Virus record (IMG/VR): IMGVR_UViG_3300010885_025649
Location: 62,001-126,000 of that record
Reading direction: 5' to 3' (one strand)
DNA from: a virus
Length of the DNA: 64,000 nucleotides
The notes beneath the pieces were generated by a model that had not been told where the DNA came from, searched no databases, and saw only the letters and a program-made list of their open reading frames with translations. Of the stretch, positions 1 to 64,000 are shown one piece after another; within the stretch, counting starts at the first letter, position 1, and each line of letters starts with the position of its first letter. A program made the translations under genes and the position numbers.

Positions 1-440
1 ACTTTACTGTAGGAAATAGAATTAGAATTGTTGATGAAGTACAAACCATAGCTACTATAGTTAATGATAGTCAATTAACTACTTCAAATGCTTTTAGTAT
101 CTTTAATAAACAAACTTATGGACAGGTTTATAATTTAACTGGTTGCACTTTTAAAGCACAAATAAGAATTGGAGATAATACTACCGAACTAATAGCAACA
201 TTCACAATAACAATAACTAATGCTTTTAATGGAACATTTGAACTAATCTTACCGGCAATAACAACTGCCAACATTAGTCCGGGTGTTTACCAGTATGATT
301 TATTTATAACATATACTAATGGAGATGTTAGTAGACTTTTATATGGAGATGTTACTGTATTAGCTCAAACAACAGATCCATCAGTAAATAGTAATACAGG
401 TCAGGCCATTGGATTATTACTAGCACTCACACAAGCATAA
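1..440 (+). CDS. Baseplate/tail-type beta-rich protein, C-terminal part
   Basis: The gene enters from the left edge in frame (first full codon at 3) and stops with TAA at 438-440. About 145 residues are visible. It is rich in Thr, Ile and Asn. The core (AQIRIG, then YQYDLFITYTNGDV, then YGDVTVL) follows the pattern of BppU-type N-terminal domains of phage baseplate upper proteins: two beta-strands, a tyrosine-bearing turn and a closing strand. The next gene starts 9 bases downstream in the same direction, so it belongs to the virion cassette. The family call is by pattern only; it could equally be a tail-fibre adaptor. Confidence 0.6.
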   Translation, partial: FTVGNRIRIVDEVQTIATIVNDSQLTTSNAFSIFNKQTYGQVYNLTGCTFKAQIRIGDNTTELIATFTITITNAFNGTFELILPAITTANISPGVYQYDLFITYTNGDVSRLLYGDVTVLAQTTDPSVNSNTGQAIGLLLALTQA

Positions 441-449
441 GAGGTATTC

Positions 450-1559
450 ATGTCAATTCAAGTAACACCAGGATCAGGAGTTAGCGTAGCCACAGATCTA
501 GCTGCTGGAGATAATTACCAAATAGTTAAATTAAACTGGGGAGACCTGGGAGCTACACAGCCAGCTACCTTAAGCAATCCATTCCCTATGCAAGCGCCTA
601 ATGGCATCCTAACTCTTCATACGGATGCAACTCCTGCTACTCAAACTATTACTGCTGCTGATGTGGCCTCTTCAACGGGTAGTGGAGCTAACTCTCAGAC
701 CATTATTACGGGAACACCCACAGCTAACTCTACTGCAACTTTTACAGTAAGTAACTATGATACAGCAACTGTACAAGTTACAGGTACTTGGGTAGGAACA
801 TTACAAAGTGAAATCTCTTTAGATGGTGGAGTTACTTGGTATTTAAGAACTGTACACCAAGCAGGTACTACAAGTTATACTACCTCATTTACTGCTAACT
901 TTGCTGGCGGTGTTGTAGTTGGTGGCTATACTACTTATAGAATAAGATGTACAGCATATACTTCCGGAACCGCTACCGTAAAACTTATCACAAGTCTAAA
1001 CCCTAATCTAGTACATATTTCCAGTGGATTACCTCCGGGTACTAATAGTATTGGAGCTATTACTAATACTACATTTGCAGCCACTCAAAGCGGCACATGG
1101 AATATCGGAACGATAACTACATTACCCTCATTACCTGCTGGAGCAAATGCTATTGGATCTATTACCAATACCACCTTTGCATCCACACAAAGTGGCACAT
1201 GGACAGTAAGAACGCAAGACGGCGCTGGAACAGCTTTAACCTCTACTAGTGGAGTATTAGATGTTAATACTAAACCCACTATTAGCTTTACTACTCCCAG
1301 TGCTACCGGAGCTACTGTTACTACAACAAGTTCCACAGTATTAGCTTCAAATGCTAGTCGTAAATATGCTTCTATTATTAATTATGGAGCTGTGGATTGC
1401 TTTCTTAACTTAACTAGTGCCGCCACATTAACTACAGGTATATACCTTAAAGCTGGTGGAGGTCAATATGAAATTACCACAGGAACACTACATGGATTAG
1501 CAGTTACAGGAATTGTAGCCAGTGGAACAACAACACTTTGTATTTTAGAAGGAACCTAA
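450..1559 (+). CDS. Beta-rich virion protein (tail fibre/adhesin type)
   Basis: A 369-residue protein composed mostly of Thr, Ser, Gly and Ala with hydrophobic alternation, typical of phage fibres. Around residues 198-255 it has two near copies of one unit: (I)GAITNTTFAATQSGTW, then (I)GSITNTTFASTQSGTW. Such ATQSGTW units recur in phage tail proteins. The C-terminal part (about residues 280-369) looks like a compact beta domain that could contact a receptor. It has an AGAGGT-type ribosome site before ATG 450 and lies 9 bases after the previous gene. No enzyme motif was seen. The exact role is unknown. Confidence 0.65.
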   Translation: MSIQVTPGSGVSVATDLAAGDNYQIVKLNWGDLGATQPATLSNPFPMQAPNGILTLHTDATPATQTITAADVASSTGSGANSQTIITGTPTANSTATFTVSNYDTATVQVTGTWVGTLQSEISLDGGVTWYLRTVHQAGTTSYTTSFTANFAGGVVVGGYTTYRIRCTAYTSGTATVKLITSLNPNLVHISSGLPPGTNSIGAITNTTFAATQSGTWNIGTITTLPSLPAGANAIGSITNTTFASTQSGTWTVRTQDGAGTALTSTSGVLDVNTKPTISFTTPSATGATVTTTSSTVLASNASRKYASIINYGAVDCFLNLTSAATLTTGIYLKAGGGQYEITTGTLHGLAVTGIVASGTTTLCILEGT

Positions 1560-1561
1560 TA

Positions 1562-4249
1562 ATGCCAGTACGTAATTCAACACAACCAACAAATAGTCAA
1601 TTAGCTTCAGCAATTGCTCAGTATAATCCTGGGGGAATTGCTCTATTAGATAACCGCGGTAATACAGTTAGAGATACTACTAATCCCACAGTAGTTATTG
1701 GCTCAGGTACCGGGGGTAACTATCCTACATCAGCTATTAGTAGTCCTGTCGCAGGGGTACCATTATTTCCTTGGTTAAGAAATGCTAATAGATTAAATAC
1801 TTGTTATAGTTATTCTCATGGTGCTATAGAAAGAGCAGAATCAATTGCTCCCGCTTATAACGCTATAGAAAGTAATGCTGTAAGTAATCCTAATACTAAA
1901 GGTAATGTAAGAGTACATTTCTATTCAGATGCCCCTCAAATAGGTTTCGTTGTTAGAGGTCAAGCAGGTTTACAATATAGAGTTATTGTAGAAGGGGTTG
2001 AGAGATTATATACAGTAGCCGCACCAACAGCAACTGCCCCTTTATGTGTATCAGGTAGTACAACTACAGCTAGATTAGCAGCTAGTGAAGGTAGTGGAAC
2101 AAGTTATACAGGCCAATACTTTACTATTGTCGGTGGAACAGGAGCAGGACAAGCATCTAAGTTAATTACTTCTTATGTAGCTAATACTCAAACAGCAACA
2201 TTTAGTGCTCTTACAACCGCACCTGATACAACTTCTGTATATGTAATTACTGTAGCGCCTATAGTAGTTGGTTCTTCAGCTACAGCATTTGTAATTCCTA
2301 CAGCTTCCGCTTTGTATTATGAAATGCTTATGGATTTTAGCGCAGGTACTGGAAACGTAGATAGAGAATTTATTGTAGAAATTACTGGTGGGTACTTCTT
2401 TGGAGTTAACGTAGCAGGAGTAGCTGTAGGTACAGCCGGAGCAGTTAATACTATTTATTCTGTACGCCCTGCACCCATCAGAAGAGCAGGTAGAGGTTTA
2501 GTTATAGGAGATTCATTTACAGAATCTTCTTATGCTAAAGGTAACTTACAAACCTTAGCAGGTTACTTTGGAGACTTTACTGGATTAGATGCTATTAATG
2601 CTGGAGTAGGATCTACTGGCTATTTAGAGCCAGGAACTATTAACCTGGCAACGGGCGGCGCAGCTATATATCGTAAGATGAATACTATGGATAGAATGCT
2701 ACCACCTCCTGCAAATCCGGCATATCCTAATGGAACCAGTTGGAGAGTTAGATTTAATGAAGCTAATACTGGTGCCAGCGCTAACTTTGATTTAAGTTAT
2801 GGTGGCCAATCTACAGCAGTCACATTTACAGCAACTACTAATGGAACTACATCTGTTACAGGTATTAGTAGTACTTCTATAGGAAGTAACACTGCCGGAC
2901 TATGGCCAGGAATGGTAGTTACGGGTACTAATATTACAGCAGGTACAACTATAGCTACAGTAAGTACAAATAGTATTACTTTAAGTCAAGTTGCTAGTGG
3001 ATCAGGTACACAAACCTTAACCCAATCATTACCCTTTACAACTACTGGAGGTAATATTGGCTTAATGCAATTAGCATTATCACAAATGAGTAGTGTAGGT
3101 AGAACAGTATTAGGTACCTTTACAGGAACTATTTCTAATAACGGTACTACAATAACTAGCATCAGTCCTGCAACAGCAGGTTCTGGTAACTTAGTTGTGG
3201 GCGCGACTATTGAGTGGTTTAATATAGGGACTGGAGTACAAGTATTACCTATAGGAAGTCAAGTAGCTTCGGTTGTAAGTAGCTCTTCTATTACAGTTAA
3301 TGGTGCTGCCGGAAATGCATCAGCACAAACCACTACCACCTTTTATATAGTTACTTATCAAGTAGATGTCTTTGGTCCTTGTTATACTTCAAGTCCTATT
3401 GTAATGTTCAGAAACCCAAGTACTGCTAGCGGAACACTAACAGCTAACTCAGCTAACATGACCTGGACTTCTAGTTTAAGCTCTGCAATTAGTGTAACTC
3501 AATATGTAGGAGATTTAGTACAAAACTTCCAATATAATGGTGCTGGACAAGCTTTACCTATATATGCCTTATTTACTGTAGGCCATAATGATATAACTAC
3601 TAAAAACACTAACTGGGTTAAGAGCACAATACAAACTCAATGCGCTAGTTTATGGGGAACTATACAGAAGTTATATCCTAATGTTACTGTAGTAGTTGTA
3701 GGTGTAATGTGGTTAGGAAGTTTAAGTCCAGTAACTACATTTACTGTTAACAGTGCTACTGTAGCTGCAGGATCTACAAGTATTACAGTAGCATCTAACG
3801 CTGGGGCTACCGCTGGTATAGGATTATTAGGATTTGGCTTAGATGCAGGAACAACTATAACTGGTACTGGAACAGGAACAATTACAATTAATAAACCTAC
3901 AGTTGGTGCTATTCCGGTTAACACAGTATTATATCATGGTACTGTTGCAGATACACATTGTGCATTACAAACCCAAGCGCCACTAACACTAAATACAATT
4001 AATGGACAAGTACCCTTTATAGATACTTACTTCCCTGATTTCTGGTTAACTGGTACAGGAAGTAGAGGTACATTTACTACAGGTATGGCTGCGCCTGGAG
4101 TTAAAAATGATGGAAATTCTGATATCTTATGTTCAGCAATTGATGGCGTTCACCCTGATGGATTAGTGGGACACTATTATTTGGGTAGACGTATTGCTGA
4201 TGCATTTATTAGATTAGTCTGGGGACAACAAGTTCCATATGTTAAATAA
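1562..4249 (+). CDS. Tail spike with SGNH/GDSL hydrolase domain
   Basis: An 895-residue protein. The start at ATG 1562 is chosen because it follows the previous stop by two bases with a GGAA ribosome site; an upstream TTG in frame is less likely. SGNH esterase blocks are visible: block I VIGDSFTES near residue 315, a following Gly block (GVGSTGY), block III VGHND near residue 673, and the catalytic Asp/His block DGVHPDG near residue 860. The catalytic triad is therefore complete. Between blocks I and III lie Ig-like Thr/Gly repeats of the GMVVTGTNI...TTIATVS...ITLS type, and another copy sits at about residues 720-780. The likely role is deacetylation of host surface polysaccharide during adsorption. 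Substrate is not deducible. Confidence 0.8.
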   Translation: MPVRNSTQPTNSQLASAIAQYNPGGIALLDNRGNTVRDTTNPTVVIGSGTGGNYPTSAISSPVAGVPLFPWLRNANRLNTCYSYSHGAIERAESIAPAYNAIESNAVSNPNTKGNVRVHFYSDAPQIGFVVRGQAGLQYRVIVEGVERLYTVAAPTATAPLCVSGSTTTARLAASEGSGTSYTGQYFTIVGGTGAGQASKLITSYVANTQTATFSALTTAPDTTSVYVITVAPIVVGSSATAFVIPTASALYYEMLMDFSAGTGNVDREFIVEITGGYFFGVNVAGVAVGTAGAVNTIYSVRPAPIRRAGRGLVIGDSFTESSYAKGNLQTLAGYFGDFTGLDAINAGVGSTGYLEPGTINLATGGAAIYRKMNTMDRMLPPPANPAYPNGTSWRVRFNEANTGASANFDLSYGGQSTAVTFTATTNGTTSVTGISSTSIGSNTAGLWPGMVVTGTNITAGTTIATVSTNSITLSQVASGSGTQTLTQSLPFTTTGGNIGLMQLALSQMSSVGRTVLGTFTGTISNNGTTITSISPATAGSGNLVVGATIEWFNIGTGVQVLPIGSQVASVVSSSSITVNGAAGNASAQTTTTFYIVTYQVDVFGPCYTSSPIVMFRNPSTASGTLTANSANMTWTSSLSSAISVTQYVGDLVQNFQYNGAGQALPIYALFTVGHNDITTKNTNWVKSTIQTQCASLWGTIQKLYPNVTVVVVGVMWLGSLSPVTTFTVNSATVAAGSTSITVASNAGATAGIGLLGFGLDAGTTITGTGTGTITINKPTVGAIPVNTVLYHGTVADTHCALQTQAPLTLNTINGQVPFIDTYFPDFWLTGTGSRGTFTTGMAAPGVKNDGNSDILCSAIDGVHPDGLVGHYYLGRRIADAFIRLVWGQQVPYVK

Positions 4250-4275
4250 CATTTATATTTACTAAGGATAAACAA

Positions 4276-4431
4276 ATGGAATTACTACAATTAAAGTTAG
4301 AGAACATTACTTTAAAGAAAGCACTACTACAATTACAATTCAATGGATTGGAAAAAGATGAAGCTGAGTTACTAGCTAAACTAGAAGAACTAAAAGCACC
4401 ACCAGCAGAAGAAAAGCTACCAAATACATAA
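4276..4431 (+). CDS. Small coiled-coil protein, last gene of the virion cassette
   Basis: A 51-residue ORF beginning MELLQLKLENITLKK and ending in an Ala/Pro/Glu-rich tail. Leu spacing over residues 3-42 gives a strong heptad pattern, so a short coiled coil is expected. It has an AAGGATAA ribosome site and lies 26 bases after the spike gene, before a bidirectional terminator. Small coiled-coil proteins in this place are often chaperones or assembly factors of the fibre upstream; that is inference. No family was recognised. Confidence 0.6.
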   Translation: MELLQLKLENITLKKALLQLQFNGLEKDEAELLAKLEELKAPPAEEKLPNT

Positions 4432-4436
4432 AAAGA

Positions 4437-4460
4437 AGCCGCTTATTAATTTAAGCGGCT
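4437..4460. terminator. Bidirectional terminator between convergent genes
   Basis: Inverted repeat AGCCGCTTA / TAAGCGGCT with a 6-base loop, with A-rich DNA on the left and T-rich DNA on the right. It can therefore stop transcription from both the + strand virion genes and the - strand gene block. It sits exactly at the strand switch. Confidence 0.85.
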
Positions 4461-4475
4461 TTATAATTTATTAAA

Positions 4476-4661
4476 TTACTGAGGGGGAGTAGCAGGCTTA
4501 TTACTATAATAACCAATAAGACCTACAAACAATGCTGCAAAGAAAGCACTAAGATTAGCAGGAATTAATCCAGCAGTACCCGCAGCAACAGCAACCAATT
4601 GTAGCAATCCAAATAAATTGGTTAGAATATTTGGAGTTAAGAAAGCAGCTAATTTGTCCAT
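4476..4661 (-). CDS. Small two-helix membrane protein, possible holin
   Basis: A 61-residue protein with two hydrophobic stretches (about residues 14-32 and 36-52) separated by a short Pro/Asn turn (LIPANLS), and a polar C-terminus YYSNKPATPPQ. Size and two-helix topology fit class II holins, which release endolysin by piercing the inner membrane. It is the first - strand gene next to the virion cassette, a common place for lysis genes. No endolysin was found in the window, so the role is tentative; any small membrane protein is possible. Confidence 0.55.
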   Translation of the reverse strand: MDKLAAFLTPNILTNLFGLLQLVAVAAGTAGLIPANLSAFFAALFVGLIGYYSNKPATPPQ

Positions 4662-4704
4662 GAGTATTCTCTAATCAGTACAAATTAACTATACTATAAA
4701 AGAT

Positions 4705-5916
4705 CTAGAGATAACTTAGCACATGAGGATTTACTTTACAAGCTTTAACAAACTGAGAGCCATTACCAACTAAGCGTAATCCTCCGGGATTAGTAGCTCT
4801 GGATAAAGCTGTGTAAAGTAATCCTGGAGTACGAGCACAATGTTGATTTCTAAAATCAACTTGGAGAGAATTAATAGATAAAGATTGACTCGAATGTGTA
4901 GTTAAAGCAAAAGCTAATACTAAAGGTAAATAGGTTATAGTACCAATAACTTTAAAGTCTAGCTTATGAAAATCATATACTTTATTCTGTCTAGAAACCG
5001 GATTAATAACTACCACAGCACTATTACGCAGCAATCGCACCACTACAGAATTTCTATAGAGTTCTTCTACAATAGCTAAATCCCCGTTACTAACACCAAG
5101 ATCAATATTATTAACCTTAATCATTACAAGCGCGCCTAATTTTAGGGATAGCTTCTCGGGAATATTCTTCCAGTTACTATCAACAACTCCTTTAACAATA
5201 GAGGCATATTCAATAATCTTACCAGTAAGTCTATCTAATCTATAAGTATTAACTTGATTAACTTCTTTATTAGTGGAAGCTAATGTAGTACCTACAAAGT
5301 CTGGATCTAACTGGGCATGAAACTTAATAACATCTTTAAAGTAATCAACGCTATCCAAAGCATTACCTTTTCTGACAAGATTAAGTGCATTAACAAAATC
5401 AACATCTGATTGGCGTTTAATCTCTGTTAGCTTAATCTGCGTAAAGTTTCTAAAACATGGTGCATCAATAATTAAATCTCCGTCTACACAAGGTAGTTGT
5501 CCTAGATCATATACTAAAAGAATTCCTAGTTTATGTTTAGAGTCTGCTCCCGGTTTAAGTCTAGTAGAATTATTTACATCTACTAATGCGCTATATATTA
5601 ATTCTAGTTGTTGTCCGGCTAACATAGAAGCTTCTTCAATAACTAGATATTTAACTCCGGATTCTCTTAATGATTTTAACCGGCCATGTAATTCTAGCTT
5701 ACGATAAGAAATCATTAAAGATTCCGTATCAAAATAGCCTAATAGTTTATTAATAGTAGTAGCATCTGGACTAATATTAACTGCACTAATCCCTGTAGTA
5801 CTACTTAATAAGGCAAACTTTGGAATATGTTCGTAGTGTTGCCTTACTAAGTAGCTTTTACCTGAACCCCCTGGTCCAGTCAAGGCTATAAATTGGTCTT
5901 TAAATTGATTCTCCAT
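4705..5916 (-). CDS. SF1B DNA helicase, Pif1/RecD2/Dda type
   Basis: A 403-residue ATPase. Walker A is GPGGSGKS at residues 14-21, Walker B is VIEEAS at 92-97, and a motif III-like region (LLVYDLGQLP) and a sensor-like ITEIKRQSD-type segment follow. The C-terminal part has the SF1 motifs V and VI: ALTTHSSQSLS and ALSRATNPGGL. The length and layout match Dda and Pif1-like helicases, which unwind DNA 5' to 3' at replication and recombination forks. The start codon overlaps the upstream 72-residue gene by 17 bases, suggesting coupled translation. Confidence 0.85.
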   Translation of the reverse strand: MENQFKDQFIALTGPGGSGKSYLVRQHYEHIPKFALLSSTTGISAVNISPDATTINKLLGYFDTESLMISYRKLELHGRLKSLRESGVKYLVIEEASMLAGQQLELIYSALVDVNNSTRLKPGADSKHKLGILLVYDLGQLPCVDGDLIIDAPCFRNFTQIKLTEIKRQSDVDFVNALNLVRKGNALDSVDYFKDVIKFHAQLDPDFVGTTLASTNKEVNQVNTYRLDRLTGKIIEYASIVKGVVDSNWKNIPEKLSLKLGALVMIKVNNIDLGVSNGDLAIVEELYRNSVVVRLLRNSAVVVINPVSRQNKVYDFHKLDFKVIGTITYLPLVLAFALTTHSSQSLSINSLQVDFRNQHCARTPGLLYTALSRATNPGGLRLVGNGSQFVKACKVNPHVLSYL

Positions 5917-6118
5917 TAATTGCTTTTTCCTTAGTCATACTAACACCATCATTATAACCCATATTAAACGCGAGCGGAATAACCTGCGTTGTTACTAAAT
6001 GTATAAGTCTCATAGCAAATATCTGCCGATTAGTATCATCAGGTTCCTTTGCTAAATTCTCAATCATCGGTTCTAACAATTTAGTAAAGCAATCAGTTAA
6101 ACCAGCGGGCACTTTCAT
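5900..6118 (-). CDS. Hypothetical protein (72 residues)
   Basis: A mostly helical small protein (MKVPAGLTDCFTKLLEPMIE...). It has no recognisable motif or membrane segment. Its 3' end overlaps the helicase start by 17 bases and its start follows the next upstream gene by 8 bases with a GGAACTCC-type leader. Co-transcription with the helicase hints at a replication-associated role, but there is no direct evidence. Confidence 0.6.
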   Translation of the reverse strand: MKVPAGLTDCFTKLLEPMIENLAKEPDDTNRQIFAMRLIHLVTTQVIPLAFNMGYNDGVSMTKEKAINGESI

Positions 6119-6126
6119 GGGAACTC

Positions 6127-6576
6127 CTATTTGGTGAATTGTGCGGTAACATCAAGCAAAGCTTTCCAACCAACTACACGGCCTAGAGTTTCTAGTGGAG
6201 TCGCTCTAGAAACTCCTACAAGGAATTCTTCAGAGCGGGCAGAGATAAGATTATATCCACGCAAACTACCATCTTTATTCTTAACCTCCTCACGTTCAAT
6301 AACCGCATATTCAAAAGGGTTTTGATTATACGCATACTGAAGAGCAGGAGCAATTAAAGGATTTATATAACTAAAAGGCATATTTATAAATCCCGGATTA
6401 ACTTTTGGACCTTTATATAAATAGTGATCAATTTCTCCTAAGAACTGAACATAAATAATATCTGTAGAAGTGTGATTAAAACAACCAGCACCAATAACAA
6501 TAGTCTTACACATGTCAACTAGATCTTGTAGTGATCCAGAGAAGAAGACTTGATTAACAACAGTATTAGTCATCAT
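6127..6576 (-). CDS. Hypothetical protein (149 residues)
   Basis: A soluble, mixed alpha/beta protein with a Gly/Cys-rich early segment (VIGAGCFNHTS) and a conserved-looking aromatic middle (FGEIDHYLY-like, INMPFSY). No catalytic signature was recognised. It overlaps the upstream gene by 11 bases. Function unknown. Confidence 0.65.
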   Translation of the reverse strand: MMTNTVVNQVFFSGSLQDLVDMCKTIVIGAGCFNHTSTDIIYVQFLGEIDHYLYKGPKVNPGFINMPFSYINPLIAPALQYAYNQNPFEYAVIEREEVKNKDGSLRGYNLISARSEEFLVGVSRATPLETLGRVVGWKALLDVTAQFTK

Positions 6577-6784
6577 TACCTTTTAGTAGTGTATAGTTAA
6601 GAGCACGTAGAGATTGATAAGTAGTCCACCCGGGATTACCCAGGTTATCTGGATTAGGTTTTACCAAGTGAGGAAAGTCTGTATAAGGTTGCCAAGGCTC
6701 GTCGGCCTTATGCCGGATATGTAACACGCGTTGAGTTTGGGAAAGCGAAGGAACAAACATCCAGCACATTTGACCTGAGAACAT
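6566..6784 (-). CDS. Hypothetical protein (72 residues)
   Basis: A basic/aromatic small protein (MFSGQMCWMFVPSLSQTQ...) ending TLLKGNDD. It overlaps both neighbours: one base with the upstream gene (ATG within TAATG) and 11 bases with the downstream gene. No known domain was seen. Confidence 0.6.
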   Translation of the reverse strand: MFSGQMCWMFVPSLSQTQRVLHIRHKADEPWQPYTDFPHLVKPNPDNLGNPGWTTYQSLRALNYTLLKGNDD

Positions 6785-7005
6785 TAGAGCACCTCTTCGT
6801 AGTTGATGGTTGCGAGAGTGTTGTTGTCGTCATCTAGGAAGTCATATTTACCTGGACTAATATATTGTATATCTTCAGGATTAATTGGTTCAATATAATA
6901 AGCCTCTCTATCCCGCTTTAATAGAATTCTATATTTATTAATCTTACCAAATGTAAAGGGCTTCGGTTCTTTAATCCAATTTGTGGTCACTTTTAGTTGA
7001 TGCAT
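6784..7005 (-). CDS. Hypothetical protein (73 residues)
   Basis: A small soluble protein with alternating charged and hydrophobic residues (KINKYRILLKRDREAYYIEPINPEDI), probably a compact beta-rich fold. It lies 55 bases downstream of thyX and its stop overlaps the next start. No family was recognised. Confidence 0.6.
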   Translation of the reverse strand: MHQLKVTTNWIKEPKPFTFGKINKYRILLKRDREAYYIEPINPEDIQYISPGKYDFLDDDNNTLATINYEEVL

Positions 7006-7060
7006 TATACAAATCCCAAGAGTTTAAATAAACATTATACCAATAAGAGTTTGGATAATC

Positions 7061-8989
7061 TTAACTAACCTGTAGCTCATTATAAGCTTTAAATGTTAGT
7101 GGAAAGATAGGTTCAGCAAGTTGTTTAAATGCTATAGCATATTGACGAATCTCCCATTGTGCATCTTCAGATAAACGTAATCCTAAGAAATGTAATAAAG
7201 ATCTTAGATTAAAAGTGATATATAAACTTGTATAAGTGCAATGTGGTAAAACTCCTCTAGCTTGTTCTCTACACACACCATTAGCTAATAACTGCTCATA
7301 TATTTGATAAGCTTTATTAACTTGTTCTGCATATAATTCTCGTACTAACTCTTGATTAATATCCGGATTAGATACACTAGATTGTCTATTAGTTTTACCT
7401 TGCCCTCGAAACTCTTTAGGAATATAAGCTTGGTTCTTGACTACAATATATCTTGCACTTTCCTGATTAAATGAGTTATGAACCACAATTCCATTAGCTA
7501 CAAAATTATGCCAAGGCTTTGTAACACACAAATCATAAGTATCTTGTTCTCCCATATATTCAATAGCAGTAACTTTAACGGGATGAGCTTTAAGTTTCTG
7601 GCCTATACGTTTATTTACTCGCACTCTAAATAAAACAGGTTTATTCAAAGCTTGTTCTGCAAAAGCAATTTCATTTGCTTGAGATTTATGAACTTCCATA
7701 TGACAAGATTTACAAAGAGTAATAAGATTATCAATGTCATAAGCTTTAGTTATATCAGCAGCAACTGGAATTATATGATGTGCATGAAGTATACTAGAAC
7801 CTTGTCCGCATTGTTGACAAGTATAATCATACTTTTCATGAACGACTTTAGCATTTAGTCTAGTCCATGCACCAATATTAGCCCGTTCAGTCGTAATACC
7901 CCCACGCCAGAAATTGTTCTTCTCGCCTACCTTTTGTTTAGCTCTAATTGATCTAACTTGGCGAGCTTCTGGAGTTAAGTTAATCTTATAACCAGTCTTA
8001 CCTTTATTCCAAGGAGTCTGATTTAGGAAGAGTTTATCTATTTCTTGTTTAGAGAATTTTAGATCATGTATCTTAAGCCATTTCCTAATAGTATGATAAC
8101 TACACTCTGCCTCTGACGCCATTTGTGCAACAGAATATCCATCTTGTCTACATTTCTGCATCCAATCATAATCTCTATATAATCCGCTACCAACAACAAC
8201 ATTACCATTAACCATAAAATAAGAATCTTTAGTCATAAGTACTTCATCATTTATTACTTGTACTCCAAGGGCATGTCCCATAGTTTGCCAACCTTCTGAA
8301 GTATAAACTTTATGATTAGTAGTCATAGTTAAAGTTTTATTATCTTCTAATGTAACTTTATATACTGGCTGTATACCTTGATAAACTACATCTTCAACAT
8401 GACCAGTTGTAAATAAACCAGTACTTTCATCTAAAACCCGCAGCCGCATATTACTAATTCGTTTCTGCTTACTACGAAATCCTGCAGGTAATTTACTATT
8501 ACATACTCTTTGTACTGTGGCCCAACCCACCCCAGTTTTATTAGCTATTTGTCTATAGTTAATATTAGCTGCAGCCATTTCTTTAATTTGGTCTACAACT
8601 ATTTGTGGAGTAGTTAATGGATGTTTTTCTCCAATATGCCAATCTTCATATAATTCTTTAATTGTTTTATTTAAAGATTTAGAAGTTACACCAGTATTAT
8701 TAACAAATGTAACTATAGTATCACCAGTAACACAACAACCAATACGATGTCTTAACATCTCTTGAACTACATATAATGGAGCGGTAGCTCTAAAGGTTAA
8801 TAGATTGTGTTCCACAGGGCTAAAATGTTTGTTCTTAAGTAAATATTTAATTAATTTATAATTATCTTCTTGTGATCTAACTTTAAGATCATTAGCTAAA
8901 GAAACTCTAGCTGCGGCGCAAATCATCGCATCATCACCGACATGCTGAATTAATTCAACATGACTAATATTATCTAATAAAGGATCCAT
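7061..8989 (-). CDS. thyX: Flavin-dependent thymidylate synthase ThyX interrupted by an intein
   Basis: A 642-residue precursor. After removing the intein the host protein is about 222 residues, normal for ThyX, which methylates dUMP to dTMP with FAD, NADPH and methylene-tetrahydrofolate. The ThyX signature RHRxxSxNxxSxRY is rebuilt across the insertion: RHRIG at residues 80-84 and SFNQESARY at 506-514. The N-extein also carries HFSPVEHN, an expected ThyX feature. The intein lies inside the active-site motif, a typical location for inteins. Its Cys1 is either residue 85 or 86: using Cys85 restores exact ThyX spacing, while Cys86 gives the classic CVTGDT start. The gene supplies thymidine nucleotides for phage replication. 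Confidence 0.93.
   Translation of the reverse strand: MDPLLDNISHVELIQHVGDDAMICAAARVSLANDLKVRSQEDNYKLIKYLLKNKHFSPVEHNLLTFRATAPLYVVQEMLRHRIGCCVTGDTIVTFVNNTGVTSKSLNKTIKELYEDWHIGEKHPLTTPQIVVDQIKEMAAANINYRQIANKTGVGWATVQRVCNSKLPAGFRSKQKRISNMRLRVLDESTGLFTTGHVEDVVYQGIQPVYKVTLEDNKTLTMTTNHKVYTSEGWQTMGHALGVQVINDEVLMTKDSYFMVNGNVVVGSGLYRDYDWMQKCRQDGYSVAQMASEAECSYHTIRKWLKIHDLKFSKQEIDKLFLNQTPWNKGKTGYKINLTPEARQVRSIRAKQKVGEKNNFWRGGITTERANIGAWTRLNAKVVHEKYDYTCQQCGQGSSILHAHHIIPVAADITKAYDIDNLITLCKSCHMEVHKSQANEIAFAEQALNKPVLFRVRVNKRIGQKLKAHPVKVTAIEYMGEQDTYDLCVTKPWHNFVANGIVVHNSFNQESARYIVVKNQAYIPKEFRGQGKTNRQSSVSNPDINQELVRELYAEQVNKAYQIYEQLLANGVCREQARGVLPHCTYTSLYITFNLRSLLHFLGLRLSEDAQWEIRQYAIAFKQLAEPIFPLTFKAYNELQVS
7475..8734 (-). 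mobile_element. Intein with HNH homing endonuclease in ThyX
   Basis: Covers precursor residues 86-505 (about 420 residues). The splicing N-block is CVTGDTIVTF, the B-block region contains TMTTNHKVYTSEGW, and the C-terminus is WHNFVANGIVVHN followed by Ser, so both junctions look intact. Two helix-turn-helix segments (around INYRQIANKTGVGWATVQ and YSVAQMASEAECSYHTI) precede an HNH nuclease core: CQQCG, then HAHHIIPV, then NLITLCKSCH. This nuclease would cut intein-free thyX alleles to spread the element. The HNH rather than LAGLIDADG type is less usual for inteins. Confidence 0.92.
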
Positions 8990-9016
8990 ATAACCTATAT
9001 ATATAATAAAGTATAA

Positions 9017-12000
9017 TTAAAAACCGAGAGCATTAGGAGTTAAATCAAATACATATAAATCTAATACACCATTACCACTACCGGCATTAGTAACCCAACC
9101 TTCTAACTTTAATGTGTGAGTGGTAGTAGTTAAATCTAAACTTCCAATGGAAGTGGCAAAGTTAACTGTAGAGTAATTAGTGGTAGCAGTACCCATAAAC
9201 TTTAACCCACCATTAGCTGTAATTGTAGTACCAACCCCAAAACATCTCATTGTTCCTTGAATAATAATAGGCCCAACTTGACTATCAGTTAAAGTAACTA
9301 GTACAATTTGAGTTTCAGCATTTCCTGCATTATATTGAACTAATCTAATATTCTTAGTATTAGTAGCCGTATTACCACTAGCTTGAGCAACTATTTTAAA
9401 CGCTAACTCAGAACCTACTACAAAGGAGTTTGCAGGAACTGTTCTAATAATAGAAGATCCACCATTATCAACTACCACAGCATTAGCAGTAGTACTAGTA
9501 ATATTAATAACTCCTCTAGTATTATAAGCAGCACTATTAAGTCCTCTAGTTAATAACGTACTATTCCTCTTAAGAACATTAGAGTTAAATACCAAGCTAG
9601 TTACAGATTCATTAGAACTAGGGCAAGTAATATTACCAGCTAATAAAGTACAATCAGAGATATTATTATTACTAGAATTAACATATAAACTTACATCTCC
9701 AACCATAAATAAACATCTATCTAATACATTATATTGTCCTTGAATATACGCACCATAAGTATTACTACCATTATAAGAAGGTGTGCCGTTAAAATCACAG
9801 CCGATAAGTTTATTACTTAAGCATTGATTTCCATTACTATCTTTCTCACTTAACTGTAAGTAATATTTAAAGCCAATATTATTACAAGTAAAACTACTAT
9901 CTCTAACTGTATTAGAAATAGGAGCAATATCAATAATAGGAATAACAGTAAGATTATTAGTAGAACTTGCAGTAGCCGCATTACTAACAACCATAGAACC
10001 ATAATTAACCGCAGCAGATACACTTAACCCTGTGCCGGCTTTAGTAGTTGCTGTCGCAATAGTTAAAGTATATCCACTAATCTTAGTTAACTGGAATGAT
10101 TGGGTGGTAGCATCTCCATAGGTAATAGTTAATGTCATACCTACTACTAGATTAGTAGTAGATGATGCCGCAGTTAATGTGGTTCCATTAACTGTAGAGG
10201 TAGCAGTAAATACAATAGCAGTCGGATTAACAGTAGCAGCTAAAGAAGCATTAGTAGAATTAGCAGCTTTACTTAAGGTTATAGTTGTTCCAGAAACAGC
10301 AGTAATAACTGTACCGCTAGGAAATACTGTATCAGAAGCACTAATAACTAACTGCCCTATATTACCAGAGGTTAATCCACTAGCAGTCATAGTAGTACTA
10401 TTAAGTGTAGTGGCAGCAGTAATACTCGTAGGAGAGCCGGTCTTAGGATATTTAGTTCCTACTATTGTAGAAGCCGGAATACCTGTGCCATATATCTGTG
10501 TAGTTCCTGTAGTTAAAGCAGTAAGAGTGGTGTTTAATATATTAGCTATAAAAGTGCTACCAGAAGTAGTAATTCCATAGAAACTACTGGTATGATCATA
10601 ATTAGTAAGAACATAACCATTACCATTTCTAAGAGAATCACCATTGAATGCTACTAAAGTATCAGAGCTAATTCCATTCTCAACAATCTTAATACGATCA
10701 AATACATTATGGTGTGCACCGCCGGCAATCAAGCATTGATACCAAGTAGAAGTAACACCAGTACTAATAGTACCTGCATCTATAGTAAAGTCTTCATATA
10801 CATTATGGTGAATAGCTTCACTAATCTGAAATAGAGATCCTCTAGGCCCACCCGGAGAATTAGGATCTCCAGGACTTCCATCAGAGTTAACAGTAGCACT
10901 AGAAGTATTAGCATATTGTCCAGACCAACCAACTTGTATATTCTTAAAGTTAGAGTTATGACTGAAGTATGCAGTCTCTATAACTTTCTGGTGGAATAAT
11001 CCGGTTACATTTCTAAAGACAGTATAAGCAAAAGCATTACCATAAATAATCTGTCTAGCTTCTATATAAAGATCTTCAAAGAGACATTCAAAAGTACCAC
11101 CAGTAGCGGACCAAGGACCTAAAGATTTAATAGCAATTCCAGCTATAGTAGAATTACAGGTAACAAACTTCCTATTATATAATCCATCACTAGCATTAGC
11201 AGAAGAAGAAATAGTTAATCCGGTGGCAGTAGTTGTAGCTAAAGCAGGATTACCATTCTTATCTCCAATAGTAAAAGAAGTATTGGGAGTAACAGTCAAA
11301 ACATGACTATTAAGTGGAATACCCACCCCGGTAATTAAATCTCCTACAGTAACACTACGACTGGCTCCTAATGGAGTAGTACCACTAGTACTACCTGTAG
11401 TAATAGTATTGCTATTAAGTGTAATGGCACCTGTAATAGTAACTGTATCTCCAAAGTATCCATCAATCCTAACTGTAGAGCCACTATTAAAAGCAACTTC
11501 TAAAGGATATCTTAGAGTAATTACAGTATTACCCCCATTAATAGTAACCGCTTCCACTCTATTAACATAACCATTTAAAGAAATAGTTCTATTATTACTT
11601 GTAGTGGTATTCAAAGCACTATCATAATACGAAGAATCTTGATAATAAAGATTACTATCCTTTAGGAATAGAATACTACCTGCAGTAAATCTAGGAGTAT
11701 AGGCAGAAGTAACAAGAGTAATAGTTCTTGCACCCGCGCTAGCTGTAAAGCTAAATGGATATAGGAGATCTACCTCTACACCACCATAATTACCATTAAA
11801 GAATACACAAGAGGTTTGAATTCCACTTGTTGTAGGAGTGGTTGGGTTATAGAATAAGGCTGCTTTACCCGGCCCCCACAATTTAATATTATTAGGAGTA
11901 TACAAAGGGGGACTAATTAGATATTGTCCTGCTGGAGCATAAATAGAACCCCCACCAAGATTACTTAAAGTATCAAGAGCTAATTGAATATAAGAACTAT

Positions 12001-12631
12001 CACTAGCAACAAAGTCACCTTTAGCTCCGGCTTGTTTAATGTTCAGATCTTTTAAAGGTCTAACAAACCTACCAGTTGTAATATTAGAACTCTTAAAGGT
12101 TATAAATCCATCATCGGGAGTAGTGGAACCAGAAATCCATTGGACTTCTCCACCACCCCCATCCCCGGGAGTATAATAACCTTCTACATAAAACCAATTA
12201 TTATTAACTTGATTAGCTGTTACACTTCTAAGCGCCGCCACATTAGGAAGAATTACATAAACTTCAGAGTTATAACTATAAAGATTAGTAAAGAATCCTT
12301 GACCTGGAGTAGTAGTTCCTATATCTCCTGGAGTAGCCAAGCTATCAATAATAGTAACTATTGGTCCGGTAGCCACAGTAATATTAATAAAGGTACTAAC
12401 CACAGTAAGACCTGTAGCAGTACCTCTAATTTCAATTAAATAAGTACCTACTGCAATACTATCAGTCCAGGTAAGAGTAGTTACTATTGTAGTAGCAACG
12501 CCAACTACTGGAGTAATAGGGTTAGTAGCAAAAGCACAAGTTAGATTGGGAGGTAATCCAATTGCACTTAAAGTTATTGGGGCTGTGATTCCTGTTGTAT
12601 TAACAGTCACATTAAAGATTTGTTGTCCCAT
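9017..12631 (-). CDS. Giant beta-helix tail spike with pectate-lyase-like domain
   Basis: A 1204-residue protein. An N-terminal Ig-like domain (residues 1-90) is followed near residues 200-270 by the pectate-lyase-superfamily signature (QAGAKGDFVASDSSYIQLAL, GGGSIYAPAGQYLIS, NNIKLWGPG), then long right-handed beta-helix-like repeats with Asn/Ser ladders. At least three Thr/Ser/Gly repeat domains of the SGTTITLSK type are inserted (about residues 400-470 and 700-860), of the same kind as in the SGNH spike at 1562-4249. The C-terminus looks like a carbohydrate-binding beta sandwich. It probably degrades or binds host exopolysaccharide. It lies on the opposite strand and 5 kb away from the other spike. 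Confidence 0.8.
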   Translation of the reverse strand: MGQQIFNVTVNTTGITAPITLSAIGLPPNLTCAFATNPITPVVGVATTIVTTLTWTDSIAVGTYLIEIRGTATGLTVVSTFINITVATGPIVTIIDSLATPGDIGTTTPGQGFFTNLYSYNSEVYVILPNVAALRSVTANQVNNNWFYVEGYYTPGDGGGGEVQWISGSTTPDDGFITFKSSNITTGRFVRPLKDLNIKQAGAKGDFVASDSSYIQLALDTLSNLGGGSIYAPAGQYLISPPLYTPNNIKLWGPGKAALFYNPTTPTTSGIQTSCVFFNGNYGGVEVDLLYPFSFTASAGARTITLVTSAYTPRFTAGSILFLKDSNLYYQDSSYYDSALNTTTSNNRTISLNGYVNRVEAVTINGGNTVITLRYPLEVAFNSGSTVRIDGYFGDTVTITGAITLNSNTITTGSTSGTTPLGASRSVTVGDLITGVGIPLNSHVLTVTPNTSFTIGDKNGNPALATTTATGLTISSSANASDGLYNRKFVTCNSTIAGIAIKSLGPWSATGGTFECLFEDLYIEARQIIYGNAFAYTVFRNVTGLFHQKVIETAYFSHNSNFKNIQVGWSGQYANTSSATVNSDGSPGDPNSPGGPRGSLFQISEAIHHNVYEDFTIDAGTISTGVTSTWYQCLIAGGAHHNVFDRIKIVENGISSDTLVAFNGDSLRNGNGYVLTNYDHTSSFYGITTSGSTFIANILNTTLTALTTGTTQIYGTGIPASTIVGTKYPKTGSPTSITAATTLNSTTMTASGLTSGNIGQLVISASDTVFPSGTVITAVSGTTITLSKAANSTNASLAATVNPTAIVFTATSTVNGTTLTAASSTTNLVVGMTLTITYGDATTQSFQLTKISGYTLTIATATTKAGTGLSVSAAVNYGSMVVSNAATASSTNNLTVIPIIDIAPISNTVRDSSFTCNNIGFKYYLQLSEKDSNGNQCLSNKLIGCDFNGTPSYNGSNTYGAYIQGQYNVLDRCLFMVGDVSLYVNSSNNNISDCTLLAGNITCPSSNESVTSLVFNSNVLKRNSTLLTRGLNSAAYNTRGVINITSTTANAVVVDNGGSSIIRTVPANSFVVGSELAFKIVAQASGNTATNTKNIRLVQYNAGNAETQIVLVTLTDSQVGPIIIQGTMRCFGVGTTITANGGLKFMGTATTNYSTVNFATSIGSLDLTTTTHTLKLEGWVTNAGSGNGVLDLYVFDLTPNALGF

Positions 12632-12684
12632 TTGTATCCCATAAATATTATATTAACAATGTTAACATAATACAAATGGAATAA

Positions 12685-12951
12685 CTAAGCGGGATTAGAA
12701 TCTCTACGAATTAATTCCTCTGTAACTAATTGCACAAAGTCTTCAATAGGAATTCTAGTATCCGCCAATCCTGCGGGATCTTGTTTAAGAAGTTGTAAGG
12801 TTTCATACTTACTATTTCTTAGCCCTGTCCAAGGTTTATTTGGATGACCATACACAATTTCCTTAACAATTAACTTTGTTTGGTTGCTTGCATCAATTTG
12901 TGCATTAGACTTCTTAAGATTATCATCAGGGCGTTCAGCTAACATGCTCAT
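12685..12951 (-). CDS. Hypothetical protein (88 residues)
   Basis: A charged, mainly helical protein (MSMLAERPDDNLKKSNAQ...) with no identifiable motif. It overlaps the upstream gene by 17 bases, so translation is probably coupled. Function unknown. Confidence 0.6.
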   Translation of the reverse strand: MSMLAERPDDNLKKSNAQIDASNQTKLIVKEIVYGHPNKPWTGLRNSKYETLQLLKQDPAGLADTRIPIEDFVQLVTEELIRRDSNPA

Positions 12952-13363
12952 GGGTTAATTCTCCTGGAGGTCGAAATTGATCACTAGCTTGTATCATACT
13001 TAATCTGCACTTATCATCACTAAAGAACTGATAAATCATATATCCAAGTTTAGGAAATTCCCTACAATACCCAGCTAGTAATAATCTATGTCCTATTAAA
13101 TAATGGTTATTAAAAGATTTATCTTCCCAACAAGGCGCTAAGAAATCTTTCATTATTGAAATATATTCTGTCTTATCCATTGAAGAATATTTAGGACTCT
13201 GTTCTAATATCTGTTTAGTAAATACAGTAATTGCAAAGACATCTACTATATCAAACCGTCTGGGATTATAACTACCTAAATCCTCCAAATATAAATCTAA
13301 TAGTTTTGCCGCTAAATAAGTTACGGGGATGGCATCATAAAAATTATCGAGATTATCAAACAC
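12935..13363 (-). CDS. Hypothetical protein (142 residues)
   Basis: A helical soluble protein with a GTG start at 13363 behind a GGAGCC ribosome site. Aromatic and acidic residues are frequent; no motif was recognised. It stops with TGA inside the next start region, which shows that TGA works as a stop in this genome. Confidence 0.65.
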   Translation of the reverse strand: MFDNLDNFYDAIPVTYLAAKLLDLYLEDLGSYNPRRFDIVDVFAITVFTKQILEQSPKYSSMDKTEYISIMKDFLAPCWEDKSFNNHYLIGHRLLLAGYCREFPKLGYMIYQFFSDDKCRLSMIQASDQFRPPGELTHEHVS

Positions 13364-13399
13364 TTTAAGGCTCCTAATAAAAAATGAGCCTGTGGTAAT

Positions 13400-13549
13400 T
13401 TAATGATACTTAATTCTAACAATACCATCCGAATAACTAGGTTTAGAACAACCAGTAAAATCTTCAGAGCACAAAATATAAATATTAAGTTTCTTAAAAA
13501 CATTTAATGTAAAATAGCTACCATATTCTATAGATTCACAATAAGTCAT
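13400..13549 (-). CDS. Small hypothetical protein (49 residues)
   Basis: A short gene, MTYCESIEYGSYFTLNVF..., ending GIVRIKYH. Its ATG overlaps the TGA of the upstream gene (ATGA), the coupling arrangement used throughout this region. It fills the gap between two confident genes. It has three Cys residues and alternating aromatic residues, suggesting a small beta fold. No family was recognised. Confidence 0.6.
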   Translation of the reverse strand: MTYCESIEYGSYFTLNVFKKLNIYILCSEDFTGCSKPSYSDGIVRIKYH

Positions 13550-14100
13550 TTATATTTATCTAGTAAGTTGTATAGTAATTCAGGACCATCAGGGCCGTGG
13601 AATACAATATCAGAATGTACTCCAGTGGGTTTATTATCCAATCGTTGTGTTATTAGCCTAGTAACCATTTTATTATTAAGCATTATATAGTCTTTATGTA
13701 ATGGAGTTATTATTTTAGCAGCTTTTGGATAAGCATTAAAAGTATTAAGCGGAGTATAAGTATCTCCAACCTTTGCAACATATATTGGAGTCTTCTGCTT
13801 CGTATAATCTGCAATAGCATATAGTAATTCCTCTTTAGTAAAATGACTAAAGAGACTATTTATAGCATATTTAAAGTCAACTTTCCTAAGATGTCTAGCC
13901 ATATATAATACTCTACCTAATTTAGTATAGGCAGATCTAGTTGTACTTTTAATAGGCTTTAATGTAGAAGTCTTTGTATAGCTAATATAAGTATAATAGT
14001 TATCACATTTAATTACTTTACTATAAGTAGAATTAGGCGAATCCAAAAGAATACATATAATACTACCTTGATATTTAAAGTACGGATTGATCATATTCAT
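13546..14100 (-). CDS. Hypothetical protein (184 residues)
   Basis: A basic, Tyr/Lys/Thr-rich protein. The first half looks beta-rich (IICILLDSPNSTYSKVIKCD) and the second half helical. It overlaps the macro-domain gene upstream by 26 bases and ends in TGA. No catalytic signature was seen. Its tight coupling to the macro-domain gene suggests a shared role but does not prove one. Confidence 0.65.
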   Translation of the reverse strand: MNMINPYFKYQGSIICILLDSPNSTYSKVIKCDNYYTYISYTKTSTLKPIKSTTRSAYTKLGRVLYMARHLRKVDFKYAINSLFSHFTKEELLYAIADYTKQKTPIYVAKVGDTYTPLNTFNAYPKAAKIITPLHKDYIMLNNKMVTRLITQRLDNKPTGVHSDIVFHGPDGPELLYNLLDKYK

Positions 14101-14554
14101 ATAAATAAATATCTACAGATTGTGCAAAGTGTTGAATCATTAATTCAATCAAAGACCAGAACCCGCCGCTACGAACACTACCAATATATGGCATATGAAT
14201 AGTATAAGAGTTCTTTATAGCCTGGGTGGTAATATATTCCAAACACTGATATAACTCTGGGTATCTAATAGGCGGAATATTAGTTCCATCTACTAGAGCA
14301 TTATAACCAACCTTGTGCTGTGCGCACATATTAGCTACATAAATCCCAGGGGTTTCAGTCTTAATAATATCAACTTGTCCTGGAAACATGGGGGAGTGCG
14401 CACGATAAGTTCGTTCCGAAATAGGATAGCGAAGTCCTAATGGAACTACAAATCCACTTCCCCATAATCCGGCATCATTAACAATATGAGCAATGAGACT
14501 ACTCCCGCCAGTTTTTACTGGGAGAGTAGCATCACCTTTAAGTTTAATTAACAT
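14075..14554 (-). CDS. Macro-domain protein (ADP-ribose binding/processing)
   Basis: A 159-residue single macro domain. Diagnostic segments are the ADP-ribose-binding loop LIAHIVNDAGLWGSGFVVPL (residues about 20-39, Asn27 and Gly-rich loop), the middle strand IYVANMCAQHKVG, and the C-terminal MPYIGSVRSGG loop that grips the diphosphate. Family members bind ADP-ribose, remove it from proteins or nucleic acids, or hydrolyse ADP-ribose-1''-phosphate. The ATG follows the upstream stop directly. With the E1-like gene nearby and an NAD-type gene pair at 59-62 kb, a role in reversing ADP-ribosyl-based defence is an attractive inference. Confidence 0.85.
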   Translation of the reverse strand: MLIKLKGDATLPVKTGGSSLIAHIVNDAGLWGSGFVVPLGLRYPISERTYRAHSPMFPGQVDIIKTETPGIYVANMCAQHKVGYNALVDGTNIPPIRYPELYQCLEYITTQAIKNSYTIHMPYIGSVRSGGFWSLIELMIQHFAQSVDIYLYEYDQSVL

Positions 14555-14776
14555 TTACACTACCTGAATACGTTCACCAAAATCAATATAACCATCTTGA
14601 GCAAGTTTCTTAAGCACAACCTTTTCAGCAGCATAAGAATAATGTTTAGACTTACGAAAATACAAAATAGCTGACGACCATTCAATTGGAATTTGTAACT
14701 CCTCCGCAATTTGTTGAGATTCAATTTTGATGGACAAGATGTACTCACTGATGGCGGTGTCAATTGCTGTTGTCAT
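14555..14776 (-). CDS. Hypothetical protein (73 residues)
   Basis: A helical small protein (MTTAIDTAISEYILSIKIES...) directly before the macro-domain gene. It was checked as a ubiquitin-like partner of the E1 gene, but it is helical and lacks a C-terminal Gly, so that was not supported. Winged-helix-like spacing (IAEELQIPIEWSSAILYF) is possible. Function unknown. Confidence 0.6.
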   Translation of the reverse strand: MTTAIDTAISEYILSIKIESQQIAEELQIPIEWSSAILYFRKSKHYSYAAEKVVLKKLAQDGYIDFGERIQVV

Positions 14777-14807
14777 CGGATGAACTGCTCCAAAGGAAAT
14801 GGGGATG

Positions 14808-16100
14808 TTAAATTGTACTTAATGCATAATACATCTGAGATAATAAATGGTAATGTTTAGTCGGAAGATGAACACCTTCCAAGACTGTTCTAATATCTTT
14901 TATAAGATAACCTAATGGGTAACCTACTTGCGCGGCTATTATTTTGGCTTCTTGTAACACGTCTTTATAATCTTTCATAAAGTCCTGTTCATCATAGCCA
15001 AACTCAAATCCTAAAGTTAAGAAATCAATATTAGAATTTATATTATCCGCAATATACTGCACAGATTCTTTAACATCAGCTTCAGTAACCTCTTTTGCTG
15101 GAGGTAACTTTAGTTGTTCTTTAAGACTTGGTGCAGCAGGAAAAGACTTATCTACAATACTATAATCAGGTTTAGCAGTTTTACTACCATTATTATATCC
15201 ACCAATATTATAGTTGCCACTATAAGCAGGATTAGTATAAGTAAAAGGATTACCCAGCTTTTGGCCAGATTTACCTTTACAGTTATCTAGATCCAGATTA
15301 TACATAGTAGTTTCAGTATCCTCAACAGTAGGAACTTCCGCATGATATTTAATATTAGATAACTTATCAATAGTAAATGCCACCTTCCAATTATCAACCC
15401 GTTCTCTAGGAGAAGCATATACAGCATGTCCACCAGTTAAGGCAAAGGAAGTAGCTGTTGCTAGCATAGAGCACATGATAATTGGTTTAGGAATTGTGGC
15501 TGAGTATTGGAAGTTCCAATCCTTAGATTGTTGAACTGCCAATTCCCTAGCATATCCTTCTGGCATCATCTTGATATATTCTTCATTAGAAGTATTACAA
15601 TCAATATTAGCCATAGGATTAACTCCTAAAGCAGCTTGCCAAGCTTTAGTTTCCGCAACGCGAGTGGCAAGTTTCCTATAATATACTGAAGCAATTCCCA
15701 GATCATAAGGTTTAATTAAATCTGAAATAACTGTTAAAGTATAAGATTCATCTAGGCCACCTATAGAAGTTTTAGGGTGTGCATGATACCAATTCTTATC
15801 TGCAGTAGAAAGCCGACCAAGGCATTTACTTTGCATATAATCATCAGTAGCATTAAATGCGCATAGCGCAGCAGTTTTAGCAACTACTTTATAAGCTGCA
15901 TTTTCTGCAGGCATTTGGAATCGAATAACTTTATCTTCTTCAATAAAATCTAATCGCGCTTTATAGAAATCAATCTTAGCTTGAGAAGGATAATCAACTC
16001 CATAAACATTCCCATTAGATAATTCAATGTCAATATCTTTAACAGTACTTATAGGTTTAAAGTAATTCCCAATTTGGGGTGATGCATGTTTCCGTGACAT
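14808..16100 (-). CDS. Hypothetical protein of the E1-like cassette, possible JAMM-like motif
   Basis: A 430-residue protein not assigned to a family. Residues about 105-120 read NWYHAHPKTSIGGLDES. W-Y-H-x-H-P followed by a Ser and an Asp resembles the JAMM/MPN metal site of deubiquitinase-like proteases (HxHP, then S, then D), though spacing is shorter by about two. A Gly/Asn/Tyr-rich linker (around residues 285-310) separates a helical C-terminal region. It lies 7 bases from the next gene in an operon with the ThiF-like protein, where JAMM partners are known. It may equally be unrelated; a structural prediction would decide. Confidence 0.5.
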   Translation of the reverse strand: MSRKHASPQIGNYFKPISTVKDIDIELSNGNVYGVDYPSQAKIDFYKARLDFIEEDKVIRFQMPAENAAYKVVAKTAALCAFNATDDYMQSKCLGRLSTADKNWYHAHPKTSIGGLDESYTLTVISDLIKPYDLGIASVYYRKLATRVAETKAWQAALGVNPMANIDCNTSNEEYIKMMPEGYARELAVQQSKDWNFQYSATIPKPIIMCSMLATATSFALTGGHAVYASPRERVDNWKVAFTIDKLSNIKYHAEVPTVEDTETTMYNLDLDNCKGKSGQKLGNPFTYTNPAYSGNYNIGGYNNGSKTAKPDYSIVDKSFPAAPSLKEQLKLPPAKEVTEADVKESVQYIADNINSNIDFLTLGFEFGYDEQDFMKDYKDVLQEAKIIAAQVGYPLGYLIKDIRTVLEGVHLPTKHYHLLSQMYYALSTI

Positions 16101-16107
16101 ATTATTC

Positions 16108-17469
16108 CTATTGTAATTTATTTGCAGCGGTTAGAAACTTATTTAATCTTTCAACACGACCTTTTAATTTAGCGCCATAGATAACATTATATCCAGGGAT
16201 TGTATCACTATGACCATTGCCATAGATTCTACTAAATGCAGAATCCACAATCCAAGCATATAAAGATCTAGGACTAGACTTAGGAGTTTGTAGATTATAA
16301 CCTTTATCAAGAGATTTGAGTCTATTCCGTTGGCACCAAGAAGAGCCAATGAATAATAAATCAGACCACGGAACAAAGTTATCTACAATATCAGGACGTA
16401 ACTTACTATAAGCAGCATAGTATTGTTCAGGGGTAGCAAATAAGATTCTACAACCTTCTAATACATCTTTACCACCAATCGTAAAGTAAATTTGATAACA
16501 TTCTCCAAAGTAAATTAGAGGAGAACCTGAACCATTTTTATCATAGAGAACTCTAAGAATATTTTGATTATCATATTCAGTATGAATACTAAGCTTTGGA
16601 GTATGATAATTAACTGCATCTAGAGTACACTCCATAGACCCATCACTAACATAAGCAGCGATATGTTTACGAAGATACACTACTTCAAATCCAGGGATAC
16701 CTTTACAATGTTCTCTAACTTGTTCTAACATTGCAGAGTTATCTTCAAATTCAACTTCATTAGGCGAACTAATAATCCAATAATCTTCCTGCTTATAATT
16801 CTTAGAAGCTTCTTTTAGTAGCGCAGTACGTTGTTCATCAGTTACCTGTGGAGGATTTAAAGAGGCTAAATAATAAGTAGTCTCTACCTTTTTAGAAAGC
16901 TCCTTAGGATTAAAGTAATAATAAAGATTAGTATTAGTAGATAACGTACAACCTTGATTAAAAGCATCTCTTAGGTATGAAGTCATAGGACAATCATATA
17001 AAGTAATATTCGTAATCTTTTGTACTGGCGAATTAGTTGTAGCGGTACATACATTAAATCTATTAAGATTAGCACTAACACCTTTACTAGCCGGAAACAT
17101 ATTATCAAGTTTAACAAGTGCTTTAGTCGTAGTAATTACTTCAGAGATTTCTAAATCTGTTTCTACTTCAGCAGGCATAACTAAATCTTCAACAAACTCT
17201 TCAGATTCAAACTCAATTAAAGGGTGAGTCTTACTTATTAATTGAGATAGAAATGTTTCTACGGTTGGTTTAGTTTTAAACTTCCAACGTTTAGAAGTAA
17301 GATTATAATTAGAAAAATCAACAGTATTTAAGTCAACAACTTTACCACTATAGGGATAAACGTCAAAGCCATTCCCTAAGTTTACATTGACTGTTGTCGG
17401 CCCGCCGTGTAATTTATTACCAATAACTGTACCAAATACAGGTTTATAATCCTTCAATTTATATTTCAT
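16108..17469 (-). CDS. Hypothetical protein (453 residues) coupled to the E1-like gene
   Basis: A large soluble protein with no motif recognised with confidence. Its ATG overlaps the stop of the ThiF-like gene (TAATG), so both are translated together. Cys residues occur at several places, including SSWCQRN and LIYFGECYQIY; either could be an E2-like acceptor site, which is speculation. PRTRC-type mobile-element systems encode an E1, an E2-like protein and a JAMM protein together, which is why the position matters. Confidence 0.55.
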   Translation of the reverse strand: MKYKLKDYKPVFGTVIGNKLHGGPTTVNVNLGNGFDVYPYSGKVVDLNTVDFSNYNLTSKRWKFKTKPTVETFLSQLISKTHPLIEFESEEFVEDLVMPAEVETDLEISEVITTTKALVKLDNMFPASKGVSANLNRFNVCTATTNSPVQKITNITLYDCPMTSYLRDAFNQGCTLSTNTNLYYYFNPKELSKKVETTYYLASLNPPQVTDEQRTALLKEASKNYKQEDYWIISSPNEVEFEDNSAMLEQVREHCKGIPGFEVVYLRKHIAAYVSDGSMECTLDAVNYHTPKLSIHTEYDNQNILRVLYDKNGSGSPLIYFGECYQIYFTIGGKDVLEGCRILFATPEQYYAAYSKLRPDIVDNFVPWSDLLFIGSSWCQRNRLKSLDKGYNLQTPKSSPRSLYAWIVDSAFSRIYGNGHSDTIPGYNVIYGAKLKGRVERLNKFLTAANKLQ

Positions 17470-18185
17470 TAAAACTCATCCCAATGTGTATATTGTTTAT
17501 CAAAAGTTAAAGTAGTAGTTGTAGCAGACCAATTAGTTAATACCCCAGAACTATTAGCACCTTCTGTTAAATCAGTAACATAATTGCTAACATCTCTACC
17601 TAATGAAATAAATAAAGCTTCTAGTAAACCAAAAACAGTATTCATTATAAGAGGTCTAAAAGAATTCAATTCACATGGCGGTAGTTTAGTTTCCACTGCA
17701 TTAAGAATTACTTGCTTTTGATTATAAGACATTTTAGTAGGATTCAATCCAAAAGTATCATACGTTTTATAAGTCCAAGTTATGGAGCCAGAACCAGAAG
17801 TAGCCATGCCACCATGTAATACTGGCATTTGAGTAGCCATACCATGTTCCCATAGCATCCATCTTGATTCAACATTATCAACTACATCAATAATAATACC
17901 CTTTCCAGGAGGAATTAGATTAAAGATATTCTCCTTAGTAACTCTCACTTCATAAGATTGAAGAGTTACATAAGGATTCTCTTGTGCTAATCGCTCACAA
18001 ATAGAAACCTTAGGTTTACCAATATCAGTATAATCAAAGGCTTGTGCTACCACATTTCTGCGCTCAATTGTATCATCATCAAAAGCGTGAATACTAATAG
18101 GTAACTCTACTGCGAGTGCACGTTTACACATTTCTACTAATAGATTAGATCCTAAAGCACCAACACCAATCAAATATAATTGCAT
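17469..18185 (-). CDS. ThiF/E1-like adenylyltransferase
   Basis: A 238-residue Rossmann-type E1-like enzyme. The nucleotide loop is LIGVGALGSN at residues 4-13, the acidic strand plus Arg finger is FDDDTIERRNVVAQAF, the Mg/ATP Asp is in IDVVDNVESR, and a possible catalytic Cys lies in LPPCELNSF near residue 170. This is the layout of ThiF, MoeB and ubiquitin E1 domains, which adenylate the C-terminal Gly of a small protein and pass it to a thiol. No beta-grasp substrate was recognised next to it. The neighbours on both sides are unknown proteins, forming a candidate conjugation-like cassette. Confidence 0.85.
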   Translation of the reverse strand: MQLYLIGVGALGSNLLVEMCKRALAVELPISIHAFDDDTIERRNVVAQAFDYTDIGKPKVSICERLAQENPYVTLQSYEVRVTKENIFNLIPPGKGIIIDVVDNVESRWMLWEHGMATQMPVLHGGMATSGSGSITWTYKTYDTFGLNPTKMSYNQKQVILNAVETKLPPCELNSFRPLIMNTVFGLLEALFISLGRDVSNYVTDLTEGANSSGVLTNWSATTTTLTFDKQYTHWDEF

Positions 18186-18216
18186 TATGTATATTCCAGA
18201 TAGTATAAAGAATACC

Positions 18217-18247
18217 TATTAGAGAAGAAAGCAGCTCTTCTCTAATA
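18217..18247 (-). repeat. 12-bp inverted repeat upstream of the E1-like gene
   Basis: Perfect arms TATTAGAGAAGA / TCTTCTCTAATA with a 7-base loop. It lies between the 158-residue gene and the E1-like gene. There is no T-run, so it is more likely an mRNA processing, attenuation or stability hairpin than a plain terminator. Confidence 0.6.
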
Positions 18248-18260
18248 GATACTTAAGGGT

Positions 18261-18737
18261 TTAACCCCATTGAGCTAGACCAGTTACCAAGTAAGAGACT
18301 TCACCATTTAAGGGGTGACTAATAGTAGCCAATTGCATGTGTTCAACAGCAATATACGGAAGATTCTCTTGAGGATTTAAGGTAAAGGTTTCAGGAGCAG
18401 GCAAAGTAGTAAGATACTTTTGAACACCTAAAAGAATTTGTTCATAAATACTAGTACCACCAAGCTGGCTATAAGCTTGAGAAGCGGTATTGAAATTATC
18501 CATAAGTTGTTTAATTTCAGCAGACTTCTGTTCAGGAGTCAAATTAGGAGAAGCCGCAAGTTCAGCCAACTTTTCAGAAGGAAATACTGGAGCGGGAACA
18601 TTAGAAGCTTCATCAAGTTGTAGATCAGAAAGCAATACCACTTTATGAATATTAATTCTTTTAGAACCAGAATCAGTATTACTTAAATTAATATGAACTA
18701 AGGAATTAGGAAAATACTCAACTTTAGCTGTAGACAT
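18261..18737 (-). CDS. Hypothetical protein (158 residues), first gene of the E1-like cassette
   Basis: An N-terminal beta-rich part (VEYFPNSLVHINL), a helical Gln/Ala/Ser middle, and a C-terminal beta part ending LVTGLAQWG. It is the first gene after a 122-base gap that should contain the promoter. The ending in Gly was noted because E1 substrates end in Gly, but no beta-grasp pattern is evident. Function unknown. Confidence 0.55.
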   Translation of the reverse strand: MSTAKVEYFPNSLVHINLSNTDSGSKRINIHKVVLLSDLQLDEASNVPAPVFPSEKLAELAASPNLTPEQKSAEIKQLMDNFNTASQAYSQLGGTSIYEQILLGVQKYLTTLPAPETFTLNPQENLPYIAVEHMQLATISHPLNGEVSYLVTGLAQWG

Positions 18738-18859
18738 AATAAATTAACCTCTTGTAATATAGTAACGTAACCATTGATACACTCAAACTAAATATTAAAC
18801 ATATATAATAAGCGTTTAAACTTCTATAAGTTTTCCGGTAGTATCCACAGAGCTTTTAA

Positions 18860-19756
18860 TCAGAAATTCCCAGGAGCAACTTGAAGGCAAGTTAATCCCA
18901 GAGATCTCCATAATTCTACTACTTGATCTCTATCATCTAGAACGAATAGAATATTATATTTATCTTTTACATAAGTGTTATAAAGTTCTTCTTTAACAAC
19001 ACTATCTTTTCTACCATCTCCCCGACTACGCATATAGAATTCATACTCAGTAATTTCAGGAACACATTGTTTAATTTGTATCACTGAACTTATACGATCA
19101 GTATCATTACGCCCGGACATAAAGATAATCTTATATCCCTGTTTATGAAACTGATTTAAGATTTCAATAACAGGAATATTAGGAATATCCACCAGATAGC
19201 AATTCTTAGCGTCATAAGGACTACGGTCACCTACTTTAACTAGAGTGCCATCCAGATCACAAATAATAGCAGGAAGCCTATCAGTAACTACTTCAGGTAA
19301 TTCCTCTACTACTTGTATTGGATACTTCTTGAACTCATCAATGTATTGATTATACATACGACGAATGATTTGTTCTCCTAGTGGAATTGTACGCATTGCA
19401 TCTCGTTTAATGCATACACTCAACGGAGTAGACATAAAGGAATCATTAACTTCTACAGTAACATCCACTTCAAGATGTTTCATTACAGTTATTAATTCTG
19501 TAGCGCGCTGTAAATGTTTAGGATGTAAATTAGTATCAGACCAAATTACAGATTTCCCTTTCTTTAAAGCTATAATAGTAAGTTCATCCCGAGCATCAGT
19601 AACAAGATTCTCATTACCTTTACCACTAGGGCCAAAGAGCATGGTTCTTAAATCATCTTTATTAATATTAATAGTATCTTTATTCTGTTGTACATATTGA
19701 CTAGCCCAAGTAGTTTTACCTGAAGCTATCAAACCTTTAGTCAGTATTAGTTTCAT
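18860..19756 (-). CDS. pseT: Polynucleotide 5'-kinase / 3'-phosphatase
   Basis: A 298-residue two-domain enzyme with the order and size of T4 PseT. The N-terminal P-loop kinase has LTKGLIASGKTTWASQY (residues 5-21). The C-terminal HAD phosphatase has IICDLDGTLVKVGDRSPYD (from about residue 164), motif II FMSGRND and motif IV VLDDRDQVVELW. It phosphorylates 5'-OH ends and removes 3' phosphates, preparing cleaved tRNAs for ligation; the RNA ligase at 30326-31027 is the expected partner. The gene ends in TGA and overlaps the upstream MazG-like gene by 20 bases. Confidence 0.92.
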   Translation of the reverse strand: MKLILTKGLIASGKTTWASQYVQQNKDTININKDDLRTMLFGPSGKGNENLVTDARDELTIIALKKGKSVIWSDTNLHPKHLQRATELITVMKHLEVDVTVEVNDSFMSTPLSVCIKRDAMRTIPLGEQIIRRMYNQYIDEFKKYPIQVVEELPEVVTDRLPAIICDLDGTLVKVGDRSPYDAKNCYLVDIPNIPVIEILNQFHKQGYKIIFMSGRNDTDRISSVIQIKQCVPEITEYEFYMRSRGDGRKDSVVKEELYNTYVKDKYNILFVLDDRDQVVELWRSLGLTCLQVAPGNF

Positions 19757-20336
19757 CAGTGTTATTTAATATATCAAAAATGGCTCTATCAAGTTTATAA
19801 GGATCTGCATCAGGATTATTAAGATCAGGGGGTAGGTTATCTATAATCTTAAGATAATCTGGTGTAGATAATGTTTCTACTCTAACAATTACATCATCAT
19901 GACTAATCTCACGTTTCCCATAATAGTTTCTATAAGTTTGTTTATAAATACTATTTACAAGAATCTTAGGATCAGAAAACCAATAATTAAATCCAGAGAT
20001 AAACTTGATTAATTCTTCTTGTTGAGGAGAAGTATAATCTTTCTCTTTTAGCTTACGCAGTTGTTTCTTTTCTAGTTCTGCTAAGCGTAAAGCAGTAAAC
20101 AGAACATTTCTAGAAGATTGTTGTATCGGAACAATAGTAGCCATATCTACTTTTAATAAATGTGCTAATCGAATTGCATACCAATAAACATCTCCCGCTT
20201 CATCATATTTACTTTCTAAAGTGGTGGCTTCTAACAACTCACCAAATTCTCCAAGTAATCCCAACGTATAATAATTTACATCTTTAAACTGTTTAGATAA
20301 AGATAAGGTCTTATTATAATAATCAATTAATTTCAT
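19737..20336 (-). CDS. MazG-like nucleotide pyrophosphohydrolase domain protein
   Basis: A 199-residue protein starting at ATG 20336; an in-frame TTG upstream is unlikely. Residues 25-60 show the all-alpha NTP-pyrophosphatase metal site: GLLGEFGELLEATTLE, then YDEAGDVYWY, giving ExxE...ExxD. The longer C-terminal part is unrecognised and helical. Such phage enzymes hydrolyse (d)NTPs or ppGpp-like alarmones. It overlaps the kinase/phosphatase gene by 20 bases. Confidence 0.75.
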   Translation of the reverse strand: MKLIDYYNKTLSLSKQFKDVNYYTLGLLGEFGELLEATTLESKYDEAGDVYWYAIRLAHLLKVDMATIVPIQQSSRNVLFTALRLAELEKKQLRKLKEKDYTSPQQEELIKFISGFNYWFSDPKILVNSIYKQTYRNYYGKREISHDDVIVRVETLSTPDYLKIIDNLPPDLNNPDADPYKLDRAIFDILNNTDETNTD

Positions 20337-20338
20337 AA

Positions 20339-20527
20339 TTACCAAATGGGGTCATAACAGATTATAAGAAAGTCATCCTTATATATATTAACGCAACTTT
20401 CAATTAAATCAGGAGGAATAATTACTGAGCAGTTATAAGAACACAACCGCTCAGTTGTTTTATTTAAAGCAGGCAGAGTATAATTAAGATCAAAAAGACA
20501 ATACTGTAGTGTACTAAAGCTAGTCAT
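20339..20527 (-). CDS. Hypothetical protein (62 residues)
   Basis: A small protein (MTSFSTLQYCLFDLNYTL...) with four Cys residues, probably beta-rich, ending ICYDPIW. It lies three bases from the MazG-like gene. No family was recognised. Confidence 0.55.
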   Translation of the reverse strand: MTSFSTLQYCLFDLNYTLPALNKTTERLCSYNCSVIIPPDLIESCVNIYKDDFLIICYDPIW

Positions 20528-20535
20528 TCTAATCT

Positions 20536-20730
20536 TTATAGACCTTCTTCTTCTTGATAAGTAATAATCAATAGGCTAATTAAATCAAGAAACTTTTGCA
20601 GATCTTCATCTTCAACTATAGTAAAAGTTAAATCAAGAAGCTCCCCTTGTATTTGAAGCAGCCGATTATACTCATCCATGGAATTAATAACTTCAGGTTT
20701 ATATTGTACAAGCAGATCAGTATAATTCAT
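20536..20730 (-). CDS. Hypothetical acidic protein (64 residues)
   Basis: Start placed at ATG 20730 (MNYTDLLVQYKPE...) behind a good AAAGGATT ribosome site. A longer frame to 20847 would run backward through a terminator and into the previous gene. It is helical, Glu/Asp/Leu-rich and ends TYQEEEGL. Function unknown. Confidence 0.6.
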   Translation of the reverse strand: MNYTDLLVQYKPEVINSMDEYNRLLQIQGELLDLTFTIVEDEDLQKFLDLISLLIITYQEEEGL

Positions 20731-20751
20731 GATTAATCCTTTATAGTTTAA

Positions 20752-20778
20752 AAGGGCCTCACTTATTGCAAGGCCCTT
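20752..20778 (-). terminator. Intrinsic terminator after the 236-residue gene
   Basis: Hairpin AAGGGCCT / AGGCCCTT with an 11-base loop followed on the - strand by TTTTAAA. It separates the 20792-21502 gene from the downstream operon. Confidence 0.8.
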
Positions 20779-20791
20779 AATGAAGTGTAGT

Positions 20792-21502
20792 TTAGTAGTA
20801 ACGTGGAGGAATTGGAGTAGAAGTTTGTACAGCAGGGGCCGCAACAACCGGACGAGGCCGAGATTGTACTACAGGCTTCAACCGAAGATGAATCGTTCTG
20901 GTATTTGCAGTATCCAGCGGCATAAACCCTGCAGTACCAAATTGCTGATCAGAAGCTCCGGTAAGACCGGTGCCCATAGCGCTATTGGTCTCATGCAAAC
21001 CTAAGGACGCAATGGACCTATACGAAATGGGCCTAGTACCCCGCTCACTACCAAGAAAACTCTTAGTGTAATAAGTACGAGGCTCCGGCAGTTTCTCTGG
21101 GGTAAATACTACAGTGATTAGTCCCAAACTAGGATTACTTTCATCCAAGCCCGCATATGCGCCATCAACTGAATTAGCAAATAAAGCAGTGAACTTACCG
21201 GAGTCATGATTACCCGCACATTCCAATGTAGCAATCTCACCGGGGTATAAGCGGTAAGTACCAATAACCTTTCCATCAATAGAGACTTGGGCATTAGCAC
21301 GCCGAGTCCAATCTCCATTATTCAATGTGATTCCATATTGAGTTCCATGTTCAATTTCTACATGCCCGGTGACACGTTCAGTACCTTTAGTCAGACTTAC
21401 CATAAAGTTGCCAAGTTGCATTTTAGATCTCCGTTGTTGTTGTTGTTTCTTGTTGTTCTTCCCATTCAAATAATGAAATAGGACTTTCTTTCTTCGAGGC
21501 AT
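20792..21502 (-). CDS. Hypothetical beta-rich protein downstream of a PspA-like gene
   Basis: The frame begins MPRRKKVLF at ATG 21502, overlapping the stop of the PspA-like gene (TAATG). A second plausible start, MQLGNFMVSL at 21421, has its own GGAGATCT ribosome site and omits a Lys/Gln-rich leader. The core is beta-rich (VTGHVEIEHGTQYGITLNN, GKVIGTYRLYPGE), followed by a Pro/Arg/Val-rich tail ending IPPRYY. GC is slightly higher than the neighbours. The family is unknown; co-expression with PspA suggests an envelope-stress or virion role. Confidence 0.65.
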   Translation of the reverse strand: MPRRKKVLFHYLNGKNNKKQQQQRRSKMQLGNFMVSLTKGTERVTGHVEIEHGTQYGITLNNGDWTRRANAQVSIDGKVIGTYRLYPGEIATLECAGNHDSGKFTALFANSVDGAYAGLDESNPSLGLITVVFTPEKLPEPRTYYTKSFLGSERGTRPISYRSIASLGLHETNSAMGTGLTGASDQQFGTAGFMPLDTANTRTIHLRLKPVVQSRPRPVVAAPAVQTSTPIPPRYY

Positions 21503-22254
21503 TATTCATGGATTGACTCCTTATTGGACAGTGGGAGATTCAATGGAGAGGAATTACCAGCAGCTAATTGGGCAAGGCGTTGCTCGATAGCATCACCTTG
21601 AACCATATCATCCAGTTGTTTACTAAGAGCATCAGCCGGATTTTCACTCAGATCTAGCTGTGCACTAACCCTAAGGTTCTTTCTTTCCACAGCATTTTTA
21701 GCTGCATCAAATTGTGAACGCGCAGAATCAATACTATAACTGTCATTAACTTTAGCCATTTGTGCTAAGGCCTCGTTAATTTCACTTATATCCTTCATAT
21801 TATCCAGTTGAGTTCTGTAATCTTCAAGCTGCTGTTGTTGCCGAGCTAATTTATCTTTAGCTTTAGCAACAAACGTTTCAGCTTGTTTAACTTGCTCAGC
21901 CATCCCAGGAAGAACTCCTTCAATTTGAAGTAATCTACCCATAGCTAAACGCGCCGCTTCGGTATTACCATTACGTTGAGCAGTTGCAGCTTGCTGCTCA
22001 TAGGTTTTATACTCCTTAACCTTCTCAGCATACTTTTGTTGTGCTCGTTGATACGCAGCAACTTGAGTAGCTACAGCTTGAGTTAACTCTTGCAGCGCCT
22101 GCTTCATAGATATGATAGACTGCTCTGCAACTTCAACAGCAACTTGACCACCTTCTTGAACTGGCTGACCAATCAACCAACTCCACCAACCCACAATAAC
22201 CCGACCTGCTTTCTCACCAAAGAGAAACATAACAGCATTTCTGACTAAACCCAT
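21502..22254 (-). CDS. PspA/IM30-like ESCRT-III family protein
   Basis: A 250-residue, almost entirely helical protein. A short hydrophobic N-terminal helix (MGLVRNAVMFLFGEKAGR) is followed by long coiled coils rich in Gln/Ala/Lys (residues 40-190) and a Gln/Asp-rich tail. This layout, including the repeated A..QR.GN.EAAR segment, matches PspA/Vipp1 proteins, which bind and remodel membranes and protect the inner membrane under stress. A phage copy may stabilise the host membrane during infection or support lysis timing. The membrane-binding N-terminal helix is intact. Confidence 0.7.
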   Translation of the reverse strand: MGLVRNAVMFLFGEKAGRVIVGWWSWLIGQPVQEGGQVAVEVAEQSIISMKQALQELTQAVATQVAAYQRAQQKYAEKVKEYKTYEQQAATAQRNGNTEAARLAMGRLLQIEGVLPGMAEQVKQAETFVAKAKDKLARQQQQLEDYRTQLDNMKDISEINEALAQMAKVNDSYSIDSARSQFDAAKNAVERKNLRVSAQLDLSENPADALSKQLDDMVQGDAIEQRLAQLAAGNSSPLNLPLSNKESIHE

Positions 22255-22307
22255 GATTCAACTCCTGAGGGGTGACATGAAACGAAGATTGTTTACCAAT
22301 CTTCCAA

Positions 22308-22378
22308 TAGGACTGGTTGGGAACGGGCCAACATCTTTCCCATTATCAGTAGAAAGCTTTACGTTAAGCTACAGTCCC
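22308..22378 (-). tRNA. tRNA-Ile (GAT), unusual T loop
   Basis: Acceptor GGGACTG / CAGTCCT, D stem GCTT/AAGC, and anticodon loop CTGATAA on stem TTCTA/TGGGA (with G-T pairs). T stem is GTTGG/CCAAC but the T loop is CCCGTTC instead of TTC-type. Discriminator is A; CCA is not encoded. The nonstandard T loop may hide it from default tRNA models. Confidence 0.6.
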
Positions 22379-22422
22379 AAGTATTTGAACTACTAACCAC
22401 AATCCTACCTAACACATACCAA

Positions 22423-22629
22423 TTAAGGTTTGGTGCGTTGAATTTCACTTGGTGGATAATAAGATAACGTCTTACATTTATCTTCAAGTTCATATATTCT
22501 ATCTCTTAATCTTTTATTCTCTATATCTGTTTGAAGTAGTAAATGACTAAGCCGCGTATATAAGTTAAGTATAGTAGCATAAGCTTTCTTTAACTCATCA
22601 TAATCCCTAAGCTTCTCAGGATCTGTCAT
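22423..22629 (-). CDS. Small coiled-coil protein (68 residues)
   Basis: Strong heptads over residues 5-55 (LRDYDELKKAYATILNLY..., LRDRIYELEDKCKTL) predict a dimeric coiled coil. It lies between two tRNA genes. No family was recognised. Confidence 0.6.
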   Translation of the reverse strand: MTDPEKLRDYDELKKAYATILNLYTRLSHLLLQTDIENKRLRDRIYELEDKCKTLSYYPPSEIQRTKP

Positions 22630-22664
22630 GCTACCTCACTCACAAGAATTATTTAGTTTTAAAA

Positions 22665-22751
22665 TAGGTGAGGTCAGATTCGAACTGACTAAGCCGGAGG
22701 CGCCTGTTTTACAGACAGGTGTAGCTAACCATGAATTAATCCCACAAACCT
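22665..22751 (-). tRNA. tRNA-Tyr (GTA)-like, imperfect 5' half
   Basis: Anticodon arm CCTGT-CTGTAAA-ACAGG gives GTA. A class II variable arm (GCC TCC GGC) and T arm GTCAG/CTGAC fit bacterial tRNA-Tyr. The 3' acceptor strand CTCACCT pairs only partly with AGGTTTG, and the 5' end overlaps the last 16 bases of the upstream CDS. Either it is degenerate or the 5' half was replaced. Confidence 0.5.
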
Positions 22752-23155
22752 GTGTAATATTTGCCAAATAATCTAAGACCGTTTTGTAACTTCTCCTGAT
22801 AAACCTGATACGCTTCTTTGTTAGGCAAAGTATTCATATAAAACTCATCCTCATTGTCAGGATGAATCTTATCAAAAGACCAAATCATTTGATCTAAGAT
22901 CCAATCACACCTGCGATGGATGTTATCTCCTTCAGGGGTATCATCTGTCTTAGGAGTAGTAGATCTAAGTTCTTCAGGTACATCTTCATCATCACTGTCA
23001 AAGCTACCATGTCTAGTTTCTTTAAGTTGTTTAAGCATGGGTAATATTATAAGAGCTAAGGTGCTATCCATACCCCAAGTATCATAAGGGTCAATCTGCA
23101 CAGATATTTCTCTAGGACTATTATCATCATTATATGGACCAAGTATTACTTTCAT
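22736..23155 (-). CDS. Hypothetical acidic protein (139 residues)
   Basis: An N-terminal beta hairpin (MKVILGPYNDDNSPREISVQ) is followed by an Asp/Glu/Thr-rich linker and a helical C-terminus with Trp/Tyr/Phe. No motif was found. Its last codons overlap the tRNA-Tyr-like gene. Confidence 0.65.
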   Translation of the reverse strand: MKVILGPYNDDNSPREISVQIDPYDTWGMDSTLALIILPMLKQLKETRHGSFDSDDEDVPEELRSTTPKTDDTPEGDNIHRRCDWILDQMIWSFDKIHPDNEDEFYMNTLPNKEAYQVYQEKLQNGLRLFGKYYTGLWD

Positions 23156-23156
23156 A

Positions 23157-23371
23157 TTATTCCTTAGGAAATTCTAATGGCTCTTTACGTGCAGCATTAT
23201 TAAGGAAAAGCCTTAGCCGCGTGTCAAAGTCTCCTTCTTTACCATCAGTAGCAATAGCTAAGTCTATATTAGTTGCTTTATCAAGTAGTTGTAAAATAGT
23301 TCCATATGCGTCTTTTTACTTAATAATCTATTTTTAATCTTATAACGCAACCATATTTCATACTCGCACAT
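23157..23371 (-). pseudogene. Frameshifted small gene (about 70 residues)
   Basis: ATG 23371 opens MCEYEIWLRYKIKNRLLSKK and then meets a stop. A -1 shift at the AAAAAG run (23312-23317) joins it to a coherent frame, DAYGTILQLLDKATNIDLAI..., ending EPLEFPKE with TAA just before the next gene. Both halves share normal codon use and exactly fill a gap between genes. A single-base indel, programmed -1 slippage on AAAAAG, or assembly error could explain it. Confidence 0.55.
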
Positions 23372-23404
23372 TAAACCTCCAGTTCATAGTGCTGCTTTAA
23401 TTAG

Positions 23405-23668
23405 TTAATTTTCATATCCTTCAAGATCCAAGTTTATTCTTCTAATAGCTTCTAGTTCAGTTCTTATATTAGCCTGAATAGCTTTTATAAAAGCATATCG
23501 TGCTTGTCGTTTAGAGGTGAAAGCTAGTTTAGGATCTATTGGGGTAACTCCTAACCGACCATCTGCATATCTAATATACCAATACTCTCCAATTCGTGTA
23601 GCGGGAACTATAGTTAAGCTACTAAAGTCCACTGCCCAACCTTTCTCCATAGCTATTTCAGGCATCAT
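23405..23668 (-). CDS. Hypothetical protein (87 residues)
   Basis: A beta-rich first half (IVPATRIGEYWYIRYADGRLG) and a helical second half (RQARYAFIKAIQANIRTELEAI), resembling small nucleic-acid-binding folds but with no named match. It has two tandem ATGs behind GGAGA. Confidence 0.6.
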   Translation of the reverse strand: MMPEIAMEKGWAVDFSSLTIVPATRIGEYWYIRYADGRLGVTPIDPKLAFTSKRQARYAFIKAIQANIRTELEAIRRINLDLEGYEN

Positions 23669-23696
23669 CTGTAGTATCTCCTTAAGAATTGATTAA

Positions 23697-23725
23697 TGGG
23701 CTGTGTAGGAATCAAACCTACCTGA
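23697..23725 (-). tRNA. Orphan tRNA 3' end (T arm plus acceptor strand)
   Basis: T arm GTAGG-TTTGATT-CCTAC followed by ACAGCCC and A. No matching 5' half follows the normal layout. It lies directly behind the 3' end of the class II-like tRNA at 23733-23821, so it looks like the leftover 3' end of an older tRNA or a hybrid. Confidence 0.4.
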
Positions 23726-23732
23726 AGGCGTA

Positions 23733-23821
23733 TGGGAGTGTAGGGAATCGAACCCTAACACGGGGCCAGTCCAGCCCACTTGAGGATATAAATCTCACGA
23801 TGCTCCATACATCACACTCCC
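23733..23821 (-). tRNA. tRNA-like gene with long variable arm (TAT anticodon candidate)
   Basis: Acceptor GGGAGTG/CACTCCC, T arm TAGGG-TTCGATT-CCCTA and discriminator A are clear. The D stem is only 3 bp (ATG/CAT). The anticodon loop TTTATAT would give TAT (Ile), but the 23-base variable arm with a GGGC/GCCC hairpin is class II, which is unexpected for Ile. Identity uncertain. Confidence 0.45.
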
Positions 23822-23828
23822 CTATTAT

Positions 23829-24419
23829 TTAAATATCTTTCTCTTTAACTTGTTCAGCAGCTAATTTAGCCCAGTAACCTCTTCCGGGTTTAACTATACC
23901 ATAACTATCACACCACTTACCAATACAACGATCAGATACCAAATAACGTTTAGCAACTTGTATTGTAGGTATTGTCCACACTAACACTTCTAATTCTTCC
24001 TTAGTGGGTCTTTCCGCTTGTCGTCTACTTAAGCCTGCACAAGAAAGACTACAATGTACTGTGTTTTTATTATCACTAAAGAAAGCATTACCACAAGACT
24101 TACATTCTTTAGTATCCTTGGATTGTTTTGCAGTTGTAACAGTTTCACCAATTGGCGCACCCCTATCAATCCAAGCATGTAATTTCATGTGCTGGCCTCT
24201 ATCAATAACTAATAAGTTATCCACAGCATTATTTCCTCGGTTACAATCTAAATGATGAACAACTTCATTAGGCAGTAATCATCTACCTATAAGCGTTTCA
24301 GCAATCATTATATGTTCATATATCCAACCATCCCAATTATCACTACTCATACTTGATATATTACCAGGGGCATAAACTAATTTATAACCATTTAGTTCTC
24401 TAGTTCTTTCTAATGACAT
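23829..24419 (-). pseudogene. HNH homing-type endonuclease with in-frame TGA
   Basis: From ATG 24419 the frame reads MSLERTRELNGYKL..., then meets TGA at 24279-24281, then continues LLPNEVVHHLDCNRGNN..., an HNH core (HHLD, then NNAVDNLLVI, then HMKLH). It continues with a CxxC...CxxxC zinc finger (CKSCGNAF, HCSLSCAG) and a C-terminal helix-turn-helix ending KEKDI. Only the part from 24224 is open by itself, and that lacks the first catalytic His. The single TGA replaces one residue in an otherwise intact roughly 196-residue protein, so it is a recent nonsense mutation, readthrough, or error. Confidence 0.7.
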
Positions 24420-24481
24420 TAATTTACCTAACTTTATAATATACTTATTATATCACAGTCGAACATACTAATCAACCCAAC

Positions 24482-24562
24482 TTACGCTGCCTCCTCAATC
24501 GGCCAACAGCCCGTAAAATGCCCCTCAATAAACATGAACAGCAACTCTAAACCTTCACGCAT
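24482..24562 (-). CDS. Micro-ORF (26 residues)
   Basis: MREGLELLFMFIEGHFTGCW then PIEEAA, starting 2 bases after the stop of the 44-residue ORF upstream. The spacing suggests coupling. No homologue was recognised; it may be a chance ORF. Confidence 0.35.
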   Translation of the reverse strand: MREGLELLFMFIEGHFTGCWPIEEAA

Positions 24563-24563
24563 A

Positions 24564-24698
24564 TTAATTCCTCTGCTCGGTTGTAGTGGGACATTGATAA
24601 TAAGTAATCTTGACATTTTGCATAGCACCAATAGCAATTGTCATCGCAAAGATGAATATCATTATCATCTTGAGACGTTCTGTTGTAAGCCATTCCAT
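24564..24698 (-). CDS. Small single-span membrane protein (44 residues)
   Basis: MEWLTTERLKMIMIFIFAMT, then a hydrophobic segment to IGAM, then a polar tail TTTEQRN. One transmembrane helix (residues 10-26). The AGGAGC ribosome site is well placed. Phages often encode such single-span peptides; function unknown. Confidence 0.5.
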   Translation of the reverse strand: MEWLTTERLKMIMIFIFAMTIAIGAMQNVKITYYQCPTTTEQRN

Positions 24699-24751
24699 GA
24701 GTAGCTCCTGTGAGGTTAATTAACCGCCTAGTTTAGACTCGAACTTCATGA

Positions 24752-24757
24752 TATAAT
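24752..24757 (+). promoter_or_regulatory. -10 box of the HNH gene at 24786
   Basis: TATAAT in the A/T-rich 24750-24775 stretch, about 30 bases before the ATG, with a GGGGA ribosome site closer in. This gene is one of few on the + strand here and needs its own promoter. A clear -35 is not visible. Confidence 0.4.
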
Positions 24758-24785
24758 ATATTTATATCTATATTACGGGGACAAG

Positions 24786-25454
24786 ATGAGGTTATATACA
24801 GACGAAGAATATAAAGCAGCTAAAAATGAAGATACTTTAAAAATGCAATGTGATTATTGCAATCAGGAGTACATAAAGAGTAAAAGATCTATTTATAAGG
24901 GATTACTTAAAGGATCTACAAAACAATACTGTAGTAAAGAATGCCAAAGCGTAGGACAAGTTACTAGAGTTGCTGTTACCTGTACTAATTGTAATACAGA
25001 ATTTACTAAATCTAAATCTACTATTACCAAGAATAACTTTTGTAGTAGTAGCTGTGCAGCTACATTTAATAATAAAGTTACACCTAAAAGATCTCCAGAA
25101 GGAAGTTGCTTTACTTGTAAAGTTGCTATTGCAAAGAGTTTGAAATACTGTAAAGATTGCTATAAAGAAATACATCATGCCGATTGTACTTTAAAAAGTA
25201 TTAAATATGATAAACATCATAAATCCACAGCTTATGCTCTTGTGAGAACTAGAGCTAGAGCAATTGCTAAAAAGTTAGGTTGGTATAAATGCTACAACTG
25301 TGGTTATGATAAACATATAGAAATCGCTCATATTAAAGGAATAACCGATTTTCCAGAAGATACTTTAATATCAGTAGTAAATGATATAAATAACTTATTA
25401 CCTCTTTGCCCTAACTGTCACTGGGAATTTGATAATAATAACTTGATATTATAA
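24786..25454 (+). CDS. HNH endonuclease with zinc-finger repeats (free-standing homing type)
   Basis: A 222-residue protein. Three Cys4-like fingers occur in the first 125 residues (CDYCNQEY...YCSKECQ, CTNCNTEF...FCSSSC, CFTCKVA...YCKDCYK), then a C-terminal HNH core: CYNCGYDKHIEIAHI, then NDINNLLPLCPNCH. It is inserted on the strand opposite to all neighbours between tRNA and small-gene blocks, the usual situation of a free-standing homing nuclease. It shares the finger-plus-HNH style with 45671-46288 and 23829-24419. Confidence 0.85.
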   Translation: MRLYTDEEYKAAKNEDTLKMQCDYCNQEYIKSKRSIYKGLLKGSTKQYCSKECQSVGQVTRVAVTCTNCNTEFTKSKSTITKNNFCSSSCAATFNNKVTPKRSPEGSCFTCKVAIAKSLKYCKDCYKEIHHADCTLKSIKYDKHHKSTAYALVRTRARAIAKKLGWYKCYNCGYDKHIEIAHIKGITDFPEDTLISVVNDINNLLPLCPNCHWEFDNNNLIL

Positions 25455-25499
25455 ATTTCTATTATTCTGTGATAATTAAGACGGGAATATCATAAACAT

Positions 25500-25523
25500 G
25501 TCCCCGCACCAAGATTCGAACTA
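25500..25523 (-). tRNA. Orphan tRNA 3' end
   Basis: A T-loop-like GTAG-TTCGAAT-CTTGG and GCGGGGAC tail directly behind the tRNA-Arg-like gene. The acceptor strand CGGGGAC can also pair with the 5' strand of that tRNA. Parallels the orphan at 23697-23725. Confidence 0.35.
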
Positions 25524-25600
25524 CGCCCCTGGTCCGAATCGAACGGACATTGACTCCGATTACTCAGCTACGCTTTAGAAGAGCGTTGAGGTACAGGGGC
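25524..25600 (-). tRNA. tRNA-Arg (TCT)-like lacking a normal D arm
   Basis: Acceptor GCCCCTG/CAGGGGC, T arm GTCCG-TTCGATT-CGGAC and anticodon arm ACGCT-CTTCTAA-AGCGT are perfect, giving TCT. Only 7 bases (TACCTCA) lie between acceptor and anticodon stem, while 21 bases lie between anticodon stem and T stem. CTCA and TGAG on either side can extend the anticodon helix. Total length (77) is normal, but the layout is not. Confidence 0.55.
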
Positions 25601-25656
25601 ATGTTTACTATTGTTTGGGTTAGGCACAATAGAAAAAGCCCAGTGAAACTATTAAA

Positions 25657-25730
25657 TCTGACAGGTCGGATTTGAACCGACAACCTTTCCGCCCCAAACG
25701 GAACGCGATACCAAGTTACGCTACTGCCAG
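25657..25730 (-). tRNA. tRNA-Pro (TGG)
   Basis: Acceptor CTGGCAG/CTGTCAG, D arm GCGT...ATCGC, anticodon arm TTCCG-TTTGGGG-CGGAA, T arm GTCGG-TTCAAAT-CCGAC. Discriminator T on the minus strand; no encoded CCA. A complete, canonical cloverleaf. Confidence 0.85.
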
Positions 25731-25777
25731 TAATATCAGTGTAGTTTTACACTGATTTATATATCATACCTTATTAT

Positions 25778-26332
25778 CTAGATCTTGTCTATATGTAGTA
25801 AGCGGAATCCAGCTTCTCTAAACTTAGCTTTAGCATCTGTCATTACAGCTTGGTCTCGTTCTATGCGTCTAATTAACTCATCTATTCCGCTCTGTAAATC
25901 ATCAAAACAAGGGACTTTATTAGCGCAGACAATTTCGACATTTCCTCGCCTCCAGTAAGTTGTGGGACAACAGACAATAAGCTGATTATTAGGTTCATCT
26001 CCATAAATTCCAAGCCGCAAACCCAGCTCTAATAAAGTAATAGGAGATTTTGAGTTAGGGGCAAAGTACATTAATATATATCTACTATTCTCTAATCCAA
26101 AGAGTTCCCAATCTACTTGAGCTTTGAATACAGGATTATTTATAGATTGTTCTACAGTAACATCCCATTTATCTCTCCGCGGATTTAGGATATCAATATC
26201 TAAATGATTCAATTGTTGTGTTACTTCTGCTTGCCAATCAATGGAATTACCTTGATCAATAGTTCCTGCAAGAAATACAGAAGGGCGATGATCAGGTTTC
26301 CACGGAGTGGGTGGTTTAAATATATTAGCCAT
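25778..26332 (-). CDS. Nucleoside 2-deoxyribosyltransferase-like protein
   Basis: A 184-residue protein with start at ATG 26332 (MANIFKPPTPW) behind AGGATAATT. The longer frame would run through the tRNA-Cys gene. Key segments are VFLAGTIDQGNSIDWQAEV (substrate strand-loop), ILNPRRDKWD, and the catalytic-type SPITLLELGLRLG (Glu in an amphipathic helix). This is the pattern of the Nuc_deoxyrib_tr2 family. Members exchange bases on deoxyribosides or cleave nucleotide glycosidic bonds, so it may act in nucleotide scavenging or signal-nucleotide degradation. Confidence 0.75.
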   Translation of the reverse strand: MANIFKPPTPWKPDHRPSVFLAGTIDQGNSIDWQAEVTQQLNHLDIDILNPRRDKWDVTVEQSINNPVFKAQVDWELFGLENSRYILMYFAPNSKSPITLLELGLRLGIYGDEPNNQLIVCCPTTYWRRGNVEIVCANKVPCFDDLQSGIDELIRRIERDQAVMTDAKAKFREAGFRLLHIDKI

Positions 26333-26350
26333 ATTAATTATCCTATAAAG

Positions 26351-26421
26351 AGACCTCGACTGGAATTGAACCAGCCTAAAGAGTTTTGCAGACTCCCGTA
26401 TACCCAACCTACCCCGAGGTC
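26351..26421 (-). tRNA. tRNA-Cys (GCA)
   Basis: Acceptor GACCTCG/CGAGGTC, D stem GTA/TAC, anticodon arm GGAGT-CTGCAAA-ACTCT, T arm GCTGG-TTCAATT-CCAGT. Discriminator T, as expected for tRNA-Cys (U73). No encoded CCA. Confidence 0.8.
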
Positions 26422-26429
26422 AATGTTAT

Positions 26430-26960
26430 TTAAGTATACACCTTAAATACTTCTATATTCTGTGCAAAGTCACCTTTGCCTTTAAATATATCTATATCAG
26501 TATAAGTAACATATAAAAACACCTGTGCAATTTCATGTCCAGTAGGACCTTCAGTATCAAGTAGTGTTAACTCAGGAGCTAATGGACCTGATAAAACCTT
26601 TAGGGAAATATCAAAGCCACCAGTTTGGTCTAGTTCTTTATATTTTGCCTTATGACTAAAAGTAGAAGATAGACCCTCAAACTGAATGACTAAGAAATCC
26701 TGAAAGATTACAGGATAAGCATTATTAAATTCAGTAGTCTTAAGGATATTTCCTACAGTTAATAAACCATTAAAGGTCGGGGAATGAAACCTTTTAGATT
26801 CCTCTAACTCTACATTAAATGTAGACACCTCTTCTATTAAAATACTATGAGAAGAGTTAAGCTTAGGTAAAATACTAGTAAAGATAACTTCACCAGTTTT
26901 ACCTTTAAGAACTTTGGTATCAATCTTGAGCATGTGCCGACGAGTAAATCCCATAAACAT
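26430..26960 (-). CDS. Hypothetical protein (176 residues)
   Basis: Beta-rich, with no signal peptide or enzyme motif. A start at ATG 26960 has AAGGAGTT in front; an internal MLKIDTKVLK start at 26933 is possible. It follows the CCA-adding enzyme gene by one base, so both are co-translated. Function unknown. Confidence 0.65.
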   Translation of the reverse strand: MFMGFTRRHMLKIDTKVLKGKTGEVIFTSILPKLNSSHSILIEEVSTFNVELEESKRFHSPTFNGLLTVGNILKTTEFNNAYPVIFQDFLVIQFEGLSSTFSHKAKYKELDQTGGFDISLKVLSGPLAPELTLLDTEGPTGHEIAQVFLYVTYTDIDIFKGKGDFAQNIEVFKVYT

Positions 26961-26961
26961 G

Positions 26962-28197
26962 TTAAACTCCTTGCTGTTGTTTTAACTGTTGCACTCGGTT
27001 ACATAACCAAGCATAGGCTTCAGCTTGATTAGTAATATAACCTTCAAGTACTAACTCATGTACTTCATCAATTATCTTCTTATAAATAGGCCCAGGAATA
27101 ACACCTCGCACTTGTAAATCCCGGCCTTGAATAAGATAAGGTAATTTATTATCTAGCACACCTGCTTTTTGTGCAAATTGCAAACAAGCATGAAGAGTAA
27201 TACCAGTAATAGCAAAATAGAAATCACATAAGATTCTTATATTAATAGACTTTAATTTGTGAGCTAATTGCCTAACCTTACTAATAGTGTCACAATCTTC
27301 AATAGCTTTATAGTAAAGGTATAATTCCAATGCAGGTTCTTCAATACGCCCGGTATTACAACTAAGAGTATTAAGTCTCCGGCTACCATAATAAGTATGA
27401 ACAACAACTGCAACCATAAATGCATGTTCATGTGCAGTTTTAGAAGCAACTTGTTTAGCCCGCTGTAAAATTATAGCCGGCTCATCTTCATACTTACCCT
27501 CAAACCAATACTTAAACCAGCCTACATCAGATAAGAACTTTAGGCCAAGCTCAGGATGATCACCTTTAACAAGCAACTTCTGGAACTCACCGCCAATTCT
27601 CTCCATAGAAAGGTCATTAGGGTTTAAGGATTTACACATCTCGATAGTAGCTGGATCTACAATCTGCAGATTAAAGCGAGAGATAAATTGCGCTCCGCGC
27701 AGAACCCGCAAGGGATCTTCTGCAAAAGCCGGTCCTACATGGCGTAGAATACCAGCTCGTAAATCTGCTCTACCATTATAAGGATCTAGGAATTCCCCAG
27801 TCACAAGATTAAGACCAATGGCATTAATAGTAAAGTCTCTTCTGGATGCACCTTCAGCAAAGGTCATGTTAGAATCGCCTTGAATAACAAAGCTGCGATG
27901 TTTATCACCAACTTTAGATTCACGACGAGGGAGAGAAACCTCAAGATCATTAACACTATATACTTGGAACTGTGCCCCTAATAGTTTAGGCTCCGAAGCT
28001 TTTACAGTCTCAGCATACCGATATAGTATATGATGTAGCTTCTCCGCTTCAATTCCATATACTTCAATATCTAAATCTTTAGGAGTAATACCCAAAAGCA
28101 TATCTCTAACAAAGCCACCAACTGCATAGACTTTAGCAGTGGGAACAAAGTTAATGACAAACTGAGCAAAGTTGTGGCCTTTCTGTATTAGTTCCAT
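26962..28197 (-). CDS. cca: CCA-adding tRNA nucleotidyltransferase
   Basis: A 411-residue class II nucleotidyltransferase. The active-site core is VGGFVRDMLLG (residues 26-36) with the metal pair DLDIE at 41-45, then RRDFTINAIGLNL (base-recognition), DPYNGRADLRAGILRHV, EDPLRVLRGAQFISRF, and the ERIGGEFQKLL neck motif. The C-terminal helical body is complete. It builds CCA on tRNA 3' ends; none of the tRNA genes here encodes CCA, so this enzyme or the host's must finish them. It also repairs 3' ends after nuclease damage. Confidence 0.93.
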   Translation of the reverse strand: MELIQKGHNFAQFVINFVPTAKVYAVGGFVRDMLLGITPKDLDIEVYGIEAEKLHHILYRYAETVKASEPKLLGAQFQVYSVNDLEVSLPRRESKVGDKHRSFVIQGDSNMTFAEGASRRDFTINAIGLNLVTGEFLDPYNGRADLRAGILRHVGPAFAEDPLRVLRGAQFISRFNLQIVDPATIEMCKSLNPNDLSMERIGGEFQKLLVKGDHPELGLKFLSDVGWFKYWFEGKYEDEPAIILQRAKQVASKTAHEHAFMVAVVVHTYYGSRRLNTLSCNTGRIEEPALELYLYYKAIEDCDTISKVRQLAHKLKSINIRILCDFYFAITGITLHACLQFAQKAGVLDNKLPYLIQGRDLQVRGVIPGPIYKKIIDEVHELVLEGYITNQAEAYAWLCNRVQQLKQQQGV

Positions 28198-28215
28198 GAG
28201 GTTTCTCCAGGTGAA

Positions 28216-28656
28216 TCAAGCTGTGAGTAATTCCTTAGCCACTTTAGAAGCTACTTTCCCATCATACTTACCATTAAAATTAGCTTTAAGATAATTCATA
28301 AGATCGCCTATTTTAGCCTGAGAATCAAACTTAAGTAATGATTCTAATTCACTCTTAATTTGTTCTTCAGTTAATTGCTGAGGTAAGTATTCAGTAAGAA
28401 TATTAATCTCATCAGTCTGTTGATTAGCCACCATAATATGCGCGCCATCACCAAACTGTAATCTCAAACTCTCATTAGCATTACTAATAAACTTCTTAAT
28501 AACTTGAATAACTTCTTCGTCTGTAGGAAGTCTATTACCTTTATTCTTCCCTACCATAGTAGCTTCTGCCACTAAAGTAGTTAGTAGATTATATTTTAAT
28601 TCAGTTCCTTCTTTGCGAGCTATTAATTTATCTTTCTTTAAAGTATCAAGTAACAT
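28216..28656 (-). CDS. YqeY/GatB C-terminal-like protein
   Basis: A 146-residue all-helical protein with the YqeY layout: N-terminal LLDTLKKDKLIARKEGTELK, a central helix pair with DEEVIQVIKKFI, ILTEYLPQQLTEEQI, then IGDLMNYLKANFNGKYDGK and VASKVAKELL. YqeY resembles the tRNA-binding tail of the GatB amidotransferase subunit. Its position next to the CCA enzyme and tRNA genes fits a tRNA-related role. It ends in TGA. Confidence 0.85.
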   Translation of the reverse strand: MLLDTLKKDKLIARKEGTELKYNLLTTLVAEATMVGKNKGNRLPTDEEVIQVIKKFISNANESLRLQFGDGAHIMVANQQTDEINILTEYLPQQLTEEQIKSELESLLKFDSQAKIGDLMNYLKANFNGKYDGKVASKVAKELLTA

Positions 28657-28657
28657 T

Positions 28658-29527
28658 TTAGTAATTCCAGTTAAGTTTATAATCTTCTAATGTGCTATCC
28701 ATTGCCGCAGCTCTAGCCTGTATAATATCACACATAGTTTCCATTAGAGTAAAGTGCCAAGCATAACCATAAAACTGACCACCTTTAGCACCACCAGGAT
28801 ACCAACTTCTACGCAGCATACTAATGGCATCTTCTATAGCAGATAATTCACATAGACTCTTAACAAAGCTCATTAATTTAGGATCGCCTAATGGCAGTTT
28901 GTCTACAAGAATTAATTGGTTAAGGATAGTCACATAGCATCTAATATCTCTAGACTCAGAGATTCCTCCGCGTAGTCCAAGACACCTGGAGAATGATAAT
29001 TGAAATATGTCTGCGAAATAAAACTCCCCGATAGCTTTATAACGTTCAATAGGTTCATGTGTAGTTACATGCTTGTAATACTCTGAGAAATCCTCTAAAT
29101 ATCTATTTACAGAAATCTCTGCCAATTTATCCCAAGCATATTTATGGCACATCCATAAACCTAAGCCATCTGTGTATTTATTATCTTCTTTAACCGGCTC
29201 CTCAGGCCAATAGGAGTAATCTTCAGAATAATAATACTCATCACGTTCTACAACTTCGCAAATAAACTTCTCAGCATCTTCAACCTTAAATCTAGTTTCT
29301 ATTTCTTTAGTAATAATATCTTTAGTAATCTCTTCAATCGCACCATAATCATTATAAAATCCAGTAAAGCCTAGAGTAACTGGCCATGCAGCTTCATTAG
29401 GATAACAAGCACCGCTCATATTCTCAACTTTAGCTTTATAAGGAACTCTAATTAGAAGTCCTATTACTGGATCTCCACAGTGAATTGGTAAATTAGTTAA
29501 TGCACAAGTAGCATTCCAATATCCCAT
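28658..29527 (-). CDS. Hypothetical protein (289 residues)
   Basis: Begins MGYWNATCALTNLPIHCGDPVIG, a start pattern seen in uncharacterised phage and bacterial proteins. Two Cys near the N-terminus and a His could form part of a metal site. The rest is mixed, with many aromatic residues. It lies 1 base from the YqeY-like gene. Function unknown. Confidence 0.65.
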   Translation of the reverse strand: MGYWNATCALTNLPIHCGDPVIGLLIRVPYKAKVENMSGACYPNEAAWPVTLGFTGFYNDYGAIEEITKDIITKEIETRFKVEDAEKFICEVVERDEYYYSEDYSYWPEEPVKEDNKYTDGLGLWMCHKYAWDKLAEISVNRYLEDFSEYYKHVTTHEPIERYKAIGEFYFADIFQLSFSRCLGLRGGISESRDIRCYVTILNQLILVDKLPLGDPKLMSFVKSLCELSAIEDAISMLRRSWYPGGAKGGQFYGYAWHFTLMETMCDIIQARAAAMDSTLEDYKLNWNY

Positions 29528-29571
29528 TATTATATGTCCTTTTATATTATATTATTTTATATTTAATTAAA

Positions 29572-29643
29572 AGCGAACGAGGAGTGTCGATCTCCCTACC
29601 CGATGCTTGGAAGGCATCCGCTCTGCCGTTGAGCTACGTTCGC
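29572..29643 (-). tRNA. tRNA-Gly (TCC)
   Basis: Acceptor GCGAACG/CGTTCGC, D arm GCTC/GAGC, anticodon arm GATGC-CTTCCAA-GCATC, T arm GGGAG-ATCGACA-CTCCT (T loop begins AT instead of TT). No encoded CCA. Confidence 0.8.
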
Positions 29644-29656
29644 GTTCGGATATCAG

Positions 29657-29988
29657 TTATACTAACCATTCTAACATATTAGTAGCCACCTGTACAGAGT
29701 CTTCTAGTTTAAACTCTGCACAAGTAGTTTGATCAGAATCTTCTTCCCCAAATAAATAAACTAATTCACCTGAATTACAGAATTCTATATAAGCATATTT
29801 GTTATTATCTTTACCTTTAAATGTAAGCATAATGCCGCCTTCAACAGAATTATCTACGGTATATACCACCACTCAGTATCAATAGATGGATTATTAACTA
29901 GAATGTAACTAGTATCGCCCCGAGTAATCCCATATACAAAATAAATGAATTGCGCTTTATTATCCAGAGCAATTTGATTAGGTTCCAT
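29657..29988 (-). pseudogene. Small gene split by a frameshift (about 109 residues)
   Basis: ATG 29988 opens MEPNQIALDNKAQFIYFVYG...DTEWWY and stops at 29854 after a TATATA step. The same protein continues in another frame as YTVDNSVEGGIMLTFKGKDN... to 29657. Removing one TA from the TATATA run (about 29860) makes one open frame with no seam. The second half alone could start at GTG 29872. It is a dinucleotide-repeat indel, two overlapping genes, or an assembly error. Confidence 0.5.
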
Positions 29989-30194
29989 TACAGTCCCAAC
30001 TCTTGTTCTAGTCTAAAGGCCACCGCTTCTTCTTCTGTGGGTGCCGCTATAGGATAATGAAGTTCTTCATATTCCTCAATAGCATTAACAAGTATTGTCA
30101 ATTCGCGGCCTTCCTCTGAATCTACAGGAGCTAAGAAGATTTCTTCTACTCTCCTTAAAGCTTCTTCATACATTTCTTCTGATGTAATTTCCAT
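29988..30194 (-). CDS. Hypothetical acidic helical protein (68 residues)
   Basis: Glu-rich (MEITSEEMYEEALRRVEEIF...), all helix by composition. Its stop overlaps the next ATG (TAATG) and its ATG overlaps the previous stop. Acidic DNA-mimic-type proteins are common in phages, but nothing specific supports that here. Confidence 0.6.
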   Translation of the reverse strand: MEITSEEMYEEALRRVEEIFLAPVDSEEGRELTILVNAIEEYEELHYPIAAPTEEEAVAFRLEQELGL

Positions 30195-30317
30195 TAGATA
30201 TCCTTTACAGTAATAAACTTAGCGAACTCCTTTTGAATTTCTTTTACTTCTTGCTTCTGCTCTAATACAGCTTGCTCACGTTTTCTAGCAAAGCTTTCAA
30301 TAGCTAATTCTATTCAT
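30194..30317 (-). pseudogene. Small coiled-coil gene with start-proximal frameshift (about 40 residues)
   Basis: A coherent frame reads ELAIESFARKREQAVLEQKQ...FITVKDI and ends TAATG with the next gene, but has no start codon. The ATG at 30317, well spaced from GAGG, is one base out of frame; dropping one A after ATGAAT restores MNELAIES. An ATA start is an alternative. Confidence 0.45.
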
Positions 30318-30325
30318 TTGATTCC

Positions 30326-31027
30326 TCAAGTTAATAATGCTTCTAGCAATTCCGGATCAATAGGTAATCTTCTAAGATTAGGAACTAGTAATTCATTCAT
30401 CCAATGTGCATGAGTGGTAACATGATTAGCGCGGACATATTTACCCACACTAGTACTAAACTCATCCATAAAGAAAGCTTCTCTTAATCTAACTACATAA
30501 CCTTCACATAAATCTCCATTAACTATATGTAGCGGCTGGAAAGAATTATCCCATATACCTTCATAAAGAACAGGTACAGTAGGCAATCCAAAGTAATTAC
30601 ACCAAGTAACTACATCATCCCAACTTAAACATTCATCATCTTCCCAAATATTAAATACTTGGAAATACGCTATTAAGTTCTTGTAATAAATACTATGTTT
30701 AGCATATAGATTCTCCCCACAAATCCGCATATTTGTGGGGATATCAAAGGAGAATAAACTATGTAATCTACTTACAAAGGTTCTACTTTTATGATAGGGA
30801 GAATCTATAGATCTAGCATGTAAACCATTAGTATACATAGTAGTATTCTCCCCATCCATCTTCGCAGTAATAACTACTTCTTTACCTTCAAAGGGATTAA
30901 AGGTTAATCTTTTATCATCTGAAGTAGCCCCTGGAGAATCGGGTAAATGTAATGTACGAGGATATTTAGTGGCCATATTTACTTTAGCTCTGATAAGTTT
31001 ACTTATATAATCTAGTAAGTTAAACAT
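30326..31027 (-). CDS. RNA ligase (ATP-dependent, nucleotidyltransferase fold)
   Basis: Up to 233 residues; MATKYP at 30976 is an alternative start, and neither has a clear ribosome site. Covalent nucleotidyltransferase motifs are motif I AKMDGENTTMY (Lys56 from the first start), motif III-like MRICGENLYAKHSIYY and motif IV EGYVVRL. Size fits compact Rnl-type phage RNA ligases that seal broken tRNA after end-healing by polynucleotide kinase/phosphatase. A TATAAT sits just upstream of 31027. It ends in TGA. Confidence 0.85.
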   Translation of the reverse strand: MFNLLDYISKLIRAKVNMATKYPRTLHLPDSPGATSDDKRLTFNPFEGKEVVITAKMDGENTTMYTNGLHARSIDSPYHKSRTFVSRLHSLFSFDIPTNMRICGENLYAKHSIYYKNLIAYFQVFNIWEDDECLSWDDVVTWCNYFGLPTVPVLYEGIWDNSFQPLHIVNGDLCEGYVVRLREAFFMDEFSTSVGKYVRANHVTTHAHWMNELLVPNLRRLPIDPELLEALLT

Positions 31028-31055
31028 AAGAATTATACGAGGCTTTTGTCAAGTG

Positions 31056-31298
31056 TTATACCTTTAAGAGGTTAGCGGTGGTTGTAAGCGAGGGATGCCA
31101 AAGATGTACGGTTACCAATTCCTTTATCCCCTCCAACTCGTCCTGCGTCGGGGGCGGTCCCGGCTTCTCTAGCCGCCGATGCAACATCCCGATCAAAGAC
31201 AGCTTCATGGGACGAGGCAACTGCTGGATCTCTTCCGGTGAAAAGACTTTCAGTGCCGCTTTCGAGATATCGCTTGAGGATACTTGTTCTTTCTGCAT
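31056..31298 (-). CDS. Hypothetical protein (80 residues), GC-richer than neighbours
   Basis: Start at ATG 31298 (MQKEQVSSSDISKAAL) behind AAGGAGT; a longer frame to 31367 is unlikely. It has EEIQQLPRPMKLSLIGMLHR and a Pro-rich loop. Codons are more G/C-rich than in surrounding genes (for example CTGCTGGATCTC-like runs), suggesting more recent transfer. Function unknown. Confidence 0.6.
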   Translation of the reverse strand: MQKEQVSSSDISKAALKVFSPEEIQQLPRPMKLSLIGMLHRRLEKPGPPPTQDELEGIKELVTVHLWHPSLTTTANLLKV

Positions 31299-31370
31299 GT
31301 TAGACTCCTTGAGTAAATGAGGAAGCCCCCTATAGAAACTATAGAAGGCAGCAGTACTGAGATTCAAAGG

Positions 31371-31443
31371 TGCCTGAAGTAGGAGTTGAACCTACGAATG
31401 ACTTGGGTATGAACCAAGCGCTTTACCCTTGGCTCTTTGGGTC
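31371..31443 (-). tRNA. tRNA-Met/Ile (CAT), 5' end altered next to a TnpB element
   Basis: Anticodon arm CTTGG-TTCATAC-CCAAG, T arm GTAGG-TTCAACT-CCTAC, 3' acceptor TTCAGGC plus A. The 5' strand GACCCAA pairs only in part. The left end of the TnpB element begins here, so insertion probably replaced the tRNA 5' end. Methionine versus lysidine-modified Ile cannot be told from sequence. Confidence 0.6.
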
Positions 31444-32740
31444 TAAAGCCCCGTCCCTTTAGGGCGGCTTTTTATCCTCGTTCGTGCTATCATAAGAACA
31501 GGAGGAAACAATGATTGTCTTTGAGTTCAAAACCTACGGCAAAGCAAGCCAATTCACTGCGATTGATGAGGCTATCCGAACGATGCAATTCATTCGGAAC
31601 AAGTCTATTCGTTTGTGGATGGACGGCCAAGCTAAATCTTGGGTAGAACTCTCCCGTCATTGTGCCCTGCTTGCTAAAGAGTTTGAGTTTGCCAACAAGC
31701 TCAACTCTATGGCTAGACAAGCTGCTGCCGAACGCGCATGGGCTAGTATCTCCCGATTCTACGACAACTGTAAAAGCAAAGTACCCGGTAAGAAAGGGTA
31801 CCCTACTTTTCAGAAAGACTGTAGAAGTGTTGAGTACAAAACCTCTGGTTGGAAGCTATCAGAAGACCGGAAAAGAATAACCTTCACCGACAAGATTGGC
31901 ATTGGTTGTTTGAAGTTAAAAGGCACCCGTGACTTAAACTTCTACGCCCCAGAGCAAATCAAAAGGGTGCGGTTAGTCAAACGTGCGGACGGATACTACG
32001 CGCAGTTCTGTGTCTCAGTAGATAGGTCTGAAGAACTAGAGCCAACAGGAAGTGCAGTTGGTTTGGATGTAGGGCTTAAAGAGTTCTACACCGACTCCAA
32101 TAACCAAACTGTTGATAACCCTCGCTTTCTAAGGACTGGTGAGAAAGCTATAAAGCAGACTCAGCGCAGAGTATCTAAGAAAGTAAAAGGCTCAAATAAT
32201 CGACACAAGGCCAAGAAGACACTAGGCAAACGCCACCTTAAGGTAAGTAGGCAACGCAGGGACTTTGCAATCAAGACTGCAAGGTGCGTAATCAGGTCAA
32301 ACGACCTAGTAGCTTATGAAGACTTAAGGATTAAGAACATGGTGAAGAACCATTGTTTGGCTAAGTCAATAAACGATGCCTCTTGGTACATGTTCCGTCA
32401 GTGGTTGGAGTACTTCGGCAAGATATTTGGCAAGGTAACAATAGCAGTACCAGCAGCCAGAACAAGTCAAGAATGCTCAAACTGTGGGGCTATTGTTGTC
32501 AAGTCATTATCCACTAGGACTCACGCTTGTAAGTGCGGGTGCGTGTTGGATAGAGACCACAACGCAGCGATTAACATTTTGATGAGAGGATTGGGTACCG
32601 CAGGGCATGTGGGAACCTTTGCGCTAGACGCAAGAATCGCTTGGGGAGACACGACCTCTACTCTGGTTGGAGCAATCCTGCCCGTGCAAGCCGTCTCGTA
32701 GAACCAAGAATCCCCGCACCTTTAGGTCGGGGAGTGTCAA
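31444..32740 (+). mobile_element. IS200/IS605-group element carrying only tnpB
   Basis: The left end has hairpin CCG(T)CCC-TTTA-GGGCGG. The right end has TCCCCG..ACC-TTTA-GGT..CGGGGA followed by AGTGTCAA at 32733-32740, the usual right-end form in cyanobacteria. No TnpA transposase is encoded. Both boundaries fall on tRNA genes: the CAT tRNA on the left and the 32741-32806 tRNA on the right. Confidence 0.8.
31511..32701 (+). CDS. tnpB: TnpB RNA-guided nuclease
   Basis: A 396-residue protein with AGGAGG before ATG. The RuvC-like sites are Asp in VGLDVGLKEF, Glu in VAYEDLRIKN and Asp in VLDRDHNAAINI. A zinc ribbon CSNCG...CKCGC lies between the last two. The C-terminus GLGTAGHVGT...TSTLVGA is of the cyanobacterial type. 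TnpB cuts DNA matching the guide part of its omega RNA, whose scaffold spans the 3' end of this gene and the right end. All catalytic residues are present. Confidence 0.92.
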   Translation: MIVFEFKTYGKASQFTAIDEAIRTMQFIRNKSIRLWMDGQAKSWVELSRHCALLAKEFEFANKLNSMARQAAAERAWASISRFYDNCKSKVPGKKGYPTFQKDCRSVEYKTSGWKLSEDRKRITFTDKIGIGCLKLKGTRDLNFYAPEQIKRVRLVKRADGYYAQFCVSVDRSEELEPTGSAVGLDVGLKEFYTDSNNQTVDNPRFLRTGEKAIKQTQRRVSKKVKGSNNRHKAKKTLGKRHLKVSRQRRDFAIKTARCVIRSNDLVAYEDLRIKNMVKNHCLAKSINDASWYMFRQWLEYFGKIFGKVTIAVPAARTSQECSNCGAIVVKSLSTRTHACKCGCVLDRDHNAAINILMRGLGTAGHVGTFALDARIAWGDTTSTLVGAILPVQAVS

Positions 32741-32806
32741 CAGAAGCCGGAATCGAACCTACACCTCCTCAAACCATTGAGGATTCTTCCATTAAACTAT
32801 TCTGGG
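32741..32806 (-). tRNA. tRNA-like gene with 8-base anticodon loop, 3' end cut by TnpB element
   Basis: 5' strand CCCAGAA, T-A at 8-9, D arm GTTT...GAAT, anticodon stem TCCTC/GAGGA around the 8-base loop AATGGTTT, T loop TTCGATT and 3' strand TTCTG. The last acceptor bases are replaced by the element border (TTGACACTCC). Anticodon could be TGG or GGT. Probably inactivated by the insertion. Confidence 0.45.
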
Positions 32807-32813
32807 GATGTAA

Positions 32814-33779
32814 CTAAACTAGCCTAATAATATCTTTAGATCTATTAAGAAAGTGATCTGCAAATAAACGATTAACTAATATAATATCAGGAGTAATAAT
32901 ATCAAAACTAGGACCGGGTGCATCTTCTTCAAGCCCGCTATCAAATTTACCAAATACAAACATATCTGGAGTAATAATAAGTTCCTTTCTCTTATAAAAT
33001 AAGAGAGAATATGCGGTTCGGGCTGAGCAACCAAACACATCCGCCACATAATTATAATAATCTACTAAAGATAATTCATAACCTTCAGGAGTTTTCCTAA
33101 CTATTTTAACTTCCGGAATACCCATAACCTTTAATTCAATAGTATCATCTCGAAGTAATACAACTGTACCTACAAAGTCAACACAATTATAATAAAGATG
33201 ATGCCCAAGTGCGGGTAAGAATAATTTAGCTAATATAACTTTAGTAAATTTATGCGAGGGTTTAAAGATACCCACACAAGTAAGATTAGATGCAATAACA
33301 GAACTATTATCAAAGCATTCAGAAAAGAGATAGTTTAATTCTTCACTTTTTAAAGCCAGATTAAATAACTTTATATTAGGAAATGTAATACTTAATTGAT
33401 TATCAAATAAGTTAACCTTAACGACATCTCCTTCAGGTAACTTAGTAGGATCTACTGGTAAGTTATGCGCAAAGGCTAATCGATATGCTTCAAATAGCGG
33501 GTGCTCTACCTGAAATAGTTCTAAGGGAATAGGGATTTGTGCAACACCCTTAACCATAACATAGACGTTATACTGACTATTAACTTGAAGATATATAAGA
33601 TCAGTTATCCCCGGTGCATTTTCTACATTACTGCTAATCTGTTCACCTAAATATTCCATGAATACATTATATTTAGCTTTAAATTTATAGAGAATAACAT
33701 CAACATCTTTAGTAGCCAACCACGCTTTAAACAAATCAACTTGTAACAATTCAACAATTTGCTCAATTAAGTCTTTCAT
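32814..33779 (-). CDS. Hypothetical protein (321 residues)
   Basis: Start at ATG 33779 (MKDLIEQIVELL) behind AGGAAT; a longer frame overlapping the next gene is unlikely. The N-terminus LLQVDLFKAWLATK is closely similar to LQLELIKSWLATK in the upstream 110-residue gene, so the two are paralogues or share a domain. A beta-rich middle and helical C-terminus follow; no catalytic motif was recognised. Confidence 0.65.
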   Translation of the reverse strand: MKDLIEQIVELLQVDLFKAWLATKDVDVILYKFKAKYNVFMEYLGEQISSNVENAPGITDLIYLQVNSQYNVYVMVKGVAQIPIPLELFQVEHPLFEAYRLAFAHNLPVDPTKLPEGDVVKVNLFDNQLSITFPNIKLFNLALKSEELNYLFSECFDNSSVIASNLTCVGIFKPSHKFTKVILAKLFLPALGHHLYYNCVDFVGTVVLLRDDTIELKVMGIPEVKIVRKTPEGYELSLVDYYNYVADVFGCSARTAYSLLFYKRKELIITPDMFVFGKFDSGLEEDAPGPSFDIITPDIILVNRLFADHFLNRSKDIIRLV

Positions 33780-33787
33780 GGATTCCT

Positions 33788-34120
33788 TCAGGAGTTTGTG
33801 GTTTGTATTAACTGGATATACTTTAGAAGTAATCCCGCAGTAACATCTTCCCAACCTTTACTAATCATTAGATTGAGTTCAATCAAATCTTTATCTAATT
33901 CTGGATCAAAGTTTTCCACAATAAAAGTATTTTTATCGTATGCCCAAACTGCATACCAATTTATATTTACAGTAAGAGTTCCAAGTTCTCTAACTTCTCT
34001 AAGATAAGTTACTAAAGGATTATCTTCGCCCACAAAGGGTCTACCTAACTTAAACTTAGGAGGTTTAGTAGCTAACCAAGATTTAATAAGTTCTAACTGC
34101 AGAGCAGGTTTGAATGACAT
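33788..34120 (-). CDS. Hypothetical protein (110 residues), paralogue of the next gene's N-terminus
   Basis: Begins MSFKPALQLELIKSWLATK, matching the start of the 321-residue gene downstream, with similar NPLVTYL / NVFMEYL spacing afterwards. It lies 8 bases from that gene. The shared module (helix, WLATK, beta strands) may be a dimer or virion interaction domain. Function unknown. Confidence 0.6.
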   Translation of the reverse strand: MSFKPALQLELIKSWLATKPPKFKLGRPFVGEDNPLVTYLREVRELGTLTVNINWYAVWAYDKNTFIVENFDPELDKDLIELNLMISKGWEDVTAGLLLKYIQLIQTTNS

Positions 34121-34197
34121 GAAATGGTCTCCTAAGAATGTTTAGAAAGCATTGTAATAGTTGATTCTAAATACTTTATAGAGCTATAAGGATAAAC

Positions 34198-34218
34198 AAA
34201 AGCCCCCGTAAGGGGGCC
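34198..34218 (-). terminator. Terminator of the tmRNA gene
   Basis: Hairpin GGCCCCCTTACGGGGGC followed by TTTTG on the minus strand, directly after the tmRNA body. A strong intrinsic terminator. Confidence 0.85.
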
Positions 34219-34266
34219 GATGTCTAACTAGTTGGGTAACAAGGCTAGTTAGCAACCCCGCTCAGT

Positions 34267-34317
34267 TTACGCAGCTACAAGAGCGCGCTTACGAGAGAAA
34301 GGATAAATGTTATTGAC
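34267..34317 (-). other. tmRNA tag peptide reading frame
   Basis: Reads VNNIYPFSRKRALVAA then TAA. The ending ALVAA and NNI.PF.RK core match cyanobacterial proteolysis tags (A)NNIV.FARK..LVAA. The resume codon would be GTC at 34315-34317, unusual because Ala codons are more common there. Confidence 0.8.
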
Positions 34318-34417
34318 CTTTATTTTGTTTGTGTTTCTTCGCTTACACTGCGTTCAGTGGTACTCTTTCCCAATCATGTCGAAACCTGTATATCCCCGAG
34401 TAGTGGAGATAAGGGGA

Positions 34418-34698
34418 CACGTTACCCCCAGTTTTCACTGAGGCGTGGACTATTCCTTCAACCAAATGCGTGTCTTTGGTTGCCAAGCATTTAAAGCATT
34501 ACTGCTTTCCTAGTCACACTTAAAGTTAGACAAAGCTAATCACGCTCGAAGTGCTCTATGAGTCTCTAGACCATCGTTACCATCACTGGTAGTTTTGGTA
34601 CGGTGTTAACATGTCTGGTTACCCAGATTTAGTCTTCGCCGTTTGAGCTTGGTTTACATTCAACCATTACTGATTGAAGCGACTAACTCTTTCGAGTA
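34418..34698 (-). ncRNA. Group I intron (281 nt) in the tmRNA T loop
   Basis: The 5' exon ends TTCGAT and the 3' exon begins TCCCCT, restoring loop TTCGATT. The intron ends in G. P1 pairs exon CGAT with internal guide GTCG (U-G at the splice site), closed by an ACTC-GAAA-GAGT hairpin. P7 halves are TAGAGACTCATAGAG and GGAATAGTCC, standard group I core sequences. No ORF inside. Confidence 0.85.
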
Positions 34699-34871
34699 AT
34701 CGAACCCCTGTCCAGTCATAGTACTCAGTACCACCTAGTCCTCTTCTTAATAAGATCTGTTGAGAACAGTTAGACCCACCGTTATAAGGCCACGGACACG
34801 GGCGCCGAAGATTAAACTATCAGGGCCAGGACGAACCTTGGCCCAACAGCTACAAAGCCTTTGCTTTGTAT

Positions 34872-34952
34872 CTAGCTGTCATCACGATTAACACCAATTA
34901 CAGTAACAAGCAGAATGGCCAGTAGAAAAATGAGGCCACATCCAAGATCCAT
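34872..34952 (-). CDS. Micro membrane peptide (26 residues)
   Basis: MDLGCGLIFLLAILLVTVIG then VNRDDS; one membrane helix over residues 4-20. A GGAGATT ribosome site precedes the ATG. It lies between the tRNA-Asn gene and the tmRNA gene, a region otherwise without protein genes. Confidence 0.45.
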   Translation of the reverse strand: MDLGCGLIFLLAILLVTVIGVNRDDS

Positions 34953-34990
34953 GACAATCTCCAGTGTGTGTGTGGTTAACTAAACTAAAA

Positions 34991-35259
34991 CTCCTCGAAA
35001 AGGATTCGAACCTTTGACCAGTCGATTACTTTACCACTACGGTTTTCACCGCCCTTTCAGTTTGTGGTCTGGACTTTCTCTTCATCCTATTTCTAAGAGC
35101 ACTCTATAAAGTCTCTACACTTGCCCGATCTTACGACCTGCTAGCTCGGGATTGGCATTTTAAAGCTTTCCCCGATTTAGGAGTGTTTTCATCTATTCAT
35201 TTCTAAATAGCGCTGCTATCATTTTACAGTCGACCGCTCTACCACTGAGCTACCGAGGA
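34991..35259 (-). tRNA. tRNA-Asn (GTT) interrupted by a group I intron
   Basis: Exons are 35259-35226 and 35028-34991. Joined they give acceptor TCCTCGG/TCGAGGA, D arm GCTC-AGTGGTA-GAGC, anticodon arm GTCGA-CTGTTAA-TCGAC, variable TGGTC, T arm AAAGG-TTCGAAT-CCTTT and discriminator G. All bacterial tRNA-Asn features are present. The body closely resembles cyanobacterial tRNA-Asn. The intron sits between anticodon bases 35 and 36. Confidence 0.92.
35029..35225 (-). ncRNA. Group I intron (197 nt) in the tRNA-Asn anticodon loop
   Basis: P1: exon CTGT pairs with internal GCAG, with the required U-G at the splice site. Core segments TCGGGGAAAGC, TGCCAATCCCGAGC (like the GGCAATCCTGAGC hallmark of cyanobacterial tRNA-Leu introns), GTGTAGAGACTTTATAG and GAAGAGAAAGTCC (P7) are in order. 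It ends in G. Subgroup IC3 is likely. No ORF. Confidence 0.9.
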
Positions 35260-35313
35260 ATAAAGGAGAGGTAATTAATCTCTCACACAAACTAATTATA
35301 CCACAAGAATTAC

Positions 35314-35541
35314 TTAAGGAGCAATTCCTGTATTCCAATTACGATGGAAATCATCAGAGTTATATGCAGCAATATAATCATCATATACCGTACCTAATAA
35401 CTTCCTAAGCATCTGATCTATAACCCATTGTTTATGGTTAGCACCATCAATACTTCCATATTCAAGGGCCACATCAACAGCTTCATAAACTCTATCTAGT
35501 GGATCATTACCATCTCTATCTATTCGGTCATCATAGTCCAT
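35314..35541 (-). CDS. Hypothetical acidic protein (75 residues)
   Basis: MDYDDRIDRDGNDPLDRVYE..., Asp-rich N-terminus then helical segment with a conserved-looking HKQWVIDQML. It shows no known motif. It is the first protein gene downstream of the 35.5-35.8 kb interrupted gene. Confidence 0.6.
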   Translation of the reverse strand: MDYDDRIDRDGNDPLDRVYEAVDVALEYGSIDGANHKQWVIDQMLRKLLGTVYDDYIAAYNSDDFHRNWNTGIAP

Positions 35542-35551
35542 GTAGAATCCT

Positions 35552-35814
35552 CTAATTAATTAATAGAAATTGAGTATTGGGAATCAAGTTGCGATTGAAA
35601 GAAGTACTTTGGATAAACACTTCATAACTACCTTTAGTACCACTCGCTGGAGAAATCTTAGTAGCTTGTCCAATAGGCAAACCCAGTAGACTCCTTGCTT
35701 CATTGCCGCTATAAACCTTACCACTAATGGTATGACAAACAGCAATCTTTTTATTTGCTGTGAGAGTTTCAGATTTAGTTAGCTGATAAATTGCTGTGTA
35801 GCTAACATTGTCAT
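35552..35814 (-). pseudogene. Small gene with start-proximal frameshift (about 87 residues)
   Basis: A continuous frame VSYTAIYQLTKSETLTANKK...FLLIN ends with TAG at 35552 but has no start. The well-placed ATG 35814 (AGGAG, 6 bases away) reads out of frame and stops after 11 codons; adding one A in ACAATG gives MTNVSYTAIYQL. The NEARSLLGLPIGQATKIS segment suggests a DNA-binding or NUMOD-like helix. Decay, recoding or assembly error. Confidence 0.55.
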
Positions 35815-35869
35815 GTTCTTCTCCTATTTAAACATCATCAGGATTCATTAGTAAAACTCATGGTATAAG

Positions 35870-36556
35870 TTAGATCTCTAAAACTACATCAACAGGATTA
35901 GTAGCATTACAAATTACTCTAGTATCATAGGCTTCATAGTCACAAGGAGTATGGGTGTGCCCGTGGAGCCAGAATTTAGGTTTATTACTTTGGATAATAT
36001 CCGCGCAGTTATTTACATAAGCGGTATTAGTAGGCTGATTCACATATTCTCTAGCAACACTTGCCCAAGTAGGTAAGTAGTGGGTTAATACCACATCCCC
36101 TTCTTGGATAGCATTCCTTAAGTAATTCCTATGAACAAGTCCTAGAAGTACAAACTCCTCATAGCTTAAGCCAATATATTTAGAATCATTAATTTGAGTT
36201 CTAATCATCTGTTGTTCATGCCAAGAATTTGTAGGGCCGTACCACAAAGTACATCCCACAAATCTCTGATTATTAATAGTAACAGTCTTACCCAAATCTA
36301 ATAAATGAAAGTTACTATACTCACTATCTAAAGTATAAAGCAGCTCTTGTACTCTTTGATAAGTACTTCCATAGTATTCATGGTTGCCTGCTACATACAC
36401 GATATGGTCATAGTTATCACACCAATAAGGAACAATACTTTGTAGTTGATACGCCGCCGCAATATCTCCTACTGCAAGTAAATTAGGTGCGGCAATATTA
36501 GGTAGCACATTCTTACGATGCTCAAGGTGGGTATCTGAATACACTTGGCATTGCAT
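35870..36556 (-). CDS. Metallophosphoesterase (calcineurin-like)
   Basis: A 228-residue enzyme with start at ATG 36556 (MQCQVYSDTHLEHRKN) behind AAAGGAA; the longer frame enters tRNA-Val. Metal-site motifs: SDTHLE (DxH), LAVGDI, VAGNHEYYG (GNHE), LTHYLP and WLHGHTHTP (GHxH). These define a di-metal phosphodiesterase or phosphatase. A second family member lies at 62899-63468. Substrates could include nucleotides or cyclic signal molecules. Confidence 0.88.
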   Translation of the reverse strand: MQCQVYSDTHLEHRKNVLPNIAAPNLLAVGDIAAAYQLQSIVPYWCDNYDHIVYVAGNHEYYGSTYQRVQELLYTLDSEYSNFHLLDLGKTVTINNQRFVGCTLWYGPTNSWHEQQMIRTQINDSKYIGLSYEEFVLLGLVHRNYLRNAIQEGDVVLTHYLPTWASVAREYVNQPTNTAYVNNCADIIQSNKPKFWLHGHTHTPCDYEAYDTRVICNATNPVDVVLEI

Positions 36557-36583
36557 GTTAAATTCCTTTGGAGTTGAGTGAAA

Positions 36584-36655
36584 TGGGTCTGACAGGACTC
36601 GAACCTGCAACAACCTCCGTGTAGGGGAGGGACTCTACCATTGAGCTACAGACCC
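36584..36655 (-). tRNA. tRNA-Val (TAC)
   Basis: Acceptor GGGTCTG/CAGACCC, D arm GCTC/GAGT, anticodon arm CCTCC-CCTACAC-GGAGG, T arm GCAGG-TTCGAGT-CCTGT, discriminator A. Canonical; no CCA encoded. Confidence 0.88.
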
Positions 36656-36722
36656 AGGAAATTACTAACAGTATCACCCATAGTTAGTAATTGAATTGCA
36701 TGGAGGTAACGTGGTGAAAACT

Positions 36723-37337
36723 TTAATTAGTAAATTCTAAACCTCTACCTATTATATCATCTTCTAGGTTTAATGGTTGGTGTTCTCTTAACCAAGTTAA
36801 TTCTTTAATAGCTTCTTCTTCAGTAGCAACTTCCAGACTATAACTCCAGTCATCTAAACCGCCCAGATAAACTCTCCATGTTTTCGCATGTACGTTAGGA
36901 GTTTGAATATAAACATAGACATATTGATCTTCAGATTCCTCAGAATCTTTAAAAGCAGAAACCCAGGAATCATCATCAAATAATAAGAACTCCCCAGTAC
37001 GCGAATTCCCATAACCGGGGCGATCTTGCATCCAACAAGGCAATCCTAATTTAGTTAGCTTAGGTTTACCTGCTTGGGAAAACTTAGCTAATATATCTAA
37101 TAGTTTATTACTATCAGACATATAACGATGCCATAATATTTCTGGATTCTCTTGTGCTTCTGAGTCACCACATACAGTAGATAACCAATTGAATCCGGGT
37201 AATGCATAATTATAATGAAAGTTATACTGCTCGGGAATATACTGCAGGTACAATATAACCCGAGTAGTAACTTCATAACTAAGCTTTTCAATCTTCATGC
37301 TATTTACGAAGAGATCATTCTTAAACTTGAATAACAT
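36723..37337 (-). CDS. Hypothetical protein (204 residues)
   Basis: An aromatic-rich, mostly soluble protein with a Trp-rich C-terminal half (TWRVYLGGLDDWSYSLEV). It lies 4 bases from the RIIB-like gene and is probably in the same transcript. No motif was recognised. Confidence 0.65.
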   Translation of the reverse strand: MLFKFKNDLFVNSMKIEKLSYEVTTRVILYLQYIPEQYNFHYNYALPGFNWLSTVCGDSEAQENPEILWHRYMSDSNKLLDILAKFSQAGKPKLTKLGLPCWMQDRPGYGNSRTGEFLLFDDDSWVSAFKDSEESEDQYVYVYIQTPNVHAKTWRVYLGGLDDWSYSLEVATEEEAIKELTWLREHQPLNLEDDIIGRGLEFTN

Positions 37338-37341
37338 TTAT

Positions 37342-38304
37342 TTAACCAATCGTATGATACTTATCTTTAAATGGGCCAACTAACTCTCGCACTTTATCTA
37401 AAACATAATCCCAATCTTCTATATTCTTAGGATCATAATAGACATATTGCGCCAGCTTTTCCGCCGGATAATCATTGCTATTGTATTTCTGCACTAATTC
37501 TGCAATTATTGCATCCACTTCTTCAAAGTACGCGGTGTCATCCACATCCTCATCTTCCATCTCATCAAAGTCACCACTAAACCGATTAGGTCTTTCATAC
37601 AGGGTTTCATCCAAACGAGGGCGTTCACAAATCGCAACCACTTCAAACCTACACACGCGCATCTTCTGCCCGTTATAATCTGTAGGTACTGCTACTACAT
37701 CTTTAGGATTAACTTTAACTTCCATAGTATAACCATCTGAAGCAAAGTTATGTGCATATTCATAAGCAGCTACGTGAAGCCCTTTAGAACAAGTACGATT
37801 AGGATTATCATCTACTTCTGATCTGGGCATTGCACAAACTGCACCCACAGAATTATCAAAGGTGTGTGTATGACGATCTTTAAACTCTTTAGTAACCCCT
37901 CTATAAGCAATGAAGCAACCATCTTCTGTTAAGGGGTGCCCATTCTGCTCAAGGAATGTAAATAGTTGTTGTCTAGAATTATAACTAGGATTCTTCTTTA
38001 AGTTATCCCAGAATAATAATAGATTATCAAAAGGTAATCCTTCTCTATAGAAAGCTAAGATTCTATCGTGTAATGCTGTAGGAATTTCCTCACCAGCTTT
38101 AGTAAAGATTTTACCATCTGTAACTACAATACCTTGTTGTTCTAATTGTTCTACAACATTTAATAATCCAGGAATCTTATCTAACTCTTTATTCTTAATA
38201 GCTTCATATACAGAAGCATATCTATTATCACCTTTAGTTAAGCTAACAGTTTTACCATCATAGTTAAGGATGATACTACTATTAGTAATCATATAATTTA
38301 CCAT
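37342..38304 (-). CDS. rIIB: RIIB-like protein
   Basis: A 320-residue protein with the features of phage rIIB proteins: N-terminal beta part (SIILNYDGKTVSLTKGD), a helical LLFWDNLKKNPSYNSRQQLFTFLEQN, then GCFIAYRGVTKEFKDRHTHTFDN and NRTCSKGLHVAAYEYAHNF, and a Cys-rich VCRFEVVAIC strand. rIIB works with rIIA, found two genes upstream. In T4 these membrane-associated proteins protect the phage from an exclusion system and influence lysis; in many large phages they are conserved early genes. Confidence 0.85.
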   Translation of the reverse strand: MVNYMITNSSIILNYDGKTVSLTKGDNRYASVYEAIKNKELDKIPGLLNVVEQLEQQGIVVTDGKIFTKAGEEIPTALHDRILAFYREGLPFDNLLLFWDNLKKNPSYNSRQQLFTFLEQNGHPLTEDGCFIAYRGVTKEFKDRHTHTFDNSVGAVCAMPRSEVDDNPNRTCSKGLHVAAYEYAHNFASDGYTMEVKVNPKDVVAVPTDYNGQKMRVCRFEVVAICERPRLDETLYERPNRFSGDFDEMEDEDVDDTAYFEEVDAIIAELVQKYNSNDYPAEKLAQYVYYDPKNIEDWDYVLDKVRELVGPFKDKYHTIG

Positions 38305-38306
38305 AT

Positions 38307-38933
38307 TTATATACTCCAGTGTTTAGTTAGACCAATTCTTAATAAACTAGCTACATCTTGTGCATCTGCAACCGCTGTATGTTCCACAGATTTCTGTGTG
38401 CCTGCTCTATCTAAACAAGTTTGTAGGCTAGGCAGGAATTCATCATCTGGTAATACAAAATAAGGTGCAGGATCCATTACTCTACGTCTAAACATATCAA
38501 AGTTATCATTTAGTTTAGCTTTTAGCCAAGGTAAATCAAACCCTGCTACATTCTTACCAGCTACATTAAATTTAGTTCCACCTAAATCTTTAGATAATTT
38601 TAGAGCAATATAGTTCTTTACTTCTTGTCTAGTAATAACATTAGGATCAACTAGTTTAAATGTATCTACATCCATATTAACATATATAACATTAGGAAGT
38701 AATGCACCTCCTTGAACTACATATTCAATATGTTCAATTAGTTCTTTATTTAAATTAAGAGCATAAGATTGCCCAATAATAGTTTTATATAAGAATATAA
38801 ATCTGTATGTGGGAAGTTCTGCTACTGCTATATCTTTATTATTATCTACTACAATTCCTAATTCTAATAGAAGACCCCATTCTGGTTCTATAGATGAGGT
38901 TTCTATATCAATAGAAGCATATTTTAATTTCAT
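38307..38933 (-). CDS. DnaQ-like 3'-5' exonuclease (DEDDh)
   Basis: A 208-residue nuclease. Exo I is ASIDIETSSIEPEWG (DxE), Exo II lies around KNVAGFDLPWLKAKL (Asp), and Exo III is VEHTAVADAQDVASLL (His and Asp). All four acidic residues and the His are present. It starts on the stop of the RIIA gene. It could proofread, degrade host DNA ends or trim RNA. Confidence 0.82.
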   Translation of the reverse strand: MKLKYASIDIETSSIEPEWGLLLELGIVVDNNKDIAVAELPTYRFIFLYKTIIGQSYALNLNKELIEHIEYVVQGGALLPNVIYVNMDVDTFKLVDPNVITRQEVKNYIALKLSKDLGGTKFNVAGKNVAGFDLPWLKAKLNDNFDMFRRRVMDPAPYFVLPDDEFLPSLQTCLDRAGTQKSVEHTAVADAQDVASLLRIGLTKHWSI

Positions 38934-41002
38934 TAATTAATATCCTTTAAAACTTTAGTCTCATATACATAATTAAAATAGTCTATAACATCGTCTAATT
39001 GTTGGATATTATAACACCTAATAGCCTCCAACAAAGTATAATACTTATTAATTCTTTCTTCATAGCTATTAAGAAATTCAATCCCTTTAATATATCTTTC
39101 ATCTTTAATTACATCTGGAAATTCTTTAATTAAGTTAGGTACATAACATCTATACTCAATTAGTTCAGGAGTTCTTTGTAATAAAGGATCTTTAACTTTA
39201 CTAAGAATTTGTGGATTCTGCCCAAGTAAATTTAGTCCTGAGTTAAGTTTGTGTCGGAAAGTGTTAGATATTGTATTATTAACCAGACAAATTATATCAA
39301 GGTCTCTAATCTTAAAGGATTCTTTCCAGGTTTCAAACGGGATAAACTTATCTGTAGGAATAAGAGTCTTAGCAACTTCTTTAGAAACTTCTATAAAGAA
39401 ATATTCAGGATCAGTACCACCAAAATAATCTCCCACATCACAACCATTATACCCAGACATATAAACAATAGTCTTATTCGGATGGTCTTTTTGTATAGAT
39501 TTTAAAGAGCGGGTCTTTTTACCCCAAATATTAGTTAGTTTACATATAAAGTTCTGCTCAGAGTAATCTACCAACTCAGCAGCCCTTTTACTTCTTACTA
39601 CCGGGATATATTCTATAGTTTGTAAACTGGGTATTTCAAAAGCTTCTGCAAAAGTCTGAGCATAATTACCATCAAGAATATATACTGAGTCTGCTTCAGT
39701 ACTATTAAAGTAATTCCTAATTCTGGAATTCATTTTAATAGCGCTTTCATCTTCAGTAGTAAAAGCATGAGCAATTATTTGTGGGGAAAGTCTAACTCCA
39801 GAGTTCTTTACTAAATTCCTAGTCCCGCTGTTAGTAACTTCGATACTATATTCAGTTACAAATACGTGAGAATCTTTAGGTAAAATAATAGCTTCCTGAC
39901 TAAAGGTAAACCCCTTGAAAGTAACCGGAGGCATTACAAATTCTGTAAATAAACTATTGCAAGTTAATACAGCTTCTCTTAAAGTAGCACACTTATTTAT
40001 CTGTTCAGTACAATAAGATGTAATAAACGCCATAGTGTTAGTAGCTATTTTAGTAATAACATTTCGGTTATTAGTAGAGTCATCTATCTTTTCTCTACCG
40101 GGGCCTAATACAATTAAACCTGTAGGAATTTTTATAAAGAGCTGTCTTTCTTTCTTAAAGTAATTTCTTAATGTATGTACTTCAGGAATCTTATCTTCAA
40201 GTTCTGAAGTAATAGGATAGATAATACCATCAATAACTAATACAATAGGAGCATCTATTCTGCCTTGTCTACCATAATAACTATTATCATTAACTATAGT
40301 AGGATTAACTATAGCAAATAAAGAACTCTTAGAAGCTGTTAATAATAAATTATGTACAGTAAACCCAGTAACTTTCTCAACGTTAATATTATTTAACTTG
40401 GGTTGTTCCTGCTTATCCCAAAGAATACAAGCTCTTGTAATAGCCATAGTGAATTCTTTGATGTCACTATTAGCCACAGCAATTTGAACTTCAGTTCCAT
40501 TAGGTTCATTAGTATACTCACAAGATACTAAATCAAGTTGCCCGATATTAGTATCACCAAGATGTGCATAATAAGTATACTTTTGGTTTAGATATCTGGT
40601 AATAATTACAAAAGCGCTTGTATAAGCCCATGCTGATTTAGAACCAATTCCATATCCACCGGTTTCATTATTACTTCCGCGTTTAGTAGAAGCACAATAC
40701 TTTACAAAGACTTCTTTAACTCTTTCAGGAGATAATCCGGGGCCATAATCTTTAACAGTAAAAGTAGGTTCAAATACCGTAGGAGCAGTAACTTCTATAG
40801 GTTTAGTTTGATTAATCTCTCTATGTGCATCTCTAGCATTACACATATATTCTTGAACAAGAGTTCTGATTTTAAATTCATATAGTTTATTTCTAAGAAT
40901 ATCAATAATAACTTCAAAAGAGTTCTCATCAATACCAAAATCTAATGATTGCGCTGGAATAAAATTACTATCTAATTTATTATTCGTAGCTGTTAATAGC
41001 AT
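38933..41002 (-). CDS. rIIA: RIIA-like protein (GHKL ATPase fold)
   Basis: A 689-residue protein. The GHKL/HATPase N-box is VQEYMCNARDAHREI, G1 is VKDYGPGLSPERVKEVF and G2 is GGYGIGSKSAWAY; together they make an ATP-binding Bergerat fold in residues about 45-140. The length and partner gene rIIB match phage rIIA. The C-terminal 400 residues are unrecognised, as usual for this family. Confidence 0.87.
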   Translation of the reverse strand: MLLTATNNKLDSNFIPAQSLDFGIDENSFEVIIDILRNKLYEFKIRTLVQEYMCNARDAHREINQTKPIEVTAPTVFEPTFTVKDYGPGLSPERVKEVFVKYCASTKRGSNNETGGYGIGSKSAWAYTSAFVIITRYLNQKYTYYAHLGDTNIGQLDLVSCEYTNEPNGTEVQIAVANSDIKEFTMAITRACILWDKQEQPKLNNINVEKVTGFTVHNLLLTASKSSLFAIVNPTIVNDNSYYGRQGRIDAPIVLVIDGIIYPITSELEDKIPEVHTLRNYFKKERQLFIKIPTGLIVLGPGREKIDDSTNNRNVITKIATNTMAFITSYCTEQINKCATLREAVLTCNSLFTEFVMPPVTFKGFTFSQEAIILPKDSHVFVTEYSIEVTNSGTRNLVKNSGVRLSPQIIAHAFTTEDESAIKMNSRIRNYFNSTEADSVYILDGNYAQTFAEAFEIPSLQTIEYIPVVRSKRAAELVDYSEQNFICKLTNIWGKKTRSLKSIQKDHPNKTIVYMSGYNGCDVGDYFGGTDPEYFFIEVSKEVAKTLIPTDKFIPFETWKESFKIRDLDIICLVNNTISNTFRHKLNSGLNLLGQNPQILSKVKDPLLQRTPELIEYRCYVPNLIKEFPDVIKDERYIKGIEFLNSYEERINKYYTLLEAIRCYNIQQLDDVIDYFNYVYETKVLKDIN

Positions 41003-41007
41003 AACTT

Positions 41008-41196
41008 TTATATATCCTCTATATTTCTATCTAATATTAACTTACCTGTAGGTTCCATCTTAAACCTAACATACTGTTCTTCAGTAAGCACCGCTACTTG
41101 AGGATGAAACACAAAGTATAGCGGCGCGGTACTATCCACAATAACATCATATTGATTTAATAAATCTTTAAACTTATTTATAAATTCCTGACTCAT
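41008..41196 (-). CDS. Hypothetical protein (62 residues)
   Basis: MSQEFINKFKDLLNQYDVIV..., amphipathic helix followed by a short beta region VAVLTEEQYVRFK. Six bases separate it from the neighbours on each side of the same transcript. Function unknown. Confidence 0.55.
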   Translation of the reverse strand: MSQEFINKFKDLLNQYDVIVDSTAPLYFVFHPQVAVLTEEQYVRFKMEPTGKLILDRNIEDI

Positions 41197-41202
41197 ATAT
41201 TA

Positions 41203-41730
41203 TTATTCTTTCAATTCCTGATAAGCCTTTAATACTTCCGGAATAGGAGTATAGAAAGCAGGAATAGTATTATATTTTATATTATGTGTATCTAACATAT
41301 CTTTAATTTCTTTATCCTTTTGTATAGCTTCTGTAAGAGATTGAACTCTACCTTCTTGTTGATAAACTCCGAAGTCAGTTCTATTAATATAGAAGTTACA
41401 ATTATCATGTAAATTAAATAGATCTAATACAAATGCATCAAAGCTTTTAGGTAACTTAGGGGACTTATAAACTAATCCATAAAGTATAGAGCTATCTATA
41501 ATAGCAATCTCTACTTTATCTAATACTCTAAAGATTCTATGATACTGATTCCCTAAGATTAATACTTGATTATTAAGTAGATCTAAAGCTCCATCCCAAA
41601 CATAATCTTTAGGAACTTCTGTAATTAATTCACAGTTTATATGTTGCTTTTTAATCGCAGCAAAAAGTTCTGCCGCCATTGTAGATTTACCTGTACCCGG
41701 GCCAGCAAATAAGTTAACTAATAATGTCAT
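41203..41730 (-). CDS. P-loop ATPase/kinase-like protein
   Basis: A 175-residue protein. Walker A is FAGPGTGKSTMAAEL (residues 7-21) and a Walker B-like strand is VEIAIIDSSILYG near residue 70-80. A lid-like segment with Arg/Lys (INRTDFGVYQQEGRVQS) follows. It resembles AAA_28/thymidylate-kinase-like phage P-loop proteins. The substrate is unknown; nucleotide kinase activity is possible. Confidence 0.75.
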   Translation of the reverse strand: MTLLVNLFAGPGTGKSTMAAELFAAIKKQHINCELITEVPKDYVWDGALDLLNNQVLILGNQYHRIFRVLDKVEIAIIDSSILYGLVYKSPKLPKSFDAFVLDLFNLHDNCNFYINRTDFGVYQQEGRVQSLTEAIQKDKEIKDMLDTHNIKYNTIPAFYTPIPEVLKAYQELKE

Positions 41731-41780
41731 ATAACATACCTAAATATTTATTAGATATATTATAGCATTTAACAAGAGGA

Positions 41781-42047
41781 TCAACTAGCTAAGTGTTCAA
41801 AACCTTCATCAACCAAGTGTGCAAAGATATCTAAAGCTTCTTCTTCTGTAATAGTATCTGAGTCCTGAATACAGTTCCAGCTACCATTAGTAACCTCTAC
41901 CAAATTCCAATTCCGCAATTCCATTAACTGATTGTTAACGGTACGTTTAGACATTTGTAAACCAGCGGCAATCTGATCAGGGGTTTGATCATGATTATTA
42001 AACAGGTAAAGGTAAATCGATTTTAAAGGCGTTAGATCTGTGAACAC
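41781..42047 (-). CDS. Winged-helix transcription regulator
   Basis: An 88-residue protein with GTG start behind GAGGAA. Residues 8-55 fit a winged helix: LKSIYLYLF, DQTPDQIAAGLQMSKRTVNNQL (helix-turn-helix), then wing LRNWNLVEVTNGSW. The acidic C-terminal helix may dimerise. It is a candidate regulator of the surrounding early genes. Confidence 0.75.
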   Translation of the reverse strand: MFTDLTPLKSIYLYLFNNHDQTPDQIAAGLQMSKRTVNNQLMELRNWNLVEVTNGSWNCIQDSDTITEEEALDIFAHLVDEGFEHLAS

Positions 42048-42056
42048 AATTCCTCA

Positions 42057-42224
42057 TCATTCAACGGCGACAACAAACTCATCTTTGTAAACTTCATTCC
42101 AATGTTTATATCTATTAGAATTTCTATGTTTATTATATTCAAACTTCTTACCATGAAGCCGGTACACAAATAGCACCGGCCCCAACTGTAATTTATATTC
42201 CGCACCAAAAGAAAACCGGCACAT
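42057..42224 (-). CDS. Small basic hypothetical protein (55 residues)
   Basis: MCRFSFGAEYKLQLGPVLFV..., then a Lys/Asn/His-rich part and FVVAVE. It ends in TGA TGA. It fills the gap between the regulator and the next gene with 3-9 base spacing. The Arg/Lys/Tyr content suggests nucleic-acid binding. No family was recognised. Confidence 0.55.
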   Translation of the reverse strand: MCRFSFGAEYKLQLGPVLFVYRLHGKKFEYNKHRNSNRYKHWNEVYKDEFVVAVE

Positions 42225-42227
42225 TTA

Positions 42228-42548
42228 TTATCGTTTATCTTTCTTATTCAACGCTTGTTTCCAAGAACTAAATGTCTTATTACTAATAGGACAACTAATA
42301 ATATTATTCCTAAGCGGGGCAGCGACCTTTCCATCAGCAGTAAACCGCCGAGTCTTGCCCGTCTTAGTCGTAATAATATCAGCCATACTTACTTTCTTAG
42401 GACTAATCTGCGCTAAGAAATCATTAAAGGTTAAATTAGACGGCATAATAAAACCGGAGCTACTATGTGCTCCTACTTGATTAACACCTGCCCAAGAAGC
42501 ATTATGAAATTTGTCTCTAATCAGTAATTTACGACGGCTCATTTTCAA
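42228..42548 (-). CDS. Hypothetical basic protein (106 residues)
   Basis: Starts MKMSRRKLLIRDKFHNASW (an MSRRKL start 6 bases on is possible). Lys/Arg-rich ends and a RRFTADGKVAAPLRNNIIS middle fit a DNA- or RNA-binding protein, possibly structural in the virion. No family was recognised. Confidence 0.6.
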   Translation of the reverse strand: MKMSRRKLLIRDKFHNASWAGVNQVGAHSSSGFIMPSNLTFNDFLAQISPKKVSMADIITTKTGKTRRFTADGKVAAPLRNNIISCPISNKTFSSWKQALNKKDKR

Positions 42549-42558
42549 TTCCTTTTAG

Positions 42559-42834
42559 TTAATCTTCTTCATCATCTTCATCAATATACTTATCTAACTT
42601 TTCAACAGTCCAACCAGAACTTATAAATTCTTCATAGTAACATTCAAGTTGTTCTATTTGTTCAAGCATAGACTCTTGTTGAGATTCAGTAGCTTCATAT
42701 GAAATAGTAAATGTATATTTACTTAATTGAGTATCATAGTCATCATCTTCTTTCTCAGACACTACAGGTTTAGTTACTGGAGCCACTATTAAAGCTTTAG
42801 ATGGCCGCACTATATTAATTTTAATCTCGGGCAT
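42559..42834 (-). CDS. Hypothetical protein (91 residues), paralogue of next upstream gene
   Basis: The N-terminus IKINIVRPSKALIVAP parallels LNINVVWPPKGLTKVP in the 114-residue gene at 42840-43184, and the following YTFTISYEATESQQ matches its HTAIISKDFTDAED spacing. It looks like a tandem duplication. Acidic C-terminus. Function unknown. Confidence 0.6.
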   Translation of the reverse strand: MPEIKINIVRPSKALIVAPVTKPVVSEKEDDDYDTQLSKYTFTISYEATESQQESMLEQIEQLECYYEEFISSGWTVEKLDKYIDEDDEED

Positions 42835-42839
42835 AATAA

Positions 42840-43184
42840 TTATTCCTCTATAATATAATTAAAATCAGCAAGATAACCAGTATTTTCATAATCCTCTAAT
42901 ACACTCAGAAGAGCCGCATTAAATGGTGTCTGTGAGGCTTCTTTATTAGTATCTTTCTTAGTTATATCTACTATTACTCTACAAACAACTTCAAAGTTCT
43001 TAAAGTCGCCCTTTGCTTCTAATATAGTAGGGATAGCTTTTATATCATCAACAAATCCCCAAGCATCTTCTGCATCTGTAAAGTCTTTAGAAATAATAGC
43101 TGTATGTGTATATACTTTATCTGGTACTTTAGTTAGACCTTTAGGAGGCCATACTACATTAATATTTAATTCTGTTAAATTCAT
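42840..43184 (-). CDS. Hypothetical protein (114 residues), tandem paralogue
   Basis: Shares an N-terminal beta module with the downstream 91-residue gene (INVVWPPKGLTKVP / INIVRPSKALIVAP). Its start overlaps the IsrB stop by 4 bases, so the mobile nuclease gene was inserted precisely before this ATG and may now drive it. Function unknown. Confidence 0.6.
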   Translation of the reverse strand: MNLTELNINVVWPPKGLTKVPDKVYTHTAIISKDFTDAEDAWGFVDDIKAIPTILEAKGDFKNFEVVCRVIVDITKKDTNKEASQTPFNAALLSVLEDYENTGYLADFNYIIEE

Positions 43185-44323
43185 CTAAAATTCTGCGTGG
43201 AGACCCGCACTGTACCTGTAGTCAGGTCAGTGTCGGGAGGAAACGCAGTCCTCCTTGTATGGTTTACTAATAAATTGCAAGAACGAGAAATAAGTCTCGT
43301 ATTTTTAGCAGTAATGCCCTGCTTAAGTCTTTGACGTTTCGGAAATATTTGATAGAGGTCGCAAGCAGAAACAATCCCAATTAAGTGAAGTTTCTTAGTG
43401 CGATACTCAACCTTGTCTCCGTTTCTGTATGGATGGGTAGATTCAAATCCTCCATAACTATCGCGTCTACCACCTTTGTTAACAGTTAGGTCGTGCATCT
43501 TTCTAGGTCGATTACCTAGTCTAGATAGCACCAGGAAATTAAAGTTAGTTACCTTAACTTCTCCTATCCAGTCAGCACTGTTAGTTAGATTTGAAACTGT
43601 GTACCTAATGAAATGTCTAGCTGCTAAGCTAACACCATCATTAGCATGAGCAGTAGGAGACTGTTCGGCTTTGTTCTTTGACTTAACTAAACCAAGATAT
43701 TGCCGTGTATTAGAAGTCTCATACCCTTTCACCAAATGCACCTTCGTAAATTGATTTAATACTGAAACTAACCAATTCTGTCCTTGTGCGGCTCTTGAAA
43801 AAGCTGGACTGTAAGACTTATTCAGCATCTCTACATACACATGGCTGATTGGATAAATGGCAAACAGTTCTTTGATTACCCGTAATTCTAGCTGTTTAGA
43901 AGCCAGAATGCTAGGCGGAATCTTTGACTGTCTACGATTATTAAATCGTTTCTGCCTATGGTTGCGTAACTTGAATGGAAGATTACGCTTGATGCGTCTA
44001 CCCCTGCGAGTTCGACGCAGTACAGCCCTTTCACTCATTCGCCTTGACACTTCCTTGCGGGGTAGATTTAGGTTGAGTCCCACTAAGGTTTCGTGCTTGG
44101 ATTGTACGGCTAACCCTGTAAAACTACTGCCTGGGTCTACTCCTAGTGCCATGTCTTGTAACTGATTACCCGAAGATTGAGTTAGCTGAATTTGGAAGAT
44201 GCTTAGGTCGTTATGCACTACCTTTGCTTTTCCCTCTGCTAGCCACCTTCTCGCCCTAGATGCCTTAGTTGGCATTAGAGGGTTTCCGTCTACACTTAAT
44301 ACCGCTACTCTTTTGTTTAACAT
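43181..44323 (-). CDS. isrB: IsrB (HNH-less IscB relative), omega-RNA-guided nickase
   Basis: A 380-residue protein. The PLMP domain is SVDGNPLMPTKASRARRWL (residues 9-27). RuvC-I is LGVDPGSSFTGLAV, the Arg-rich bridge helix is RRTRRGRRIKRNLPF, RuvC-II is VYVEMLNK, and RuvC-III is AHANDGVSLAARHF. RuvC-II and RuvC-III are separated by only about 70 residues with no HNH domain, which distinguishes IsrB from IscB. The C-terminal region with LHLIGIVSACDLYQIF is the target-interacting part. It nicks DNA under guidance of the RNA encoded upstream. Confidence 0.88.
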   Translation of the reverse strand: MLNKRVAVLSVDGNPLMPTKASRARRWLAEGKAKVVHNDLSIFQIQLTQSSGNQLQDMALGVDPGSSFTGLAVQSKHETLVGLNLNLPRKEVSRRMSERAVLRRTRRGRRIKRNLPFKLRNHRQKRFNNRRQSKIPPSILASKQLELRVIKELFAIYPISHVYVEMLNKSYSPAFSRAAQGQNWLVSVLNQFTKVHLVKGYETSNTRQYLGLVKSKNKAEQSPTAHANDGVSLAARHFIRYTVSNLTNSADWIGEVKVTNFNFLVLSRLGNRPRKMHDLTVNKGGRRDSYGGFESTHPYRNGDKVEYRTKKLHLIGIVSACDLYQIFPKRQRLKQGITAKNTRLISRSCNLLVNHTRRTAFPPDTDLTTGTVRVSTQNFR

Positions 44324-44553
44324 GATTGGAGATAATCCATAAATGTATTTGTCTTTCGACTACCTCTCGCCCACTATGTAGTCCGATTCTCAACAACTGA
44401 TTGAGTCAAACTGGGAACTTCTGCTTAGGTGGCACAGAAGGGAGTGTAAGGCTACATAGCTCTATGGGCTATTCAACTGTTTAGTCTTGCCTTCAGTGTT
44501 GCAAGCCCACGCTATAATCAGTCTTCTGATTTAGCGTTGGGTAGTTGACATCC
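44324..44553 (-). ncRNA. Omega RNA region of the IsrB element
   Basis: A 230-base non-coding leader upstream of isrB on the same strand, where IscB/IsrB elements encode their guide RNA. It starts after GGATGTCAACTACCC at the element border and contains several paired segments, for example AGCCCA...(TGGGCT) and CTACATAG repeats at 44374-44381 and 44452-44459. The guide would be copied from the DNA ligase 3' end just upstream. Confidence 0.7.
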
Positions 44554-44564
44554 TTATATTATTA

Positions 44565-45641
44565 CTACTCATACTCTCTTACAGAAATACCAGTACAGAA
44601 TTGTAAAGAGAAATCATCTGTATAAGCCTGGAATTTGACCGTAAGCATTTTACCTATTAAAGCTTTGCGCTCTAATAAATACTTTTGTTTTAGTTCAATA
44701 GGACCTTCAGGAGTTACATCACAGATACGCGGCGGAATAGTGTCATCTTCCGGATTAGGAATTAAGCATTTAAACTTACCTAAACCAGGGGCATTATCAC
44801 ACTCAACCACATCTATAATCTCAAACTCCTTATCTAAAAAGTCCTTATACTTTAATAAGTATTTAGATCTATAACCACATTCATAAAAGCCATCAGGAAT
44901 TCTAATCATGATTCCTTCATGACCTTGACCAACATATTTATTAAACTGTTCTTTAATATCTTCTATAGATCTAGCTATATTAGTTTCTATTAATTCTAAA
45001 TTACCCAGATGTTTATTAGCTTCATATACCGCTTGTAGCTCTGCTAATCTATCCGTGTATGAAATGTTTGGAATAACTAAATCATATATAGTATAGATTA
45101 ATAAAGGTGTAGTTTCTTTATAAGCTTTAACAGCAGAAACAGTATCTTGAAATGTATATGGAGGTGGGAGTTTAATCTCCCCATCCAGAATATAATCAGT
45201 ATCTATATCTAATTTAATAGCGCCGAATTCCAAACCTTTCTTAGAGTAAGCTCCTAAAGATTTAGACCAGCACATTCTTAATCCATTATATTTAGGTTGC
45301 GTATACACATACTCAGGAAGTTTATCTCCATAAGCATATGTCTGCGCTTTCATAGGTAAAGGTTTAATAGTAGATACTTCGCCTTCGGCAACATATCCAC
45401 TTTGTCTTTGCTCTAGCCACATAGATTCAGCTTCTTTAAGAGCTTGTTCTACTGGAGTAGTAGCATTCTTCTTACCTATATTTTTACCTTTACGTTGTGT
45501 GACTTTAGTTTGTACTTTACCATCTTGTTGCCAATAGCTAACATGGGTACAACCATCATCACTAACTTCAACTAACCAATACTTTAATTTACCTAACTTT
45601 GTATTGGCATGTAAAACAGGCCATTCTTTTATGATTGTCAT
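44565..45641 (-). CDS. ATP-dependent DNA ligase with N-terminal WGR-like domain
   Basis: A 358-residue protein. An N-terminal about 80-residue region (WLVEVSDDGCTHVSYWQQDG...TTPVEQALKEAESMW) resembles a WGR domain. The catalytic lysine motif I is PKYNGLRM, motif III YILDGEIKLP, motif IV EGIMIRIPD and motif V LLKYKDF. A C-terminal OB-fold region follows with LERKALIGKMLTVKFQ. It joins nicks in phage DNA replication and repair. The IsrB element sits directly behind its stop codon. Confidence 0.88.
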   Translation of the reverse strand: MTIIKEWPVLHANTKLGKLKYWLVEVSDDGCTHVSYWQQDGKVQTKVTQRKGKNIGKKNATTPVEQALKEAESMWLEQRQSGYVAEGEVSTIKPLPMKAQTYAYGDKLPEYVYTQPKYNGLRMCWSKSLGAYSKKGLEFGAIKLDIDTDYILDGEIKLPPPYTFQDTVSAVKAYKETTPLLIYTIYDLVIPNISYTDRLAELQAVYEANKHLGNLELIETNIARSIEDIKEQFNKYVGQGHEGIMIRIPDGFYECGYRSKYLLKYKDFLDKEFEIIDVVECDNAPGLGKFKCLIPNPEDDTIPPRICDVTPEGPIELKQKYLLERKALIGKMLTVKFQAYTDDFSLQFCTGISVREYE

Positions 45642-45670
45642 CTATAATTTATTTAATATAATATGTTTAT

Positions 45671-46288
45671 TTAAAAGCTCTTACCATCTCTATATCTTTG
45701 TCTTCTACTATGTCTACCATTGCCCACATTTAAAGCTTTATAGGTTGATGTTAATGAGTGACAATTAGGACATAATAAAGTTAAGTTAGAGAGATCATTA
45801 TTAGTACTATTACCATCTATATGTTCTAGTTCAATAGGCACTTTACCACTAGTAGGATTAACTTCACACCATCCACACCTTTGGCATTTATTACCAAGTT
45901 GTAGGATGAGGTACTTTCTAATTGTCTCATTGCACATAATTTTAGTATTATCTGCAGGATTATTAATCTTAGCTATACCTTTATTTAAATTACTTAGCTT
46001 ATAACACTCCACACCACAATACTTACTTGCCTGTCTAGGTTTAGGTTTAGAACAGACCGGACATAAACCAGGATCTTGACCATGTTTTCTTACACCATTA
46101 TTATTAATTGTAGCTGCACATGATCTATTACAGAACTTATTATGTCTTTGCTCATATGTAAGAGCACCGTCACAATTCTTACAAAGAGTAGGATTAAGAT
46201 TATATAAATCTATCCTTTCCTGTTTTTGTCTAGTGGAGGTCTCTTTTGATTTAGCCGCACCTAGTTTACCCGCTTCCGAGTGATTCAT
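45671..46288 (-). CDS. HNH endonuclease with N-terminal zinc fingers
   Basis: A 205-residue protein with start at ATG 46288 (MNHSEAGKLGAAKSKE) behind AAAGGT. Cys-pair fingers are CKNCDGAL...FCNRSCAAT and CPVCSKPK...YCGVECYK. The HNH core is KCQRCGWCE, VPIELEHIDGNSTNN, LSNLTLLCPNCHSLT. Free-standing homing nuclease of the same style as the gene at 24786-25454, on the opposite strand. Confidence 0.87.
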   Translation of the reverse strand: MNHSEAGKLGAAKSKETSTRQKQERIDLYNLNPTLCKNCDGALTYEQRHNKFCNRSCAATINNNGVRKHGQDPGLCPVCSKPKPRQASKYCGVECYKLSNLNKGIAKINNPADNTKIMCNETIRKYLILQLGNKCQRCGWCEVNPTSGKVPIELEHIDGNSTNNDLSNLTLLCPNCHSLTSTYKALNVGNGRHSRRQRYRDGKSF

Positions 46289-46356
46289 AATAATTATACC
46301 TTTGAACTGTAATACTATACTCTTTAAGTATACATCACAGTTCAAAGATAATCAAG

Positions 46357-46429
46357 AGCCGCGAATCGAGACTTGCACCGATAACCTAATAATTACAAAT
46401 TATTTGCGCTACTATTGCGCCACCGCGGC
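46357..46429 (-). tRNA. tRNA-Thr (TGT), divergent T arm
   Basis: Acceptor GCCGCGG/TCGCGGC, D arm GCGC-AATAGTA-GCGC, weak anticodon stem AATAA/TTATT with loop TTTGTAA. T arm ATCGG / TCGAT carries loop TGCAAGTC, lacking the TTC. Discriminator T. Confidence 0.65.
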
Positions 46430-46460
46430 GTATATAATTATTACTATTATAACACATTAA

Positions 46461-46769
46461 TTAATAAACATGAACCACTTCATCTGCCTGATTCTGCTTA
46501 GCCAATTCCTGTTCAACAATCCGATCCACATTAGCTAAAGCGGCCTGTAGATATGGATCATTATTACAAGGACACGCTTCTGGAAAGCGGCAACCCAATT
46601 CAGGATTGCACGTAGTACAAGTGGAGTTGGTGACTTCTTCAACCTTAGGAAGTACAGTAGGAGCAAGCTTTACTCCATACTTCTGCAGGTATGCCAAGAA
46701 GTCTTCTTGATCAGGGGCATGACCTAAATGAAACACATGCTCACCAACCGTAACCTTAAACACACTCAT
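46461..46769 (-). CDS. Cys-rich hypothetical protein (102 residues)
   Basis: N-terminal beta part (MSVFKVTVGEHVFHLGHAPD), then STCTTCNPELGCRFPEACPC, then a helical end. The CxxC...C...CxC cluster may bind a metal. Its second half (from CTTCNPELGC) is paralogous to the 57-residue gene upstream at 46781-46954, which shares ALANVD...ELAKQN.ADEVV. Function unknown. Confidence 0.65.
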   Translation of the reverse strand: MSVFKVTVGEHVFHLGHAPDQEDFLAYLQKYGVKLAPTVLPKVEEVTNSTCTTCNPELGCRFPEACPCNNDPYLQAALANVDRIVEQELAKQNQADEVVHVY

Positions 46770-46780
46770 GAAGAACTCCT

Positions 46781-46954
46781 TTAAGGATTGTAAGTAACAA
46801 CTTCGTCAGCACAATTCTGCTTAGCTAATTCAGCTTTAACATGCTTATCCACATTAGCCAGCGCTTTTTGAAAGTGGGTGTTCTTGTGATAAATACAAGC
46901 AGAAGGCCACATACAACCTTGTGCAGGGGAACATAATCTACATTGCCAATCCAT
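46781..46954 (-). CDS. Cys-rich small protein (57 residues), tandem paralogue
   Basis: MDWQCRLCSPAQGCMWPSAC and ending CADEVVTYNP. It is a shorter copy of the C-terminal half of 46461-46769 (CxxC, GC, ALANVD, AELAKQN). It starts 14 bases before the next gene and shows local duplication. Function unknown. Confidence 0.6.
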   Translation of the reverse strand: MDWQCRLCSPAQGCMWPSACIYHKNTHFQKALANVDKHVKAELAKQNCADEVVTYNP

Positions 46955-46968
46955 AACCTCTTGTATAT

Positions 46969-47256
46969 CTATAGATTGATCTGGATACTGTTAGAAATGT
47001 TCCAGACTTGTAACTTCTCAATTCGGATTGAGTCGTAGGGAGGAAGATCAACCTGCCATAAGTTAGTTCCTGGAACTTCTACCAGCCAAGGCTCTGTCAT
47101 GATCTTAAGAAAGTTAATCCAATAGACCATACCACGCCCTCTAAAGCTTGGCTCATCTGCCATTTCCTCTAATACTTTAATCACATCTTCCTTAGTAGGA
47201 AAGGAAGTAAAGCATAAAGAAAGTCGCCAAAGACGAATCACATAAACCTCAGGCAT
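46969..47256 (-). CDS. Hypothetical protein (95 residues)
   Basis: MPEVYVIRLWRLSLCFTSFP..., a beta-strand-rich, Trp-containing protein (VPGTNLWQVDLPPYDSIRI). Overlaps the next upstream ORF by 8 bases. No family was recognised. Confidence 0.6.
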   Translation of the reverse strand: MPEVYVIRLWRLSLCFTSFPTKEDVIKVLEEMADEPSFRGRGMVYWINFLKIMTEPWLVEVPGTNLWQVDLPPYDSIRIEKLQVWNISNSIQINL

Positions 47257-47371
47257 TGTTAAAAGTCTTCTCTGTTAGTAATCTTGCCTGTTGTTTTAGA
47301 ATAGTAAGTGGATAGTCACTATTAATATCTACTTGAACAGAGGGTAATTCTCCCCATAAATCTAAACTCAT
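47249..47371 (-). CDS. Small hypothetical protein (40 residues)
   Basis: MSLDLWGELPSVQVDINSDY... ending TEKTFNNA, TGA stop inside the next gene's start. The acidic, aromatic start and helical end could be a short adaptor. Coupled overlaps on both sides support translation. Confidence 0.5.
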   Translation of the reverse strand: MSLDLWGELPSVQVDINSDYPLTILKQQARLLTEKTFNNA

Positions 47372-47374
47372 ACT

Positions 47375-47464
47375 TTAATCCTCCACTTGAATCTTATCTG
47401 TAATTACCAACCAACTCACGACGCCAATAACCAAACCAAGTAACCCCAACCAGAGACCTTGCAT
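47375..47464 (-). CDS. Micro membrane protein (29 residues)
   Basis: MQGLWLGLLGLVIGVVSWLV then ITDKIQVED: one transmembrane helix and a short charged tail. Starts 3 bases after the next upstream ORF's end region, in the same transcript. Confidence 0.5.
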   Translation of the reverse strand: MQGLWLGLLGLVIGVVSWLVITDKIQVED

Positions 47465-47467
47465 AGA

Positions 47468-47665
47468 TTACTTCCAAGAGTTGTTATCAAACATCGCATC
47501 AAGCCAGAACCAAAGCGCTCATCCAATACCAATTATAAACTCTATAAATAAAGCTATTAATGCTATAGGAATAGTTAGTAATAAAACTAAACAGGCCAAC
47601 CCAACTTTAAGAAATAACCATAAGCCTAGTAAGAAAGCGAGCACACTAAGTAGAGTTGTTATCAT
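47468..47665 (-). pseudogene. Small membrane protein with in-frame TGA
   Basis: ATG 47665 overlaps the upstream TGA (ATGA). It reads MITTLLSVLAFLLGLWLFLK... with two membrane helices to IIGIG, then TGA (47519-47521), then ALWFWLDAMFDNNSWK and TAA. The part after TGA is Trp-rich and in character. Trp at the TGA would make a smooth 65-residue protein. Truncated forms of 48 residues might still function. Confidence 0.5.
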
Positions 47666-47967
47666 GCTATCTCCGCTTGAGGAATCATAATATCTGACTC
47701 ATATAACATAAATTCTATAGGCAGAACTTGCTGGTCATCATCAAATCTTTGAATGAAGTTAATAGCATCTGCAGGAAGTTTGATTCTAAGTTCCTCAGTA
47801 AATGATAAGGCAATAACTAGAAGATTATGATGAACATTAACCTTATAAATTGCTGGCACAAGCTTCTGGATTGCTAAGGATATAGGACACCTACCACAAT
47901 CATTCTTAATTCCTTCACGAATCTCTTCAGCAACTTTAACATGAAGTGGAAATGGAATGGTTATCAT
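47662..47967 (-). CDS. Hypothetical protein (101 residues)
   Basis: A mixed alpha/beta protein with an early KNDCGRCPISLAIQKLVPA segment and alternating beta strands after it. Its TGA overlaps the next ATG. No family was recognised. Confidence 0.6.
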   Translation of the reverse strand: MITIPFPLHVKVAEEIREGIKNDCGRCPISLAIQKLVPAIYKVNVHHNLLVIALSFTEELRIKLPADAINFIQRFDDDQQVLPIEFMLYESDIMIPQAEIA

Positions 47968-47982
47968 GACGAACTCCTGAGG

Positions 47983-48309
47983 TTAATCAACCAAAGTAAA
48001 CCTTTCAACCTTAACAACTAAATCTGGTTTAGGATCTTTAAATACAGGATAGAATCTAGCAGCTTGTTGAAAGTATTGTTCTTTAGTATCAAAGCCATTA
48101 GCTTGTACTTCTTCTAAAGTAATATCTGCAAATAGCTTTGTATAAGCATTAGAGATAACTACATCTAGTTCTGGATTAGCTGATTGAAGATCTTTAACTA
48201 TAGCCGGTCCTACAAATAATGCTTCATGAGTATCAGGAGAAATCTTAGCAGTTTTACGCCGCGTTAAAACTCTATTATACATTTCAGTATCAACAACAAT
48301 CACAGACAT
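47983..48309 (-). CDS. Hypothetical protein (108 residues)
   Basis: MSVIVVDTEMYNRVLTRRKT... with a two-strand/helix pattern and a FADITLEEVQANGF motif-like region. No known domain was identified. Good AAAGGATT site before the ATG. Confidence 0.6.
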   Translation of the reverse strand: MSVIVVDTEMYNRVLTRRKTAKISPDTHEALFVGPAIVKDLQSANPELDVVISNAYTKLFADITLEEVQANGFDTKEQYFQQAARFYPVFKDPKPDLVVKVERFTLVD

Positions 48310-48361
48310 AGTAAATCCTTTGAGAATATAAAATGATATTCAGTTTTAGCCGAGCATGATA

Positions 48362-48484
48362 TTATCCTAGCATATAGGAGGATAAAGCCGCCATAAATGG
48401 CGGGGCTTGCACCCATTCCCAAGGGTTATAAGAACCTCCGAAGAAAGGTGTGGTTGAATTAGTCTCTAGCTTGAGCAAGTTCAT
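48362..48484 (-). CDS. Small hypothetical protein (40 residues)
   Basis: MNLLKLETNSTTPFFGGSYN... then PPFMAALSSYMLG. ATG overlaps the upstream TGA. A CCGCCAT/ATGGCGG hairpin lies in its coding sequence (PPFMAA), so that hairpin need not be a terminator. No family was recognised. Confidence 0.5.
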   Translation of the reverse strand: MNLLKLETNSTTPFFGGSYNPWEWVQAPPFMAALSSYMLG

Positions 48485-48792
48485 CAGGTGATAATATTGT
48501 ATTCACTTTGACTTCTACCTACTCGGGATTGTGCACTAAAGAGCCATTTAATCCGAGGTGCAACATAACGATCAGTTGATTTAACATTCTTAGGATTTAA
48601 GGGAAGATACTGTATAGTAACATCCCAACCACTTATCATTCTTTTAGTAAAATCTATAACATCTTCAGGATAAACATTAGTAATAACTGTTATTGGATTA
48701 CTTCCCCAATAAGCAAGTAATTGTGTATTAATTTCTGCTGCTAATTTCTTACTATTCTCTGTTAAAACTTCAAGCGGCGTTAATACTGCCAT
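48484..48792 (-). CDS. Hypothetical protein (102 residues)
   Basis: A helical N-terminus followed by beta strands (PITVITNVYPEDVIDFTKRM...). Ends TGA, coupled to the 40-residue ORF. Function unknown. Confidence 0.6.
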   Translation of the reverse strand: MAVLTPLEVLTENSKKLAAEINTQLLAYWGSNPITVITNVYPEDVIDFTKRMISGWDVTIQYLPLNPKNVKSTDRYVAPRIKWLFSAQSRVGRSQSEYNIIT

Positions 48793-48813
48793 AATAAATT
48801 CCTTATATATTAA

Positions 48814-49239
48814 TTAATTATCTGGATAAAAATCTTCTACTATAACTTCTTCTCTATTATTTCTAGTAATCTTTGTTTGATGGGAATCATCAAACATAAT
48901 CTCTATAATGTCTTTATTATCTGCTAAAAAACTACAAAGGTCATTTAATATATTACCATCCTCATCAAATATAACAGGTTCATCTCCGTAAAGACTTTGT
49001 TCTACTACAGTATCGTCATCAGAAGTTACTTCAAAGATAACATCATAGATACCAAAAAGACATCTACTTCCATCATTAAAATAAGGAACTCCTCCTTGCC
49101 AACCAATAGAAATAACCTGAGGATTCTCATCAAAGATCTTATTAAGTTCGGCTCTTAATTCAACTTTAAATCTATCTAGCTTTAACTTTAAACTATTAAT
49201 ATGTTCTTCTACTTGATCTACTGCTGTATTAATATTCAT
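48814..49239 (-). CDS. Hypothetical protein (141 residues), tandem paralogue A
   Basis: N-terminal helix pair, then ISIGWQGGVPYFNDGSRCLFGIYDVIFE, which lines up with ITWQGYTPSYCDGEVCSFAIY in the next upstream gene. The pair arose by tandem duplication and overlaps by 11 bases. An acidic C-terminal half may be regulatory. Function unknown. Confidence 0.65.
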   Translation of the reverse strand: MNINTAVDQVEEHINSLKLKLDRFKVELRAELNKIFDENPQVISIGWQGGVPYFNDGSRCLFGIYDVIFEVTSDDDTVVEQSLYGDEPVIFDEDGNILNDLCSFLADNKDIIEIMFDDSHQTKITRNNREEVIVEDFYPDN

Positions 49240-49612
49240 TATATTCTTCTATAGTAATTTCATCAGGGGTTGCCCGATTAATAATTGCGCTATGATTCTC
49301 TCCACAAAGCATTTGTAGGATTCCTGAATTAGCATATAGGAAGTTTTCCAGATCATATAATAATGGTTGAATAAGATTCTTATAATCCGTAACCTCTAAA
49401 TAATAAGGATCAGGTATCATTTCCATAGAATATATTGCAAAGCTACAAACCTCTCCATCACAATAGCTGGGAGTATAACCCTGCCATGTAATGCCGGTAA
49501 CCTGTTCACTTTGATCAAATATCTTAGTAACTAATTCTTTAAAGGTAAATTTAAATGTATTTACTTGTTCTTTTATATTTTCTATTTGAGTATCAGTATT
49601 AATTATATTCAT
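49229..49612 (-). CDS. Hypothetical protein (127 residues), tandem paralogue B
   Basis: Same architecture as the overlapping gene downstream: an N-terminal coiled helix, the WQG.....DG..C.F.IY strand module, then FLYANSGILQMLCG aligned with FLADNKDIIEIMFD. Function unknown; the conserved module is worth a profile search. Confidence 0.65.
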   Translation of the reverse strand: MNIINTDTQIENIKEQVNTFKFTFKELVTKIFDQSEQVTGITWQGYTPSYCDGEVCSFAIYSMEMIPDPYYLEVTDYKNLIQPLLYDLENFLYANSGILQMLCGENHSAIINRATPDEITIEEYNEY

Positions 49613-49613
49613 A

Positions 49614-49964
49614 TTAATCCTTAAGGCTAACTGTACGAGAACGAATAATAGGTTGCCCCATCCAAGATTCCAATGGCATAAGATCTAACCATTGACTCAG
49701 AGTAGGAATACATCCCAAATCATCTAAGATATGTTGTTCAGCTACATCTCTAGGAGAATATACTTTATTATCAGAATTAATTCTAGTTACTCCAAAAGCT
49801 AATTCAACTAAATAGCAACCAATAGAATGATGTGTAACTGCACGATGGCGCATATCAGGATGACCGGCTTTAGAGAAGTCTAAGAAGTCATGTATATCTT
49901 GGTAGTCTTCTGATTTACCACCGAACTTCTTAACTGAAATATCTGCATGAATAAAAGGTTTCAT
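49614..49964 (-). CDS. Hypothetical protein (116 residues)
   Basis: MKPFIHADISVKKFGGKSED... with HRAVTHHSIGCYLVELAFG, spaced His residues that could bind metal. Similar phage proteins are often annotated only as hypothetical. Function unknown. Confidence 0.6.
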   Translation of the reverse strand: MKPFIHADISVKKFGGKSEDYQDIHDFLDFSKAGHPDMRHRAVTHHSIGCYLVELAFGVTRINSDNKVYSPRDVAEQHILDDLGCIPTLSQWLDLMPLESWMGQPIIRSRTVSLKD

Positions 49965-50001
49965 TTGTTTTATGTAGCTGCTAAAAGTTTCTTAAACATA
50001 T

Positions 50002-50247
50002 TTATCCTTTGTTATCGTTTATCTTAGTTAACTTACTAATTGTAGTCTGGGGGGCATTTTGTAATATGGTATCAGCCAAACAATCCGGACAAGTAAAATA
50101 AGCTTTTGGAATTCCCTTATCATAAAACGTCGGCTCAAAGTAATCTGCCTGAACGTCTTCTATATCCAAATCCCAGACAGCTTTACAATTATCACAAGTA
50201 ACATCCCGCCGCCAGGAAATATCCCCGGGGGTAATTCTGATAGCCAT
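50002..50247 (-). CDS. Zinc-ribbon-like small protein (81 residues)
   Basis: Residues 17-57 contain VTCDNCKAVWDLD...YFTCPDCLAD, a CxxC...CxxC pair typical of zinc ribbons that bind nucleic acid or protein. The flanks are short and polar. It is a candidate transcription or replication accessory protein. Confidence 0.65.
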   Translation of the reverse strand: MAIRITPGDISWRRDVTCDNCKAVWDLDIEDVQADYFEPTFYDKGIPKAYFTCPDCLADTILQNAPQTTISKLTKINDNKG

Positions 50248-50294
50248 TGTTGAGTCCTCTGTTATGGTTTCAAACCTGTGGTTATTAATTTTAA

Positions 50295-50374
50295 TAGGAG
50301 TGAAGAGACTTGAACTCTTAAGCCGAAGCGGCGGAGCTTAAATCCGCTGTGTTTCCCAATTTCACCACACTCCC
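50295..50374 (-). tRNA. tRNA-Leu (TAA)
   Basis: Acceptor GGGAGTG/CACTCCT, D stem GTG/CAC, anticodon arm GCGGA-TTTAAGC-TCCGC, class II variable arm with GC-TTCG-GC, T arm AAGAG-TTCAAGT-CTCTT and discriminator A. Complete. Confidence 0.85.
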
Positions 50375-50386
50375 ATATCCAACACT

Positions 50387-50458
50387 CAAGTCCTCCAGAG
50401 ACTTGCGGGAACGAGCTGCCCCTCATAGCCACCCATAGGGCAACATACAGCTCGCTCC
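50387..50458 (-). ncRNA. Structured RNA candidate upstream of tRNA-Leu
   Basis: Two strong hairpins in a 108-base non-coding gap: an 11-bp stem GGAGCGAGCTG/CAGCTCGTTCC closing a loop with inner GCCC/GGGGC pairing, followed by CAAGTC/GACTTG. It has no tRNA T loop and no convincing ORF. Confidence 0.4.
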
Positions 50459-50482
50459 AGCAAATCCCCTGAACCTAAGTTA

Positions 50483-51040
50483 TCATTCTCTAAATAATTC
50501 AAATCCATTAGCTTCATATTCTACAATATCATATTCGGGAAATCTGCTGACTAAAGCATCCAGAATAATAAAAGTATAAGGTCTAAAGATTGGATCATTA
50601 GGAAGATAATCTTTTAATTCATGAGCTTTATATTGAAAAGCTAATTGATTAGGACTCATATCATCTGTTTCTCTGATATAAACCTGAGTTAAGATCTGAG
50701 TTTCATCAACTCGAATAGTCATCTGGCCTTTAATAACTCTACCAATACTAACTAGAATTAACTTATTAAATATAGTTGATTCAATAGAAGCTAATTGTAC
50801 AGCAAGACTGTTAGGATAATACCAAGTATCAAGTAGTTTATCAATAGCAGTAACTAGCTTAGTATATAAAGCTCGTTGTGATTCGGTATCAGCTACACCA
50901 AGATTAGCATCATACACATCACGATGTTGTTCTAATGCAATTAAATCTTCAGCAGTATAATTTCCACTACCGGCTCTCCGAAGGATAGGAGACATATCTA
51001 CAGCACCATACTGATACAGGAAGTTTAGGAAGTCTTGCAT
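50483..51040 (-). CDS. Hypothetical protein (185 residues)
   Basis: MQDFLNFLYQYGAVDMSPIL..., helical first two-thirds and a beta-rich MTIRVDETQILTQVYIRE segment. AAGGAG precedes the ATG. No motif was recognised. Confidence 0.65.
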   Translation of the reverse strand: MQDFLNFLYQYGAVDMSPILRRAGSGNYTAEDLIALEQHRDVYDANLGVADTESQRALYTKLVTAIDKLLDTWYYPNSLAVQLASIESTIFNKLILVSIGRVIKGQMTIRVDETQILTQVYIRETDDMSPNQLAFQYKAHELKDYLPNDPIFRPYTFIILDALVSRFPEYDIVEYEANGFELFRE

Positions 51041-51070
51041 GAAGTCTCCTTTGGAGTTTGATTAAAAGGA

Positions 51071-51373
51071 TTAGTTGATAATACTTTGTACAGATTGTTC
51101 AGATTTAGTTTTGCTCTCTGCGATTTCGTCAAGTACATATTGTGCCATCTTTATTAAACGTCTGTTGATATTATTATTAGCCATGCTCTTCAAAGGGTTA
51201 CGCGAATATAATTTACAGTCGGGATCAATCATTTCACTCTTTCTAAAACTAATAAACTGTTTGATTGCTTCTACAGAAACCTTATCCAATCGATTATCCA
51301 AAGCATTAAAGAAGGCTTCTGCAGTCTCTTCATACTCACAGTTGGCTATGAGTAAATTGTAATCAATGAACAT
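51071..51373 (-). CDS. Hypothetical protein (100 residues)
   Basis: Start chosen at ATG 51373 (MFIDYNLLIANCEYEE), behind TGGAAA; an upstream in-frame ATG at 51406 adds 11 residues. All-helical, Lys/Asn/Ser-rich C-terminus. Function unknown. Confidence 0.6.
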   Translation of the reverse strand: MFIDYNLLIANCEYEETAEAFFNALDNRLDKVSVEAIKQFISFRKSEMIDPDCKLYSRNPLKSMANNNINRRLIKMAQYVLDEIAESKTKSEQSVQSIIN

Positions 51374-51477
51374 CTTATATTTCCAAAAAGGGGTGGGAGT
51401 AGCCAAGTTACTGCCTCGTAACTTGGCCGATAATTATAATATATATATAATATATTGTTTGCTTTAATTCAGTACAT

Positions 51478-51723
51478 CTAATACTTACCAGCTTTGGATA
51501 CTATAGCAGCCCAATCACAGTTGGAATGTGGCCAATGATAACAAGCAAACAACCGATGAATAACATATTGACCTTCTTTGATAAGAGCTTCTCTAAAATC
51601 GTAACTATCATCAGAATACCTTTCATTATCTAAAAGGGTATTTAATTGTGCTTCAGTTGCAGCAATAGGTTGCATAATTACTTCAGGTAATGCCTCTATC
51701 AAATTAGCAATTACATCACTCAT
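51478..51723 (-). CDS. Hypothetical protein (81 residues)
   Basis: A helical protein with a Trp/His-rich end (FACYHWPHSNCDWAAIVSK). It lies 17 bases from the next upstream gene. No family was recognised. Confidence 0.6.
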   Translation of the reverse strand: MSDVIANLIEALPEVIMQPIAATEAQLNTLLDNERYSDDSYDFREALIKEGQYVIHRLFACYHWPHSNCDWAAIVSKAGKY

Positions 51724-51740
51724 CTAATTTCTCCAAGTGG

Positions 51741-51938
51741 TTAACGAAGTCTACATCGCATATCTTGTGCAGCATCTCTAGGATCAGAACTATTACGCAA
51801 GATATCCAGTTCAGTAATAAAGCGACTAGACATATTAGTTCCATCTATAACAGATAAAACACCAGGAATATCTTTAATATCCACTGCAGCAATTGCATCT
51901 GCTATAAAGAATAGCAAAGACCTTTCTATTTCAGTCAT
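51741..51938 (-). CDS. Hypothetical protein (65 residues)
   Basis: MTEIERSLLFFIADAIAAVD..., one amphipathic N-terminal helix and an Arg-rich C-terminus (RDAAQDMRCRLR). Function unknown. Confidence 0.55.
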   Translation of the reverse strand: MTEIERSLLFFIADAIAAVDIKDIPGVLSVIDGTNMSSRFITELDILRNSSDPRDAAQDMRCRLR

Positions 51939-51978
51939 AAGAACTCCTAAGGTTTTATATCATATGAACTACCTGACC

Positions 51979-52068
51979 CTAAGTGCAAGCACTATAATGA
52001 TTATGAACTTGGGCAAACCGCTCACAAACTTTTAATGGTGATTGATCAAAAACTGGATACATCATCAT
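51979..52068 (-). CDS. Micro-ORF (29 residues)
   Basis: MMMYPVFDQSPLKVCERFAQ then VHNHYSACT. The ATG overlaps the upstream TGA (ATGA). Coupling supports expression, but no homologue was recognised. Confidence 0.4.
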   Translation of the reverse strand: MMMYPVFDQSPLKVCERFAQVHNHYSACT

Positions 52069-52337
52069 GATTGCACATCAACTCCACTATTAAACTTCTC
52101 TACAACTTCTAGAATTATTTCTTCAGACATGCCATAAACATCCTTTAGAACTTTAAGCTGATTACCTATTTGTTCTTCAGAAGAAGTAGCCAAAATTCTT
52201 TGCAGAAACCTTATACCAAGTTCTTCCAGAGTAAACTTAGAAGTCTCTTCTGCTCTAATACCCTGAAGATCAGTAGGAGATGAATCTAGAAAGTATTCCA
52301 TGTAATTATCCTTTAAGTAGTTTCCCAGTAATCCCAA
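52065..52337 (-). CDS. Hypothetical protein (90 residues)
   Basis: Helical, with ELGIRFLQRILATSSEEQIG and a long C-terminal helix. Overlaps the phosphatase gene by 25 bases, implying joint translation. Function unknown. Confidence 0.6.
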   Translation of the reverse strand: MGLLGNYLKDNYMEYFLDSSPTDLQGIRAEETSKFTLEELGIRFLQRILATSSEEQIGNQLKVLKDVYGMSEEIILEVVEKFNSGVDVQS

Positions 52338-52750
52338 ATACCTGTAACCCTTTTATACACCGTGGTATTGGGAATATAATTAGGATCATTAAAGATTATA
52401 TTAGGATCTTGTCCATCCAAATATAAAGCCGCCGCAGCAATAGCTGCTGATCTACTTATACCTGCCTCACAATTAACTAATAAATAATCTACAGTATCTT
52501 TATGGCAATTAATAAAAGCTCTAATAAGTAAAGCTTGTTCTTTAGTAATTGCTTTGAGATATGTACCTATATCTTCTGTAATATCATCAAAGCGTAATTT
52601 AAGTACACCTTTACACTTAGAACTTTGATCAGGAGTTAATGCAAATCCGGCATCATAGTTATCTTCATGCCCTGTAATACTGATCACAATATATGAATTA
52701 TTATCCATAGGTTCATCAGCAAGTAGTCGGCTACTAATTCTTACTTTCAT
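52313..52750 (-). CDS. Dual-specificity/tyrosine phosphatase-like protein
   Basis: A 145-residue protein with the Cys-based phosphatase P-loop YLLVNCEAGISRSAAIAAA (CX5R, residues about 100-118), preceded by an Asp-bearing loop (RFDDITEDIGTYLK) that can supply the general acid. Layout and size match small DSP-like phosphatases of large phages. It could dephosphorylate host proteins or RNA 5' ends. Confidence 0.82.
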   Translation of the reverse strand: MKVRISSRLLADEPMDNNSYIVISITGHEDNYDAGFALTPDQSSKCKGVLKLRFDDITEDIGTYLKAITKEQALLIRAFINCHKDTVDYLLVNCEAGISRSAAIAAAALYLDGQDPNIIFNDPNYIPNTTVYKRVTGIWDYWETT

Positions 52751-52770
52751 TCACTTATCCTGTATGTAAC

Positions 52771-52846
52771 TGGAACATATGAGAATCGAACTCATCTGAA
52801 ATTCTGATTGCAAGTCAGACGACCACTCCTAGCAGTCCCATGCCCC
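52771..52846 (-). tRNA. tRNA-Ala (TGC)
   Basis: Acceptor GGGGCAT/ATGTTCC (two G-T pairs), D stem GAC/GTC, anticodon arm TCTGA-CTTGCAA-TCAGA, T arm ATGAG-TTCGATT-CTCAT, discriminator A. The acceptor lacks the usual G3-T70 at other positions but has G3-T70 here, the alanine identity pair. Confidence 0.8.
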
Positions 52847-52863
52847 AAAGTTAAATTAATCTA

Positions 52864-52949
52864 CGGGGAGCTGGTAGAATCGAACTCCAAGCGCTTCCGC
52901 GCTCCATCCGCTTTCAAGGCGGTGCAGATCCCAGATCTGATAACTCCCC
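52864..52949 (-). tRNA. tRNA-Ser (TGA)
   Basis: Class II. Acceptor GGGGAGT/GCTCCCC, anticodon stem CCGC/GCGG with loop CTTGAAA, variable arm with GCGC-GGAA-GCGC, T loop TTCGATT, discriminator G as expected for Ser. Complete. Confidence 0.85.
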
Positions 52950-52958
52950 AATCACCAA

Positions 52959-53047
52959 AGGAAAGCCTGGGATTCGAACCCAGGGGAGCCTCTCGGCCCC
53001 GACACTTTAGTAGAATGTTGCAATCGGCCATGCTCTGCCAGCTTTCC
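52959..53047 (-). tRNA. Class II tRNA-like gene, anticodon ACT
   Basis: Acceptor GGAAAGC/GCTTTCC, T arm CTGGG-TTCGAAT-CCCAG, long variable arm GGGGCC-GAGA-GGCTCCCC. Anticodon arm ACATT-CTACTAA-AGTGT gives ACT, an unusual A34 for Ser; discriminator T is also off for Ser. Possibly mutated tRNA-Ser. Confidence 0.55.
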
Positions 53048-53089
53048 CTATACTTTTATTATAACATATCTTTACAGCGCTGTTGAATC

Positions 53090-53167
53090 TCAGAATCTAA
53101 AAGAATTTAATTCTTCCTGACTAACACCTATCAACTCTTGTTCAATTAATAAACTTAATTTATTCAT
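53090..53167 (-). CDS. Micro-ORF (25 residues)
   Basis: MNKLSLLIEQELIGVSQEEL then NSFRF, behind a perfect AGGAGG. It is in frame with a longer reading that lacks a start with a ribosome site. Amphipathic helix; function unknown. Confidence 0.45.
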   Translation of the reverse strand: MNKLSLLIEQELIGVSQEELNSFRF

Positions 53168-53175
53168 AAGACCTC

Positions 53176-53268
53176 CTAAGGTTTGATCTCTTGTAAGTAT
53201 TGAACAGCACGCATAATAGTACAACCTAATATAGCTTTTAATTGTATAGCCGCTTCTAAAACATTCAT
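53176..53268 (-). CDS. Micro-ORF (30 residues)
   Basis: MNVLEAAIQLKAILGCTIMR then AVQYLQEIKP, helical with a regular hydrophobic face. It ends 9 bases before the next ATG. Coupled micro-ORF pair; no family was recognised. Confidence 0.45.
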   Translation of the reverse strand: MNVLEAAIQLKAILGCTIMRAVQYLQEIKP

Positions 53269-53330
53269 TGATCACCTATAGTTTGTGTAATTGGAGAGCG
53301 GTGTACTTTGGTAGGTGAGCCGCTTTCCTT

Positions 53331-53375
53331 TACCTCTTTATTATACCAAGAGTCTCTTGGTATAATAAAGAGGTA
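53331..53375. repeat. 45-bp perfect palindrome with mirrored extended -10 boxes
   Basis: Two 22-base arms (from TACCTCTTTATTATACC... to ...GGTATAATAAAGAGGTA) around one T. Each arm carries TGGTATAAT in outward direction, an extended -10. It sits 20 bases upstream of the second tnpB, and may serve as promoter, operator, or element-end hairpin. Confidence 0.8.
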
Positions 53376-54684
53376 GTCATTCAAGTCTTGCTCCGTGCGT
53401 CTTACTCACCAGTACCGAATTAAGCCCTCACCAGAACAGGAAGCCTTGATGCTTCACTGGCTAGAGCTTTTACGTCAGCACTGGAATTATGCACTAGGTC
53501 AGCGTTTGGACTACCTACGTCGTACCCGTAGCCCGATTGACCGTTGTTCCTTGCGTAGTTGCCCGATTGGTGAGATTCCGGAACGACCCAACTACTACAC
53601 TCAGGCTAGAGACCTAAAGCAAACCAAGGCTCTATTCCCCGAGTACAAGGATATTTACCTAGAGGTGCAGCAACAGAACCTCATCCGCTTGGATAAGGCT
53701 TGGGATAGGTGGACTAAACCTGATGCCACAGGGAAGAGAGCAGGACGACCCCAGTTCAAGAAAACTGATGAGCTTCGTTCTTTTACTTTCCCCCGTGTGA
53801 ACTGCCCTAAAGCCGGGGTGCATCTCTTAGGTGAGGTGATAAAGTTCTCTAAAATCGGTGTGATGCCCGTTATCCTGCATCGTCCGATTCCTGAAGGGTT
53901 TGTCATCAAGACCGCTACGGTGGTTCACAAAGTAGACGGTTGGTTTGTTTCTCTGAGCCTGGAAGATACGAGCATCCCCGCTCCAATGCCCTGTGAGGAG
54001 GTCAAGACAGCAGTAGGTGTGGATGTTGGGCTAAAGGAGTTCCTTACTACTTCTGAGGGTGATGCAGTTGCGATACAGCACATCTACCGCAAGGCTCAGA
54101 AGCGTTTAGCCCGTCAGCAGCGCAAGTTAGCCCGTCAACAAAAGGGGAGCAAGAATGCAGTAAAGCAGAAGAAACGGGTAGCCCTGGTACATCAACGCAT
54201 CCAAAGACAGCGTGAGAACTTCCACTACAACACGGCGCATGACTTGTGCAGCAAGTACGACTTGATAGCGGTGGAAGACCTGAACATCAAGGGTTTGGCT
54301 AGAACCCGGCTAGCTAAGTCAATCCTAGATGCAGCTTGGGGAGCGTTCCTACAAAAACTAGAAGCAGTGGCGGTAAAACGCGGCAAGCTAGTCATAAAAG
54401 TCAATCCTTGGGGAACAAGTCAGGATTGCTCGGAGTGTGGGACAAAGGTTCCTAAGACCCTCAGCATCCGTACTCATGAATGTCCGAAGTGTGGGCTAGA
54501 GTTAGACCGGGATGTGAATGCAGCTCGGAATATCCTAGAACGTGCGCTATGCACCGTGGGACTCACGGTGTCAGCCTGTGGAGGCTTAGGGGTTGCCCAG
54601 CCAATGAAGCAGGAAGTCTCTCTAGTGATAGGGAGAAGCCCCCGCCAGACCCGTTAGGATTGGCGGTGGGAGCACGTCATAAGT
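53376..54684 (+). mobile_element. Second TnpB element (no TnpA)
   Basis: tnpB with a right end at about 54638-54672: CCCCCGCCA / TGGCGGTGGG hairpin, the usual scaffold end of TnpB omega RNA, right next to the 3' end of the following gene. GC is far higher than the surroundings, suggesting recent arrival. The exact left border is unclear. Confidence 0.7.
53395..54657 (+). CDS. tnpB: TnpB RNA-guided nuclease (second copy, different lineage)
   Basis: A 420-residue protein starting at GTG 53395 (MRLTHQYRIKPSPEQEAL). RuvC Asp in GVDVGLKEF, Glu in VEDLNIKG, zinc ribbon CSECG...CPKCG, and Asp in LDRDVNAARNI are all present. It differs clearly from the copy at 31511-32701 in N-terminus and codon use (GC-rich). 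It can act with the RNA made from its 3' end to cut matching targets. Confidence 0.92.
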   Translation: MRLTHQYRIKPSPEQEALMLHWLELLRQHWNYALGQRLDYLRRTRSPIDRCSLRSCPIGEIPERPNYYTQARDLKQTKALFPEYKDIYLEVQQQNLIRLDKAWDRWTKPDATGKRAGRPQFKKTDELRSFTFPRVNCPKAGVHLLGEVIKFSKIGVMPVILHRPIPEGFVIKTATVVHKVDGWFVSLSLEDTSIPAPMPCEEVKTAVGVDVGLKEFLTTSEGDAVAIQHIYRKAQKRLARQQRKLARQQKGSKNAVKQKKRVALVHQRIQRQRENFHYNTAHDLCSKYDLIAVEDLNIKGLARTRLAKSILDAAWGAFLQKLEAVAVKRGKLVIKVNPWGTSQDCSECGTKVPKTLSIRTHECPKCGLELDRDVNAARNILERALCTVGLTVSACGGLGVAQPMKQEVSLVIGRSPRQTR

Positions 54685-54972
54685 TTAACTATCCACTTCA
54701 TCTACATAGAATTCCTTCACAAACGCCATAATATCAGCAGCCGCTTCGATATTACCTGAAGCAACTAATTTAACTGCAGCCTCAGTCAATTTAAGTATTG
54801 CTGGTATAAATAAATTATAGCGTTTAGCAATAAGTCTTGTGATTGCTATTTCTTTATCAAGAGTACATTTAGAAGCAGCTCCGGTAACAACTTCTAAATT
54901 AATTAAGAGGCCATTACCATCATTTAACTGTGTACCATTCGCTGTTAAGGTATCATGAAAAAGAGAACTCAT
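54685..54972 (-). CDS. Hypothetical protein (95 residues)
   Basis: Start at ATG 54972 (MSSLFHDTLTANGTQL) behind GGAG; the longer frame runs across tRNA sequence. Helical C-terminal half (AVKLVASGNIEAAADIMAFV). It borders the TnpB right end by about 12 bases. Function unknown. Confidence 0.6.
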   Translation of the reverse strand: MSSLFHDTLTANGTQLNDGNGLLINLEVVTGAASKCTLDKEIAITRLIAKRYNLFIPAILKLTEAAVKLVASGNIEAAADIMAFVKEFYVDEVDS

Positions 54973-55000
54973 CTTAAGCTCCAGATTGTGTGTTTGAAAG

Positions 55001-55074
55001 GGCGGTTGAAAGGAGTCGAACCTATACACCCCCTGTGCTATATACAGGTGCTCTACCACTGAGCTACAACCGCC
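55001..55074 (-). tRNA. tRNA-like gene, 8-bp acceptor stem, anticodon ATA
   Basis: Acceptor GGCGGTTG/CAACCGCC (8 bp), D arm GCTC-AGTGGTA-GAGC, anticodon arm CCTGT-ATATAGC-ACAGG. The extra G at -1 paired with C73 is the tRNA-His identity signature, but the anticodon is not GTG. T arm ATAGG/CCTTT has one mismatch. Confidence 0.5.
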
Positions 55075-55091
55075 ATGAATTAAACTAAAAG

Positions 55092-55164
55092 GGTGACATG
55101 AAAGGAATCGAACCAATATCTCCCGCGGATCATGCGGACGCACTACCTTTGTGCTACAGTCACC
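55092..55164 (-). tRNA. tRNA-like gene, 8-bp acceptor, GAT anticodon candidate
   Basis: Acceptor GGTGACTG against ATGTCACC (6 of 8 pair), D arm GCAC-AAAGGTA-GTGC, anticodon arm TCCGC-ATGATCC-GCGGG, T loop TTCGATT on a weak stem. Probably degenerate; GAT would be Ile. Confidence 0.45.
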
Positions 55165-55208
55165 ATGACTTTAACTAAACGTATCTCTCCTTGTTGTGAA
55201 TGTGTAAG

Positions 55209-55282
55209 GGTGTTTGGTGGGATTCGAACCCACGCCTCTCGCAAATCGGAAGCGAACGCTCTGCCGCTGAGCTACTAACACC
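55209..55282 (-). tRNA. tRNA-like gene with enlarged anticodon loop
   Basis: Acceptor GGTGTTAG/CAAACACC (one A-A mismatch), D arm GCTC/GAGC, T arm GTGGG-TTCGAAT-CCCAC intact. The anticodon stem TTCGC/GCGAG closes a 9-base loop TTCCGATTT, so no standard anticodon can be read. Confidence 0.5.
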
Positions 55283-55301
55283 AAGATTTGGGGCGCGCCA
55301 T

Positions 55302-55343
55302 GAAAAGAAGAAACCGCTAAGTCCCAAGGTTGTAACCTAGCGG
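55302..55343 (-). terminator. Intrinsic terminator
   Basis: Minus-strand hairpin CCGCTA...TAGCGG with inner GGTT/AACC, followed by TTTCTTCTTTT. It ends transcription of the genes from 55.4 kb upward before the tRNA cluster. Confidence 0.7.
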
Positions 55344-55356
55344 ATGGAGCAAAAGC

Positions 55357-55434
55357 TTAACGTTTAAAACAGTCGTAAGGAGACTTATCAGTCTTTAAAT
55401 ATCCGGGAGGTCTATATCTAACTGTCACTTGCAT
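55357..55434 (-). CDS. Micro-ORF (25 residues)
   Basis: MQVTVRYRPPGYLKTDKSPY then DCFKR. Basic peptide directly before the terminator. It has no recognised homologue. Confidence 0.4.
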   Translation of the reverse strand: MQVTVRYRPPGYLKTDKSPYDCFKR

Positions 55435-55453
55435 TTAAATTCTCAATTAATAA

Positions 55454-55520
55454 CAGCCCCAACCGGATTTGAACCGGTGATCTCTCGCGTGACAGGCGAT
55501 CGCTTTAACCTACGCATTGT
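55454..55520 (-). tRNA. tRNA-Asp (GTC) 3' two-thirds, 5' strand missing
   Basis: Anticodon arm TCGC-CTGTCAC-GCGA, T arm ACCGG-TTCAAAT-CCGGT, 3' strand TGGGGCT and G73 are classical Asp. The 5' strand expected (AGCCCCA) is absent; that region is the 3' end of the 55505-55699 gene. Same situation as the tRNA-Tyr at 22665. Confidence 0.5.
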
Positions 55521-55699
55521 CTAATAACAATATCATCCGAATCTAATTCAACTACAATGCGATCTTGTAAGAAATCACAAGTAAGTGGAGTATATTCTTG
55601 TACAGTTATTCCCAATTCTTTACACAATTCTTTGGCATTAATCCAAGGTAACCCAATTAGATTAGGTAGCTTGATTGTATTATCATATTCATCAAACAT
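55505..55699 (-). CDS. PASTA-like small protein (64 residues)
   Basis: Residues 10-50 follow a PASTA pattern: LPNLIGLPWINAKELCKELG (hydrophobic-P-x-hydrophobic-x-G, then Ala-x-x-x-Leu) and a beta hairpin FLQDRIVVE. PASTA domains usually bind cell-wall fragments. A single short domain in phage is unusual. Overlaps the neighbouring genes by a few bases. Confidence 0.55.
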   Translation of the reverse strand: MFDEYDNTIKLPNLIGLPWINAKELCKELGITVQEYTPLTCDFLQDRIVVELDSDDIVIRQCVG

Positions 55700-55901
55700 A
55701 AGTTTCCCCGGTAATACTTTGTAGTAATTCTATTTCAGCTTGTGCAGTATAATTTGCACCGGCGCGTAATAAATGAACTTGCTTAGCTAATCCTGTAGAG
55801 ATATTTAATTCAGTAGCTATTTCTAAAATCCTAGCATCAATATCCTCTAATAAGAAATTAGGAATATCTACTGCAGGAATTCCTGGAGGTTTAAATAACA
55901 T
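55692..55901 (-). CDS. Hypothetical protein (69 residues)
   Basis: Helical: ILEIATELNISTGLAKQVHL has a helix-turn-helix look. It overlaps the PASTA-like gene by 8 bases and its ATG shares a base with the HAD gene stop. Function unknown. Confidence 0.55.
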   Translation of the reverse strand: MLFKPPGIPAVDIPNFLLEDIDARILEIATELNISTGLAKQVHLLRAGANYTAQAEIELLQSITGETYV

Positions 55902-56428
55902 TACAGTAAATCACTCAGATCTGTTAGTCTATAATCATCTAGATCAGTAGCTTCTTTATTCCACGGCTGATCCATCAGGTAAGCATAATGTCCATTCATA
56001 AGGAATACCCGAATGGTTTCTGGTTTATCATCCACAAATACATCAAAGTTATTTGCGAAGAGAACCTTATCATTACTATTCTTAACAGTAATTACAGGCG
56101 CATTTGCCTGAATATTAAAGATATCTAACCATTGTCTACTAATCTCACTGCTAATAGGACGGTGAGTAATAAACATAGTTACAGGTAATAAGTTAATCAG
56201 ATTAGGATCTACTAATGCTGGGGCTTGTAACCACAATTCAGGATTATCATTCAAAGCTTTCCAGATATCTTTAAATTTCGGAACTGTATCCATAAATCGC
56301 CAGCTATTAACTTCTTTACCTTTAGGAAAATGTGTATAGCCAAAATAAGTCTCAGCTATTTGAGCACACAAAGCATTCCAATCTACTACAACACCATCTA
56401 AATCTAAACCAATGCGATTAAACTTCAT
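55901..56428 (-). CDS. HAD-family 5'(3')-deoxyribonucleotidase-like
   Basis: A 175-residue protein. Motif I is GLDLDGVVVDW (DxD), motif II lies in TMFITHRPIS, and motif III/IV is VFVDDKPETI. Size and cap layout match NT5C-type (d)NMP phosphatases found in phages, which balance nucleotide pools. It is followed directly by small unknown genes. Confidence 0.8.
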   Translation of the reverse strand: MKFNRIGLDLDGVVVDWNALCAQIAETYFGYTHFPKGKEVNSWRFMDTVPKFKDIWKALNDNPELWLQAPALVDPNLINLLPVTMFITHRPISSEISRQWLDIFNIQANAPVITVKNSNDKVLFANNFDVFVDDKPETIRVFLMNGHYAYLMDQPWNKEATDLDDYRLTDLSDLL

Positions 56429-56745
56429 GTTAATTCCAATAAGTAATAATGTGATTGATAACTTAAGACAATATATCCTAACTTACCTTCTTCCAATCTT
56501 TGATACAAACCCATTTGACTATTAAACATAGTAACTGAATCTGCTAATTTAACCCCATCTGTAAGTTCAATAACCACACAATAAGTTCCTGAAAACTTAT
56601 TATAAGGAATAGCTATATTACTTTGATGCTGTTGAAATCCTACTGAAGTTATATCATTAAGTAAGAAGAATCGTTTAATATTCTCAGGTAATACAGAAGC
56701 TTCAGTAATCTCTTTTACTTCTGGGAAATCTATAGTCAAAGCCAT
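56425..56745 (-). CDS. Hypothetical protein (106 residues)
   Basis: A beta-rich protein (YCVVIELTDGVKLADSVTMF) coupled by an ATGA overlap to the HAD gene. No family was recognised. Confidence 0.6.
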   Translation of the reverse strand: MALTIDFPEVKEITEASVLPENIKRFFLLNDITSVGFQQHQSNIAIPYNKFSGTYCVVIELTDGVKLADSVTMFNSQMGLYQRLEEGKLGYIVLSYQSHYYLLELT

Positions 56746-56946
56746 TTATTTATCCTTACTAAAATCACTAACAGTTCGTTCAGTTATAATAATAAGCAGT
56801 AAGGTACTAACAAGATTAGCTAATTGAATAACACCAAAAGGTTGAAATAAAGAACTAACTAAACAGAACACATTTATAAGAGTTAATCCAGTAAAAGCTT
56901 GTGTAGGTAAATAAGACTTGAGAGCAGTAAGATATTTATTCATCAT
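56746..56946 (-). CDS. Small two-helix membrane protein (66 residues)
   Basis: MMNKYLTALKSYLPTQAFTG..., two membrane helices (about 18-34 and 38-55), then TVSDFSKDK. It is a near copy in layout of the next gene upstream (NKYL.ALK..L.TQ, ...V.DF..D). First of five consecutive membrane genes. Confidence 0.65.
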   Translation of the reverse strand: MMNKYLTALKSYLPTQAFTGLTLINVFCLVSSLFQPFGVIQLANLVSTLLLIIITERTVSDFSKDK

Positions 56947-57131
56947 TAGTAATCCCTAAAGAAATCATTAACACATTCTTCAGTTAAGAATGCAAGTAGT
57001 AATAGCGCAATAAAATTGTGCAAGCCGGGTATAATAAACAGACAACAAACATTTATCAGAATCAATAGCACACACCATTGAGTTTGTAGATCTACTTTAA
57101 GAGCTATGAGATATTTATTCGTTTGATTCAT
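56946..57131 (-). CDS. Small two-helix membrane protein (61 residues), paralogue
   Basis: Start at ATG 57131 (MNQTNKYLIALKVDLQTQW), overlapping the previous gene's end by 17 bases. Two helices (LLILINVCCLFIIPGL, FIALLLLAFL) then ECVNDFFRDY. Tandem duplicate of 56746-56946. Confidence 0.65.
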   Translation of the reverse strand: MNQTNKYLIALKVDLQTQWCVLLILINVCCLFIIPGLHNFIALLLLAFLTEECVNDFFRDY

Positions 57132-57345
57132 TTGATTCAATCTCCTTAAAGTAATCATAACAAAGTGCTAACAAACCCCACACCAAACTTGTAGACAAAA
57201 CCCAGCAGAAACTCAACAGGCCTACGAATTGATAACCCCAACTAATATACATAAGTATGTATACTAATAGATTAATCAGAAGAATAAACTGGGTAGTTAT
57301 ATCTTCAATTAACGCGGCGATGAAAAGCCAGAAGACCTTAGACAT
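57115..57345 (-). CDS. Small membrane protein (76 residues)
   Basis: Three hydrophobic stretches (FWLFIAALI, FILLINLLVYILMYI, LLSFCWVLSTSLVWGLLAL) and a Glu/Asn/Ser tail. Part of the tandem membrane cluster. Confidence 0.6.
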   Translation of the reverse strand: MSKVFWLFIAALIEDITTQFILLINLLVYILMYISWGYQFVGLLSFCWVLSTSLVWGLLALCYDYFKEIESNESNE

Positions 57346-57358
57346 TTAATCCTTCTTG

Positions 57359-57589
57359 TTAATTAAACCTATACTGACAGTAATCATTTCCAATTTCAGT
57401 AATTAGACCACCAACAGCAATACCTAATATATTACCTATAGTAAGTGCTTGTGGAGTAAATACTGCTAGAAGTATACAACTGATTCCAGTACTTGTTAGA
57501 GAACCCAAAACCCAATCAGTAAGTACTTCTTCATCTTCATATGCTGTTTTAAGATAATCAACAAACAACTCTAATTCATTCGTCTTCAT
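57359..57589 (-). CDS. Small membrane protein (76 residues)
   Basis: Acidic N-terminus (MKTNELELFVDYLKTAYEDE) then two helices (LTSTGISCILLAVF, LGIAVGGLITEIG). Overlaps the upstream gene by 14 bases. Confidence 0.6.
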   Translation of the reverse strand: MKTNELELFVDYLKTAYEDEEVLTDWVLGSLTSTGISCILLAVFTPQALTIGNILGIAVGGLITEIGNDYCQYRFN

Positions 57590-57830
57590 GTATATCTTCC
57601 TCTTCTTCGTAGCTGTAATAAATAGAAAGCACAGTAGCCATAGAAGTTACTAAGGTCATAACAGTACTAAATGTAAATACAAATAGTAATGCTAATAGAT
57701 TAGTCCCGCCATAGAATAAAGAATAAACACCAATATTTAATACACCAATACTTGCTATAAGTCCTAGCATAGGTTTATCTTGCCACAGTTCTGTAAAATA
57801 ACCTATTAGAAATGATTTAACCTCATCCAT
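57576..57830 (-). CDS. Small membrane protein (84 residues)
   Basis: Two to three helices (MLGLIASIGVLNIGVYSLFY, LLALLFVFTFSTVMTLVTS), then an acidic tail YSYEEEEDIHEDE. Same N-terminal design (LxxYFTELWQD) as its neighbour. Confidence 0.6.
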   Translation of the reverse strand: MDEVKSFLIGYFTELWQDKPMLGLIASIGVLNIGVYSLFYGGTNLLALLFVFTFSTVMTLVTSMATVLSIYYSYEEEEDIHEDE

Positions 57831-57832
57831 GA

Positions 57833-58105
57833 TTAAGTTCCTTTAATCTTATATTGTTTACCTTTCTCATCTTCACTTGTTTCTTCTATTAAATGTTTCT
57901 CTACCAGATCTGCAATAAAACCTCTAATCTCCCATACATTTTTAGACTTAGTTAACTTCTTTAATTCCAATGCATTTGAGTTAGGATTATCTTGAATAGC
58001 ATTAAATACTAATTCACTAGTAGTAGATCCTACACGTTGTTTCTCTGTAGGATTAGTCCAAGTTCGCTTTGCCTGTAAGGGCGTTGATATTTTTGCTGTA
58101 ACCAT
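57833..58105 (-). CDS. Winged-helix-like protein (90 residues)
   Basis: Basic N-terminus, then TTSELVFNAIQDNPNSNALE, LKKLTKSKNVWEIRGFIADL, and a C-terminal strand pair KGKQYKIKG: helix, helix-turn-helix, wing. A DNA-binding regulator is plausible. Overlaps the upstream gene by 53 bases. Confidence 0.6.
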   Translation of the reverse strand: MVTAKISTPLQAKRTWTNPTEKQRVGSTTSELVFNAIQDNPNSNALELKKLTKSKNVWEIRGFIADLVEKHLIEETSEDEKGKQYKIKGT

Positions 58106-58496
58106 ATACGTTATAATCCATAATAGTAAAAGCTAATTGTAATTTATCTTGAGCATAAACAACTACAGATACTGCAGTTGTTTCATCAATATTATAATAA
58201 CCTAATAAACTCTTAACACCTTTAGCAGCTCGTAAAACAGGATTCTTCTTAATAGATAGATCAAGAATAATCTGTTTATCAATCTTAGAGAGTTCTATTT
58301 GATAATAAAACTCTAATGGAAGTTGTTCAATACTTTCTACTTGAGTAGCATCATCCACACAAATGGCTATATAAGTAGCCTTTGGTTGTGTATGACTAAA
58401 CCTAAGCTGTTTAATCCGAGGGAGCTGCATAAGCTTATACGACTCCCCGTATTGCTCCAAGTACCATTGAGCCAAAGCCAATTGATTGTCCATCAA
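58053..58496 (-). CDS. Hypothetical protein (147 residues)
   Basis: Mixed alpha/beta, MMDNQLALAQWYLEQYGESY... with beta strands and a central RAAKGVKSLLGYY. The 3' end overlaps the winged-helix-like gene by 53 bases. Function unknown. Confidence 0.6.
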   Translation of the reverse strand: MMDNQLALAQWYLEQYGESYKLMQLPRIKQLRFSHTQPKATYIAICVDDATQVESIEQLPLEFYYQIELSKIDKQIILDLSIKKNPVLRAAKGVKSLLGYYNIDETTAVSVVVYAQDKLQLAFTIMDYNVYGYSKNINALTGKANLD

Positions 58497-58507
58497 GCCT
58501 CCTTTGT

Positions 58508-58717
58508 TTAGTCACACAGATCACAACCATAACCCAGTAGTTCTGCAATAGATATATCAGGAGCAACTCCACAAGTCTGCTCAATAATAAGATTGAGATC
58601 ATCTTGTAAGTTAGCAAATAAGGTTGGCACTAGAGATGGAGGTAGCTCTAAATATTGTTTAGGATTTCCAAGATTAGCAGCATCATTATAAAGGCAATCA
58701 GTGTTGCGTGGATTCAT
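58508..58717 (-). CDS. Hypothetical protein (69 residues)
   Basis: MNPRNTDCLYNDAANLGNPK..., acidic, ending GYGCDLCD with a CxxC. First gene of a long - strand operon; the region upstream holds its promoter. Function unknown. Confidence 0.6.
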   Translation of the reverse strand: MNPRNTDCLYNDAANLGNPKQYLELPPSLVPTLFANLQDDLNLIIEQTCGVAPDISIAELLGYGCDLCD

Positions 58718-58761
58718 GAAAGTTCTCCTTGATTAGTTGAACAGAACGGTTAAACAATGAA

Positions 58762-58807
58762 CTCAAGCAGTCTTCTGAGCCGGAGAGCTACTAGAAGACC
58801 ACTTGAG
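58762..58807. repeat. 15-bp inverted repeat in a divergent intergenic region
   Basis: Arms CTCAAGCAGTCTTCT / AGAAGACCACTTGAG (13 of 15 pair) around a 16-base loop. It lies between divergent genes; it could be an operator or an RNA hairpin. Confidence 0.6.
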
Positions 58808-58857
58808 ACCGAAACAATAAGTGCAACATGACCTTTCCTCCATTCCGATTTCTGTGT

Positions 58858-58863
58858 TATACT
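58858..58863 (+). promoter_or_regulatory. Extended -10 promoter for the lectin-like gene
   Basis: TGTTATACT (TGn plus TATACT), 27 bases before ATG 58891; AAAGGATC is the ribosome site. No strong -35, consistent with an extended -10. Confidence 0.6.
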
Positions 58864-58890
58864 TAAATCATATTTGTTTAAAGGATCATA

Positions 58891-59370
58891 ATGCTTTCAC
58901 CAGTATATAAAGTTACTATTAATACTCCCGGGTTATCTAAAGTAACCGGAGCTATTAGATTTACCTTTGCCGATGGCGATACTTCTACCGGAGTTAATTT
59001 AGTTATTGTTAGTAGTGTTTCTTGTAATACTCTTCCTACATTAGATGGTAATGTTACTAAGACTGCTACCAATACTTATAAACTTAATGATGATAACCGT
59101 TTAGGTAATTTCGCTAACCTAACTTTCCCGGTTACATTTACAGATAAGCTTACATTTAGTTTCCAATTTAGTTATAGCGGGCCGTTTAATTCTAATGCTA
59201 CTCCTGATGGCTTCCAAGTAGCTTTACTTAATTCTATGGGTGCTGAAATTGGTACCACAGATCCATCTGGTTCTGGTCTACTAGTTTCTGTTCCTATTAG
59301 TTCTAACAAACCTACTATTGAATTATATAAAGGAAGTCTATATAACTTCTATGCTCAGATTAGTCAATAA
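58891..59370 (+). CDS. Lectin-like beta-sandwich protein
   Basis: A 159-residue protein without a signal peptide. Residues 60-159 follow a legume-lectin/PEP-CTERM beta-sandwich pattern: NFANLTFPVTFTDKLTFSFQ, then DGFQVALLNS, then PTIELYKGSLYNF. The N-terminus reads like a short Ig-like strand set. It stands alone on the + strand with its own promoter and terminator. It may be a virion decoration or secreted carbohydrate-binding protein. Confidence 0.6.
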   Translation: MLSPVYKVTINTPGLSKVTGAIRFTFADGDTSTGVNLVIVSSVSCNTLPTLDGNVTKTATNTYKLNDDNRLGNFANLTFPVTFTDKLTFSFQFSYSGPFNSNATPDGFQVALLNSMGAEIGTTDPSGSGLLVSVPISSNKPTIELYKGSLYNFYAQISQ

Positions 59371-59398
59371 TTCTTTTAAGTTTATACCTCTTAAAATA

Positions 59399-59424
59399 GT
59401 AGCCGAGAATTAAATCCCGGCTAC
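59399..59424. terminator. Terminator between convergent genes
   Basis: GTAGCCG / CGGCTAC with a 12-base loop, followed by TTTCTTTAT on the + strand. Ends the lectin-like gene and can serve the NAMPT operon in the other direction. Confidence 0.8.
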
Positions 59425-59436
59425 TTTCTTTATGTA

Positions 59437-60870
59437 TTAGTCTTTGCGGCTACGAATATCTTCTAGATACCAGTTCTTATATAACAGGCCATCTTGGAAG
59501 ACTACTTGCAGTTCGCCTAACTGTTCTTCTTCTGGAGATACATCATCTACAGTTACATACCCGGCATTAACAGTCTTTACTACTTGGATTAATCCTTTGT
59601 AAGACTTCTTAGAATGATCTGTAGCAGGGTCTTTCTGTAAAGATACTATTTCACCCTTGATAATGGCAAAAGATGCCTTAGAGGCCCAGCCAGCATCATC
59701 TCGGGAATGATTCTGAACTAACAGACCACCAACACCTACAACAAGATTAGAACTAGCATAACCCATACGTTCCATACGAGCCAAGATAGTTTCATACCTA
59801 CCTAAGAACATCCCATCACCATAGATGAGACCAATCTTAGGATTAAGTACTTTATAACCTTTGCTGTTTAAGGTACTACCAAAGAGTTCATCCAGAAGTA
59901 CCAGAGAACCTTTGTATTCAGGACTACCTATAGGAGCATTAGGATCACCACAGATAATAGTCTCAGGATCTCCAGAATCAGGGCGCACAACATACTTACC
60001 ATCTCGGGCTAAGATGCGCTCTTTAACCCGGGGTAATAACTGTGTGAGGGTGCGGTAGTAATCATACGTGTCAGATACTACAGATAAAACTCCTGTAGGA
60101 TATTTATCTAACATGGCATTCATGTATGCCAACTCATTGAGTACAGAATCTTCAGTAGGCTTATAGCTACAAGCCACAGAGTGTTCAGTAGCCGGTACAG
60201 AACCTCCAATAAGAGTATTCGGATTACAAGTAGGATAATAAGTCTGCAGAAACTTAATAGCAGGTAAAGTATCAGTACCTTGGAACTTAATTAAGTGAGC
60301 AGCCCCACCACGCGCAGCAGATTCCTCAGAACTTACACTGCGATAACTAAAATCATGCACAGCCCAAGGCATATGCAGATCATTATCACAAGTAACATCA
60401 GAGAAGTGTTTAGCTACACGATAATACTGAGCACTATAACTAGCAACAGTCGAACTAAACCACACCTTAAGCAAGAGAGATTCTAAGAAGGTTACCGTCC
60501 AAGCAAACTCCGGAAGCGTGTTAGTAATAGTCATACAAGCAGTACCTTTACCAACCACAGCCCCTTCAGGTAGCGCTTTAATCTTTAAAGGCCAGTAACC
60601 TAAATTACCCAATGCTTCCATTTGTTTAATAGTAGTTTCAGGCAGGGGACCTAAAGCTCCAGTAACTAAATCCAGGTATTCCCGAACCATGGCTTTAGTA
60701 ATAGGCTTACATAGATATTCTTTGAGCAATGCTTGTAAGCCAAACCAAACTATTTGATTGTCATAAGCAGCTTTACGCGGGGCGAAATAACTATAGAGTT
60801 GTGTAAGACCATCTGGATATTGGTTACCATGTCCAACTTTATATGCGTCAATTCTATAGAGAGTATTCAT
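59437..60870 (-). CDS. Nicotinamide phosphoribosyltransferase family (NAMPT/Namat-like)
   Basis: A 477-residue protein with NAMPT signatures: DAYKVGHGNQYP (start), FSYRSVSSEESAARGG, GGSVPATEHSV (the catalytic-His region), LSVVSDTYDYY, KYVVRPDSGDPE (phosphate site) and IYGDGMFLGRYE. NAMPT joins nicotinamide to PRPP to make NMN. A phage relative, Namat, instead uses ADP-ribose pyrophosphate to make NAD+ directly. Its start overlaps the Prs-like gene by 4 bases. Confidence 0.92.
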   Translation of the reverse strand: MNTLYRIDAYKVGHGNQYPDGLTQLYSYFAPRKAAYDNQIVWFGLQALLKEYLCKPITKAMVREYLDLVTGALGPLPETTIKQMEALGNLGYWPLKIKALPEGAVVGKGTACMTITNTLPEFAWTVTFLESLLLKVWFSSTVASYSAQYYRVAKHFSDVTCDNDLHMPWAVHDFSYRSVSSEESAARGGAAHLIKFQGTDTLPAIKFLQTYYPTCNPNTLIGGSVPATEHSVACSYKPTEDSVLNELAYMNAMLDKYPTGVLSVVSDTYDYYRTLTQLLPRVKERILARDGKYVVRPDSGDPETIICGDPNAPIGSPEYKGSLVLLDELFGSTLNSKGYKVLNPKIGLIYGDGMFLGRYETILARMERMGYASSNLVVGVGGLLVQNHSRDDAGWASKASFAIIKGEIVSLQKDPATDHSKKSYKGLIQVVKTVNAGYVTVDDVSPEEEQLGELQVVFQDGLLYKNWYLEDIRSRKD

Positions 60871-61757
60871 GAAATTACCTCAATAACGTTTGTAGTAATA
60901 AACTTCCGCCAATCCAATAAAACAACAAAATCAGAAACATCTTTAACAAATTCAGGAGTACAGAAAGTATCTGTAACATAAATACTATTAAGATGTGTTT
61001 GTAGTTCTGTAAATCCTTTAGAGAAGATACCATGAGTACAAATCAAGGATACTTCTAAAGCACCAGCTTGACGTAACTCTTTAGCTAATTCTATAAAGGT
61101 TCTACCACCATCAATAATATCATCTACAATCACACAGTATTTACCTTCCACATTACCATTATTAATAGTAACTTTATCTACCCGCCCGCCATTAGGATTT
61201 CTTACTTTACTACAAGCAATAAAATCCTTAGACATGTTAGGATATTTCTGTGTAACAGCAGTCATTAATGAAGGGAACTTCTTAGAAGCACCTGCATCAG
61301 GACATACCAGAACAACATCTTCTTGTACTTCAGTAAAATCATCTAAAGCTTCTAATACTAAGCCATGATTATTAACAACTTTTAGTTTATTAATAACTGC
61401 ACGACTTACATCAGAATGTGGATCAATAGTGTAAATCTTCCTGAAATTACACATGTTTAATAATTGTGCAAAGACTCTTAGAGAATCGGATTCCCCCTCA
61501 CTACAGATTCTATCTTGTCTACCATAAGGAATATAACCTAAGAAATATTCCTTACGCATTTCATCTCCATAGAATTCATCAATGGCATTACTCAGAAGTA
61601 ATAATTCCATGACATCATTACTATTACGAAGTGGTAAATCAATATAGATAATATTCTTATTATCTTTAATCTGTTTACATTTAGTTAACTTAACATAGCG
61701 TTCACCTCCACCAAATTGGGAAGAGGCAAAGCATTTCTTATTAATTAATATTGACAT
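60867..61757 (-). CDS. Ribose-phosphate pyrophosphokinase-like (Prs or Adps)
   Basis: A 296-residue protein. Prs landmarks: the ATP flexible loop YIPYGRQDR, TIDPHSD, and the PRPP loop VIVDDIIDGGRTF. It lacks some regulatory regions of bacterial Prs and is shorter (about 315 usual). Such phage proteins make PRPP or, in the NARP1 pathway, ADP-ribose pyrophosphate. The 4-base overlap with the NAMPT-like gene indicates one pathway. Confidence 0.9.
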   Translation of the reverse strand: MSILINKKCFASSQFGGGERYVKLTKCKQIKDNKNIIYIDLPLRNSNDVMELLLLSNAIDEFYGDEMRKEYFLGYIPYGRQDRICSEGESDSLRVFAQLLNMCNFRKIYTIDPHSDVSRAVINKLKVVNNHGLVLEALDDFTEVQEDVVLVCPDAGASKKFPSLMTAVTQKYPNMSKDFIACSKVRNPNGGRVDKVTINNGNVEGKYCVIVDDIIDGGRTFIELAKELRQAGALEVSLICTHGIFSKGFTELQTHLNSIYVTDTFCTPEFVKDVSDFVVLLDWRKFITTNVIEVIS

Positions 61758-61761
61758 TTGT

Positions 61762-61950
61762 TCAGCTCAAGATAAATTCTTCATTATCGATTAATTCAAG
61801 CACATCATATTCAGTTGGGGTTTCAGCAGTGACCAAACTATAAATATGTAAGATATTATAGATCTCATCTTCATACCCGGTATCATCCGATGTAATAACA
61901 GCTTCACAAGCACGGCGGATTAATTCCAAAGCTTTAGTTTGACTATCCAT
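61762..61950 (-). CDS. Hypothetical acidic protein (62 residues)
   Basis: MDSQTKALELIRRACEAVIT..., all helix, acidic; starts on the stop of the previous ORF (TAATG). First partner upstream of the NAD-type genes. Function unknown. Confidence 0.55.
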   Translation of the reverse strand: MDSQTKALELIRRACEAVITSDDTGYEDEIYNILHIYSLVTAETPTEYDVLELIDNEEFILS

Positions 61951-62126
61951 TATAGTTCTACCTTAGGAGAATATAGTTGTTCTTGCTGTAGTTTACTTTT
62001 AAGAGCGGCCAAATCATCTTCCAATTCACAAGTTAATGAACTTACATAACCAGCATCAAGATCACTACGATTTTGTAACTGTACTATATCATTTTCAAGC
62101 TTTGCAATCTGATCTATAAGTGTCAT
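61950..62126 (-). CDS. Coiled-coil protein (58 residues)
   Basis: MTLIDQIAKLENDIVQLQNR... with heptads to KSKLQQEQL. ATG overlaps the HNH gene's TGA; TAA overlaps the next ATG. Function unknown. Confidence 0.55.
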   Translation of the reverse strand: MTLIDQIAKLENDIVQLQNRSDLDAGYVSSLTCELEDDLAALKSKLQQEQLYSPKVEL

Positions 62127-62596
62127 ACTTCCTCTTGATTTGCTAGTAATAACATAGGATGCATTGGTGGGCCGGGTTTACGCATTAATTTCATTCCGGA
62201 TTCTTCTGGAGTTTTATCTGCTTTAAAATTATTACAGGATTTACAAGCAGTAACTACATTATCCCACACATTTCTTCCCCCTCTAGAGGTAGGAATAACG
62301 TGATCAATTGTTAAATACTTCTTATCTCCGCAGTACTGGCAAGTATCTTCATCCCGTTTTATAACCGCTTTGCGGGTAACCTTCGGGATCTTCCATTGCC
62401 GCTCCATATTACTACTAATAAGTCTTAATCTATTAGGAATGAAATAGGTATAGTTATAACCTCTAACAGTAATTCCTTCAGTAGTACCAGGATTTAATGC
62501 TACAACTTTATTTGAATACAATAACATTAAAGCCCTGCGCCACGAAAGCTTACCTAAAGGTAAATAAGTGGCACTATATAAAAATACAGTGTCCAT
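62123..62596 (-). CDS. HNH endonuclease (cyanobacterial-type)
   Basis: A 157-residue protein with start at ATG 62596 (MDTVFLYSATYLPLG). N-terminal SATYLPLGKLSWRRALMLLY is the usual opening of cyanobacterial HNH proteins. HNH core: KRDEDTCQYCG, YLTIDHVIPTSRGG, VTACKSCNNFKAD. Complete zinc Cys set and catalytic His. Unlike the homing-type HNH genes it has no finger repeats; it may be a host-derived nuclease. Confidence 0.85.
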   Translation of the reverse strand: MDTVFLYSATYLPLGKLSWRRALMLLYSNKVVALNPGTTEGITVRGYNYTYFIPNRLRLISSNMERQWKIPKVTRKAVIKRDEDTCQYCGDKKYLTIDHVIPTSRGGRNVWDNVVTACKSCNNFKADKTPEESGMKLMRKPGPPMHPMLLLANQEEV

Positions 62597-62597
62597 T

Positions 62598-62813
62598 TTA
62601 CACCTTTCTTTCAATTCCCAAAAGTTGTTTTAATTGAACTTCTACTTCAACATCAAGTAAATCTGCTACCATTTTCTCAATGCCGCCATAGACTCTACGA
62701 ACTCTATCATATTCTACATATTCATCTTTCTTAAATAACTGAATTACACTAGTAGTAAACATAATATAAGTTACTAATGCTTTTACCTGCCCGGGTGTTA
62801 ATTTTACTTCCAT
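62598..62813 (-). CDS. Hypothetical protein (71 residues)
   Basis: MEVKLTPGQVKALVTYIMFT..., helical, partly hydrophobic first half and charged second half. Ends 1 base before the HNH start. Function unknown. Confidence 0.55.
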   Translation of the reverse strand: MEVKLTPGQVKALVTYIMFTTSVIQLFKKDEYVEYDRVRRVYGGIEKMVADLLDVEVEVQLKQLLGIERKV

Positions 62814-62844
62814 TTATATTTTACCTATGTACCGTCATCTAAAC

Positions 62845-62880
62845 TTGACATCCTTCCCCTCCCTAAAGAAAGGGGATTCC
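62845..62880 (-). repeat. Orphan TnpB right end (solo element end)
   Basis: On the minus strand GGAATCCCC..CTTTAGGGAGGGG..GGATGTCAA closely follows the right end of the TnpB element at 32711-32740 (GAATCCCCG..CTTTAGGTCGGGGAGTGTCAA). No tnpB is nearby. A remnant or excision product; it may still yield a scaffold-like RNA. Confidence 0.55.
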
Positions 62881-62898
62881 ACAATGTGAACTGTGCTA

Positions 62899-63468
62899 TT
62901 AACTAGGCCACACCGTACTAATAAGCTCTTCTTCACTAATAGGAAAATAATTATTAACATCTACTCCCACATTAAACATAGGAATATTCTTATAGTATTT
63001 TAATCGCCATGCACTATGCACATGTCCATGGATTAGAATATCCTCTTCTCCTCTGACGGCAGCAAAGTGAGGATACCTCATATCATCATAAGGTACATGT
63101 GTTACAAATGCTCGTTTACCATTAGCTAAAACCAAGGATTTAGACAAGGCGACTTTAGTAAAGCCAATGTCTAAATACTGTTGTACTGTAGCAGTTTTAT
63201 CCTTGAACTTAAAGGCGGGATGACAACTATCATGGTTACCCATATATAATTGTTTATTACCTTTTAGTTTGGGTAATACTGCGGCGGCATATCTAAATTG
63301 TAAGGTGAAATCCCCTACAAAATATACCGTATCATCATCACTAATTACACTGTTGTAATTAGCTATTAAACCCGTTGTCATTTCATCAACATCTCGCCAA
63401 GGTCTAGTCTCATAGGTGATGATGTTCTTGTGACCAAAATGTTGATCACTTGTAAAATAAAGTCCCAT
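62899..63468 (-). CDS. Metallophosphoesterase (second copy)
   Basis: A 189-residue calcineurin-like enzyme. Motifs: FTSDQHFGHKN (DxH), YFVGDFTL, MGNHDSC (GNHD), VTHVPYDD, LIHGHVHSAW (GHxH). Shorter than the copy at 35870-36556 and of the family commonly found in phages. Could act on cyclic nucleotides, signal nucleotides or phosphate esters. Confidence 0.88.
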   Translation of the reverse strand: MGLYFTSDQHFGHKNIITYETRPWRDVDEMTTGLIANYNSVISDDDTVYFVGDFTLQFRYAAAVLPKLKGNKQLYMGNHDSCHPAFKFKDKTATVQQYLDIGFTKVALSKSLVLANGKRAFVTHVPYDDMRYPHFAAVRGEEDILIHGHVHSAWRLKYYKNIPMFNVGVDVNNYFPISEEELISTVWPS

Positions 63469-63477
63469 GTTAAATTC

Positions 63478-63633
63478 TCAAATTACTTTCAAGTAGGTTG
63501 TTACCGCGGCCGATTTATAATATACACAATTAAATATAATTACAAATCTATCTGTATATATTACGGTAATATTAAATGTCTCATCATCATTACTAGAATA
63601 AATACCGGGAGGTGGAAAGTTAAAGTATGTCAT
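63478..63633 (-). CDS. Small hypothetical protein (51 residues)
   Basis: MTYFNFPPPGIYSSNDDETF... rich in Ile/Val/Tyr, beta-like. ATG overlaps the previous TAA (TAATG), stop TGA. No family was recognised. Confidence 0.5.
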   Translation of the reverse strand: MTYFNFPPPGIYSSNDDETFNITVIYTDRFVIIFNCVYYKSAAVTTYLKVI

Positions 63634-63845
63634 TATTCCCATCCTCGTTTTACGTATAATTGTATTGCACTATTATGCAAGTAAATATATTTACCCATGT
63701 AAGTATCATACCTATCATGAGGTTTATCTTGCCGGTAATTCCCAACATAATAGTTACCTATATATAATTTAAGATTTCCTGGTGGGGAAACTAATACAAT
63801 ATCAAAATCATCAAAATATTTAGTCTCAAAGAAACAATAAGTCAT
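63633..63845 (-). CDS. Hypothetical protein (70 residues)
   Basis: MTYCFFETKYFDDFDIVLVS..., beta-rich with many Tyr. The N-terminal MTY.F matches the neighbour at 63478-63633 and MTYC at 13400-13549, perhaps a small family. Function unknown. Confidence 0.55.
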   Translation of the reverse strand: MTYCFFETKYFDDFDIVLVSPPGNLKLYIGNYYVGNYRQDKPHDRYDTYMGKYIYLHNSAIQLYVKRGWE

Positions 63846-64000
63846 AACAAAAATATATGGTTGTGTAAAAAGATATGAGTAACCGAAAAGCCAACTGTAA
63901 GAAACCCATCTTTAAATACTTGTGTGCCAAAGTTCTCAAATCTAATAGTGAGTTTGTTGATGGTAGTGATATATTGAGGACTTGTGGAGGATTTGAATTT
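63842..64000 (-). CDS. Partial gene at the right edge
   Basis: Frame open from the edge to TGA 63842, which overlaps the next ATG (ATGA), as elsewhere in this operon. It reads KLTIRFENFGTQVFKDGF...LHNHIFLL. A + strand frame from ATG 63875 is also open to the edge but fits the operon less well. Confidence 0.5.
   Translation of the reverse strand, partial: KFKSSTSPQYITTINKLTIRFENFGTQVFKDGFLTVGFSVTHIFLHNHIFLL

Follow-up and report, generated by a model that had tools for sequence, protein, structure and literature searches.

A circularly permuted phage tmRNA gene with a predicted group I intron in its T-loop

Known forms of tmRNA gene

A 2025 catalogue of 97,179 tmRNA sequences, 79 of them from phages, distinguishes standard (84,269), permuted (11,946), intron (883) and CDS-less forms with no class in which permutation and intron are combined (PMC11915505). 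In intron-form genes a group I intron interrupts the T-loop, in most cases at position 7; the U at -1 pairs with a G of P1, the last intron base is G and the T-loop is rebuilt (PMC11915505). That standard gene order is a property of the intron form was deduced here from the separate classes of the catalogue. Permuted genes give two-piece tmRNAs, as in the families RF04321 and RF01851 and in phage Melnitz, and two-piece tmRNAs including that of Melnitz made up 53 of 133 phage tmRNA structures counted with ARAGORN (PMC9004378).

The gene described here lies on the minus strand of the window, the whole 64,000-nt stretch of DNA analysed, which belongs to a phage record of 212,497 bp (Table 1). It shares with intron-form tmRNAs, among which some relatives carry a LAGLIDADG-type ORF, the common T-loop site (after loop base 6), the U at -1, the terminal G and a similar mini-intron length (average 293 in the founding set), but is also permuted, whereas the catalogue's intron model was built from intron-form genes (PMC11915505). 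With permuted tmRNAs it shares the gene order, a short intervening segment, an acceptor stem and P2 formed between the pieces and a cyanobacteria-like tag, but its acceptor piece is in addition interrupted by an intron that conceals the gene from ARAGORN. The original prediction regarded this combination as unreported, and no report of a combined permuted and intron tmRNA was found in the open-access full-text literature, although permuted phage tmRNAs as such were already known (PMC9004378). As judged from sequence, the novelty would be the combination only, two known gene forms in one gene that recurs in several phage groups.

Table 1. Coordinates of the tmRNA locus (window numbering) and of related features
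Feature	Position	Strand	Basis or remark
Circularly permuted tmRNA gene	34734-34201	minus	direct sequence reading and RF04321
Acceptor piece, 5' exon	34699..34734	minus	RF04321 alignment begins at 34733
P2 3' strand GTGGTACT	34734-34727	minus	within 5' exon of acceptor piece
T-stem 5' strand AGGGG	34709-34705	minus	5' exon, acceptor piece
T-loop part TTCGAT	34704-34699	minus	5' exon, acceptor piece
Group I intron (predicted), 281 nt	34418..34698	minus	RF00028 match, helices, unaided fold, consensus fold
Acceptor piece, 3' exon	34404..34417	minus	T-loop T, T-stem CCCCT, acceptor strand, discriminator
T-stem 3' strand CCCCT	34416-34412	minus	3' exon, acceptor piece
Acceptor 3' strand TATCTCC	34411-34405	minus	3' exon, acceptor piece
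Discriminator A	34404	minus	3' exon end
Intervening segment CTACTC, six bases	34398..34403	minus	sequence; separates discriminator A from coding piece
Coding piece	34201..34397	minus	RF04321 and RF01851 alignments; ARAGORN after excision
Acceptor 5' strand GGGGATA	34397-34391	minus	coding piece
5' signature GGTTTCGAC	34386-34378	minus	coding piece
P2 5' strand AGTACCAC	34364-34357	minus	coding piece
Tag reading frame VNNIYPFSRKRALVAA and stop	34267..34317	minus	ARAGORN on excised gene
Terminator-like hairpin GGCCCCCTTACGGGGGCT, then TTTGTTTATC	34201..34218	minus	also last hairpin of RF01851 alignment
CCA-adding-type enzyme	26962-28197		window
PA-SR01 intron, 227 nt	L073:2948-3174
L077 intron	L077:4044-4269
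L084 intron	L084:972-1189
Standard tmRNA with long T-loop intron	L230:3002-3610

Anatomy of the gene and its intron

The acceptor stem that had been proposed to form between the two pieces in permuted order was confirmed, with GGGGATA and TATCTCC pairing at 7/7 positions, G3·U70 included, and covarying in the five genes described below. The P2 helix proposed alongside it is a perfect helix of eight pairs, but is weak when taken alone and not significant, with 45 of 500 shuffles folding as well in duplex folding. The predicted 5' signature and tag frame are both present in the coding piece, and the T-stem AGGGG/CCCCT is split after TTCGAT at the point where a 281-nt group I intron had been placed. 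In the listed parts of the 5' exon GGAC stands between the P2 3' strand and the T-stem, and the true 5' end of the mature acceptor piece probably lies somewhat upstream of the listed exon start. CCA is not encoded after the discriminator A, and end processing should eliminate the CTACTC segment. The six-base gap had been thought special, a view that did not survive comparison with the intronless relatives L020, L033 and L057, in which the gaps are 5-7 nt. No consensus promoter was found upstream of the tmRNA gene on the minus strand.

The locus could be read instead as an ordinary unpermuted intron-bearing tmRNA, its 5' part lying upstream, beside an unrelated coding-piece-like sequence, since the same intron subfamily occurs in standard phage tmRNAs (see below). 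This is very improbable given the presence, six bases downstream, of an acceptor 5' strand that pairs with TATCTCC and the covariation of this pairing in five sequences. An acceptor piece before the coding piece, a tag frame with its stop and G3·U70 are present, as in a permuted tmRNA, and of the features of the intron form the gene has the T-loop site with a rebuilt loop (TTCGAT/T) and lacks the standard gene order, being permuted.

Infernal searches, suggested as a check by the original prediction, bore it out, with significant matches to both RNA families though that to the intron family was under its cut-off. The permuted tmRNA model RF04321 scored 47.9 bits, only just over its cut-off of 47 (E 2.3e-6, 64-kb scan), with a 282-nt insertion placed in the T-loop, and the group I intron model RF00028 matched the intron at 35.9 bits against a cut-off of 50 (E 4.7e-7, 1.8 kb searched). 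The cyanobacterial tmRNA model RF01851 gave 48.8 bits, under its curated cut-off of 70, such that the gene is not assigned as a member, its score being lowered because the model treats a portion of the intron as tmRNA. None of 100 shuffled sequences folded as well as the region itself (z = -3.5), whose unaided minimum-energy structure includes most of the intron helices, with the T-stem closed around the whole intron. ARAGORN called no tmRNA on the native gene; following in-silico excision of 34698-34418 it called a permuted tmRNA with the tag VNNIYPFSRKRALVAA, compared with one tmRNA call from 2,974 control excisions of 281 nt at random places in the window. When the real junctions were shifted a tmRNA was called only with T-loop length kept, apart from one combination off the diagonal by one that also passed.

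The intron boundaries, with U at -1 and G as the last base, obey the published rules for tmRNA introns (PMC11915505), and excision restores the standard T-loop TTCGATT. On our own reading of the published numbering, the site after the sixth T-loop base is the main position 7 (PMC11915505). P1 forms between the guide GUCG (34683-34680) and CGAU in the 5' exon, has a U·G at the splice site and comprises four pairs, compared with 5-7 in the other introns. The group I helices P3, P4, P6, P7 and P8 are found in order, and P2, P5 and P9 are likewise present. No ORF of note was found inside the 281-nt intron. The helices, together with the covariation described below, point to a group I intron that is predicted to be self-splicing.

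Related genes in other phages and origin of the intron

Through one weak match in the intron core, obtained in a distant DNA search, the same combined layout was located in an unannotated gap of the complete genome of a cultured isolate, Pseudanabaena phage PA-SR01 (MT234670.1), for which three tRNAs were reported with tmRNA unmentioned (PMC7431792). The PA-SR01 gene runs GAGGG TTCGAT, the 227-nt intron, then T CCCTC TTGCTCC A TTTCAC GGGGCAA AACAGG TTTCG, and after excision ARAGORN gives the tag AKNNICQFSRKAAPVAA. Pattern scans over 2.9 million viral contigs added L077, L084, L081 and L052, so that the arrangement, which the original prediction had proposed looking for in other phages, is found in PA-SR01, L077, L084 and L081. 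L077 is a relative of PA-SR01, its terminase being 84% identical and its record matched by the PA-SR01 terminase query. The same query had no detectable match in the record of the window phage, and by this measure the window phage and PA-SR01 are not close relatives. In L081 the spacer is longer, CCA is encoded and the tag is ASNDSTYDQRLAA.

Misjoining of a group I intron and a permuted tmRNA in a metagenome contig can be set aside as practically ruled out, since L052 is a second contig 99.94% identical to the window phage over 10.5 kb and the layout recurs with different sequence in three other contigs and in the complete PA-SR01 genome, which in practice refutes an artefact. In the five distinct genes (window, PA-SR01, L077, L084 and L081) ARAGORN called a permuted tmRNA in 5/5 after excision and 0/5 in the native state, and each of the five retains an open tag frame. 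The tags of L077 and L084, whose frames lie downstream of their introns, end VAV and VVV rather than VAA.

Several candidates were rejected. L034 and L062 looked interrupted but are permuted tmRNAs with longer spacers, L010, L012-L015, L031, L037 and L049 failed only the strict T-arm pattern, and the matches listed for a loose permuted-tmRNA pattern in the viral scan were mostly chance. A scan of bacterial genomes for the combined form, limited to introns that have GAAGNNATAGTC and to intervening segments no longer than about 33 nt and therefore not proof of absence, gave 11 matches, all chance, and a search using the pattern with GATGNNATAGTC found nothing.

The acceptor stems of the compared genes (GGGGATA/TATCTCC, GGGGCAA/TTGCTCC, GGGGTCA/TGGCTCC and GGGCCAG/CTGGTCC) are fully paired with G3·U70 in each, the T-stems flanking the intron read AGGGG/CCCCT, GAGGG/CCCTC, GTGAG/CTCAC and GGCAG/CTGCC, and the U·G of P1 is preserved across the five genes. 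Within the compared introns, in which the helix strands were marked out manually, P4 and P7 of the core do not vary, and in P3, P6, P8 and P9 the sequence varies and pairing holds with a single mismatch (P6 of L084). A consensus structure computed without supervision from six introns agrees, although the 3' end of L081 was misaligned in it; at 24 of its pairs both bases differ in one or more of the sequences.

The intron subfamily also occurs at the same T-loop site in the phage tmRNAs L208, L230, L255 and L260, which have intron core sequences in common with the window gene but are of standard, unpermuted order; in L211 only the 3' part of such a tmRNA lies within the available stretch. In L230, L255 and L260 the introns are about 600 nt with an antisense ORF resembling LAGLIDADG endonucleases, that of L230 (136 aa) matching PF00961 at E 7.7e-4, below Pfam's cut-off. 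L057 shows the empty site: this permuted homologue has no intron, scores 118 bits against the cyanobacterial tmRNA model and has 94.5% identity in the 55 nt spanning the junction. The simplest history would be that an intron mobile among phage tmRNA genes entered phage permuted tmRNAs and then lost its endonuclease ORF. Pseudanabaena phage Pam2 (ON014754.1) has at L227 about 1400-1610 an intronless permuted tmRNA-like gene with a tag-like frame, an intact acceptor (GGGGGAT/ATCCTCC) and an aberrant T-loop (GGGTAGCATTA), possibly decayed or the product of imprecise intron loss.

Decay has also to be weighed for the window gene, which might be the remnant of a captured host tmRNA, its intron dead and its splicing lost. 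Phages capture RNA genes by chance, and the intron score under the RF00028 cut-off, the short P1, the VAV and VVV tag endings of two relatives and the decay-like gene of the relative Pam2 are in keeping with this. Decay is nevertheless quite unlikely, with the acceptor stem, T-stem, tag frame and all intron helices of the window gene intact and compensatory changes in four other sequences.

The phage and the predicted processing and function of its tmRNA

Among the matches in the window are an RNA ligase, a CCA-adding-type enzyme, an rIIA-like protein, NAMPT, ribose-phosphate pyrophosphokinase and many tRNAs. The original assignment to a cyanophage stands as likely, in that a cyanobacterial host is indirectly indicated by the tag, by the similarity to cyanobacterial tmRNA and by small matches to phages of Nodularia and Aphanizomenon, although no photosystem reaction-centre protein was found in the phage record.

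Other features of the window include a second group I intron of 197 nt (35225-35029, minus strand; RF00028 41.4 bits) that lies in the anticodon loop of a tRNA-Asn(GUU), after the second anticodon base, and has to be excised before ARAGORN calls the tRNA. An RNA ligase family protein (PF09414; 30326-31027, minus strand) lies about 3.2 kb downstream of the tmRNA, and the end (about 32695-32740) of a TnpB gene of IS200/IS605 type (31511-32701, plus strand) shares 97.8% identity with Nodularia phages along 46 bp. A ThyX-like thymidylate synthase (7061-8989, minus strand) contains an HNH endonuclease-like insertion, perhaps an intein. Phage-borne Ro60/TROVE-type proteins are encoded at L081:8793-10466 and L208:191-1471, with a Y RNA-like (YrlA) match near the former (L081:7479-7617; 45.3 bits, below the cut-off of 69).

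The permuted order and the split T-loop can be read directly from the gene, and from established knowledge of tmRNA and group I introns we infer, with considerable confidence, that its RNA is spliced, cut into two pieces and works in trans-translation. A single transcript would carry one half of the acceptor piece, the intron, the second half, the six-base spacer and the coding piece. The intron would fold around the T-loop and, with its guide GUCG paired to CGAU, remove itself to rebuild TTCGATT in the acceptor piece. RNase P would then cleave before GGGGATA and a 3' tRNA-processing activity after the discriminator A, and CCA, which must be added because it is not encoded, could be supplied by the CCA-adding-type enzyme of the phage. 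The two pieces would be held together through the acceptor stem and P2. The G3·U70 pair is the alanine identity pair, such that the acceptor would be charged with alanine; together with SmpB the two pieces would free stalled ribosomes and append the tag. SmpB was not found in the 212-kb phage record and that of the host would therefore serve. The missing SmpB would also suit a spliced and cut RNA acting as a competitor that disturbs host trans-translation rather than as a working tmRNA; this is unlikely in view of the full tag frame ending LVAA, the alanine-type acceptor and the tag frames kept open in all five genes.

Recognition by RNase P and by the enzymes that process tRNA 3' ends generally relies on the acceptor/T-arm stack, for which reason splicing probably precedes end-cutting in the working tmRNA proposed here. 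A bolder and more doubtful possibility, entertained only tentatively, is that splicing acts as a gate, the split T-loop blocking RNase P and the 3' enzyme so that the precursor is cut only after intron removal. If so, the intron would time activation of the phage tmRNA during infection.

As ARAGORN misses all five native genes, phage tmRNA counts based on it miss genes of this kind, an annotation blind spot. The combined architecture represents a further tmRNA gene form beside the standard, intron and permuted forms, present in an isolate that can be grown, and raises testable questions on the order of splicing and end-cutting on one RNA and on whether a T-loop intron can control tRNA-type processing.
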